Source of the DNA: Nitrospirota bacterium
GTDB taxonomy: Bacteria; Nitrospirota; Thermodesulfovibrionia; UBA6902; JAJYJJ01
Reading direction: 5' to 3'
Assembly (NCBI GenBank): GCA_021789595.1
Contig: JAJYJJ010000021.1
Location: 1 to 35,239, forward strand
Length of the DNA: 35,239 nt
Shown: positions 1 to 35,239 of the stretch, piece after piece
Layout: each line of letters opens with the position of its first letter
Numbering within the stretch: position 1 is the stretch's first letter
The notes under the pieces: model-generated
Databases searched by the model: none
What the model was told of the DNA's origin: nothing
What the model saw: the letters and a program-made list of their open reading frames with translations, nothing else
Translations under genes and position numbers: made by a program

Positions 1-564
1 AAGACAATGGCATTGAGGCAGAATGTCAATGAAATCCCTTTGATGAAGAGATACGCAGATGGACTCGGCCTTAAGTTCAGGTTTGACCCAATGATAAATG
101 CCCGCATAGATATGGATAAAGGCCCTTTGGCAACAAGGCTTGATACAGAGGATGTGCTCAGGCTTGACCTTGAGGATGAAAAGAGATTGAAGGAATGGAA
201 GGAGTTCTGCGATAAGTATATAGGCCATCCTGATTCTGACAGACTCTATACATGCGGGGCAGGAGTAAATTCATTTCATATAGACCCGTATGGAAACCTT
301 GCCATATGCATTATGGCGAGGAAGGATACATATGATCTAAAGCTTGGAAGATTTAAAGAAGGGTGGTATAATTTTATAGGGAGGCTGAGGGACAGGACTA
401 TAAGCTCGGATAACAGGTGCAGAAGGTGTGAGCTTATGTCTCTCTGCGGGCAGTGCCCTGGATGGGCACAGATAGAGCACGGCGATGACGAAAGCCCTGT
501 GGATTATTTGTGCGAGATTGCCCATAAAAGGGCAGAGGCATTCGGGGTAAAGGTGATGGGATGA
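1..564 (+). CDS. Radical SAM/SPASM peptide maturase, C-terminal part (5' end outside window)
   Basis: The frame is open from base 1, so the gene starts upstream and the CxxxCxxC radical SAM core is not visible. Numbered from the Met codon at base 7, seven cysteines match a SPASM auxiliary-cluster domain: C83, C101 (in a Gx4C context, YGNLAIC), then C138-x2-C141-x5-C147-x2-C150 and C169. The stretch before it (KFRFDPMINARID) resembles the end of the radical SAM barrel in PqqE-like enzymes. Such enzymes bind extra [4Fe-4S] clusters and modify ribosomal peptides, for example by making thioether or C-C crosslinks. The stop overlaps the next start (ATGA at 561-564). The two small Cys-containing peptides downstream are the likely substrates. 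The SPASM call is firm; the substrate is inferred. Confidence 0.85.
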   Translation, partial: KTMALRQNVNEIPLMKRYADGLGLKFRFDPMINARIDMDKGPLATRLDTEDVLRLDLEDEKRLKEWKEFCDKYIGHPDSDRLYTCGAGVNSFHIDPYGNLAICIMARKDTYDLKLGRFKEGWYNFIGRLRDRTISSDNRCRRCELMSLCGQCPGWAQIEHGDDESPVDYLCEIAHKRAEAFGVKVMG

Positions 565-1259
565 AGACAATAGAGGATTCAGTAGATGTCATTATTAAGG
601 AGGCTCAGCCTGAGAGGATAATCCTTTTCGGCTCGTCATCAAAGGGGGATCAAGATAGAGATAGCGACCTTGACATACTTGTTATCAAGGAGACGGATAA
701 ACGGCCTATAGACAGGAGGATTGAGATAGAGAGGCTCTTTCCTGAAAGAGACATGCCCCTCGATATCTTTGTTTACACACCAAAGGAGATCAATTACCTC
801 TTCAGCATAGGAAGCCCCTTTATAAACGAGATACTTGAAACCGGGAGGCTAATATATATGAGAAATATCGTTGAAGACTGGGTGCAACTTGCCGAGGATG
901 AATATTCCAATGCCGCTATTCTTTATGAGCACAATAGATATAGAGGGGTCTGTTATCATGCCCAGCAGTGTGTAGAGAAGTCATTGACGGCCCTAATATT
1001 AGAAAAGGGTGGCGAATTTAAGAGGATCCATGATATTGTGAAATTGATTGAGATAGCGAGGACTTATGGATGGAAGATTGAGATCTCCATGAACGATGCG
1101 GTCTTTCTCAATAGTATTTATAAAGGCAGGTATCCTGCTGAAGAGGGGCTTCTTCCATTCGGCGAACCAACTATGGAGGATGCGAAACGGTCTGTAGAGC
1201 AGGCTGAGAAGATGATCGCCATATTGAGGCAGGGGCTCAAGTATAAAAGGGAGGGATAA
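561..1259 (+). CDS. MNT-HEPN fusion protein (nucleotidyltransferase plus HEPN domain)
   Basis: This is a 232-residue protein of two domains. Residues 1-100 are a minimal nucleotidyltransferase of the pol-beta fold, with GSSSKGDQDRDSDLDILV carrying the GS and DxD metal-binding motif, and a third likely acidic residue in PLDIFV. Residues about 105-230 are a HEPN domain (YHAQQCVEKSLTALI) with an Rx4H motif (RGVCYH) like that of HEPN RNases. MNT and HEPN are usually separate genes that form a toxin-antitoxin pair in which the MNT AMPylates the HEPN toxin; here they are one chain. The start overlaps the SPASM gene stop. It lies between a maturase and its probable precursors, so it could be a peptide-modifying nucleotidyltransferase or a self-contained TA passenger. 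The sequence does not decide between these. Confidence 0.85.
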   Translation: MKTIEDSVDVIIKEAQPERIILFGSSSKGDQDRDSDLDILVIKETDKRPIDRRIEIERLFPERDMPLDIFVYTPKEINYLFSIGSPFINEILETGRLIYMRNIVEDWVQLAEDEYSNAAILYEHNRYRGVCYHAQQCVEKSLTALILEKGGEFKRIHDIVKLIEIARTYGWKIEISMNDAVFLNSIYKGRYPAEEGLLPFGEPTMEDAKRSVEQAEKMIAILRQGLKYKREG

Positions 1260-1264
1260 GTTTG

Positions 1265-1822
1265 ATGGCTACTGTATCCTTTGAAAAGACCAAGAAACAA
1301 TACACCTATGAGGATTATGAAAGATTACCTGAAGGCGCGCCCTACCAATTAATAGGAGGAGAGCTTATTATGGTTCCATCACCTGTACCGTATCATCAAA
1401 TTATCTCAAGGAGAATTGGGTTTGAGTTATGGAAATACATAGAAGAAAAGAAACTTGGTGAGGTGCTGTATGCACCCATAGATGTCTATCTTTCAGAGAC
1501 CGAGACCTATCAGCCTGATATTATCTTTATCTCAAATGAAAGAATGAATATTATTGGAGAAAAAAAGATAGAATCAGCGCCTGACCTTGTTGTAGAAATA
1601 CTTTCAGAGTCGACTGCCTATTATGATTTAAGGCATAAAAAACGTATTTATGAATCATCCGGGGTAAAGGAATACTGGATAGTTGATCCAATGGAAAAGA
1701 GTATAGAGGTTTATGAGAACATTAATGGCGAATTTAAGTTGTATAGCGAGACGCAAAAAACAGGCAGGGTAGGTTCCATCCTTCTCGAAGGATTCGGGGT
1801 GGAATTGGAGAAGGTATTCTAA
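1265..1822 (+). CDS. Uma2 family (DUF820) PD-(D/E)XK-fold protein
   Basis: This is a 185-residue protein with the usual Uma2 layout: TYEDYERLPEGAPYQLIGGEL at the N terminus (the glutamate of GGEL included), then VYLSETETYQPDIIFIS, the APDLVVEILSEST strand, and KKRIYESSGVKEYWIVDP. These supply the D...ExK-like residues of a restriction-endonuclease fold. No biological function is established for most of the family. I chose ATG at 1265 over the TTG at 1262 because the purine-rich stretch AGGGAGGG ends about nine bases upstream. It follows the MNT-HEPN gene by five bases and precedes the precursor genes by 35, so co-transcription is likely. Uma2 genes are often mobile passengers, and a role in peptide maturation is not shown. 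Confidence 0.85.
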   Translation: MATVSFEKTKKQYTYEDYERLPEGAPYQLIGGELIMVPSPVPYHQIISRRIGFELWKYIEEKKLGEVLYAPIDVYLSETETYQPDIIFISNERMNIIGEKKIESAPDLVVEILSESTAYYDLRHKKRIYESSGVKEYWIVDPMEKSIEVYENINGEFKLYSETQKTGRVGSILLEGFGVELEKVF

Positions 1823-1857
1823 AGAGGCAGGTCCTCAAAGATAAAAAGGAGGTTTAG

Positions 1858-2025
1858 ATGAAAAAACCTTACAAGAAACCTGAGATAAAAAAGGTGGGGC
1901 TTAAGCCTGAGGAGGCAGTGATTACAGCGTGTAAGACTCGTAATACATCTGGCCCAGGTATCTCCGGACGGTGTGGAATAGTCCTCTTGGGTTTCTGGGT
2001 GGGGTGTAATAGTCCTGGAAGCTAA
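1858..2025 (+). CDS. Putative RiPP precursor peptide A (55 aa)
   Basis: A small gene with a strong ribosome binding site (AAGGAGG, about six bases before ATG). The peptide has a charged, lysine-rich N-terminal half (KKPYKKPEIKKV, then LKPEEAV) that ends at Cys25. A glycine- and serine-rich C-terminal half follows, with Cys39 and Cys50, a hydrophobic patch (GIVLLGFWVG) and the end SPGS. The N-terminal half is almost identical to that of the next small gene while the C-terminal half differs. That is the leader/core pattern of RiPP precursors. The maturase, kinase-like and peptidase genes around it support this. The core boundary near residue 24 and the modification type (thioether links would suit three cysteines) are inferences. 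No signal peptide is visible. Confidence 0.72.
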   Translation: MKKPYKKPEIKKVGLKPEEAVITACKTRNTSGPGISGRCGIVLLGFWVGCNSPGS

Positions 2026-2070
2026 GCAGGTAGCCATTGGCTTTAGCCTAAAAAGGAAAAGAGGGAATAA

Positions 2071-2226
2071 ATGAAAAAACAATATAAGAAGCCAGAGATA
2101 AAGAAGGTAGAGCTTAAGCCTGAAGAGGCTGTGCTTGCAGGATGCAAAACCGCAACATTTGGCTCTTCAAAAAAAAATCCATTTAACTGTGGACGAGGGT
2201 CTAGTTGCAAAGCACAGGGAAGTTAA
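2071..2226 (+). CDS. Putative RiPP precursor peptide B (51 aa)
   Basis: A paralogue of the gene 45 bases upstream. The first 26 residues match with few changes (KKPEIKKVELKPEEAV, then Cys25-Lys-Thr). The rest is unrelated except for three cysteines (25, 40, 46), abundant Gly/Ser/Lys, and the same last two residues, Gly-Ser. The purine run AAAAGAGGGAATAA before the ATG contains a usable ribosome binding site. Conserved leader and divergent core suggest two different products made by the same maturase. The gene is followed 47 bases later by the kinase-like gene. The alternative, a small unrelated Cys protein family, is less likely given the neighbours. Confidence 0.72.
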   Translation: MKKQYKKPEIKKVELKPEEAVLAGCKTATFGSSKKNPFNCGRGSSCKAQGS

Positions 2227-2273
2227 AGGTGCTCTGATAAAGGTTTTAGCCTTCATTTAAAGACTGTTTAAAA

Positions 2274-3239
2274 ATGCACAGAGGTTTGCTCAGATTTAAT
2301 ATCGCGGATTTATCGGTCGCAATTAATGCTGATAGACATTATCTCATAGCTGATGCCTACAGGGATTTCTATGATTCAGTAGAATACAACAACACAGATT
2401 TTCACATTGATATGTCTGGCTCAGATTATTCCCCTCTTTGGCAAAGAGGGGCGAGGGGAGATTTTGGAAATACCAATAACATCAAATGCCTCTTTGACTC
2501 TAAAGGCGTATGGAAGTTATACAAAGATAAAACCAACCGATATATCGTTGTTGCTGGCAATAACGAGTTGATAATTGATAAGCAACTATCCCACGGCGAG
2601 CTTTATGCAAAAACCCTACGCATCACCGGCAGAAATTCATTGCCCTTTTCTTATCCCATTGATGAGCTGTTGATAATAAACCTCTTGCCTTTATTTAATG
2701 GCATCCTTGTCCATTCCTGCGGGATTGATGACAATGGAAGGGGATTTCTCTTCCTCGGCACATCAGGCGCTGGGAAGAGCACAACAGCGAGGCTGTGGTT
2801 AAACCATACAAATCCATCCTCACCCCCCTTCAATTCCCCCCTTGGTAAGGGGGGACACAGAGGGGTCAAGGGGGGGCAGGGAGGGATCTTAAAAGGCGTT
2901 AAAGTTTTAAGCGATGACAGGATAATTATTCGTAAAATGGATGAAAAGTTTTATGCCTATGGGACACCCTGGCATGGCGAGGTGAATATCTGTGATCCCG
3001 GGAGGGTCGAGATAGAGAGGATACTCTTTTTAGAACATTCAGAGAAAAATTATGTGCGACCCCTTTCTATGGTTGATGCAGCAGCGAGGATGTTTGTTCG
3101 ATGCTTTCCAACCTTCTGGGATAAAGAAGGTATGGCATTTACATTGGGATTTATAGATGAGGTGGTCAAGAAGATACCATGCTATGAATTGGGGTTTGTG
3201 CCGGATAGAAGTGCGGTGGAGTTTGTGAGAGGGCTATGA
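2274..3239 (+). CDS. HPr-kinase-like P-loop protein of a RiPP cluster
   Basis: A 321-residue protein with a Walker A loop at 162-170 (GTSGAGKST), followed by LSDDR at 212-216, which corresponds to the acidic strand of HPr kinase/phosphorylase. GTPWHG (230-235) and a C-terminal helical part with RCFPTFWD are typical of the HprK-related proteins found beside radical SAM maturases. Real HprK recognises HPr; these relatives lack that N-terminal domain and are thought to act on peptides, as the lasso-peptide HprK-like kinases do. Residues about 50-66 and 180-205 are low-complexity insertions encoded by palindromic repeats; the second lies between the Walker A loop and LSDDR. The reading frame stays open through both. 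No clear ribosome binding site is seen. The stop overlaps the peptidase start (ATGA, 3236-3239). Confidence 0.8.
   Translation: MHRGLLRFNIADLSVAINADRHYLIADAYRDFYDSVEYNNTDFHIDMSGSDYSPLWQRGARGDFGNTNNIKCLFDSKGVWKLYKDKTNRYIVVAGNNELIIDKQLSHGELYAKTLRITGRNSLPFSYPIDELLIINLLPLFNGILVHSCGIDDNGRGFLFLGTSGAGKSTTARLWLNHTNPSSPPFNSPLGKGGHRGVKGGQGGILKGVKVLSDDRIIIRKMDEKFYAYGTPWHGEVNICDPGRVEIERILFLEHSEKNYVRPLSMVDAAARMFVRCFPTFWDKEGMAFTLGFIDEVVKKIPCYELGFVPDRSAVEFVRGL
2427..2466 (+). repeat. Palindromic repeat read in frame in the kinase-like gene, copy 1
   Basis: A perfect hairpin at 2431-2451 has arms CCCCTCTTT and AAAGAGGGG around GGC, followed by a G-rich tail (GCGAGGGGAG). It encodes about 15 residues (SPLWQRGARGDFG) that interrupt the N-terminal domain. 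The same arrangement, a C-run stem, short loop, G-run stem and G-rich tail, appears again at 2814-2888 and 31259-31290. Confidence 0.7.
2814..2888 (+). repeat. Palindromic repeat read in frame in the kinase-like gene, copy 2
   Basis: The hairpin at 2836-2854 has arms CCCCCCTT and AAGGGGGG around GGT, followed by two more G-runs. It encodes PPFNSPLGKGGHRGVKGGQG, about 26 residues placed after the Walker A loop. The low-complexity translation and absence of any domain role mark it as an inserted interspersed element that has kept the frame open. Confidence 0.75.
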
Positions 3240-3679
3240 AACCTGACATCCAGACCATAACATCCATAATCCTCGATGGGGGTTACCATGCATCTCTGCC
3301 TACCATCGGTTCATCAATGTTTCCTGTTATAAGGACAGGCGACAGGATAACTATAGAAGCCGTTTCAGGCAAGCCTTCCATAGGCGATATAATTGTTTTC
3401 CAGAGTAATGGGCAGATGATATGCCACAGGCTTGTGAAGACCTTCAAAAAAGATGGTGTTCAGTATTACCAGACAAGGGGCGATGCCTTCTTCAAGAGGG
3501 ATATGCCGATAACCTACGAACATATTATAGGCAGGGTCATACAGATTCAGAGGACAAATGTATCCATCTACAGAAGAATCCTCCTCATACTCAGCCCTAT
3601 CACAAACAGATTTACAATCCTGAATGCAGCAGTCGTAAGGGTGCTGATCAAAACAAGGCTCTGGCTGACTGCTTCATAA
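3236..3679 (+). CDS. S26/S24-family signal peptidase-like protein (Ser/His type)
   Basis: A 147-residue protein with box B of type I signal peptidases, GSSMFPVI, whose Ser27 is the likely nucleophile, then RTGDRI, GDIIVF and CHRLV. His64 stands where bacterial LepB has the general-base lysine, as in SipW and archaeal/ER signal peptidases. TRGDAFF supplies an Asp at 83. A hydrophobic segment near residues 114-138 may anchor the C terminus to the membrane. The gene overlaps the kinase-like gene by four bases. Small peptidases of this type recur in RiPP clusters next to HprK-like genes and could remove the leader peptide or assist export; that role is inferred. The stop lies one base from the end of the convergent acyltransferase gene, with no terminator in between. 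Confidence 0.8.
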   Translation: MKPDIQTITSIILDGGYHASLPTIGSSMFPVIRTGDRITIEAVSGKPSIGDIIVFQSNGQMICHRLVKTFKKDGVQYYQTRGDAFFKRDMPITYEHIIGRVIQIQRTNVSIYRRILLILSPITNRFTILNAAVVRVLIKTRLWLTAS

Positions 3680-3680
3680 A

Positions 3681-4787
3681 TCAGATATCAGCCTCATAGA
3701 TCCTGTATTTCTTATAAAGCCTTCCATCCATCATCTCTGCAAGCCTCTGCACAGGATAGTTGTCCTCCAGTATCCATGAAAACTCTACCCTCTTATAGCC
3801 GCCCTCTTTAACAGCCTTGAATCCCTCCCTGAAAAGAAGGGCATCAACCCCTCTTTTTCTGAAGCCCTGCCTTATACCGAGCAGCAGCAGCCTCAGGTCT
3901 GTTATCCTCCTTGAATACCAGAGGGCCTTTACAATGCCAAAGGGGAAAAGTCTTCCATCAAGTCTTTTTAGCACCTGATTCAGATCAGGCAGAAGCATCA
4001 TAAAGCCGACAGGTTCTTCATCAGCCTCTGCAATAAATGCGAGCTCAGGTACTATTACAGGTTTCAGCTCTTTTGCCATGTGGTCTATCTCTTCCTCTGT
4101 CATCGGCACAAAACCCCAGTTTTTCTCCCATGCAGAGTTATATACCCTCTTAAAGACAGCCATCTCCCTGCTGAAGTTCTTCATGTCAAGCGACCTCACC
4201 TTGATGCCTTGCCTCTCTGCTATGGATGCAACGCGATATGCCTTTTCCGGGAGGGTATCCGGGATATTGATTATATAGGCATAGAGGTCTTTGGCCTTTC
4301 TAAGACCATACCTTTCCATGAATCCATGATAGTATCTCTTGTTATATGGCATCATAAGCATGCAGGGGCTGTCAAAACCCTCAAGCAGAAATGCACATTC
4401 TTCATTGGTGGAGAAATTCATGGGCCCGCGCATAACTGCCATACCTCTGTCTCCAAGCCACTGCCTGACCTTATCAAGAAGCCCTTTTGCCACCTCAAAA
4501 TCATCTATGGATTCAAAGAATCCAAAAAAGCCGACATCCTCTTTATGAAATTCGATGTGCCTCTTGTTGAGTATAGCGACAATCCTCCCAACGATATCTC
4601 CATGCTCAATGGCTATGAACGGCGCGATCTCTGCGTGATTGAAAAAAGGGTTTTTGGAAGAAAACTGTTTTTTCATGTCTGACCTTAAAGGGGCAACCCA
4701 GTTTGGGTCATCCCTGTAAAGCCTGAAGGGGAAATCTATAAAGGCATCTAAGCTCTTTTTATCCTTTACATGCAGGATATCAGCCAC
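3681..4787 (-). CDS. bcerS: GNAT-fold N-acyltransferase, probable bacterial ceramide synthase
   Basis: A 368-residue protein with the hallmarks of a large GNAT-like family: RDDPNWVAPL at 25-34, KNPFFNHAEI, GPMNFSTNEECAFLLEGF at 121-138, and a C-terminal acyl-CoA-loop-like segment GIRQGFRKRGVDALL near 309. It starts with GTG, and its G is the last base of the upstream synthase stop (TAGTG at 4785-4789), so translation is probably coupled. In Caulobacter the bacterial ceramide synthase bCerS is a GNAT-family enzyme that acylates 3-ketosphinganine. An acyltransferase of this type coupled to an SPT-like synthase and a reductase fits that role. Family membership is seen in the sequence, while the ceramide function rests on context. 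It could instead acylate another alpha-aminoketone. Confidence 0.7.
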   Translation of the reverse strand: MADILHVKDKKSLDAFIDFPFRLYRDDPNWVAPLRSDMKKQFSSKNPFFNHAEIAPFIAIEHGDIVGRIVAILNKRHIEFHKEDVGFFGFFESIDDFEVAKGLLDKVRQWLGDRGMAVMRGPMNFSTNEECAFLLEGFDSPCMLMMPYNKRYYHGFMERYGLRKAKDLYAYIINIPDTLPEKAYRVASIAERQGIKVRSLDMKNFSREMAVFKRVYNSAWEKNWGFVPMTEEEIDHMAKELKPVIVPELAFIAEADEEPVGFMMLLPDLNQVLKRLDGRLFPFGIVKALWYSRRITDLRLLLLGIRQGFRKRGVDALLFREGFKAVKEGGYKRVEFSWILEDNYPVQRLAEMMDGRLYKKYRIYEADI

Positions 4788-5965
4788 TAAATAATCCCAA
4801 CTGTCTTGCCGACCTTTTCAAAGGCAGAAAGCACCCTGTCGAGGTGTTCGTCTGTATGTGTTGCCATGTAGCTTGTCCTTATCATGGCCTTTCCATTTGG
4901 GACAGCAGGGCTGACAGCGACATTGGCAAAGACCCCTTCCTCCTGGAGCATCTTTGCCATAATAAATGCCTTATGGTCGTCTCCTACAACAATCGGGATT
5001 ATCGGCGTCATGCTCGGCCCTGTATCATAGCCCATGGCCTTAAATCCCTTAAGCATCTTATCTGTGTTATACCAGAGACGCTCCCTGCGCTCAGGTTCCT
5101 GCTCGATGATGTCCAGCGCAGCGCTGACAGAGGCAACCGATGCAGGCGGCGGGCTTGCGCTGAAGATCAAGGAACGGGCAAAATGTTTTATGTAATGTAT
5201 TACCTCCTCTGAACCAGCAATGAAACCGCCTATTGATGCAAGGGATTTGCTGTATGTCCCCATTATCAGGTCCACATCGTTTTCAAGGTCAAAGTGCTCG
5301 GCAGTTCCCCTTCCTGTTTTTCCAAGGACCCCAATGCCGTGGGCGTCATCTACCATCACCCTTGCCCCATAGTTTTTAGCAAGCCCAACAACCTCAGGGA
5401 GATTAACAATGTCGCCTTCCATACTGAAGACGCCGTCAACAACTATCAGTTTGCCATGGCTGTCATGCTGTTTAAGCAGCCTTTCAAGGTCATCCATATC
5501 GTCATGTCTGAACTTCTTTATCTCGCCAAAAGAGAGCCTGCAACCGTCAATTATACTTGCGTGGTCCATCTTGTCTATGAGGACGACATCGTCCTTTCCA
5601 ACGATTGCAGAGATAACGCCGAGGTTTGTCTGAAAGCCTGTAGAGAATATAAGTGCAGCCTCCTTCCGCATAAATCGGGCGAGTTTCTCTTCAAGTCGAA
5701 CATGGATGTCAAGTGTGCCGTTAAGAAATCTTGACCCGGCGCATCCACTGCCATACTTCCTCAGCGCCTCAATAGCGGCCTCTTTGACCTTGGGATGGTT
5801 TGTAAGACCGAGATAGTTATTGGAGCCCACCATGATCATCCTCTTACCGCCAACAATCACCTCCGGGTCCTGCGCGCTCTCTATCATCCTGAAGTATGGA
5901 TATATGCCAGCCTTTATAATATCCTTTGCAGTAGTGAATTTTGTGCACTTCTCAAATATGTCCAT
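4787..5965 (-). CDS. spt: Alpha-oxoamine synthase, probable serine palmitoyltransferase
   Basis: A 392-residue PLP enzyme of fold type I. Visible landmarks are GSNNYLGL (47-54), the [13 protein letters not shown] substrate loop (72-84), the cofactor-stacking His135 in [18 protein letters not shown] (205-215) with Asp207 and His209, and the Schiff-base Lys240 in [13 protein letters not shown]. The family condenses an amino acid with an acyl thioester: AONS (BioF), KBL, ALAS and SPT. The [12 protein letters not shown] context matches SPTs better than the GxxxKALGG pattern of KBL. The product would be 3-ketosphinganine. It lies nine bases after a CerR-like gene and is coupled to a GNAT acyltransferase, while no biotin or threonine-degradation genes are nearby. 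Family near certain; SPT assignment likely. Confidence 0.82.
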
Positions 5966-5974
5966 TTCCTCCCC

Positions 5975-6946
5975 TTATAACCACCTGTGTATTTTATACC
6001 AGTCAGCAGTCCACTTTATGCCTTCCTTTATGCCGACCTTTGCCTCAAATCCAATCCCCTTTATCCTTGTGGTATCACATGTCCAGTTCGGATACACAAT
6101 TTCTTTCAGCTTATCAGGGTTTATAATGCCTGGTTTTTTTCTCACCCTTCCAACCTGTTCGGTAACAAGAGAGATCAGCGGGATAACAAATCTTGGAATC
6201 CTCAGGCTTGTCGGGTTTACACCCAAGGCGAGGGCTATCTCCTTTATAATCTCAGAGCTTGGATAGGTCTTACCATCAGAAACAAAGAATCTCTTCCCTA
6301 TGGCTTCCTCTTTTTCTGAGGCAAGGATAATACATCTGACAAGGTCATCTACATAGAGAAGTGTAGCATTACCATCGCCCCAGGTCGGGATTAAACCCCT
6401 TTTTACCATCTTAAAGAGGACAAAGAAGTCCTTATCCCGCGGCCCGTATACAGCCGTCGGCCTCAGGATTGTCACGGGTATTTTATCAGCATAGCCCATT
6501 ACTGCCTGCTCGCCCTGCAGCTTGCTCCTTCCATAATCGGATACAGGATGGGGCTCTATCTCCTCATTCGGCAGAGAACCATTAAGGCTTGGGCCAAAGG
6601 CTGCAAGACTGCTGAGGGATACAAACCGCTTAAGATTGGGGTTTGTCATATAAACAGCCTCTATAAGATTTCCCGTACCTTCTGCATTGACGCAATAAAA
6701 CTCCTCCTTATAGGATGCCTTGGTCAAACCGGCAAGGTGGAATACATAATCAAGTTCTGGCATGATAGCCCTCAGGGATGCCTTATCAGAGCAATCGCTG
6801 AAGAGAAGTTTTATCTTCAGCCCCTCAAGCCACTTAAGGTCAGAAGACTTTCTGACAAGGCAGCATACCTCATCGCCCTGTTTTGTAAGCTCTTCGACAA
6901 GGTGGCTGCCAATAAAACCTGTAGCCCCTGTTACCAATGCCTTCAT
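5975..6946 (-). CDS. cerR: NAD(P)-dependent epimerase/dehydratase, probable ceramide reductase
   Basis: A 323-residue extended short-chain dehydrogenase. GATGFIG (7-13) binds the dinucleotide, FVSLSSLAAFG holds the catalytic Ser region (112-113), and Y138-GRS-K142 is the YxxxK pair. LRPTAVYGPRD and LLYVDDLVRCI are typical of the extended SDR group. I place the start at ATG 6946 because the Rossmann strand begins directly there. A TTG at 6988 would add 14 residues with no domain role, and neither start has a strong ribosome binding site. In Caulobacter an enzyme of this family, CerR, reduces the keto group during ceramide synthesis. As first gene of a three-gene unit with an SPT-like synthase and an acyltransferase, that role is favoured. 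A sugar-nucleotide epimerase is the alternative. Confidence 0.72.
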   Translation of the reverse strand: MKALVTGATGFIGSHLVEELTKQGDEVCCLVRKSSDLKWLEGLKIKLLFSDCSDKASLRAIMPELDYVFHLAGLTKASYKEEFYCVNAEGTGNLIEAVYMTNPNLKRFVSLSSLAAFGPSLNGSLPNEEIEPHPVSDYGRSKLQGEQAVMGYADKIPVTILRPTAVYGPRDKDFFVLFKMVKRGLIPTWGDGNATLLYVDDLVRCIILASEKEEAIGKRFFVSDGKTYPSSEIIKEIALALGVNPTSLRIPRFVIPLISLVTEQVGRVRKKPGIINPDKLKEIVYPNWTCDTTRIKGIGFEAKVGIKEGIKWTADWYKIHRWL

Positions 6947-7095
6947 ATCAACATGGATATTTTTATCTATAATGGCAGAAAGAGTCAAGCCCTTATCTTC
7001 AAATCAAGGATAAATAGAGTAATACACATTAGTCAAGCATCCCTTAGCTCAGATGGTATTTATCAGGGTCGTTCTAAAAAGGATAGGCTTTATGT

Positions 7096-7101
7096 TATAA
7101 T
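7096..7101 (+). promoter_or_regulatory. Candidate -10 box for the small lipoprotein gene
   Basis: A perfect TATAAT lies 39 bases before the ATG at 7141, leaving a leader that contains the AAGGAGG ribosome binding site near 7128. No good -35 hexamer is present at the usual spacing. The rest of the 6947-7140 intergenic region, which must also drive the divergent lipid operon, shows nothing else I can support. Confidence 0.4.
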
Positions 7102-7140
7102 CCTATAAATTTTCAAGGCAAAATCTTAAGGAGGCAGTAG

Positions 7141-7542
7141 ATGAAAAAAACCTTACTTTTAGCTCTTTTTATTATACTGGTCTTCGGGTGCGCCAGGATG
7201 CAGGGGAAGGGAACTTCTGATTTCACAGGCACATGGCTTGGCAGTGCAGAAAATACTGGAAGCGACAATCCAACTTTTCTTCTTATCATCGAGCAAAAGG
7301 GCAGCACAATCTCAGGGATACTCACATCAATGGACGGGACATTCCAGAAGGTCTCCATTGTCAATGCAGCTTTAAACAATGGAACACTTACATTCAGGGC
7401 GGTCTCAAATGGCGGTGACAGGTACAGGGGACATATATTCGATTTCTCAATGAATAGAAATGGTGAGAATATCCAGGGCAGATGGAGAGATGTACTGTAT
7501 GGAAACCAGGGAAGCCTCACGCTGACTAAACAAAAGGAATAA
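7141..7542 (+). CDS. Small lipoprotein, unknown function
   Basis: A 133-residue protein beginning with a lipoprotein signal: two lysines, a hydrophobic run, then VFGC with the lipidated cysteine at 17. The aromatic at -2 is slightly off consensus. The mature part looks like a small beta-barrel or sandwich: FTGTWLGSAE opens it, followed by alternating strands such as FLLIIEQKGSTISGIL and a closing GRWRDVLYGNQGSLTLT. The opening GTW and closing GRW/GSLTL resemble lipocalin-like uncharacterised lipoproteins. A good AAGGAGG ribosome binding site supports the start. It stands alone between the divergent lipid operon and atpZ. No function can be assigned. Confidence 0.8.
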   Translation: MKKTLLLALFIILVFGCARMQGKGTSDFTGTWLGSAENTGSDNPTFLLIIEQKGSTISGILTSMDGTFQKVSIVNAALNNGTLTFRAVSNGGDRYRGHIFDFSMNRNGENIQGRWRDVLYGNQGSLTLTKQKE

Positions 7543-7595
7543 AACGCTTATACTGCTTCAGGCAATCAATAAGAACCACAGGGGTTGCTGCCATT

Positions 7596-7829
7596 TTGAA
7601 AAAGGATAGGACTTTTTATCGCTTTCTATGGGTATTAAGCACGGTTGGGATAAATCTTGTTGCCGCCACCTTTATTGGCCTCGGGGTAGGGTATTGGCTC
7701 GATAAGCTCTTTAAGACATCGCCGTGGCTTACCATCATATTCCTCATCCTCGGCATAATTGCAGGTTTTAGAAACATCTTCAGGCTCGCCATGAAAACAA
7801 AGGATAAAGAAAACAGGGGAGAGTTTTAA
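7596..7829 (+). CDS. atpZ: AtpZ/AtpI-family membrane protein (F0F1-ATPase accessory)
   Basis: A 77-residue protein with two transmembrane helices: about 10-35 (VGINLVAATFIGLGVGYWLDKL) and 42-62 (WLTIIFLILGIIAGFRNIFRL). The GxGxGYWLDKLF...P core and IIAGFRNIFR end are the signature of AtpZ/putative F0F1-ATPase subunit proteins, which pair with AtpI and have been linked to Mg2+/Ca2+ movement and rotor assembly. The only upstream start in frame near the conserved region is TTG at 7596, with an imperfect AGGGG about twelve bases before it, so the start is provisional. It lies two bases before the AtpI-like gene. The ATP synthase structural genes do not follow. Confidence 0.75.
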   Translation: MKKDRTFYRFLWVLSTVGINLVAATFIGLGVGYWLDKLFKTSPWLTIIFLILGIIAGFRNIFRLAMKTKDKENRGEF

Positions 7830-7831
7830 GG

Positions 7832-8188
7832 ATGACAGGGATGGGTAATGACCTGGTCAAGGGCATAACCAAAAAAAGCCTATTCATCCTCTTACCAATT
7901 GCACTTCTCTCTGCCTTTATAGACTGGAGGATGCTGCCAGCAGGCATCATCCTTGGAGGCGTCCTCTGCCTTGTAAACCTGCGCGGCCTTGCATGGGGCA
8001 TCGAGGCTCTTATAAAAGGCGCCAGGCCAAAGGCCGGCGTTATATTCTTTTCCCTTCTCAGGTTATTTTTTCTTTTCTCGATCATCTTTTTGGTGGTAAA
8101 ATTTAATCTGGTCAACATATTTGGATTGGTTATTGGATTTACTGTTGTATTTGCAATGATCATTATAGAGGGACTAAGGCAGAGGTAA
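7832..8188 (+). CDS. atpI: ATP synthase subunit I family protein
   Basis: A 118-residue protein with four predicted membrane segments: residues about 16-30, 36-55, 68-90 and 94-113. The pattern GITKKSLFILLPIALLSAF, WRMLPAGIILGGVLCLVNLR and a C-terminal IIEGLRQ fits the ATP-synt_I family, an assembly helper for the c-ring normally encoded at the head of atp operons. Here it is followed one base later by pgi rather than atpB. Start alternatives are ATG 7832 and ATG 7841. The cytoplasmic-membrane location is clear, and the family call is moderate because these proteins are poorly conserved. Confidence 0.7.
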   Translation: MTGMGNDLVKGITKKSLFILLPIALLSAFIDWRMLPAGIILGGVLCLVNLRGLAWGIEALIKGARPKAGVIFFSLLRLFFLFSIIFLVVKFNLVNIFGLVIGFTVVFAMIIIEGLRQR

Positions 8189-8189
8189 T

Positions 8190-9521
8190 ATGGAGCTTGA
8201 TTTTACAAATATGATGGAGGATGTCCTCGGTGAAAACGGCACATCAAAGAGGGATGTGGAGGACATCAGGGACATCATCGGTAAGGCACATATATCCATA
8301 ATGAAAAGAGTATACAAGGGGCTTGACTTCCTTGATCTCATAGGACAGGACCTCTCAGGGATAAGGGATATTGCAGGGCAGATAAGGCACAATTCAGAAT
8401 ATCTGCTGATACTCGGCATAGGCGGCTCTGCACTGGGGCCAAGGGCAATACTCAATGCCCTCATGCCCTTTCATAATCTCAAAAACCAGCCAAAGGTCTT
8501 TATCTATGATAATGTTGACCCTGATACAATAAACCACATCCTCTCCATCATTGACATAAAAAAGACAACAGTGAATGTCATAACAAAATCAGGAAGCACT
8601 GCTGAAACCATGGCCTCTTTTCTGATCATGAGGGACAGGATGCGTCAGGCACATGGAAAAGATTATGCTAAAAGGATTGTAGCAACCACTGACCCTAAGG
8701 CAGGCTATCTGAGGGAGATGGCAGAAAAGGAAGGATTTCCATCCCTCGACATCCCTGAGGGTGTCAGTGGAAGGTCATCTGTCCTGAGTCCAGTGGGATT
8801 ACTGCTTTCAGAGGCTGTTGGTATAGATTCAGATGAGATGCTGAGAGGGGCAGGCGAGATAGTTAAGAGATGTAGCAGTGATAACATATGGGAAAACCCT
8901 GCCTATGTTATGGGCAGCCTCTCATACATCATGGAGAGAAAAAGGGGCAGAGGCGTATCCGTACTCGTCCCTTACTCTGACAGGCTGAAGGCATTCGGGC
9001 AGTGGTATTGCCAGCTCTGGGCAGAGAGCCTTGGAAAGTCAGGCCTTGGGCAGACACCCTATCCGTCCCATGGTGTAACAGACCAGCACTCCCAGATGCA
9101 GTTGTGGATTGATGGGCCTCAGGACAAGGTGATAACATTTATCCGTATTAACAACCACGGCCCTGATATAAGGATATCAGGTGTAGATACCAACGGACTT
9201 GGATACCTCGAAGGCCACAGCCTCGGTGAGCTTATAATGGCAGAGCAGGAGGCAACAGAGATGGCCCTGACAAAGGCAAAGAGACCGAATATGCGTCTTA
9301 CCATTGAAACACTCGATGCCTTTAACCTTGGGTCGCTTTTCATGTTCTTTCAGATAGTAACTGCCTTTACAGGCATGCTCTACGGTATTAACCCATTTGA
9401 CCAGCCAGGTGTAGAGGAAGGCAAAAGACTCACCTATGGCATAATGGGACGAAAAGGTTTCGAAAACGAAAAGGCCGAGGTAGATGGATACAGAAACACA
9501 ATGGGCAGATACAGATGCTGA
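8190..9521 (+). CDS. pgi: Glucose-6-phosphate isomerase
   Basis: Interconverts glucose 6-phosphate and fructose 6-phosphate in glycolysis and gluconeogenesis. At 443 residues it is the short bacterial form. Motifs: LGIGGSALGPRAI (75-87), the phosphate-binding TKSGSTAET (132-140), signature 1 GVSGRSSVLSPVG (191-203), the catalytic Glu279 in LWAESLGKSG, His300 in DQHSQMQL, and the C-terminal GINPFDQPGVEEGK with its Lys. An AGAGG ribosome binding site lies five bases before the ATG. The gene overlaps pyrE by a few bases, so the atpZ-atpI-pgi-pyrE block is probably one transcript. Nothing is missing. Confidence 0.97.
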   Translation: MELDFTNMMEDVLGENGTSKRDVEDIRDIIGKAHISIMKRVYKGLDFLDLIGQDLSGIRDIAGQIRHNSEYLLILGIGGSALGPRAILNALMPFHNLKNQPKVFIYDNVDPDTINHILSIIDIKKTTVNVITKSGSTAETMASFLIMRDRMRQAHGKDYAKRIVATTDPKAGYLREMAEKEGFPSLDIPEGVSGRSSVLSPVGLLLSEAVGIDSDEMLRGAGEIVKRCSSDNIWENPAYVMGSLSYIMERKRGRGVSVLVPYSDRLKAFGQWYCQLWAESLGKSGLGQTPYPSHGVTDQHSQMQLWIDGPQDKVITFIRINNHGPDIRISGVDTNGLGYLEGHSLGELIMAEQEATEMALTKAKRPNMRLTIETLDAFNLGSLFMFFQIVTAFTGMLYGINPFDQPGVEEGKRLTYGIMGRKGFENEKAEVDGYRNTMGRYRC

Positions 9522-10087
9522 TGGATAATAAGGCGCGGCTGATAGATTATATCAAAAGGCATTCATTCCAGCACAGCGATAAGCCGATATTCAGGCTGAC
9601 ATCCGGCCAGATGAGCAACTTTTACTTCAATCTTAAAAAGACCACATATTGTCCTGTAGGGCAATATCTTATTGGCAATCTTGTCTTTGATAAGATCCAG
9701 GAGCTCAATCTAAAACCAAAGGCAATCGGAGGGCTGACAATGGGGGCAGACCCTATATCCACAGCCACTGCATACGCATCCTATGAAAGGAATCTGCCGA
9801 TAGAGGCATTTGTTATAAGAAAAGAGCCCAAGGGGCACGGCATGATGCTCCAGATAGAGGGCAATGTCAAGGCGGGAGACGATGTGATTATTGTTGATGA
9901 TGTGGTTACAACAGGCGGCTCCACTATCAAGGCCATAAATATCGCCAGAAATGCAGGGTTAAACATAATAGCTGTCATCATCCTCCTTGACAGATGCGAA
10001 CAAAACGGCAGGCAGAATATAGAAAGATTAGGCTACCCTGTATATCCGATTCTGACGATTAAGGACTTTATTAACGATTCCCCTTAA
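9515..10087 (+). CDS. pyrE: Orotate phosphoribosyltransferase
   Basis: Joins orotate to PRPP to give orotidine monophosphate in pyrimidine synthesis. The protein has 190 residues. The PRPP-binding motif VIIVDDVVTTGGST (124-137), the N-terminal FRLTSGQMSNFYFNLK, and RKEPKGHGMMLQIEG with the flexible-loop lysines and histidine are all present. The start is either ATG 9515 or ATG 9521; the latter shares its A with the pgi stop (TGATG), a common coupling arrangement. The last codon overlaps the convergent glnE stop: TTAA at 10084-10087 provides TAA to both genes. Confidence 0.94.
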   Translation: MLMDNKARLIDYIKRHSFQHSDKPIFRLTSGQMSNFYFNLKKTTYCPVGQYLIGNLVFDKIQELNLKPKAIGGLTMGADPISTATAYASYERNLPIEAFVIRKEPKGHGMMLQIEGNVKAGDDVIIVDDVVTTGGSTIKAINIARNAGLNIIAVIILLDRCEQNGRQNIERLGYPVYPILTIKDFINDSP

Positions 10088-12930
10088 ACCACCTTATCTT
10101 CCCAGACCGCCCTTATCCTCTGCCTTGTCTCAGCGAGGCGCTCCAGAAAGGCATCCTTATCATCGTATCCCAGGAATCTTGTTATTGAATGAATGAACTG
10201 TTCATCCTTTTTTAATACAGCCTCACCCCTCAACCTGGCAAGACATTCGATTGTCCTCAGAAATATATAGGCATCCTGCAAAAACAAGGCATCTGAGGCG
10301 CCTAATACACCTGTATCCTTCAATCTCCTTATGCCTGTGATAGTGTCTTGAACAAGCAGAGGCGAGTCGTAAATCGGTCTTACATGCCTATGACAGTTCA
10401 TAAGCTGGAGATACTGAACCGTGAACTCAAGCTCCTCTATCCCTCCAGGGCCGAGCTTTATATCATATCCCTCCAACTCCTTTGAAAGCTCCTTTTGAAT
10501 CCTGTCCCTCATCCTTCTCATCTCAGGACCGAGGTTGATATAAGGCTGACAAAGGACCGTATTACGCATCTCCATGAATTCCCTTGCTATTACAGTATCT
10601 CCTGCAACCGGCCTTGCCTTTAAAAGCGCCTGCCTTTCCCATACACCTGCGCTCTCTGAATAGTATCTCCTGAGGCCATCCATGGATGATGTGAGCGTGC
10701 CCTTTGAACCTTCTGGCCTTAACCTCGTATCAACCCTGTAGGCCATACCCTCTCTTGTATAGGCAGTGAGCATCTTGATGAGCCTCTCGGCAACCTTATC
10801 AGGATATGCGTCATCTGCCTTATGGATAAATATTATGTCGAGGTCAGAGCCATAGCTCATCTCACGGCTGCCAAGCTTTCCAAGCCCAATTATGGCCATC
10901 CTGCATTTAGATGTGCCGTATCTCTCCATTACATCCCTGATAGCGATCTCAAGGCATTCTCTGAGTATAACCTCTGCAATTCCTGTAAGCCGATGGAAAA
11001 GGGTAGCAGGCCCTATGCCCCTGCCAAACAATTGTAGCCCAAACCTGAGCTCCTCTAAGGCCTTGAATATCCTGATGGCCTCTGCTGATGGATTCCCCTT
11101 CAGCATCTGCCTCAGTTCAGAGGAAAGCATGAAAAGTGTCTTTCTCTTGTCAGTCTCTACAATTGCCTCAAGGAATTCAGGCCTTGCTATGATAATCCTC
11201 GAAAGGTATTCGCTCTCTGAAAAGACCGTGGAGAGATGTTTGATAATGGCCCCGCCCTGGGCAATAAGGTTGAGATATGCATCCTTGTTCATAATGGATG
11301 ACACAAATGCCTGTAGATGATGCAGGGCAAGGTCATTACCATAACCATAGTTCCCTTTTACAATCTCCTTAAAGAGCTGCGGCAGAACCCTTTTCAAAAG
11401 CCCCCTGCCCCTCAAGGTATGCGGGCTCATAAACTCCCTTCTTAAGAGGCCTATATTTCTCAATGCCCTGTCCAGGTCTCTGAAGCCATACCCGCGGAGG
11501 TTCTCCTTTATATCATCATCCGTTGCCTCCTCATCAAAAAAGATTGGAAACTCAGAGCCTATCTGTCCTTCTTTTACCTTACCTTCCCTCTCCTCAATAA
11601 GGGCATCAAATATGGAATGAACCCTGCCGGTATGTAATCTTAACTGCCTTAACAATGCATGCCTGTCATCAAATCCCATCTTCCTTGAAAGGGCATCCAT
11701 CTCCCTTTCATCTGCTGGAAGCTCATGCGTCTGGAGGTCGTGCAGGAACTGAAGCCTGTGCTCAAGCCTGCGCAAGAATATGTATGCCTGGGAAAGGGAC
11801 TGATAGTCCTCATAGCCGATAATGCCCTTCTGCGTAATCCTGTGCAGTGCCCTCAGGGTATTCCTCTCCCTGAGCAGGGGTTCTTTACCACCGTATATGA
11901 GCTGAAATGCCTGGATAAAAAACTCTACCTCCCTTATGCCGCCATATCCCCTTTTTATATCATCCCTCTTAGATGTTGAATCAATACGGCCCTTCATCTG
12001 CCCTATCTCATCTATTGCAGCAATATCGAGGTATTTTCTGTAGACAAATGGGGTTATCATCCTGATGAATCCCTCTGCAATGCCCATATCCCCTGCAACA
12101 GGCCTTGCCTTTATAAGGGCCTGCCTTTCCCATGTCCTTCCCCATGATTCATAATAAAGCTCATAGCTCCTCAATGACAGGGCAATATCTCCCCTCTGGC
12201 CCTCAGGCCTCAATCTCAGGTCAACCCTGTATGCAAAGCCATCCTCTGTCGGGATTGAAAGCATCTTGAAGACAAGCTCGCCCAACTTGCAGAAATACTC
12301 ATGGTTTGATATGCGGTTTATCCTTACACCCTGTGGAGAAAGCACCCCTGATGTCTCGCCGACCTCAGAGCCATAAACATAGATGATGTCTATGTCTGAG
12401 CTGTAGTTCAATTCCTCGCCGCCCAGTTTCCCAAGGCCAATAATGCTGAGGGCATTAGCAGGCTGCCCATCTACATCGCCGTATCGCTCTGTCATAGCCT
12501 CTAACGCCCTTCTATATGAGGCCTCTATAATGGCATCTGCAAGGCTGCTGAGGTCAGAGACCGTATCTATCAGGTCAGCCTTATTCAGTATATCCCTGAG
12601 CGTAATCCTCAACAGATCCTTCTTCTTTATCTCCCTTATAATCCTCAGAAAATCCTCCATAGGGCAGCCCTCTACAGGTGTTATGGAATCAAGGACCTCA
12701 GATTTTGTCTTTGGGCCTTTGAGCGTGCATAATGTATCAAGGAGGACTTCAGGGGAAGAGATGCAGTAAGAGGAAAGGAACTGGCTGCTTCCAAAGAGGA
12801 TGGCAATAGGTCTTAAAAGGGATGGTGTTATCCCCTGGGCTATCTCCCCATTTTTCTCAAAGAATGCCCTGAGGTTTTTCTCTGCCCTTTCAGGGTCAGG
12901 AGAGGCACGGGCAGCATCCCTTATATTCAT
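10084..12930 (-). CDS. glnE: Bifunctional glutamine synthetase adenylyltransferase/deadenylase
   Basis: Adds or removes AMP on glutamine synthetase and so sets nitrogen assimilation according to the PII state. At 948 residues it has the full two-headed architecture. The N-terminal (deadenylylase) nucleotidyltransferase motif GLGKLGGEELNYSSDIDI starts at 165, with RVDLRLRPEG near 235. The C-terminal (adenylyltransferase) motif GLGKLGSREMSYGSDLDI starts at 682, with its own RVDTRLRPEG. GYGGIREVEFFIQ and GPGGIEELEFTVQY are the paired helical-domain motifs. Both active centres keep their paired aspartates. It starts eleven bases after the permease gene on the same strand. No strong ribosome binding site is seen, which suggests coupling to that upstream gene. 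Confidence 0.96.
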   Translation of the reverse strand: MNIRDAARASPDPERAEKNLRAFFEKNGEIAQGITPSLLRPIAILFGSSQFLSSYCISSPEVLLDTLCTLKGPKTKSEVLDSITPVEGCPMEDFLRIIREIKKKDLLRITLRDILNKADLIDTVSDLSSLADAIIEASYRRALEAMTERYGDVDGQPANALSIIGLGKLGGEELNYSSDIDIIYVYGSEVGETSGVLSPQGVRINRISNHEYFCKLGELVFKMLSIPTEDGFAYRVDLRLRPEGQRGDIALSLRSYELYYESWGRTWERQALIKARPVAGDMGIAEGFIRMITPFVYRKYLDIAAIDEIGQMKGRIDSTSKRDDIKRGYGGIREVEFFIQAFQLIYGGKEPLLRERNTLRALHRITQKGIIGYEDYQSLSQAYIFLRRLEHRLQFLHDLQTHELPADEREMDALSRKMGFDDRHALLRQLRLHTGRVHSIFDALIEEREGKVKEGQIGSEFPIFFDEEATDDDIKENLRGYGFRDLDRALRNIGLLRREFMSPHTLRGRGLLKRVLPQLFKEIVKGNYGYGNDLALHHLQAFVSSIMNKDAYLNLIAQGGAIIKHLSTVFSESEYLSRIIIARPEFLEAIVETDKRKTLFMLSSELRQMLKGNPSAEAIRIFKALEELRFGLQLFGRGIGPATLFHRLTGIAEVILRECLEIAIRDVMERYGTSKCRMAIIGLGKLGSREMSYGSDLDIIFIHKADDAYPDKVAERLIKMLTAYTREGMAYRVDTRLRPEGSKGTLTSSMDGLRRYYSESAGVWERQALLKARPVAGDTVIAREFMEMRNTVLCQPYINLGPEMRRMRDRIQKELSKELEGYDIKLGPGGIEELEFTVQYLQLMNCHRHVRPIYDSPLLVQDTITGIRRLKDTGVLGASDALFLQDAYIFLRTIECLARLRGEAVLKKDEQFIHSITRFLGYDDKDAFLERLAETRQRIRAVWEDKVV

Positions 12931-12941
12931 CGGGCCTGAAT

Positions 12942-13793
12942 CTACGATCTCCCCGCCTCCCAGAGCCTCGGGTCAAGGGCATCCCTCAGCCCCTCGCCAA
13001 CAAGGTTATAGCTTAAGACTGTTATCAATATCGCAAGGCCAGGGAATACAGAGAGCCACCATGCAACCCCGATGTTATCCCTTCCAGAGGCAAGCATATT
13101 GCCCCAGCTCGGCATCGGAGGCTGCACACCGAGGCCAAGGAAGGACAGGCTTGATTCGATGAGTATTGCCCCTGCAACCCCCATTGTTGCAGATACAAAC
13201 ACAGGCGCCATTGCATTTGGAAGCATATGCCTGGAGATTATACGGAGGTCGCCTGCGCCAATAGCCTTGGCAGCAAGGATAAACTCCCTTTCCTTCAGGG
13301 TAAGAAACTCTGCCCTCACAAGCCTTGCCACATCCATCCAGCCTGTTATACCGATAACAACCATTATGATAATGATGTTCGGCTCCATTATGGCTATGAC
13401 CGCAAGGATAAGAAAGAGGGTCGGGAAATTGAGCATTATATCAACAAACCTCATGAGGGTGGAATCCACCCAGCCGCCGTAATAGCCTGAAATAGCGCCG
13501 ACTATAATACCTACGAAAAGGGCAATGCCATAGGCGGCAAAGCCGACCTCAAGTGAGACCCTTGTTCCCCACAACACCCTCGAAAACACATCCCTTCCAA
13601 GCTCATCTGTCCCGAATAGATGCCCAGGGCTTGGTGGAGAAAACACATGATATGCATCTATCCTCTGGGGGTCATATGGTGCAATAAAAGGGGCAAAGAC
13701 AGCAGCAATGAAAAGAAGCATTACAACAAAGGCGCCTGCCACTGCAAGCCTGTTTGTCAAAAACCTGTTAAGGAATATCCTGAATCCCTTCAT
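12942..13793 (-). CDS. dppC: ABC transporter permease, DppC/OppC family
   Basis: A 283-residue inner-membrane permease of the peptide/nickel uptake family. It begins with the OppC N-terminal domain (AVAGAFVVMLLFIAAVFAPF), then HLFGTDELGRDVFSRVLWG, the typical DppC start of the transmembrane domain. The cytoplasmic EAA loop is in EFILAAKAIGAGDLRIISRH, followed by a C-terminal SFLGLGVQPPMPSWG. About six membrane segments are visible. Its ATG overlaps the stop of the DppB partner by one base (TAATG at 13791-13795). The substrate could be peptides or nickel and cannot be read from permeases alone. No binding protein or ATPase is in the window. Confidence 0.9.
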   Translation of the reverse strand: MKGFRIFLNRFLTNRLAVAGAFVVMLLFIAAVFAPFIAPYDPQRIDAYHVFSPPSPGHLFGTDELGRDVFSRVLWGTRVSLEVGFAAYGIALFVGIIVGAISGYYGGWVDSTLMRFVDIMLNFPTLFLILAVIAIMEPNIIIIMVVIGITGWMDVARLVRAEFLTLKEREFILAAKAIGAGDLRIISRHMLPNAMAPVFVSATMGVAGAILIESSLSFLGLGVQPPMPSWGNMLASGRDNIGVAWWLSVFPGLAILITVLSYNLVGEGLRDALDPRLWEAGRS

Positions 13794-14761
13794 TAGAGCT
13801 TTACCCTCGGGTCAACAAGGTGATAGGCAATGTCAGCCAATAGATTTCCAAAGAGTGTCAGAACAGAGCCTATAATTAATATGCCCATAATGGTCGGATA
13901 GTCCCTTGCCCAGACAGATGCTATGAAGAGCTGGCCCATGCCCGGTATCGCAAAGATGCTCTCGAATATCACACTGCCGCCGATAAGCCCTGGTATGGCA
14001 AGACCCATGATGGTGACAATGGGCATGAGAGCGTTTCTCAGGGCATGGCGAAGGATAACCTCTTTTTCATTAAGCCCTTTTGCCCTCGCTGTCCTTATAT
14101 AGTCCTGTCTTATTACCTCAAGCATATTTGAGCGGCTGTATCTGCTCCATCCTGCAATCCCACCAAAGGCCGCAACAAACACAGGCAAAAGCAGATGCCT
14201 TGCCCTGTCAAAGAGCAGTGCAAAAAAACCCATGCCTGATATGTCCATGCTCTGTATGCCTGATATAGGAAGCCAGCCGAGCTTTACACCAAACAGTATC
14301 ATCATAAGTAGGGCAAGCCAGAATGCAGGGGTTGAAAAACCTATAAAGACAAAGACCGTTGTAATCTTATCGAAGAGGGAGTACTGCCTCGTTGCAGAGA
14401 TTATGCCGATTGGGATTGCAACAACCATGATGAGGCAGAGGGAAAGGAGGTTTATTGTCAGGGTGATTGGTATTCTCTCCTTTATCTTGTCTATGACCTT
14501 CCTTCCATCCACAAAGGACTCGCCAAAATCAAGCGAGGCAAGGCGCTTTAACCAGTTTATATACTGGATATAAAGCGGCTTGTCAAGGCCGTAGAGCTTC
14601 TTAAGATGCTCCCTTGCCTCTGCCGATGCCTTGAGGCTCATCTCTGTCTGGACTTCTGCAGGCCCGCCAGGGGCAAGGTGGATTACGAGGAATGTAATCA
14701 GGGTAATCCCAAGGAAAAGGGGGACCATGAATGCGAGTCTTTTCACAAGATAGCCTGTCAA
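13793..14761 (-). CDS. dppB: ABC transporter permease, DppB/OppB family
   Basis: A permease of about 322 residues with the DppB N terminus ([21 protein letters not shown]), the periplasmic HLAPGGPA motif, [15 protein letters not shown], and the cytoplasmic EAA loop around [19 protein letters not shown]. It ends with a family-typical [17 protein letters not shown] set the start at the TTG at 14761 because AGGAGG (14768-14773) is six bases before it. The earlier TTG at 14767 touches that site and is too close. It forms the membrane channel with the coupled DppC. The gene follows the toxin gene by 68 bases with no clear promoter. Confidence 0.9.
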
Positions 14762-14829
14762 TTGCAACCTCCTACCATAAAAATAACATATTTCTTTCAG
14801 GAAGGGAATTAGAGGGTATTGAAAACATC

Positions 14830-15108
14830 CTATCCAAAAATATTATAGTCGTATATATCGCTATGATGACCTACAAACCTGAACTCTGCTATGCCCTCAT
14901 CGACGAACTTGAATACAATACGGTAAGAAAAATCAATCCTAAAACTCCACACATCATAGCCTTTAGGACTTAGTTTTTCAGTTTTTAAAGACGGATGGAA
15001 TGGATTCGCTTTGAATAACTCTGTCTTCTGGGTAGCTCTAAGCTGAATTTTTAGGGGTAGTTTAAGAAACAGTTTATCAAAGGTTTTGGTGGTCTGTATC
15101 TCTATCAA
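14830..15108 (-). CDS. RelE/ParE-superfamily mRNA interferase-like toxin
   Basis: A 92-residue basic protein with the RelE fold order: an N-terminal strand and helices ([18 protein letters not shown]), a central [28 protein letters not shown], and the C-terminal [11 protein letters not shown], where members carry catalytic His/Tyr residues. The likely action is ribosome-dependent mRNA cleavage. It overlaps the upstream antitoxin by four bases (ATGA at 15105-15108), the standard type II arrangement. Whether it kills cells cannot be told from sequence. Confidence 0.82.
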
Positions 15109-15314
15109 GGCTTCTCAATAAGCTCATAAAGAGATCTTCTTTTCGTAACCCTGCCCGCCTTATGGTCGGCTTCTGATTCCCTGAGAGTTTTTAAAAAATC
15201 TGCCCTGAAAAGGCCAATAGCATTACAAAACGCCTCAAAGCTGTCTTTCGTAATCTCAAGACTTATCTTCTCTGGAGATCTTTTTTTGACTAAAACAGAT
15301 AGTTTCTTCGACAT
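15105..15314 (-). CDS. Antitoxin of a RelE-type toxin-antitoxin pair
   Basis: A 69-residue protein just upstream of the toxin on the same strand. The start is supported by AGAGGGG six bases before the ATG. The N-terminal half (KISLEITKDSFEAFCNAIGL) could form a short strand and helix for dimerisation or DNA binding. The C-terminal part (SEADHKAGRVTKRRSLYEL) resembles toxin-wrapping tails of antitoxins found with RelE-type toxins. It likely neutralises the toxin and represses its own promoter. Confidence 0.78.
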   Translation of the reverse strand: MSKKLSVLVKKRSPEKISLEITKDSFEAFCNAIGLFRADFLKTLRESEADHKAGRVTKRRSLYELIEKP

Positions 15315-15362
15315 CGCGTCCCCTCTACTTTATAACCGCTACATTTATAACGACTTCTGTGT

Positions 15363-15409
15363 TTTCAGAATAAATACCTTATTTTTATAATAAAATTTTC
15401 TTTCTGAAA
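15363..15409. promoter_or_regulatory. AT-rich inverted repeat upstream of the toxin-antitoxin genes
   Basis: TTTCAGAA (15363-15370) and TTCTGAAA (15402-15409) are perfect inverted copies flanking a very AT-rich stretch. They lie about 50-95 bases before the antitoxin start. Two direct copies of GTTATAAA (as read on the - strand) lie nearer the gene. These could be operator and promoter elements for autoregulation. No clear -35/-10 pair was found. Confidence 0.35.
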
Positions 15410-15453
15410 TTTCAACCTTCATAACTGAACCATCCAGCAGTGGAGTTTCTTAC

Positions 15454-16236
15454 TTACTTACTTTCTTTTTTCATCCTTTGCTCAGGGGTTATCTCGAGTG
15501 TAAAGCCCTGGACTGCCTCTCCGCCATAGCCATCGCTTACTGCTATAGTCACCTGATGCGGTCCTTTATCCTCAGGCCCTGTATCCCATGTAATCACGCC
15601 GCTGTTGCTGTCAATGTTCATGCCCTGAGGCGCAGCCTTCAGTGAATAATGCAGTGTATCGCCATCAGGGTCCTCTGCAAGCACTTTGTAAGAGAATCGC
15701 TTTCCATCGAACCTCAGTGTATTAGGCGATGAGATAATCCTCGGAGCCGAATTGGCTATGGTTACAAATACGGTTATCGGGCTGCTATATCTGCTTCCCT
15801 CAAACGGCGTTACATTTAGCGTTATCTTATCTCCCCGCTTAAACTTCACCCCTGAGAGCGTATCAGAGGTCTCGGGCAGTTCCTCGCCGTTTTTACTCCA
15901 CTTATACGCAATGTTTTCCTTACTTCCATTAGCAGTGATTACATTTGCTTTTATTGTATCGCTTGCCTTTGGCTCAGGCGGAGAGAGCTTTACAGAAAGG
16001 ATTATGGGCAATGCAGGTGGTGCAGGTGAAGTGGCTGCCCCTTTAACAACAGAAGGCATCTCTTGTTTAGCCGGTGCTCCTGGAGATGCAGTAGGAGATG
16101 GTGATTCCTGGAGGGCCTTTGGCCTTGCCTCCTTTTCCTTCGGGCTGCAGCCGATGGACAGCAATAGTGGTAAGCAGAGAAGGATAGCACATGTGCAGGC
16201 ATTCTTGGTCTTAAATATATTCTGCCTTAAGCTCAC
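15454..16236 (-). CDS. Lipoprotein with C-terminal cadherin/Ig-like domain, last gene of pilin operon
   Basis: A 260-residue protein. An N-terminal hydrophobic run (AILLCLPLLLSIGC) ends at a lipobox-like SIGC with Cys30 as the lipid site. A Pro/Ala/Ser-rich linker fills about 35-78. An Ig-like strand domain (about 80-160, with YKWSKNGEEL) follows, and then a domain matching putative-Ig/cadherin-like repeats, with EDPDGDTLHYSL and SGVITWDTGPEDKG (165-250). The GTG start overlaps the pilX stop by one base (TAGTG at 16234-16238). That coupling puts it in the minor-pilin operon, where it may be a surface or periplasmic partner. Function unknown. Confidence 0.8.
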   Translation of the reverse strand: MSLRQNIFKTKNACTCAILLCLPLLLSIGCSPKEKEARPKALQESPSPTASPGAPAKQEMPSVVKGAATSPAPPALPIILSVKLSPPEPKASDTIKANVITANGSKENIAYKWSKNGEELPETSDTLSGVKFKRGDKITLNVTPFEGSRYSSPITVFVTIANSAPRIISSPNTLRFDGKRFSYKVLAEDPDGDTLHYSLKAAPQGMNIDSNSGVITWDTGPEDKGPHQVTIAVSDGYGGEAVQGFTLEITPEQRMKKESK

Positions 16237-16850
16237 TAAATCGCTCCTCTCATCAGGGATTCCACCTGTGTAAAGGCATTGGTCTTTGAATCCCTCGCAT
16301 ATGCCGTTATTCGGAAAAATTTCTGGTATGTTGCCAGTGCACCGCCTCCGCCTGCCCCGGAAAGCTTCTGGGGAGGAAACTCAAGACCCCCTCCGCTGCC
16401 AGGTATAGGAAGGAAGTTAGATACAGGGTCAACACAGATATAGATGGTGTAGTTTCCCTGTGCATCTACCACCCTTATATCGGCATTTGTATCTGTAGGT
16501 GAACAGCCGCCTGGGGCAGTGCCAGTGGCAATCTTAGTAGCAAATGCATTACTATCTCGTACTCCTGAACTTGCAGGGGGAGTCGCTTGACCGGTGGATA
16601 TATAATTAGTAAGGGCATTTTCCACAATGCCCAGGGCATAGTCAACACCTCCGTTTGCTGCATCCCTCGTGGATGAGAAGCTCCTGTTGAGCTTGCCAGT
16701 ATTCTGGGACTCAGTGATTATGTAATAGATACTCGCAACAATAAGCAGTACGGCAATGGATATGAATATTGCGAGGATAAGGGCTATGCCTCTTTCATCC
16801 CTTAATACCCAAGGCTTTTTAATGCAATCTTTTCGTCTACTATTGTCCAT
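16236..16850 (-). CDS. pilX: Minor pilin PilX-like protein
   Basis: A 204-residue protein with a short basic leader, RDERG at 17-21, and a hydrophobic helix (IALILAIFISIAVLLIVASI, 22-41), as in PilX N-terminal domains, which lack the Glu5 of major pilins. The rest is Gly/Ala/Ser rich, with two cysteines (in GGCSP and YICVD) that could pair. The start overlaps the end of pilW by 49 bases; it is supported by AAGGAG six bases upstream of the ATG, and no later in-frame start precedes the helix. It probably joins the initiation complex of minor pilins at the pilus tip with PilV, PilW and PilY1. Confidence 0.8.
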   Translation of the reverse strand: MDNSRRKDCIKKPWVLRDERGIALILAIFISIAVLLIVASIYYIITESQNTGKLNRSFSSTRDAANGGVDYALGIVENALTNYISTGQATPPASSGVRDSNAFATKIATGTAPGGCSPTDTNADIRVVDAQGNYTIYICVDPVSNFLPIPGSGGGLEFPPQKLSGAGGGGALATYQKFFRITAYARDSKTNAFTQVESLMRGAI

Positions 16851-17776
16851 CTGTAACTCCTTTGAGCAGTATTCAATGACACTGCAACTGCATTAGCTCC
16901 TAAATCAGGGAAAAGGGTAAGAGCAGCAGGGGCAGTATATGTATTGTCCCTTGTCCCCTTCTGGACCACCATCCCTATCCTCACCATCCTCAGGAGGCTA
17001 AAGTCAGAAGGCGGAGCAGTATCCCATAATATGGTGTTCTTAGTTCCATCCCATATGCCGTATCTCACCTCAAATGCTAAAACACAACTCGTGATGGGCT
17101 GGGGACTACCATTGTTTTTCAGGAAACCTGTCGTCTCTGTATCATAAGTAGCCCTTTCAAGGTTCTGCGTCCCTGTCGCACAATCCTGCGGCGCTGTGCC
17201 GCCGAGGTAATACCTTGTTATGTAATAATAGGGAGGATTTGAGCTATTCCCACTTTTCACCTTATACACAATGTCATTTATGGGCATTGGCGTGGCATCA
17301 TATGCCACTGGCCCTTTTTGGAGATTTTTATTTGAGTCAAGGACCACAATTTTAACAGTTCCATCAGCAGGAATATTGCCCATTGTCCAATTGACTACAT
17401 TTCCATTAGCATCTGTTGTTGCCCATGCACCTGACCACATCTGGTCGCCTGCGTAATCGCTCCTGATGGTTATGGTATTTGTTGATGCAACAAGACCGTT
17501 TGCCGGGTCTCTGTCGTCAACAACAGGCGTTGCCGCATTCTCCTGTATGTTCATATCGAGGCCAAAGCCTGCTGATTCTATCTCCTTTATCATAACAGGC
17601 AGGCTTGTCTGGGTTATCATCTCCTGTCTTGCAGACTGACCCTGTATGGCGCTTGATTTGATAAAGGTTACATACGCAGAATAGACAATGGCCATCACAA
17701 TACTTGTGATACCGATTGCAACAAGAAGCTCTATCAATGTAAATCCTCTTTCTTTGGACTTCTGCCCTATTTTCAT
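16802..17776 (-). CDS. pilW: Minor pilin PilW-like prepilin
   Basis: A 324-residue protein with a class III signal: KSKERG11-FTLIELLVAIGITSIVMAI, where prepilin peptidase should cut after Gly11 and Glu16 is the conserved Glu5 of the mature pilin. The long C-terminal domain includes SLPVMIKEIESAGFGLDMNI, typical of PilW-family minor pilins, and a YITRYYLGG strand. Its ATG shares four bases with the pilV stop (ATGA). A role in priming type IV pilus assembly is expected. Confidence 0.88.
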   Translation of the reverse strand: MKIGQKSKERGFTLIELLVAIGITSIVMAIVYSAYVTFIKSSAIQGQSARQEMITQTSLPVMIKEIESAGFGLDMNIQENAATPVVDDRDPANGLVASTNTITIRSDYAGDQMWSGAWATTDANGNVVNWTMGNIPADGTVKIVVLDSNKNLQKGPVAYDATPMPINDIVYKVKSGNSSNPPYYYITRYYLGGTAPQDCATGTQNLERATYDTETTGFLKNNGSPQPITSCVLAFEVRYGIWDGTKNTILWDTAPPSDFSLLRMVRIGMVVQKGTRDNTYTAPAALTLFPDLGANAVAVSLNTAQRSYRWTIVDEKIALKSLGY

Positions 17777-18447
17777 GATCTCCTCTTCATAAATGTAAGG
17801 TTAACCTGGTGATAAGCAGGGGAGAACCAGTAAACCACAACGCCAACAAACTTCGCATAATCAGTCCCTGTGCTGCTGCAGTCGCCACCAAGACAGCCTA
17901 TTGACCACACCTTATAGAAAGTTATGTTATTTACTCTCTCTATCGGGTTTATAATCTTATATTCACAGCCAGCCGAACCACAAATATTGGTTTTATTAAA
18001 TATAGCTGTAGCCGGGTGGTCGATAGAGTTATTGTTTATATCCCCTGCTGCATCTAACCTGCCGGTACCGCCTTTGTCAAAGAGTTTATATGTCCCATTA
18101 TTATTCGGATCCAGAAAATCAGGGATGCCGTCTCCATCAACATCATTTGCGGCGCCTACAAGAACGCTTACATTGTTATTGTTATCAATATAGGCGTTCA
18201 ACCACAAAGCGTTCTGCTTTGACAAAAGGTCATTGTCATAATTAAGGCCCTTTAGTGTATCTGAAACGCTCCGTGCCATCTGTATGGCAGTATTCCTTGC
18301 CTGGACATCTGTGGATGTCTTTATCCATGTTGCCATCGCAGGTATAAGCCCCAGCAGTGCCACATTCAGTATGAGTATAGCCACAAGCACCTCTATAAGC
18401 GAAATGCCTTTTGAATCCTTAATCCCTATGCCATAATCCTTATTCAC
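17773..18447 (-). CDS. pilV: Minor pilin PilV-like prepilin with calcium-loop-like motif
   Basis: A 224-residue protein with a class III prepilin signal, KDSKG14-ISLIEVLVAILILNVALLG (Glu19 is the mature Glu5). Residues 101-113 read NDVDGDGIPDFLD, a DxDxDGxxD loop of the type that binds Ca2+ in thrombospondin type 3 and dockerin repeats. A second Asp/Asn-rich run follows to about 140. Four cysteines at 156-190 could form two disulfides. Translation begins at GTG 18447, which overlaps the fimT stop (GTGA). Confidence 0.87.
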   Translation of the reverse strand: MNKDYGIGIKDSKGISLIEVLVAILILNVALLGLIPAMATWIKTSTDVQARNTAIQMARSVSDTLKGLNYDNDLLSKQNALWLNAYIDNNNNVSVLVGAANDVDGDGIPDFLDPNNNGTYKLFDKGGTGRLDAAGDINNNSIDHPATAIFNKTNICGSAGCEYKIINPIERVNNITFYKVWSIGCLGGDCSSTGTDYAKFVGVVVYWFSPAYHQVNLTFMKRRS

Positions 18448-18992
18448 GGAATAGTCACGCTTACCCTGCCGTCATTACTGACAACTACTGATTTTTTATC
18501 ACCATCGGTATCTGTAAACTGTATGGTCTGCCCTCCAACAAGCCATTTAGAGCTCTTTGCCATGCCCTTTTTGTCAAAGATTATTGCAGGGATATTGCCT
18601 GATGTTATAGTCACACCTCCCGGCAGATTTGTAGTTTGTAGGTTAAACCTCTCTGTACCAGCATCAAATTGAAAATCTCCATTCTTATCGCAGAACTCAA
18701 AGATATTATAACTGGCGGTATTATCTGACATCAAACCATAAAGGATATTCCGTCCTGTCCCTGATGTGCCATCAGAACATGTAACAGTAAGGTTCGGGTC
18801 GCTGAGCTGGCCTCTTGTGATTGACCATGCCCTTGCCCTCTCTATATCTGCCACAAGCACATTAACCGCCTCGTTAAGCCGCTCCTTAGCCATGTATCTG
18901 GTAATGCCGAATATCCCTATCGCCATAATAACCGCCATTATCCCCACAACAACCATGAGTTCAATAAGTGTAAAGCCTTTCTCATTGCTCAT
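18444..18992 (-). CDS. fimT: FimT/GspH-type minor pseudopilin
   Basis: A 182-residue protein with MSNEKG6-FTLIELMVVVGIMAV (Glu11 is the mature Glu5), the classic type IV prepilin N terminus. LVADIERARAWSITRG is typical of the FimT/GspH family. The start is ATG 18992, one base after the pilY1 stop, in preference to TTG 19004. Residues near 110 read CDKNGDFQFDAG, another loop with calcium-ligand spacing. It belongs to the minor-pilin set that caps or primes the pilus; FimT proteins can also bind DNA in competent bacteria. Confidence 0.85.
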   Translation of the reverse strand: MSNEKGFTLIELMVVVGIMAVIMAIGIFGITRYMAKERLNEAVNVLVADIERARAWSITRGQLSDPNLTVTCSDGTSGTGRNILYGLMSDNTASYNIFEFCDKNGDFQFDAGTERFNLQTTNLPGGVTITSGNIPAIIFDKKGMAKSSKWLVGGQTIQFTDTDGDKKSVVVSNDGRVSVTIP

Positions 18993-18993
18993 G

Positions 18994-21900
18994 TCATCTC
19001 TCAAGCCAGTGGATGATGATGTTCAATGTTTTTCCACCGCCAAGTGTCTGCTTCACTATACCCCCTGTTGAGTTGGACAGGAAGGCAGCATATGAGGTTG
19101 CAGACGCCGGCAGCACTGCAAATGCCTCTCCCATAGGCGGCACACCTATACCCATTGAAATCTGACCTGCTATACCTACCGTCCCCCCTTGTGTTATGGT
19201 CCCGCTGGTGCCTAAAGTAGAGAGGAATACAGGGCTCTTATACGGCGTGCCTGTAAGGTAGTATAACCCATAGAGATTGCTATTGCCTCCAAATGAGCAG
19301 GAGTCTGTTGATGGGAGAAATGTTACAAAATCAGTAATACCCCTTGCAATAAAGGGTGAGGAAAGATCCCTCTCACCTGCTGCGGTACCTGTACAGCCGC
19401 TATAGGTCTCAAGGTTTACCATCCAGCCATTGTAAACAGGACTTGGATTTGTGCTAATATAGGTTGCAAGGCCCTTAAGGGTCCCGCCTCCATCAGCCGG
19501 GGTAGTACCGTCACATTTATATACGGTCTCGCCTGTTGTAGTCTTTACAATAAGGTCACCGCCAGGGCCTCCATCAGCAGTGTCGCAGGAATATCCAGTG
19601 CCTTTTAACACAGGTGCACCAACATCCACACCATTACACATGCATGTAACATCCTTTACTGCTGCCTTCACAATCATGCCTGAGGAGTCGTAGAAGCTGC
19701 TATATGTTGTATTACAGCTTCCATTCCAGCATGTCTCCTTAATCCCATAAAGCCTCTCAACAGAGAGGTCAGATGCATCAGCCTGATTGAGGTATCTGCC
19801 TGTGCCTGTATAAAGCCACATGTTGTTGTTTTCATCTATTGCAACCTCTGGCGCAGAGTAGAAAGGAAGCCCGGGGGCGATAACCTGCGATACCTGAGAT
19901 GATGTGGAGCTTGCAATAGATATATACGAACCCGAACTGTTGCGGAAGGTCATCCTGTAGAGTGCACCTGTGCTGCCATTATATCCATATGTCCCAAAAT
20001 ATATGGCATCTACACTATAGTCCTTGTCCACATCAACAGCAATGATGTCACCGATTGCCTGGTTAGGTGCAGATAGTGTAATCTGTTTATCAATGCTGCC
20101 TGTCCTCAGGTTTATGAAATATAATGACGGATTTGCAGCAAAGGATGCCGCAGCACTTCCATACGGCTCCAACGGCCCTGAGCCTACCACCACATACCAA
20201 TCACCCTCATAGCTGGTAAATTTTTTGTTTGAATACTCATCTGAGGGGCCAAACCTTATTACCGTGGGATAGGATGTAGTAAGTGTATTATCAGGAAGTG
20301 TTTTCTCCCAGAGTAAAGTAGGATTTGTGGGGTCTGTTATATCCAGTGCAAAGATAGAGGAGCTGTATGTTGTGCCATTTACTGTCAACTTTTCTCCGCC
20401 AAACCCCATGGAGCCTATCAGGATGGTCCTCCAGCTATCTTTCGTCTTTGGCGTAGTCATAGTGTCAGTTTTGGGGTTTCCTATGCTCGCATCAACTATA
20501 TACGACCTCTGGTCAACATAATAGATGTGGCAGTATCCCTGCTGTGCATACCAGTAGAGATATGGGATTGCATTTCTTGGTATGAATGCCCACAGCTCAT
20601 CGCCGAGGTATTCAGGTGGTGTGGCTGAAGCATATGGAGAAGTTAATTTTGCCTTGTATGATGGATTATTCGGGTCATTCACATCCGACAGCGTCCCAAA
20701 GTTAAAGGCATGGAGCAGCCCATCGTTAGCGCCGGTAAATATGACAGACTTGCGGCTCGCTATATTCTGTGACATAAAGTTTGCATATGTAGTGTCGCCA
20801 TATGTAAGCTGGTATACATCAGCGCCTGTATTGCTGACAACCCTCGGGGTTGAATGCACTGTATCTCCAAGCTTCCATGTATTCGTAGAGCCATAGGGTG
20901 TCCTGTTTCTCAACCCTGAGGCATCAGTCCCCCTTATATAATTGATTATTGTGTCAGCCGTAGCCATATTCGAAAGGTTCCAGTATTTATTGATGTCTGC
21001 ATCGCTGCTTGTATTAAAATCCGTAAATATGCTGGTCGTATTATTATAGTAGTATATCTTCCTGGTGCTCGGAACCCGATTCCATAATCTATTGCCTGCC
21101 TCCCATACATTATTGTCTGCCGGATCATGTATGGGTGTTACCTGGTCGTTACTCTCGTATGTGGTTGAGGTGCAGCTATCAGGTATGCCATCGCCATTAC
21201 TGTCAGTGTATTGATATGCCTTTAATGCCTGGCTTGTAGTATCAAAGCTGAAAGACAGGATATTATCGCCTTTCATGTCGAGGATTCCAAATGAGCCCGT
21301 ACCATTATCTTCCCTTATGTTCAGCTTTGAATCCACCCAGAGGTTCCTGAGATAACCGCGCCAGTAGAGTTTCCTGTCCTTCTCTATATCCTCAGGCAGG
21401 AAGTATGCCTGTAATATCGTGGATGATGTCCTTGTCTGTGTAGAAAGCGTTGAAACACCCGTGCCCGACGATGCCCTCCTGAGTATATCCATTATAGCAT
21501 CGAGGATGGCCTGCTTGATCTGCGTAGCATCCGATGCCTTATAAAAGGTATCAGGCACACCGTTGCCATCTGCATCCCAGTCAGGAGAGGATGCTGGTAA
21601 TGCTGTACATGCACTGCCTTTGCCGGCTCCGCAGTCATCCATCTGACAGGTACCCTGCGGATAACCGCTTAGACTGTCAGGCCAGGTTTTTGCTCCATTA
21701 TCAAAGGAGCCGTACATGGCAATATTCTCCAGGGACTGCTGGCCTGTGCCGCCTAAGAAAAGCCCTATACCATAGACAGCATTCACACTGGTTTTTCTAT
21801 TTGCTGGAGCATTTGTAAAGCCCATATGCATCTTATAGGCAGGAACAACCGGGTCAGCGGAATTCGTCACTGGGTCGATGCTGCATGATGGAGCTGATGC

Positions 21901-22986
21901 TGGAGGTCCACCTCCGGAATTCCACTGCCCGTCTGTCATCAGGATCACGAAGTTCTTTGCGCAGGGGACAAACTTGCAGTTTGTCCCGCCCTGCTTACAG
22001 ACATACATGGGGTTTCTCCAGTAATCCCCTGTGCCTTGTTGAGGGGTAAACCCTCCGTATTGGGGATTGTTCTGTGAAAGATAATTAAGGGCATCCCACA
22101 TGGCAGGGGCTGTAGGCGTATCACCAGTAGGGGCTGTAGAATTTATGGCAGTTATAAGGTTTATATAAGGGAATTGGTCATTGGTTGAATTGGCAGATGT
22201 AAAATCACCTACATAAACCTTATTAGACAGCACAGTATCAGTACTAAAAAACATCGCACCCATTCTCGGTTTTGTGGTGAGGTTCTCAAACTTAAAGGTA
22301 AGGCCTGCATTAACCCTGCTCCAGGGGACTGTAACCTGGTCTCCGCCATTGGTTAAAAGGGTGCAGCCTCCTATCGTATCATTACAGACAGAACCAACCT
22401 TTGTGGAATTGCCTGGCTGGTTCCACAGTTCAGGATCACAATAGTTTCCATTAAAGGTATGGCTGCCTGTGCATGAGGCAGGGTTACCGCCTGTTACAGC
22501 CCAGCGGACGAGGTCTATCCTTTCCATAAGGGTATAATTAAGTTTATTCCCAGAGCATGTGCCGCTTATGGTATATCCCCACCATGAATTCCATGTGGGA
22601 CCTGTACATGATTCAGGGTCGGTGGTCTCTGTCCATATCCCGCTCACCTGCTTATAAACCTTCGTTGGGTCAAAATATCCTTCATAGGTGGTTGTTGAGC
22701 TATATGCCGGGTTTCCTGTACTATAATTATAATATGCAGCCCAGCTCATACTACCGCTCACATCATTCACAAAAAGCACATTTGGCGGCACTGCAGCACC
22801 AATGAACGGCGGCGTAGCACAATATCCACCTGCACTTACATCGCTCAGTCCATTAATAGTGTCAATGCTTGTGCCTGAAAGCTGTGTCTCAGACGGCTTT
22901 ATTGACAGAAGCAGGAGCAGCGTAATACCGATAGTTATTATTACAAGCCTTCTCATACAATATAAAACGGCAAGATGTTTTCTCAT
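18994..22986 (-). CDS. pilY1: PilY1-like type IV pilus tip adhesin/assembly protein
   Basis: A 1330-residue exported protein. The N terminus has a signal-like hydrophobic run (RRLVIITIGITLLLLLSI, 12-29). Next come a von Willebrand A-like part with NVLFVNDVSGSM and the MIDAS residues D75-x-S77-x-S79, and FVILMTDGQWN further on. The C-terminal half is the PilY1 beta-propeller with SVIFTGANDGLLHAFN and ALDITDPTNPTLLWEKTL. Calcium-loop-like motifs are DADGNGVPD, DSNGDGIPD and, inside the propeller, VDVDKDYSVD. In Pseudomonas PilY1 sits at the pilus tip, binds Ca2+ and acts in adhesion and surface sensing. Many cysteines suggest disulfide bonding. It is unusual that pilY1 precedes the minor pilins here. 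Its ATG overlaps the upstream stop (ATGA). Confidence 0.92.
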   Translation of the reverse strand: MRKHLAVLYCMRRLVIITIGITLLLLLSIKPSETQLSGTSIDTINGLSDVSAGGYCATPPFIGAAVPPNVLFVNDVSGSMSWAAYYNYSTGNPAYSSTTTYEGYFDPTKVYKQVSGIWTETTDPESCTGPTWNSWWGYTISGTCSGNKLNYTLMERIDLVRWAVTGGNPASCTGSHTFNGNYCDPELWNQPGNSTKVGSVCNDTIGGCTLLTNGGDQVTVPWSRVNAGLTFKFENLTTKPRMGAMFFSTDTVLSNKVYVGDFTSANSTNDQFPYINLITAINSTAPTGDTPTAPAMWDALNYLSQNNPQYGGFTPQQGTGDYWRNPMYVCKQGGTNCKFVPCAKNFVILMTDGQWNSGGGPPASAPSCSIDPVTNSADPVVPAYKMHMGFTNAPANRKTSVNAVYGIGLFLGGTGQQSLENIAMYGSFDNGAKTWPDSLSGYPQGTCQMDDCGAGKGSACTALPASSPDWDADGNGVPDTFYKASDATQIKQAILDAIMDILRRASSGTGVSTLSTQTRTSSTILQAYFLPEDIEKDRKLYWRGYLRNLWVDSKLNIREDNGTGSFGILDMKGDNILSFSFDTTSQALKAYQYTDSNGDGIPDSCTSTTYESNDQVTPIHDPADNNVWEAGNRLWNRVPSTRKIYYYNNTTSIFTDFNTSSDADINKYWNLSNMATADTIINYIRGTDASGLRNRTPYGSTNTWKLGDTVHSTPRVVSNTGADVYQLTYGDTTYANFMSQNIASRKSVIFTGANDGLLHAFNFGTLSDVNDPNNPSYKAKLTSPYASATPPEYLGDELWAFIPRNAIPYLYWYAQQGYCHIYYVDQRSYIVDASIGNPKTDTMTTPKTKDSWRTILIGSMGFGGEKLTVNGTTYSSSIFALDITDPTNPTLLWEKTLPDNTLTTSYPTVIRFGPSDEYSNKKFTSYEGDWYVVVGSGPLEPYGSAAASFAANPSLYFINLRTGSIDKQITLSAPNQAIGDIIAVDVDKDYSVDAIYFGTYGYNGSTGALYRMTFRNSSGSYISIASSTSSQVSQVIAPGLPFYSAPEVAIDENNNMWLYTGTGRYLNQADASDLSVERLYGIKETCWNGSCNTTYSSFYDSSGMIVKAAVKDVTCMCNGVDVGAPVLKGTGYSCDTADGGPGGDLIVKTTTGETVYKCDGTTPADGGGTLKGLATYISTNPSPVYNGWMVNLETYSGCTGTAAGERDLSSPFIARGITDFVTFLPSTDSCSFGGNSNLYGLYYLTGTPYKSPVFLSTLGTSGTITQGGTVGIAGQISMGIGVPPMGEAFAVLPASATSYAAFLSNSTGGIVKQTLGGGKTLNIIIHWLER

Positions 22987-23288
22987 CGCCCTTCACCCCT
23001 CGGTAATACGATTTTATATATCGTATCTCCTTTACAGGTTGAGCTGTCTATGGGAAAAGAGATATGTTTACCTATGAGGCTGGTATCTGAGATAGAAAGG
23101 TCGTCAACCCTGAACTTTTTGATGCCCGGACAGCTTGCAGACTTTACATCAACGGTTATTATTCCTGATTTATAATCTACAGCCTTAACAACCCCTGATA
23201 ATATGAGTCTATCTATCGCTTGGGCAGAATGGATGTTCAGCAGAACAAGCAGCGTAATGCCTGTAATTATTGTTATGAACCTCCTCAT
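22983..23288 (-). CDS. Small secreted protein upstream of pilY1 (possible PilY2-like)
   Basis: About 101 residues with a signal peptide (RRFITIITGITLLVLLNIHSAQA, cut likely after AQA). It has a small beta-rich mature part: LSGVVKAVDYKSGIITVDV, FRVDDLSISD and HISFPIDSSTCKGD, with two cysteines that may pair. The layout resembles an OB-like fold. I chose ATG 23288 because GGAGG lies just upstream, over the alternative ATG at 23300. The signal peptide closely resembles that of PilY1 (RRLVIITIGITLLLLLSI). As first gene of the operon, in a place where Pseudomonas has PilY2-type partners at the other end, it may assist PilY1. That is inference. Confidence 0.7.
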   Translation of the reverse strand: MRRFITIITGITLLVLLNIHSAQAIDRLILSGVVKAVDYKSGIITVDVKSASCPGIKKFRVDDLSISDTSLIGKHISFPIDSSTCKGDTIYKIVLPRGEGR

Positions 23289-23308
23289 ATACACCTCCAT
23301 AATATAGC

Positions 23309-23314
23309 ATTATA
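23309..23314 (-). promoter_or_regulatory. Candidate -10 box for the pilY1/minor-pilin operon
   Basis: On the - strand this reads TATAAT. A transcript starting about seven bases further on would have a leader of roughly 14 bases containing the GGAGG ribosome binding site of the first gene. No convincing -35 box or sigma-54 motif was found upstream. Confidence 0.4.
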
Positions 23315-23486
23315 GCAATTTCGACAATACAAAATTTTAAGGAAGCAAAAATAATGCCTGTTTTAAACCCCTATTCTGAGAGCCCTGGAAAAGCCCTGTT
23401 TTGTCGCCCTGGAGTCGTTTCATGGCCTCATAACCATTTGATTTTATTAGATACTGAAACAGTTCAGCATGACACCTTGCACTGGT

Positions 23487-23663
23487 TTAGCACCTTTTCA
23501 GGACTCTCAGATTATAAATGATGCTATGTAACGGATTACATAGTTTGTGTAATCTGGCTGCATTGGCAATAAACCTGCTCCTTTTTTTCTTGCCGACCAA
23601 ACGGTCAATCTCTCTTATAATATCCTTTTCGATAACAACATGCGCTCTTGTTTTAACATTCAT
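23487..23663 (-). pseudogene. Truncated ribbon-helix-helix antitoxin gene (58 codons)
   Basis: Reading from the ATG at 23663 with AAGGA about nine bases upstream, the product begins VKTRAHVVIEKDIIREIDRL followed by VGKKKRSRFIANAAR. This is the start of the widespread RHH antitoxin family (strand, then two helices). After residue 37 the similarity stops and the frame ends with LHKLCNPLHSIIYNL and a few more residues, unlike the Glu/Arg-rich helix expected. No toxin gene follows. A perfect hairpin (CTATGTAA/TTACATAG at 23524-23543) lies at the breakpoint. I read it as a decayed or truncated antitoxin; a short functional repressor is possible. Confidence 0.6.
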
Positions 23664-23730
23664 TATTGTTTTCCTTGTTAACTATTAAATCCCATTAAAA
23701 GTTAACCGCATTGTCTATTAATGTGTCAAG

Positions 23731-23779
23731 CAGGGTGCGCAACAAATTTATTGGTATGCAATACATATATACCACCCTG
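23731..23779. other. Inverted repeat between fabF and the antitoxin remnant
   Basis: CAGGGTG (23731-23737) and CACCCTG (23773-23779) are perfect inverted arms, with a weaker inner pair GGTAT/ATACC. It lies 34 bases beyond the fabF stop and could end the fabF transcript, though no T-run follows on either strand. The remaining bases of 23315-23812 outside the short antitoxin gene show nothing else I can support. Confidence 0.3.
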
Positions 23780-23812
23780 AGACCTGTAACAAGCTATAGG
23801 GAATTATCGAGT

Positions 23813-25096
23813 TCAACGCTCCACGCTAAAAAGGACAAGGCACGCATTAACGCCCCCAAAGCCGAAGGATGTGGTTAATGCAGCCTTGATCTTCCGGGTT
23901 AATGGTCTTCTTGCTATATTCAATTGTATCGAACCATCCACCTCATCTATATTTATCGAAGGCGGTATTATCCCCTCCTTGATGCTCAGCGCTGTAAATA
24001 TTGCCTCTACTGCACCTGATGCCCCGAGCATGTGGCCTGTCATAGACTTGTTTGCAGTTACAGACACCTTATTTACAGCATCCCCGAAGACCTCTTTAAT
24101 TGCCTTTGCCTCCACTATATCACCCAGAGGTGTGGATGTGGCATGGGCGTTTATAAGGCCTATCTCACCTATGGGTTTAAAGTTATGGGTTTTGGGTTTT
24201 TCCGAACTCCGAACTGCAAACCCTGAACATGTCTTTGATAAAAAAAGGCCGGCATCTTCAATGGCCTTTCTTATACAGAGCGCCTCTCCTACATAAGATG
24301 GCATTGTCTCATGACAGGCATCCGCTGTTGTAGCATAGCCTGTTATCTCTGCATAGATATTCGCCCCTCTTTTGATTGCATGGTTAAGTTCCTCAAGTAT
24401 AACAACGCCTGCACCCTCTGACAGGACAAAACCATCCCTGTGTATATCGAATGGCCTGCTTGCCTTACCTGGCTCATCGTTTCTCCTTGACAGAACCCTC
24501 GCTGAGCCATATCCCCCGAGCATAACCCTTGTTATAGGTGCCTCAGAACCCCCTGCAAGCATCACATCAGCTCCACGCCTTTTTATTATATGCATGGCCT
24601 CTCCAATGGCATTTGCCCCTGATGCACAGGCAGTGGATAATGCCATACAGGGGCCCTGAAGCCCGAGCCTTATGGATACCTCTGATGCAGCCATATTGGC
24701 TGTTGAGGCCATGGCAAGATAGGCTGAGAAGGGCTGTTTAAGGTTTATATGCCTTTCAAGGTTCCTCTCAATGGTTGTTATGCCGCCCCTGCTTGAACCT
24801 ATGACAACCCCAAATTCCGATTCAGGGGTTATCCCTGCATCCTCCAATGCCATGAGGGCAGCGGCAACTGCATAGTGCACAAATGGATCATGGCGAAGCG
24901 CATGTCTTTTTGAAAGGAACTGCCCTACATCAAAACCCTTGACCTCACCTGCTATCCTTGTTTCAAGACCTGATGCATCAAACCTTGTGATAGGCCATAT
25001 GCCAGAGATGCCTCTTTTTAGCGCATCCCAGCTATCCCATATGGTATTGCCGAGAGGAGTTACTGCGCCAATGCCTGTAATAACCACCCTTCTCAT
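23813..25096 (-). CDS. fabF: 3-oxoacyl-[acyl-carrier-protein] synthase II
   Basis: The condensing enzyme of fatty acid elongation. At 427 residues it has the catalytic triad: Cys157 in STACASGANAIG, His318 in NAHATSTPLGD, and His355 with Lys350 in NKSMTGHMLGASG. The FGFGGVNACLV end is also typical. The N terminus RRVVITGIGAVTPLG matches family starts. No ribosome binding site precedes the ATG; a TATAGT hexamer ends five bases before it, so the mRNA may be leaderless. Residues about 288-309 (GFAVRSSEKPKTHNFKP) are an insertion just before the His318 strand, absent from typical FabF and apparently encoded by a repeat. No other fab genes or ACP are adjacent. It could serve a specialised lipid pathway. 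Confidence 0.93.
   Translation of the reverse strand: MRRVVITGIGAVTPLGNTIWDSWDALKRGISGIWPITRFDASGLETRIAGEVKGFDVGQFLSKRHALRHDPFVHYAVAAALMALEDAGITPESEFGVVIGSSRGGITTIERNLERHINLKQPFSAYLAMASTANMAASEVSIRLGLQGPCMALSTACASGANAIGEAMHIIKRRGADVMLAGGSEAPITRVMLGGYGSARVLSRRNDEPGKASRPFDIHRDGFVLSEGAGVVILEELNHAIKRGANIYAEITGYATTADACHETMPSYVGEALCIRKAIEDAGLFLSKTCSGFAVRSSEKPKTHNFKPIGEIGLINAHATSTPLGDIVEAKAIKEVFGDAVNKVSVTANKSMTGHMLGASGAVEAIFTALSIKEGIIPPSINIDEVDGSIQLNIARRPLTRKIKAALTTSFGFGGVNACLVLFSVER
24173..24226 (-). repeat. In-frame low-complexity insertion in fabF
   Basis: On the - strand this stretch contains the tandem unit AGTTCGGAGTTCGGA followed by AAACCCAAAACCC. It encodes GFAVRSSEKPKTHNFKP between the helix ending IEDAGLFLSK and the conserved GLINAHATSTP strand. 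Its base pattern differs from the flanking coding sequence and from the C-run/G-run repeats elsewhere in the window, so it looks like a different element. Confidence 0.6.
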
Positions 25097-25128
25097 TGTA
25101 AACTATAATAACAGATTATGGTTTACAA
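25096..25128. promoter_or_regulatory. 33-base palindrome over the fabF start, candidate operator/promoter
   Basis: Arms TTGTAAACTATAAT (25096-25109) and ATTATGGTTTACAA (25115-25128) match in 13 of 14 positions around AACAG. On the fabF strand it contains TTGTAA and, 15 bases later, TATAGT, which ends five bases before the ATG. A repressor bound here would block RNA polymerase directly. It does not resemble the FapR consensus. Confidence 0.5.
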
Positions 25129-25148
25129 TTCTATGCTGCATTGTGATT

Positions 25149-25286
25149 CTGAAAAATAGACATAGAAACGCAAAAGCCTTAATCTGTCTGTCATTCCGAG
25201 AACCCGAAGGGTGCTGAGCTTCTCATTGGAAACTGCGAGATTGCTTCGCTTTGCTCGCAATGACATTTTCTATCTCTATTTTTCGG
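25149..25286. repeat. Nested inverted-repeat element (MITE/REP-like)
   Basis: The outer arms CTGAAAAATAGACATAGAAA (25149-25168) and its near-complement at 25267-25286 match in 18 of 20 positions. Inner arms TGTCATTCCGAG (25189-25200) and CTCGCAATGACA (25254-25265) match in 11 of 12. The inner ends are of the TGTCATTGCGAG type that is common among small interspersed elements in many bacteria. It contains no open frame. It fills most of the fabF/25337 divergent intergenic region. Confidence 0.65.
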
Positions 25287-25325
25287 TTGTGATAATTGTG
25301 ATTGTGGAATAGATATACAAAGTTC

Positions 25326-25331
25326 TATAAT
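25326..25331 (+). promoter_or_regulatory. Candidate -10 box giving a leaderless mRNA
   Basis: TATAAT ends six bases before the ATG at 25337, and no ribosome binding site precedes that ATG. A poor -35 (TTGTGG at 25302-25307) is 18 bases upstream. If used, transcription would start at or next to the start codon. Confidence 0.4.
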
Positions 25332-25336
25332 AAAAT

Positions 25337-26185
25337 ATGACTGTTCTGGACATGCAGATTGATGAGGTCTATGAGATAGGGCAGGGTATCAAGGCCCTCC
25401 AGTTGGCAGTAAGCAAAAGCAGGGATGTAACCATTGTCAATCTCCCGAGGGATTTTATTGTCAACGACCTGATGCACCATCTAAAAGGCAGGCATGTAAG
25501 GATATATACAAATAGGCCTGAGGACATGACAGGGCCTCTAAATGATGTCGGCGATGTCCATTTCACATCCGTTGATATGCTCGGAATCTATAGGGGCGAG
25601 ACCGTTGAAAAGGGCGATGTGTTTGTCAAAAACAGGCTGTTTCACATCTGGTGGAAACCATCAGGGATTATTGCTATCGGCAGCATAAGATTTAAACGCT
25701 GCGCCTCATGTATCCCGAAGATGCATGAGGATATACTTATGACAGAAGAGATCCCACAGATAGACTTTATGAATATCTATGGCTTTGAAGACGGCATCGA
25801 AACAATGATTGAGGCAGTCAGAAGGTCAAAGAGACTGAGGCTTGTCAATCTGCCAAAGACCATAGTGGGGATCCTCCTTGACCATCTCGATAATAAAGAG
25901 TTGAAGATTATATGCGCAGATGAAAACAACATCTGCTATAAGGCAAGGGATAGATACGACGATGTAAAGGTCGCCGGAGAGCTCTTCAAGGTATATTCTG
26001 TCCACCACGGCAAAAAGGTAAGGTCAGGCGGGCTTGCAGTTGATTCAGGCTTCTTCTCCGTAGATTACGACGAGGACGAAATATATTCCATATGCAGTGT
26101 ATTCTGGCCGAGGTGCTCTGAATGCATGATGCAATACTTTGAGTGGGGCTGGCTTCAGGCAAAAAAGATAACGCCCAGACAATGA
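25337..26185 (+). CDS. Two-repeat CxxC protein of unknown function
   Basis: I do not recognise this 282-residue protein. It consists of two similar halves of about 135 residues. Matching landmarks are VTIVNLPRDFIVNDLMHHL (32-50) with LRLVNLPKTIVGILLDHL (167-184), GDVFVKNRLFHIWW (93-106) with GGLAVDSGFFSVDY (231-244), and RCASC (121-125) with RCSEC (259-263). Each half thus ends in a CxxC pair, and the pairs could jointly hold one metal or form disulfides. No signal peptide or membrane helix is visible, so it should be cytoplasmic. The last codons overlap the penicillin-binding protein start (ATGA). The upstream region suggests a leaderless transcript. ATG 25352 is an alternative start. Confidence 0.75.
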   Translation: MTVLDMQIDEVYEIGQGIKALQLAVSKSRDVTIVNLPRDFIVNDLMHHLKGRHVRIYTNRPEDMTGPLNDVGDVHFTSVDMLGIYRGETVEKGDVFVKNRLFHIWWKPSGIIAIGSIRFKRCASCIPKMHEDILMTEEIPQIDFMNIYGFEDGIETMIEAVRRSKRLRLVNLPKTIVGILLDHLDNKELKIICADENNICYKARDRYDDVKVAGELFKVYSVHHGKKVRSGGLAVDSGFFSVDYDEDEIYSICSVFWPRCSECMMQYFEWGWLQAKKITPRQ

Positions 26186-28098
26186 CAACGAAGAGATTCT
26201 TTATAGTAACAGCAGTTGTCTTATCAATAATAATCGGCATCCTCGGCGGATACATATACTGGATACTGAGCGACCTGCCTGGCATAAAGGCGATTGAGGA
26301 ATATGCGCCTGCTGAATCATCAATAGTATATGCAGATGATGGAAGCGTCCTTGCAGAGCTATATGCGGAGAGAAGGACATTCGTCCCTTCATATCAGATC
26401 CCGCAGCGTGTAAAGCTGGCGGTTGTTGCCATCGAGGACGCAAGGTTCTACCACCATCCAGGCGTGGATATAATAGGCATACTAAGGGCGCTGTATCACG
26501 ATATAAAGGCAGGTGAGATCGTTCAGGGCGGCAGCACTATAACCCAGCAGCTTGCAAAGATGCTGTTCCTTACACCTGAGAAGAGCATCGCAAGAAAGAT
26601 AAAAGAGGCAGCCATCTCTATCCAGTTAGAGAAAAGATATACAAAGGACGAGATACTCGGTCTTTATCTGAATCAGGCATATTTCGGCGCAGGCGCCTAT
26701 GGTATAGAGGCAGCCTCACAGGTCTATTTTGGGAAGTCGTGCAAGGATATTGACATAGCAGAGGCAGCCCTTTTAGCAGGGCTGGTAAGGGCGCCGACTG
26801 CATTTTCCCCTTTTAAGGACCCCTCGAAGGCATTGCTAAGGAGAGAAGTAGTGTTAAGAAAGATGTATGAGCTTGGACATATAACAAAGGCACAGTTAAC
26901 AGCGGCGGAAAACGAGCCGCTTCCAGAGCATTTCAACAAGAGGCCATTTAATGCGCCTTACTTTATAGAATATTTGAAACAGCACCTTGAGGCCAGATAC
27001 GGGGATGCCCTGTATAAAGGCGGACTTAGGATATACAGCACAATAAACCCGGAGATGCAGGATGCAGCAGAAAAGGCCGTTACCGAAGGGGTCAGGGCTA
27101 TCGAAAAGAGGGTCAGGCCCGGCATACAGGGTGCCCTCCTGTGCATAGAACCAGCAACAGGTCAGATAAAGGCCATGGTCGGAGGCAAGGATTTCTGGAA
27201 AAGCCAGTTCAACAGGGCAACCCAGGCCTTGAGACAGCCAGGCTCTGCATTCAAGCCGTTTGTCTATGTAACTGCACTGATGCACGGCTATAGCCCTACG
27301 GACACCATAAATGATTCTCCTGTGTCTTACCCGGGCGCTGTAAAAGGGAGACCCTGGATTCCAAAAAACTATGACGGCAGATACCGCGGTCCTATAACCC
27401 TGAGGGATGCCCTCGCATACTCCGTGAATGTATGTGCTGTAAAACTGCTTGCCAGTCTCGGTGTAGACCCTGTTATAGAATCTGCGCACAGGTTAGGGGT
27501 CAGAAGCCCCCTTCAGCCCTATCTGCCGCTTGCACTCGGCGCATCTGACCTTACACTCATGGAATTGACATCCTCTTACGCGGTCTTTGCAGACAACGGC
27601 ATAAGGGTGGAGCCTATAGCATACACAAGGATTAAAAACAGGGACGGGATAACCATCGAGGATGTCAGGCCCACAACGACAGATGTCCTTGACCCTGATA
27701 CAGCCCATATGATGACATACATGCTCAGGGCAGTTGTGGAAGAGGGCACTGCTGTAAGGGCAAAGGAGTTAAAAAGACCCATAGCCGGAAAGACAGGGAC
27801 AACAAACGACTTCAGGGATGCATGGTTTATAGGCTTTACGCCGAGACTTATTACAGGTGTCTGGGTCGGCAGGGACAACCATAAACCAATAGGGCCAAGA
27901 GAGACAGGGGCAAGGGCTGCGCTGCCCATATGGATGAACTTTATGGAACAGGTCCTTAAGGATAAGCCTGTAGAGGATTTTGCAGAGCCCGACCTCGATA
28001 AAATAAAACATGCCTCCACAGGGCCTAATACGCCGCAGACAGTAGATGAGATTGATTCAATACTTGAGAAGGTAGTGTCGCCAAAAGATACGCCTTAG
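26182..28098 (+). CDS. mrcA: Class A penicillin-binding protein (PBP1A family)
   Basis: A bifunctional peptidoglycan synthase of 638 residues. An N-terminal membrane anchor spans about 6-29. The glycosyltransferase (GT51) domain has catalytic Glu85 in AIEDARFYHHPGVD, GGSTITQQLAKM (117-128) and the second Glu150 in IQLEKRYTKDEIL. The transpeptidase domain has the SxxK motif S355-AF-K358 in RQPGSAFKPF, SVN at 414-416 and KTGT at 537-540. I place the start at ATG 26182, which overlaps the previous stop by four bases; this is the first position consistent with the cytoplasmic TTKRFF sequence before the anchor. It lacks the large OB insertion of Escherichia coli PBP1A, as is usual for shorter homologues. 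Confidence 0.95.
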   Translation: MTTKRFFIVTAVVLSIIIGILGGYIYWILSDLPGIKAIEEYAPAESSIVYADDGSVLAELYAERRTFVPSYQIPQRVKLAVVAIEDARFYHHPGVDIIGILRALYHDIKAGEIVQGGSTITQQLAKMLFLTPEKSIARKIKEAAISIQLEKRYTKDEILGLYLNQAYFGAGAYGIEAASQVYFGKSCKDIDIAEAALLAGLVRAPTAFSPFKDPSKALLRREVVLRKMYELGHITKAQLTAAENEPLPEHFNKRPFNAPYFIEYLKQHLEARYGDALYKGGLRIYSTINPEMQDAAEKAVTEGVRAIEKRVRPGIQGALLCIEPATGQIKAMVGGKDFWKSQFNRATQALRQPGSAFKPFVYVTALMHGYSPTDTINDSPVSYPGAVKGRPWIPKNYDGRYRGPITLRDALAYSVNVCAVKLLASLGVDPVIESAHRLGVRSPLQPYLPLALGASDLTLMELTSSYAVFADNGIRVEPIAYTRIKNRDGITIEDVRPTTTDVLDPDTAHMMTYMLRAVVEEGTAVRAKELKRPIAGKTGTTNDFRDAWFIGFTPRLITGVWVGRDNHKPIGPRETGARAALPIWMNFMEQVLKDKPVEDFAEPDLDKIKHASTGPNTPQTVDEIDSILEKVVSPKDTP

Positions 28099-28118
28099 GA
28101 CAGGAAGAGATTCTGAAC

Positions 28119-28187
28119 TCAGAGATCCTGAACTTGATTCAGGACCTGGTTCAGAATAACACTTTCAGGGTTCGGCATGACAATTTT
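28119..28187 (-). repeat. Repeat-derived 3' end of the NfnB gene
   Basis: On the - strand GTCATGCCGAACCCTGAAAG is followed by a palindrome CCTGAATCAAGTTCAGG. This stretch has the composition of intergenic TGTCAT.CCGAA-type repeats. It encodes the last 22 residues of NfnB (ending NQVLNQVQDL), which extend past the normal family end near ARAINEYLK. Confidence 0.6.
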
Positions 28188-29570
28188 ATCGCTGGATTTG
28201 GATTTCAGGTATTCATTTATTGCCCTTGCTGCCTTCCTGCCTGCTCCCATTGCTGAGATAACCGTGGCTGCACCGGTTACAATATCCCCGCCTGCATAAA
28301 GACCCTCCCTGCTTGTCTGGCCTGTTTCTTTATCAGCGATGATATAGCCCTTCTTGTTCAATCCAAGTTTATCCGTGCTCTGCGGGAGGAGGGGATTTGC
28401 CCGTGTGCCAATGGCCACAATCACAATATCGGCCGGGATCTGAAATGCAGAGTCCTTTTTGGGCACAGGCCTTCTTCTTCCTGATGGATCTGGCTCTCCC
28501 AATTCCATCCTTACACATTCAACTGCCTTTACCCCTCCATCTTTGCCGATTATCCTGATGGGGTTTGTAAGGAACTCAAAACGAACACCCTCTTTTTTTG
28601 CATGATGAATTTCCTCATTCCTCGCAGGCATCTCTGCTTCAGAACGGCGATAGATAATCATCGCCTCTTTTGCACCAAGACGCAGGGCTGTTCTTACTGC
28701 ATCCACAGCCACATTACCTCCGCCAACAACTGCCACCCGCTGGCCCTTCTTAATAGGGGTATCGTATTCAGGAAAGGCATAAGCCCTCATCAGATTGGCA
28801 CGGGTTAAAAATTCATTGGCAGAATAAACGCCGTTTAAGTTCTCTCCTTCTATACCTATAAACTTTGGCAATCCTGCACCTGTGCCAATAAAACAGGCAT
28901 CAAACTCATTCATTATTTCATCTACAGCAATAAGCCTGCCTACAACAGCATTGTTAACAATCTCAACCCCCATTTCCCTTAATGTATTAATCTCGTGCAA
29001 TACTATTTTTTTGGGAAGGCGAAATTCAGGGATACCATAAAACAGTACACCGCCTGCCTCATGAAGGGCCTCAAATATAGTTATCCTGTGCCCCAATCTG
29101 ACCAGGTCAAAGGCGCAGGTTAACCCTGCCGGGCCGCTGCCAATTATAGCCACCTTCTTCCCTGTAGGCTCAGCTAATCTCTGTATATCTGTATGGCCGC
29201 TTTTCATCCCATGGTCAGCAGCAAACCTCTCAAGGCGTCCTATGGCTACAGGTTCACCCTTTTTGCCAAGAGCACAGTTGTTTTCACATTGGTCCTCCTG
29301 AGGGCAGACCCGCCCACAAACAGCAGGCAAAAAGTTGGCCTCTTTAATTGCATCTATGGCTTTTTTAAAATCACCTTCTTTGATAGCCTTAATAAATTGA
29401 GGTATAGGAACATGGACCGGACATCCTGCTACACATGATGGTATCCTGCACTGTAGACAACGCCCTGCCTCTTTCACGGCCATCTCTGGCGTATAACCAA
29501 TGGTTACCTCATCAAAGTTTGAGCGCCTTTTTACAGGATCCTGTTCAGGGATGGGTATTTTAGAGTGCAT
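28119..29570 (-). CDS. nfnB: NADPH-binding subunit NfnB (glutamate synthase small-chain-like)
   Basis: A protein of about 483 residues of the GltD/NfnB family. Two N-terminal [4Fe-4S] clusters are held by C38, C41, C46, C50 and C85, C89, C95, C99. An FAD fold begins with IIGSGPAGL (143-151), and the NADP(H) fold with VAVVGGGNVAVDA. In NfnAB it uses NADPH and exchanges electrons with ferredoxin by flavin-based bifurcation. I chose ATG 29570, which gives the usual HSKIPIPEQDP start and has GGAAG upstream; ATG 29588 is also possible. The 11-base overlap with NfnA suggests coupling. The C terminus is extended by repeat-derived residues. A glutamate synthase role is unlikely because no large subunit is present. 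Confidence 0.9.
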   Translation of the reverse strand: MHSKIPIPEQDPVKRRSNFDEVTIGYTPEMAVKEAGRCLQCRIPSCVAGCPVHVPIPQFIKAIKEGDFKKAIDAIKEANFLPAVCGRVCPQEDQCENNCALGKKGEPVAIGRLERFAADHGMKSGHTDIQRLAEPTGKKVAIIGSGPAGLTCAFDLVRLGHRITIFEALHEAGGVLFYGIPEFRLPKKIVLHEINTLREMGVEIVNNAVVGRLIAVDEIMNEFDACFIGTGAGLPKFIGIEGENLNGVYSANEFLTRANLMRAYAFPEYDTPIKKGQRVAVVGGGNVAVDAVRTALRLGAKEAMIIYRRSEAEMPARNEEIHHAKKEGVRFEFLTNPIRIIGKDGGVKAVECVRMELGEPDPSGRRRPVPKKDSAFQIPADIVIVAIGTRANPLLPQSTDKLGLNKKGYIIADKETGQTSREGLYAGGDIVTGAATVISAMGAGRKAARAINEYLKSKSSDKIVMPNPESVILNQVLNQVQDL

Positions 29571-30393
29571 GGCGTTTCTTCCAGGCATCAAAGGATTCCT
29601 TCTCTTCATCCAGATAACTCTTCTGACGATTCATGAGTATATCCCAATCCACCTGGTGTCCATCAAAATCAGGGCCGTCTGTACAGGCGAATCTGCTCTG
29701 CCCTGCAACCAACACACGACAGCCGCCGCACATTCCAGTTCCATCAACCATAACGGGATTTAAACTGACAACTGTCTTTACAGTAAACAGCCTTGTTGTT
29801 TCACAAACAGATCTCATCATAACAGCAGGGCCGACAGCCATGACCAGATCAGCGCCATTCTGCTCTAACTCCTGCTTGAGAGCCGTTGTTACAACTCCTT
29901 TTGTCCCTCTGCTGCCGTCATCAGTTGTGATAATTACTTTATCGCTTACATAATGCATTTCTGCCTCATAGATCAATAGGTCTTTACTCCTTGCCCCCAT
30001 TATGGTTATAACCCCATTGCCAACAGACCTGAATGCCCTGGCAATGGGATACAGTGGAGCCACTCCAAAGCCGCCGCCAATGAGGATAACCCGTCCAACC
30101 TCCTCGATATGTGTAGGCTGGCCTAATGGACCGCAGAGGTCAAGGATCTCGTCGCCTGCCTTATAGGTTGACATCTCTGAAGTTGTCTTGCCCACTGCCA
30201 TAACTATTAAACTTATGGTTTCTTCTTCAGGATTAATATCTGCCAAGGACAGTGGGATCCTTTCTCCTTTTTCATGGAGACGGATGATAACGAATTGTCC
30301 GGGGCCTGCCTTTTTAGATATTAACGGGGCATCTATTTTATAGTAAAACACATCGGGGCTGCGGATTAATCTTTTCTCCAGTATCTTGGCCAT
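29560..30393 (-). CDS. nfnA: NADH-binding subunit NfnA (ferredoxin:NADP+ oxidoreductase)
   Basis: A 277-residue flavoprotein of the ferredoxin-NADP reductase fold. RIPLSLAD (45-52) contacts FAD and GGGFGVAPLYPIA (106-118) binds NAD(H). The C-terminal [2Fe-2S] site has C222, C225 and C237 in DGTGMCGGCRV and FACTDGP, plus a conserved Asp (217), which agrees with the unusual Asp ligand reported for NfnA. The end FDGHQVDWD is family-typical. With NfnB it would form NADH-dependent reduced ferredoxin:NADP+ oxidoreductase in the cytoplasm; the same pair is also annotated as sulfide dehydrogenase (SudBA). The upstream gene is separated by a probable terminator, so nfnAB may have its own promoter. Confidence 0.92.
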   Translation of the reverse strand: MAKILEKRLIRSPDVFYYKIDAPLISKKAGPGQFVIIRLHEKGERIPLSLADINPEEETISLIVMAVGKTTSEMSTYKAGDEILDLCGPLGQPTHIEEVGRVILIGGGFGVAPLYPIARAFRSVGNGVITIMGARSKDLLIYEAEMHYVSDKVIITTDDGSRGTKGVVTTALKQELEQNGADLVMAVGPAVMMRSVCETTRLFTVKTVVSLNPVMVDGTGMCGGCRVLVAGQSRFACTDGPDFDGHQVDWDILMNRQKSYLDEEKESFDAWKKRHAL

Positions 30394-30417
30394 AATCTTT
30401 TAATTCTAACATACTAT

Positions 30418-30448
30418 AAAAAAGTTTACCCCGCCATAAGAGGCGGGG
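30418..30448 (-). terminator. Rho-independent terminator after the NuoG-like gene
   Basis: On the - strand CCCCGCC and GGCGGGG (30429-30448) form a perfect 7-base stem with a six-base loop, followed by TAAAC and then six T (30423-30418). The five-base spacer before the T-run is longer than ideal. It lies 40 bases past the stop at 30488. Confidence 0.6.
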
Positions 30449-30487
30449 CATCTAAAGGATGTGTATATCTTTGAGTATAACAAAAGG

Positions 30488-32551
30488 TTACACTGCTACC
30501 TTTTCCGTCTCCTTAAGCCAGAGCAGTCTTGAGCCGTTTATGACAGAGGCATTTATAGACTCGATCATCTCATCCACTTTTACATCAAAGCCTTCCTTAC
30601 TCTGAAATGGGCTGAAAGATACCTTTTTCTTTACCTTTGCCAAATCTTTTAATAATTTCTTTGTCTCGCTCTCCTTTGCCTCTTTCATGTCAGCGCCCAT
30701 TGCCTTTGCAATATCTGCAAATATCTCCCTGTGCGGTTTTGCCTCGCCAGCAGGCTCAACCGCCTTGCATACATGCTTTAACCTGCCGAGGTAATCAAGC
30801 ATTGTTCCATCAACCTCAAGGAATGCTGCTGAAGGAAAAACTACATCTGCCTGCCTTGCAAGTTCTGTGAGATGGGAATTCTGAACAACAAGAAAATCAA
30901 CATCCGGCCTTTGAGTTAACGGCACCTCACCTATTGAATAGAGGAGATTTAATCCACCTGAAACCATCTCTTTATAAGATTTACCCTCGGTGATTAACCC
31001 CATCATCACTACTCCCTTTGCATTGCTCTCTACCGGGACCGATATTGCTACGCCTTTCAGGAGACTGATATTCGCAGAGGCATGATACATGGCTGGAGAT
31101 GTCAATATTACCGGATTCTTGGCCTCTACATAGAGGGATGCTGCCTTTTCTATTGCCTCTGTAACAGCCAAATTTGAAACCGCTGAAGCAAGCTTTTTAT
31201 CTGATGAAAGCCCTTTATCAATCAATGCCTTTGCAAGAGATTTGATGGCCTCTGCCTCAAATCCCCCCTTTTCCAAGGGGGGGGTAGGATTAAGATTTAC
31301 CGCTGCCACTGACGCAATACTCGGCTCTGACGAGTTAATGGTGATTAGTTTTGCACCAGCATTAATCCTCCTTCTTATGACCGCATCGAGGGCGGGTAAA
31401 ACCCTCTTCCACTGGTTAGGGTTTAAATCAACAAGGACAAACAGGTCTGCTGAGTCGATATCCGCATTACCAGATATTAATGTATCCGCATCGCCATAAA
31501 GGCTGACAGTTGTACCAACATTTTTGGTCTTTACCACATCAGATGCAAATCTCTTCAAAGTAAGGGCATCCTCATTCAACATCCCTGCTGTTGCTGTAAA
31601 ACCTGAGTCCTTCCCTGCCTTTTTCAGTTCGTTTGCCACGGTTTCAATGGCATCCTGCCATGTGGTCTCCCTCAATTCACCATCAACACGCCTCATCGGA
31701 GCGGTAACCCTGTTGTCAGCCTCGATGCAGTCAAACCCAAACCTGCCATAGGCACAGATATATCTTTCAGGAGAACCCTCCCCGGAAATATTATGGGCAC
31801 CTGCATTTATCTTCATTATCTGTCCTTCCTTTGTGCTTACGGTTATGTCACAGCCATTTCCGCATAGGAGACAGACAGAGTTTACCTTTTCATATTCCCA
31901 TTCCCTTCCCTTTCTCCACCTGTCAGCCTCAAGGAGTGCATTGACAGGGCAGACATCTACACAACTGCCGCAGAATGTGCAGCCTGATTCCTGAAGGGGT
32001 TTATCCTCTGCTGTAACAACCTTTGAACCAACCCCCCGCCCCATAAACTCAAGGACATTGGTCCCCTGCTCCTTGCATACCCTGACACACCTGGCACAGA
32101 GGATACAGTATTCAGGGTCACGCTTGATAAATGGGTTTGCCTCATCCGTTGGGTAGCCAAATTTCTTTCTGCTAAAGGACGACTCCTTTATCTCGAAATC
32201 GTATGCGTATTGCTGCAGATGGCAGAGACCTGCCTTTGTGCATGTCATGCAGTCAAGGGGGTGCATGGAAACAATAAGGTCTATTACAAATCTTCTGACC
32301 TCCTGCACCTTTTCTGTCTTTGTATTGACGACCATGCCTTCCTTGACCTTTGTCGTGCATGCTATCATCGGCGCCTTCAATCCTTCTATCTCGACAAGGC
32401 AGAGCCTGCATGCGCCGATGCCTTTTAGTCCCTTTAGATAACAGAGGTTTGGTATGTGCATGCCATTAAGCTCAGCAGCGTCAATGAGGTTCACGCCTTC
32501 AGGCGCCTGAACCTTCTTGCCGTCTATCGTAAGATTTACCATGTTTGCCAT
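30488..32551 (-). CDS. NuoG-like iron-sulfur/molybdopterin-fold subunit
   Basis: A 687-residue protein. The N-terminal [2Fe-2S] domain has C37, C48, C51 and C65. The His-Cys [4Fe-4S] site is H97, C101, C104 and C110. Two ferredoxin-type clusters are C149/152/155/159 and C191/194/197/201. Another [4Fe-4S] motif (CLLCGNGC) opens the molybdopterin-oxidoreductase fold. The family includes NuoG, formate dehydrogenase alpha and bifurcating hydrogenase partners. Where formate dehydrogenases carry the catalytic Cys/Sec-His pair I see TVSLYGDA, so it is probably an electron-relay subunit. GGGAGG six bases before the ATG fixes the start. A palindromic repeat encodes NPTPPLEKGGF in the C-terminal half. 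It probably takes electrons from the NuoF-like subunit upstream. Confidence 0.88.
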   Translation of the reverse strand: MANMVNLTIDGKKVQAPEGVNLIDAAELNGMHIPNLCYLKGLKGIGACRLCLVEIEGLKAPMIACTTKVKEGMVVNTKTEKVQEVRRFVIDLIVSMHPLDCMTCTKAGLCHLQQYAYDFEIKESSFSRKKFGYPTDEANPFIKRDPEYCILCARCVRVCKEQGTNVLEFMGRGVGSKVVTAEDKPLQESGCTFCGSCVDVCPVNALLEADRWRKGREWEYEKVNSVCLLCGNGCDITVSTKEGQIMKINAGAHNISGEGSPERYICAYGRFGFDCIEADNRVTAPMRRVDGELRETTWQDAIETVANELKKAGKDSGFTATAGMLNEDALTLKRFASDVVKTKNVGTTVSLYGDADTLISGNADIDSADLFVLVDLNPNQWKRVLPALDAVIRRRINAGAKLITINSSEPSIASVAAVNLNPTPPLEKGGFEAEAIKSLAKALIDKGLSSDKKLASAVSNLAVTEAIEKAASLYVEAKNPVILTSPAMYHASANISLLKGVAISVPVESNAKGVVMMGLITEGKSYKEMVSGGLNLLYSIGEVPLTQRPDVDFLVVQNSHLTELARQADVVFPSAAFLEVDGTMLDYLGRLKHVCKAVEPAGEAKPHREIFADIAKAMGADMKEAKESETKKLLKDLAKVKKKVSFSPFQSKEGFDVKVDEMIESINASVINGSRLLWLKETEKVAV
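31259..31290 (-). repeat. Palindromic repeat read in frame in the NuoG-like gene
   Basis: CCCCCCTT (31263-31270) and AAGGGGGG (31275-31282) form an eight-base stem around TTCC. The translation PTPPLEKGG is of the same type as SPPFNSPLGKGG in the kinase-like gene, so this is a shorter copy of the same element family. Confidence 0.7.
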
Positions 32552-32573
32552 TTAATCCTCCCTATGAAATTCA

Positions 32574-32622
32574 GGTTGAGGCTAAGGTTAAGAAAATCTA
32601 AACCTTAACCTCAACCTTAGCC
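32574..32622. repeat. Low-complexity GGTTAAGG-type repeat at the end of the iron-sulfur gene
   Basis: GGTTGAGGCTAAGGTTAAG (32574-32592) is followed by a related sequence in the opposite orientation (32603-32622). A perfect inner inverted repeat is AGGTTAAG/CTTAACCT (32585-32592/32604-32611). It encodes the KAKVEVKV tail of the upstream protein and part of the 46-base gap before the NuoG-like gene. Confidence 0.5.
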
Positions 32623-33185
32623 TTTATATCTATAATCTCAATCGCCTCTGTAGGGCAGACCTTTATACATTCACCACACTTTACACACCGCCTCTGCCTT
32701 ATCTCAAAGGGCATATAGCCGCTCTGATAGGGCTTTTTCTTCTCTCCGAGGACAGCCCCGTATTTACATACATCCTTGCACAGACCGCAGTTAATACACT
32801 CCTCAGGGGTAATCCTGTATTCTATGAAGGCAGGGCATTGCATGTCAGGGCATCTGCCCTCAATATGCTCTTTGTACACATCTGTTGCCATCCAGTCAAG
32901 GATAAACCTTGCAGTATCCTTGCCCTTTTTACACATTGATGCCTCCAGCATCTCTACGGCAATTCTCTTTATAGCAGTCAGGTCAGCCTCAGTCCCCTTT
33001 CCATCAACGATGTCCTGAAGTCTTATCCTCGCTTCATAACTGCCCATTGAGCAGGGGAAACACCTGCCACACATCGGCCCGGATAAAAATGCTGTGATGT
33101 AATAAAGTGCCTTCTGTACAGGACAACCCTTTTGCTCTGCATCAGCTTTTATATCTTCAAGTTTTAATTCCTTTAGCTCAACCAT
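32598..33185 (-). CDS. Stand-alone NuoF-type iron-sulfur domain with ferredoxin domain
   Basis: A 195-residue protein. Residues about 20-105 copy the C-terminal [4Fe-4S] (N3) domain of NuoF: C39-x2-C42-x2-C45 then C85, the same spacing as C375/378/381/421 in the neighbouring NuoF-like protein. RCPDMQCPAF follows, and then a two-cluster ferredoxin domain (C130/133/136/140 and C167/170/173/177). The FMN- and NADH-binding parts are absent, so it cannot oxidise NADH itself and probably relays electrons in the same complex. AGAGGT six bases before the ATG supports the start. It lies between the NuoF-like and NuoG-like genes on one strand. Its charged KAKVEVKV tail is repeat-derived. It looks like a partial duplication of its neighbour. 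Confidence 0.85.
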   Translation of the reverse strand: MVELKELKLEDIKADAEQKGCPVQKALYYITAFLSGPMCGRCFPCSMGSYEARIRLQDIVDGKGTEADLTAIKRIAVEMLEASMCKKGKDTARFILDWMATDVYKEHIEGRCPDMQCPAFIEYRITPEECINCGLCKDVCKYGAVLGEKKKPYQSGYMPFEIRQRRCVKCGECIKVCPTEAIEIIDIKAKVEVKV

Positions 33186-33202
33186 GCATTACCTCTAAGG
33201 CC

Positions 33203-35239
33203 TTAATAAATATCTTTTGCCATATATGCTACCTCTGGGAGCACATATGAAACCAGATCCCTGTATGTAACCATTCCTACAATTTTATCGCCTTCAACAA
33301 CAGGCAGATGCCGCTTCTTTTTATTGGCTACAACTGCTATTGCTACACTTATTTCTGTGGAGGGGTCAAATGTGGTTATGTCGCGGCTCATCACATTGTC
33401 GATTATCTCTGCATCAAAGGCAATATCTTTATCAAAACAGCGCACAACATCCCTCTCGGTAAACATCCCCACCAATTTATTATCATCATCAACTACCATC
33501 ACCGCACTGATATCCCTGTCATTCATAAGTCTTATCGCATCCCTGACCCTCTGGTTCTTATTAATGGAGAATATTTCAACAGGTTTCGATTCCAGAATAT
33601 CTCTTAAAGTCATCCTTGCCCTCCTTTCGATAATCTCAATGCTTTCAGAAGGTATCTTAAATTCTTCCTCAAGCCTCAGATGCCTGTGTTTCCTTATCTT
33701 AACTGCGCCGATCGGGCATGCATAATAGCACGCCTTGCACTGCTGGCAGTAATCACGGTCAATAAGGTACTGCTCTCTTGTCTCCTTGACAGCATCATAA
33801 ACACATGCAGCTTTGCACAGCCCGCATCTGATACATTCTGCCTGGTTTATCACAAAAACACCCATCCCCTTGCATACCTTTGCAGGGCAGTAATTATCCC
33901 TGACATGCTCTTCAAACTCCTCGCGGAAGTACTTTATCGCCGAAAGGACAGGATTTGGAGCGCTCTGTCCAAGACCACATAAAGAGCCCTTCTGCACAAG
34001 TTTGCCTATCCTGACAAGCCTCTCTATGTCCTCAGGTTGTCCTTTCCCTGATGTAATTCTCTCAAGGATCTGAAGCATCTGGTATGTGCCAATCCTGCAA
34101 GGAGGACACTTCCCGCATGACTCAGACTGTGTGAAGGAGAGAAAGTACTTCGCCACATCCACCATACAGGTATCCTCATCCATAACCACCATGCCGCCTG
34201 AGCCCATCATAGAGCCAACCGATTTAAGGGAATCAAAGTCCACCTTTAAATCCAGGTATTCCGCTGGAATACATCCGCCTGATGGGCCGCCTGTCTGGAC
34301 TGCCTTAAACTGCTTGTCGTTTATAATACCGCCACCTATATCAAATATTATCTCCCTGAGTGTTATCCCCATCGGGACCTCTACAAGGCCTGTGTTCTTA
34401 ACCTTGCCTGTAAGGGCAAAGACCTTTGTGCCAGGCGATGTAGTGGTACCGATAGTAAGGAAATGGTCAGCGCCGTGCTCTATGATATAAGGCACGCATG
34501 CATATGTCTCTATATTGTTGAGATTGCTTGGATAGCCCCATAGTCCGCCGCCTGTCTCTGAAAGCCTTGGCGGACGCGGTCTTGGGAAACCCCTTTCACC
34601 CTCAATCGAGGCTATAAGGGCGGTTGATTCACCGCATACAAATGCACCTGCACCCTCTCTGATGCCGACTGTAAAACTGAGGCCAGTCCCCAGGATATCA
34701 TCACCGAGTATACCGAGGGCCTCTGCCTGCCTGATTGCAATCTCCAGATTCTTCACTGCCAGAGGATACTCATGTCTCACATAGATAAAGCCGTATTTGG
34801 CACCGATTGCGTATGCACATATAAGCATGCCCTCAAGCAGACTGTGCGGGTCCCCCTCCATAATCGACCTGTCCATAAAGGCGCCTGGGTCGCCCTCATC
34901 GCCGTTTGCAATAACAAACTTGATCGGGTTTTTATCCCTTTTTGTGTGCTCCCATTTAATACCTGCAGGAAAGCCCGCACCGCCTCTGCCCCTAAGGTTT
35001 ACCTTCTTTATCTCTTCAAGGACATCGGTATCAGACATCCCTGAAAACATCTTCTCTATGGCCGAATAGCCGCCTGCTGCTATGTAGTGGTAGATATTGT
35101 TAGGGTCTATTAACCCGTTGTTCCTGAGGGCTATCCTCATCTGTTTTTTGTAAAAGGGGATGTCTGCTATATGCTCCACAGGTTCGCTGTATATATCATG
35201 CCTGTATAGATGCTCTCTAAAAGGCATCCCGCCGATCAT
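33203..35239 (-). CDS. NuoF/HydB-like NADH-binding flavoprotein with C-terminal CBS pair (5' end at or beyond window edge)
   Basis: At least 678 residues. DIPFYKKQMRIALRNNGLID is the NuoF core start. GRGGAGFPAGIKW (84-96) and NGDEGDPGAFMDRS bind FMN and NADH. C375, C378, C381 and C421 hold the N3 cluster. Residues 469-513 are a two-cluster ferredoxin domain, and 545-670 are two CBS domains (RVRDAIRLMNDRDISAVMVV; HLPVVEGDKIVGMVTYRDLV). An ATG lies at the window edge (35237-35239). The frame could continue upstream, since HydB-type proteins often carry an N-terminal [2Fe-2S] domain. It is the NADH entry point of a complex I-like, hydrogenase or formate dehydrogenase module. CBS pairs usually sense adenylates, so activity may follow energy state. 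Confidence 0.9.
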   Translation of the reverse strand: MIGGMPFREHLYRHDIYSEPVEHIADIPFYKKQMRIALRNNGLIDPNNIYHYIAAGGYSAIEKMFSGMSDTDVLEEIKKVNLRGRGGAGFPAGIKWEHTKRDKNPIKFVIANGDEGDPGAFMDRSIMEGDPHSLLEGMLICAYAIGAKYGFIYVRHEYPLAVKNLEIAIRQAEALGILGDDILGTGLSFTVGIREGAGAFVCGESTALIASIEGERGFPRPRPPRLSETGGGLWGYPSNLNNIETYACVPYIIEHGADHFLTIGTTTSPGTKVFALTGKVKNTGLVEVPMGITLREIIFDIGGGIINDKQFKAVQTGGPSGGCIPAEYLDLKVDFDSLKSVGSMMGSGGMVVMDEDTCMVDVAKYFLSFTQSESCGKCPPCRIGTYQMLQILERITSGKGQPEDIERLVRIGKLVQKGSLCGLGQSAPNPVLSAIKYFREEFEEHVRDNYCPAKVCKGMGVFVINQAECIRCGLCKAACVYDAVKETREQYLIDRDYCQQCKACYYACPIGAVKIRKHRHLRLEEEFKIPSESIEIIERRARMTLRDILESKPVEIFSINKNQRVRDAIRLMNDRDISAVMVVDDDNKLVGMFTERDVVRCFDKDIAFDAEIIDNVMSRDITTFDPSTEISVAIAVVANKKKRHLPVVEGDKIVGMVTYRDLVSYVLPEVAYMAKDIY

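Follow-up and report, generated by a model that had tools for sequence, protein, structure and literature searches.

The locus lies at the start of the window, a stretch of 35,239 nucleotides from a Nitrospirota bacterium, and all six features that the original prediction had placed there are present at their positions on the plus strand (Table 1). Base 1 is a contig end, and it shares an exact 127-base overlap, a typical assembly k-mer length, with contig C34 of the same genome. C34 carries the rest of the maturase gene, including the radical SAM core (CX3CX2C), and directly upstream of it a gene for a PqqD-like protein (PF05402, 1.7e-16); the first 521 bases of the maturase gene and this PqqD-like RRE gene occupy L009:1-950 on the minus strand. 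The join is supported by the closest relative, L041, which has the same PqqD-maturase pair on a single unbroken contig. The original prediction had pointed beyond base 1 for a radical SAM core, a PqqD-like protein and an exporter: the first two lie there, and no exporter adjoins the cassette in this genome.

Table 1. Features of the cassette in the window (columns: feature, positions, strand, basis or remark).
Maturase, 3' part	1..564	+	rest on C34; PF04055, SPASM cysteines
MNT-HEPN fusion	561..1259	+	Pfam Polbeta/NTP_transf_2 and HEPN; judged a passenger
Uma2-family protein	1262..1822	+	PF05685, 8.5e-35; judged a passenger
Ribosome-binding site AGGAGG of precursor 1	1847..1852	+	from sequence; strong
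Precursor peptide 1, 55 aa	1858..2025	+	leader MKKPYKKPEIKKVGLKPEEAVITA, core CKTRNTSGPGISGRCGIVLLGFWVGCNSPGS
Precursor peptide 2, 51 aa	2071..2226	+	leader MKKQYKKPEIKKVELKPEEAVLAG, core CKTATFGSSKKNPFNCGRGSSCKAQGS
HprK/PadeK-type kinase, 321 aa	2274..3239	+	AF2 fold, conserved catalytic residues
S26B (SipW/archaeal-type) peptidase, 147 aa	3236..3679	+	TIGR02228, SipW model, triad

The full maturase (361 aa) is a radical SAM/SPASM protein (PF04055, 1.7e-21) with its SPASM cysteines present. The closest solved structures are those of SkfB, PqqE, CteB and SuiB, all of them peptide maturases, so a grouping with enzymes that act on non-peptide substrates is not seen. Modelled with AF2, the maturase of the closest relative resembles PqqE, SkfB and SuiB, and the best sequence match of the maturase itself is SkfB, a sactisynthase (5e-29, versus 1e-18 for PqqE). 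A thioether linkage in the product is plausible but not assured, because PqqE and SuiB form C-C bonds. The enzyme may instead introduce another radical SAM change, such as a C-C bond, an epimerisation or a decarboxylation, with the cysteines of the peptide serving in disulfides or metal binding. We regard this as a real possibility although we would lean against it: PqqE and SuiB stand beside SkfB among the best fold matches and the spacing of the core cysteines varies, whereas SkfB ranks first by sequence and 91 of 114 cores hold three cysteines.

Precursors at related loci are 45-65 aa long. The twin precursors of the window resemble each other (precursor 2 to precursor 1, E 6e-9 in a whole-genome search) and share with 117 distinct homologues a leader motif, three core cysteines and a C-terminal Ser. 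The leader consensus reads YxxPxIxxVxLxxEEAVLxxC, and 97 of 114 leaders fit [YW]xxPx[LVIAFY], the consensus for RRE ligands, in which a [YW]xxPx[hydrophobic] leader motif is known (PMC13381572). The PqqD-like protein and this motif are the leader-binding RRE and the matching leader sequence expected of a RiPP cluster. Among the 117 distinct precursors, mean identity is 40% for leaders and 16% for cores, the usual core pattern being C-K-x(11-16)-C-x(3-9)-C-x(5-7); at this locus also, both peptides keep the leader and tail rules and their cores diverge. A short precursor with a conserved leader and a variable core, set beside a SPASM maturase, is what is generally expected of a RiPP system.

The last residue is Ser or Thr in 114 of the 117 precursors (Ser in 104, Thr in 10). 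Every other core position holds Ser/Thr in at most 42% of sequences, and other cassette proteins end in Ser/Thr in 9-20% of cases. The three exceptions are a decayed precursor copy (L184), a weak match that is built differently (L187, E 2e-3), and a precursor whose end is overrun by a 26-base inverted repeat (L077).

This terminal residue bears directly on the kinase. Its AF2 model (pLDDT 87.3) matches the PEPCK/HPrK fold in the PDB; the structure was predicted because searching the PDB by sequence with the profile of the kinase gave a weak match (HPrK, 0.0026). The catalytic residues H147, K168, D214 and D215 are in place, and across the family His-Lys-Asp is found in 130 of 130 kinases, with Asp or Glu as the fourth residue in 129. 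The same His-Lys-Asp-Asp motif is reported for lasso kinases acting on a C-terminal Ser, which in lasso precursors is the target of PadeK, ThcoK and PsmK (PMC9266682). The near-universal C-terminal Ser/Thr strongly supports the phosphorylated product proposed in the original prediction, and the kinase probably phosphorylates the very last Ser of the peptide. Two observations speak against this: ten precursors end in Thr, on which LppK, the HprK-like kinase of a related system that phosphorylates core Ser3, does not act (PMC13381572), and a SynChlorMet cassette (L050) combines an HprK-like protein with YxxP peptides lacking a terminal Ser/Thr. The Ser3 target of LppK and the SynChlorMet peptides would fit a RiPP system in which the kinase targets a partner protein or a different residue, like LppK with its site close to the core start. 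The terminal Ser/Thr would then be conserved for some other reason, for example as a recognition tail, as an ester or lactone donor, or as the site where a sugar or lipid is attached. We consider such a system rather unlikely, since a conserved internal target is lacking and the terminal position is that of the known PadeK/ThcoK/PsmK target (PMC9266682).

The peptidase falls just below the TIGR02228 cut-off (2.7e-13; 50.1 bits against 51.85) and matches the SipW model at 5.7e-8. Its predicted triad, S27/H64/D83, is conserved in 108-109 of 109 sequences. By analogy with LppS, a SipW-like leader peptidase that depends on its RRE (PMC13381572), we propose that the S26B peptidase may act as the leader peptidase.

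The same set recurs widely. Among 80 loci, which are those retrieved with the kinase, 64 hold PqqD, maturase, precursor and kinase together, in at least a dozen phyla, and the S26B peptidase accompanies most of them; an NTP_transf_5 nucleotidyltransferase accompanies 33 of the 80, and in the present genome such a gene lies ~49 kb from the cassette. The precursor is present at 70 of these loci and in many phyla, so that the small genes are kept beside the maturase in relatives, which argues that the arrangement is not due to chance. The predicted RiPP operon of twin precursors, HprK-like protein and SipW-type peptidase is thus borne out as a conserved set. A survey of 396 genomes from the phylum puts the precursor in 63, the kinase in 71 and both in 61 (Fisher p 2e-58); training of the precursor profile on kinase-linked peptides inflates this association somewhat. 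A precursor without a kinase is seen in two genomes, where the copies are decayed and have in-frame stops, and neither genome has a maturase or PqqD gene beside them. Most hosts are uncultured bacteria of sediment and groundwater, known from MAGs. No Pfam or NCBIfam model (2025/2026 copies) scores above its cut-off for either the precursor or the kinase.

Could the operon in this genome nevertheless be a decaying or chance assembly without a working product? The kinase gene holds two in-frame repeat insertions (~2425-2465 and ~2811-2895) of repeats that are dispersed in the genome, and the kinase might be impaired by them, though its catalytic residues are intact; the kinase of the orthologous locus L048 is free of such insertions. 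Foreign genes sit between maturase and precursors, and the contig end divides the radical SAM and PqqD genes. However, every reading frame is open, both precursors obey the leader and tail rules despite their core divergence, and precursor 1 has a good ribosome-binding site ahead of it, making a defunct operon improbable.

The foreign genes encode an MNT-HEPN protein and a Uma2 protein. In type VII (HEPN/MNT) toxin-antitoxin systems MNT and HEPN form a linked pair; the first of the two proteins has both domains, fused in one ORF, and scores 33 bits against the MntA model (cut-off 60). Neither protein is found at any of the 80 kinase-linked loci, and both are absent from close relatives, where the maturase directly abuts the precursor with no intervening genes; we therefore regard them as passengers. 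The original prediction had counted them as parts of the system and allowed for a nucleotidylated product: the former is not supported, and nucleotidylation by the MNT gene is unlikely. A role for either protein in the pathway, for instance in nucleotidylating the product, is suggested by their shared strand and tight packing between maturase and precursors, but with this distribution it is barely credible. In a different cassette, L042, other toxin-antitoxin-like genes (a lone nucleotidyltransferase, PBECR2 and DUF2283) lie inside, the pattern expected of passengers.

Taken together, we consider it likely that this locus encodes a RiPP pathway belonging to an undescribed family, whose product is radical-SAM-modified, probably at Cys, C-terminally phosphorylated and cleaved by an S26B peptidase. 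The gene set and its conservation are established directly, as are the leader motif, the rule of a C-terminal Ser/Thr and the integrity of the active sites; the order of steps, the cross-link type, the phosphorylation, the cleavage site and a biological role are what we infer. In this pathway, the PqqD-type RRE would bind the leader at its YxxPx[hydrophobic] motif, and the radical SAM/SPASM enzyme would modify the core, most likely by thioether cross-linking at the three conserved Cys residues. The HprK/PadeK-type kinase would phosphorylate the C-terminal Ser/Thr on its side-chain hydroxyl, perhaps several times. Once the RRE presents the peptide, the S26B peptidase would cut at ...L-x-[GAS] / C-K..., between the small residue and the invariant Cys, releasing a product of ~25-30 residues with an N-terminal Cys. 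Many relatives also have an NTP_transf_5 enzyme, which would transfer a sugar or nucleotide onto the phosphate, and an ABC exporter.

The cassette would thus join radical SAM maturation to HprK/PadeK phosphorylation, RiPP chemistries that we found described only separately. In the open-access literature, the scope of our search, we found no description of an HprK-like kinase combined with PqqD and a radical SAM enzyme, and some RRE-mining papers make no mention of a kinase or signal peptidase. Concrete, testable substrate positions are now given for kinase and peptidase, and the family can be located by the combination of a [YW]xxP leader, a CK-C-C core and a Ser or Thr at the terminus. Whether this amounts to a pan-phylum RiPP class is close to an even call: its products would combine Cys cross-links made by radical SAM chemistry with (poly)phosphate at the C-terminus, would often be further decorated by NTP_transf_5 and would be tied to cell-surface polysaccharide, and an elaborated version with three maturases would be common in one family within the phylum (apparently Nitrospira).

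LPP peptides, paeninodin-type lasso peptides and the SynChlorMet cassette come closest to the locus, which falls outside each of the three by a defining test. LPP systems (PMC13381572, Nat Commun 2026) likewise have a discrete RRE, an HprK-like kinase and a SipW-like S26B peptidase, frequently an NTP transferase and an exporter, a YxxP RRE-binding leader motif and links to polysaccharide loci; the combination of SpI, discrete RRE and HprK-like kinase is present here too. However, the description of LPP has 0 mentions of a radical SAM enzyme, and LPP are said to be limited to Bacillota, with the leader consensus YxxPxVLxHQxIxFETxxS and core Ser3 as the phosphate acceptor (PMC13381572). We reject LPP membership on the different leader consensus and on a core that begins with C-K and has no conserved Ser/Thr near its start, but three cysteines and a terminal Ser/Thr.

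Paeninodin- and pseudomycoidin-type lasso systems share a PqqD-like RRE, a PadeK-type His-Lys-Asp-Asp kinase, a C-terminal Ser and, in some, an NTP transferase (PMC9266682). The kinase motif and precursor tail are those of our cassette, where a radical SAM enzyme is encoded alongside an S26B peptidase and no lasso cyclase or B2 cysteine peptidase was seen in the annotated cassettes. Neither an Asn-synthetase-like cyclase (C) nor a B2 peptidase is encoded among the reading frames within ~5 kb either side of the window's cassette, nor was one seen on reading the ORF maps of close relatives, and we reject this assignment as well.

SynChlorMet (NCBIfam TIGR04248-TIGR04251) has a PqqD-like ScmD, an HprK-like ScmC and radical SAM/SPASM proteins, and its example L050 adds an S26-type gene and YxxP peptides. 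The proteins of the present cassette score below the TIGR cut-offs: PqqD 41 against 100 (TIGR04248, ScmD), kinase 20 against 125 (TIGR04249, ScmC), and maturase 83 and 65 bits against 400 (TIGR04250/04251, ScmE/F), and we reject membership. L050, by contrast, has two radical SAM proteins above the ScmE/ScmF cut-offs (647 and 612 bits), and its peptides, unlike those described here, lack the terminal Ser/Thr. Finally, sactipeptides and ranthipeptides (SkfB, CteB, PapB) also pair a SPASM radical SAM enzyme with a Cys-containing precursor, a kinship that rests on similarity to SkfB and CteB and that would extend to the putative thioether; our cassette differs from them in that the RRE is a separate protein and the set includes a kinase and an S26B peptidase.

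The window corresponds to contig C13 of a 99% complete genome of 2.23 Mb (36 contigs), which is inferred to belong to Nitrospirota, its named near relatives being Thermodesulfovibrionia/Nitrospirae MAGs. The first 127 bases of the window equal the start of contig C34 in reverse orientation, with identity ending exactly at base 127, the pattern of a shared assembly k-mer. Joining the two contigs yields a complete radical SAM/SPASM protein of 361 aa, encoded from about 520 bases to the left of base 1 onwards, and places next to it a PqqD gene, itself preceded by genes for a response regulator and for a histidine kinase of 1397 aa. Since L041, the locus of the closest relative, carries the PqqD-maturase pair on a single contig, with a maturase 75% identical to that of the window, the join is sound. 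The original prediction had suggested looking upstream of base 1 for the radical SAM core, a PqqD-like leader-binding domain and an exporter, and the first two were found on C34. The resulting gene order is PqqD, maturase, MNT-HEPN, Uma2, two precursors, HprK-like kinase and S26B peptidase.

Coordinates of features in the window and in fetched loci
Feature	Location	Strand	Remarks
PqqD protein, 96 aa	L009 (C34), 660-950	minus	PF05402, 1.7e-16; ten bases upstream of the maturase gene
MNT and HEPN domains fused in a single 232-aa ORF	window, 561-1259		inside the operon
Repeat copies in the kinase gene	window, 2425-2465 and 2811-2895		two, in frame, dispersed, partly palindromic
Convergent gene	window, 3681		adjoins the 3' end of the cassette
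NTP_transf_5 (PF14907) gene	L192 (G000:C34), 7310-8434		only one of this genome; about 49 kb from the cassette
Region with a truncated second kinase gene (150 aa)	L042 (G040:C35), 2006-4041		the truncated gene lies downstream of the full-length one
Three Cys-rich peptides, YxxPx[LIVM]-like N-terminus	L050, 11213-11404, 12232-12435 and 15951-16151	minus	SynChlorMet cassette

A kinase search of 100 related genomes retrieved cassette loci in other genera, built as PqqD-maturase-precursor-kinase-S26 without MNT-HEPN and Uma2, apart from a few that are rearranged, cut by a contig end or of the SynChlorMet type (L050). Gene counts were taken from 80 loci fetched across all bacteria by kinase profile: maturase, precursor and S26 were each present in 70, PqqD in 65, NTP_transf_5 in 33 and an ABC exporter in 24. 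PqqD, maturase, precursor and kinase occur together in 64 of these loci, from Nitrospirota, Omnitrophota, Chloroflexota, Acidobacteriota, Desulfobacterota and other 'Deltaproteobacteria', Actinomycetota, Planctomycetota, Verrucomicrobiota, Gemmatimonadota, Myxococcota, Bdellovibrionota, Nitrospinota and others, the taxa being read from record titles, mostly of MAGs, so that isolated cases could be binning errors. The cassette is a real, widely conserved RiPP family, of which the gene set and the sequence rules are shown here. Neither MNT-HEPN nor Uma2 was detected in any of the 80 loci (0/80 each), which makes both probable passengers rather than parts of the pathway. MNT and HEPN are usually separate genes, antitoxin and toxin. 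Between the two kinase genes of L042 lie a lone nucleotidyltransferase, a PBECR2-like gene and a DUF2283 gene; toxin-antitoxin-like genes seem to land repeatedly in these cassettes.

The 117 distinct precursors collected, covered by no Pfam or NCBIfam model, usually read [YW]xxPx[LIVC]xx[VI]xLxxEEAVLxx-C-K-x(11-16)-C-x(3-9)-C-x(5-7), the last residue being Ser or Thr. Leaders are better conserved than cores (mean identity 40% against 16%), and in 66/74 sequences of the all-bacteria set the first Cys follows Tyr/Trp at a distance of 20. Among the 114 Ser/Thr-ending precursors, 97 match outright the published RRE-ligand consensus [YW]xxPx[LVIAFY], most of the others having Cys in its last place. 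In 85 of the 114, Gly, Ala or Ser comes directly before the first Cys, and 78 have Leu at -3, which resembles a signal-peptidase site.

All 153 maturase members keep the CX3CX2C motif unchanged, and a 42-member alignment shows no variation at any of the seven SPASM cysteines. The best PDB matches of its profile are SkfB (5e-29), PqqE (1e-18) and CteB (3e-14), and the top matches by fold are PqqE, SkfB and SuiB, all peptide maturases rather than enzymes with non-peptide substrates. The three conserved core cysteines make a putative Cys thioether the likeliest outcome, with moderate support; a C-C bond, of the kind made by PqqE and SuiB, may be formed instead.

The kinase of the window matches almost nothing in Pfam or NCBIfam, while in the PDB its AF2 model (pLDDT 87.3) resembles PEPCK and HPrK/P folds, with moderate TM-scores. 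Across 130 family members, His, Lys and the first Asp of the active site never vary, and the place of the second Asp is taken by Asp or Glu in 129, some genomes being counted twice in this set of two overlapping collections. Low-confidence loops of the model (60-65 and 181-206) lie in or next to the repeat copies, the second of which directly follows the P-loop helix and is missing from most relatives; one repeat family, with CCCCTCTTTGGCAAAGAGGGG, occupies about 24 places in the genome (≤3 mismatches). At comparable positions, the L041 kinase carries insertions of its own. Across 396 genomes of the phylum, the kinase occurs in 71, the precursor in 63 and both in 61, an association biased by a precursor profile trained on kinase-linked peptides. 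Two genomes without the kinase (G370 and G406) hold lone precursor remnants with in-frame stops (L183 and L184), with no maturase or PqqD found beside them; these are traces of lost cassettes.

The last residue of the 117 precursors is Ser in 104 and Thr in 10; of the three others, one is a decayed copy, one matches weakly and is built differently, and the end of the third is taken up by an inverted repeat. Ser/Thr ends are far rarer in the other cassette proteins (maturase 9%, S26 12%, kinase 15%, PqqD 18%, NTP_transf_5 20%), and no further core position, counted from either core end, exceeds 42% Ser/Thr. In phosphorylated lasso systems, PadeK-type kinases modify the precursor's C-terminal Ser, a site called extremely conserved, related enzymes attach as many as four phosphates, and the NTP-transferase homologue PsmN is linked to the transfer of hexose to phospho-Ser (PMC9266682). 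By analogy, the simplest reading is that the cassette kinase would act likewise on the terminal Ser/Thr, and this putative phosphorylation is well supported. Genomes of one family of the phylum, f29 (apparently Nitrospira), carry an elaborated cassette (L162-L179) with three radical SAM genes alongside PqqD, precursor, kinase, NTP_transf_5 and S26, their precursors reading ...EQAILSxCS... and ending in a terminal Ser (GPRAS, GPRLS or similar).

Many cassettes (L044, L047, L049, L116, L122, L127 and L185 among them) have as neighbours very large, secreted-looking proteins that end in a gingipain-type peptidase C25 domain; a C25 peptidase was counted in 16 of the 80 loci. These proteins may serve in peptide processing or as a functional partner. 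The cassette peptidase itself is S26B/SipW-like, fused to GNAT or NTP_transf_5 domains in several relatives. Its Ser-His-Asp triad is the same as that of LppS from linear polyphosphorylated peptides (LPP), where the triad was shown by mutation and the leader is cut only with the RRE present (PMC13381572). LPP and paeninodin clusters are also located in capsule loci (PMC13381572), and some cassettes here likewise adjoin polysaccharide-export or chain-length genes (L046, judged from ORFs; L051, by Pfam), and the NTP_transf_5 gene of this genome lies near genes that, from their ORF sequences, look to be of this kind; a surface or biofilm role of the product is a guess. L050 is a true SynChlorMet cassette (ScmD/E/F above cut-off), and its three Cys-rich peptides, which where tested match no NCBIfam model, look like its precursors. 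Unlike those of the kinase cassettes, these YxxP peptides lack a terminal Ser/Thr; the terminal rule therefore does not follow from the mere presence of an HprK-like gene. In conclusion, the cassette represents a variant within a known kind of RiPP and not a new kind of system.
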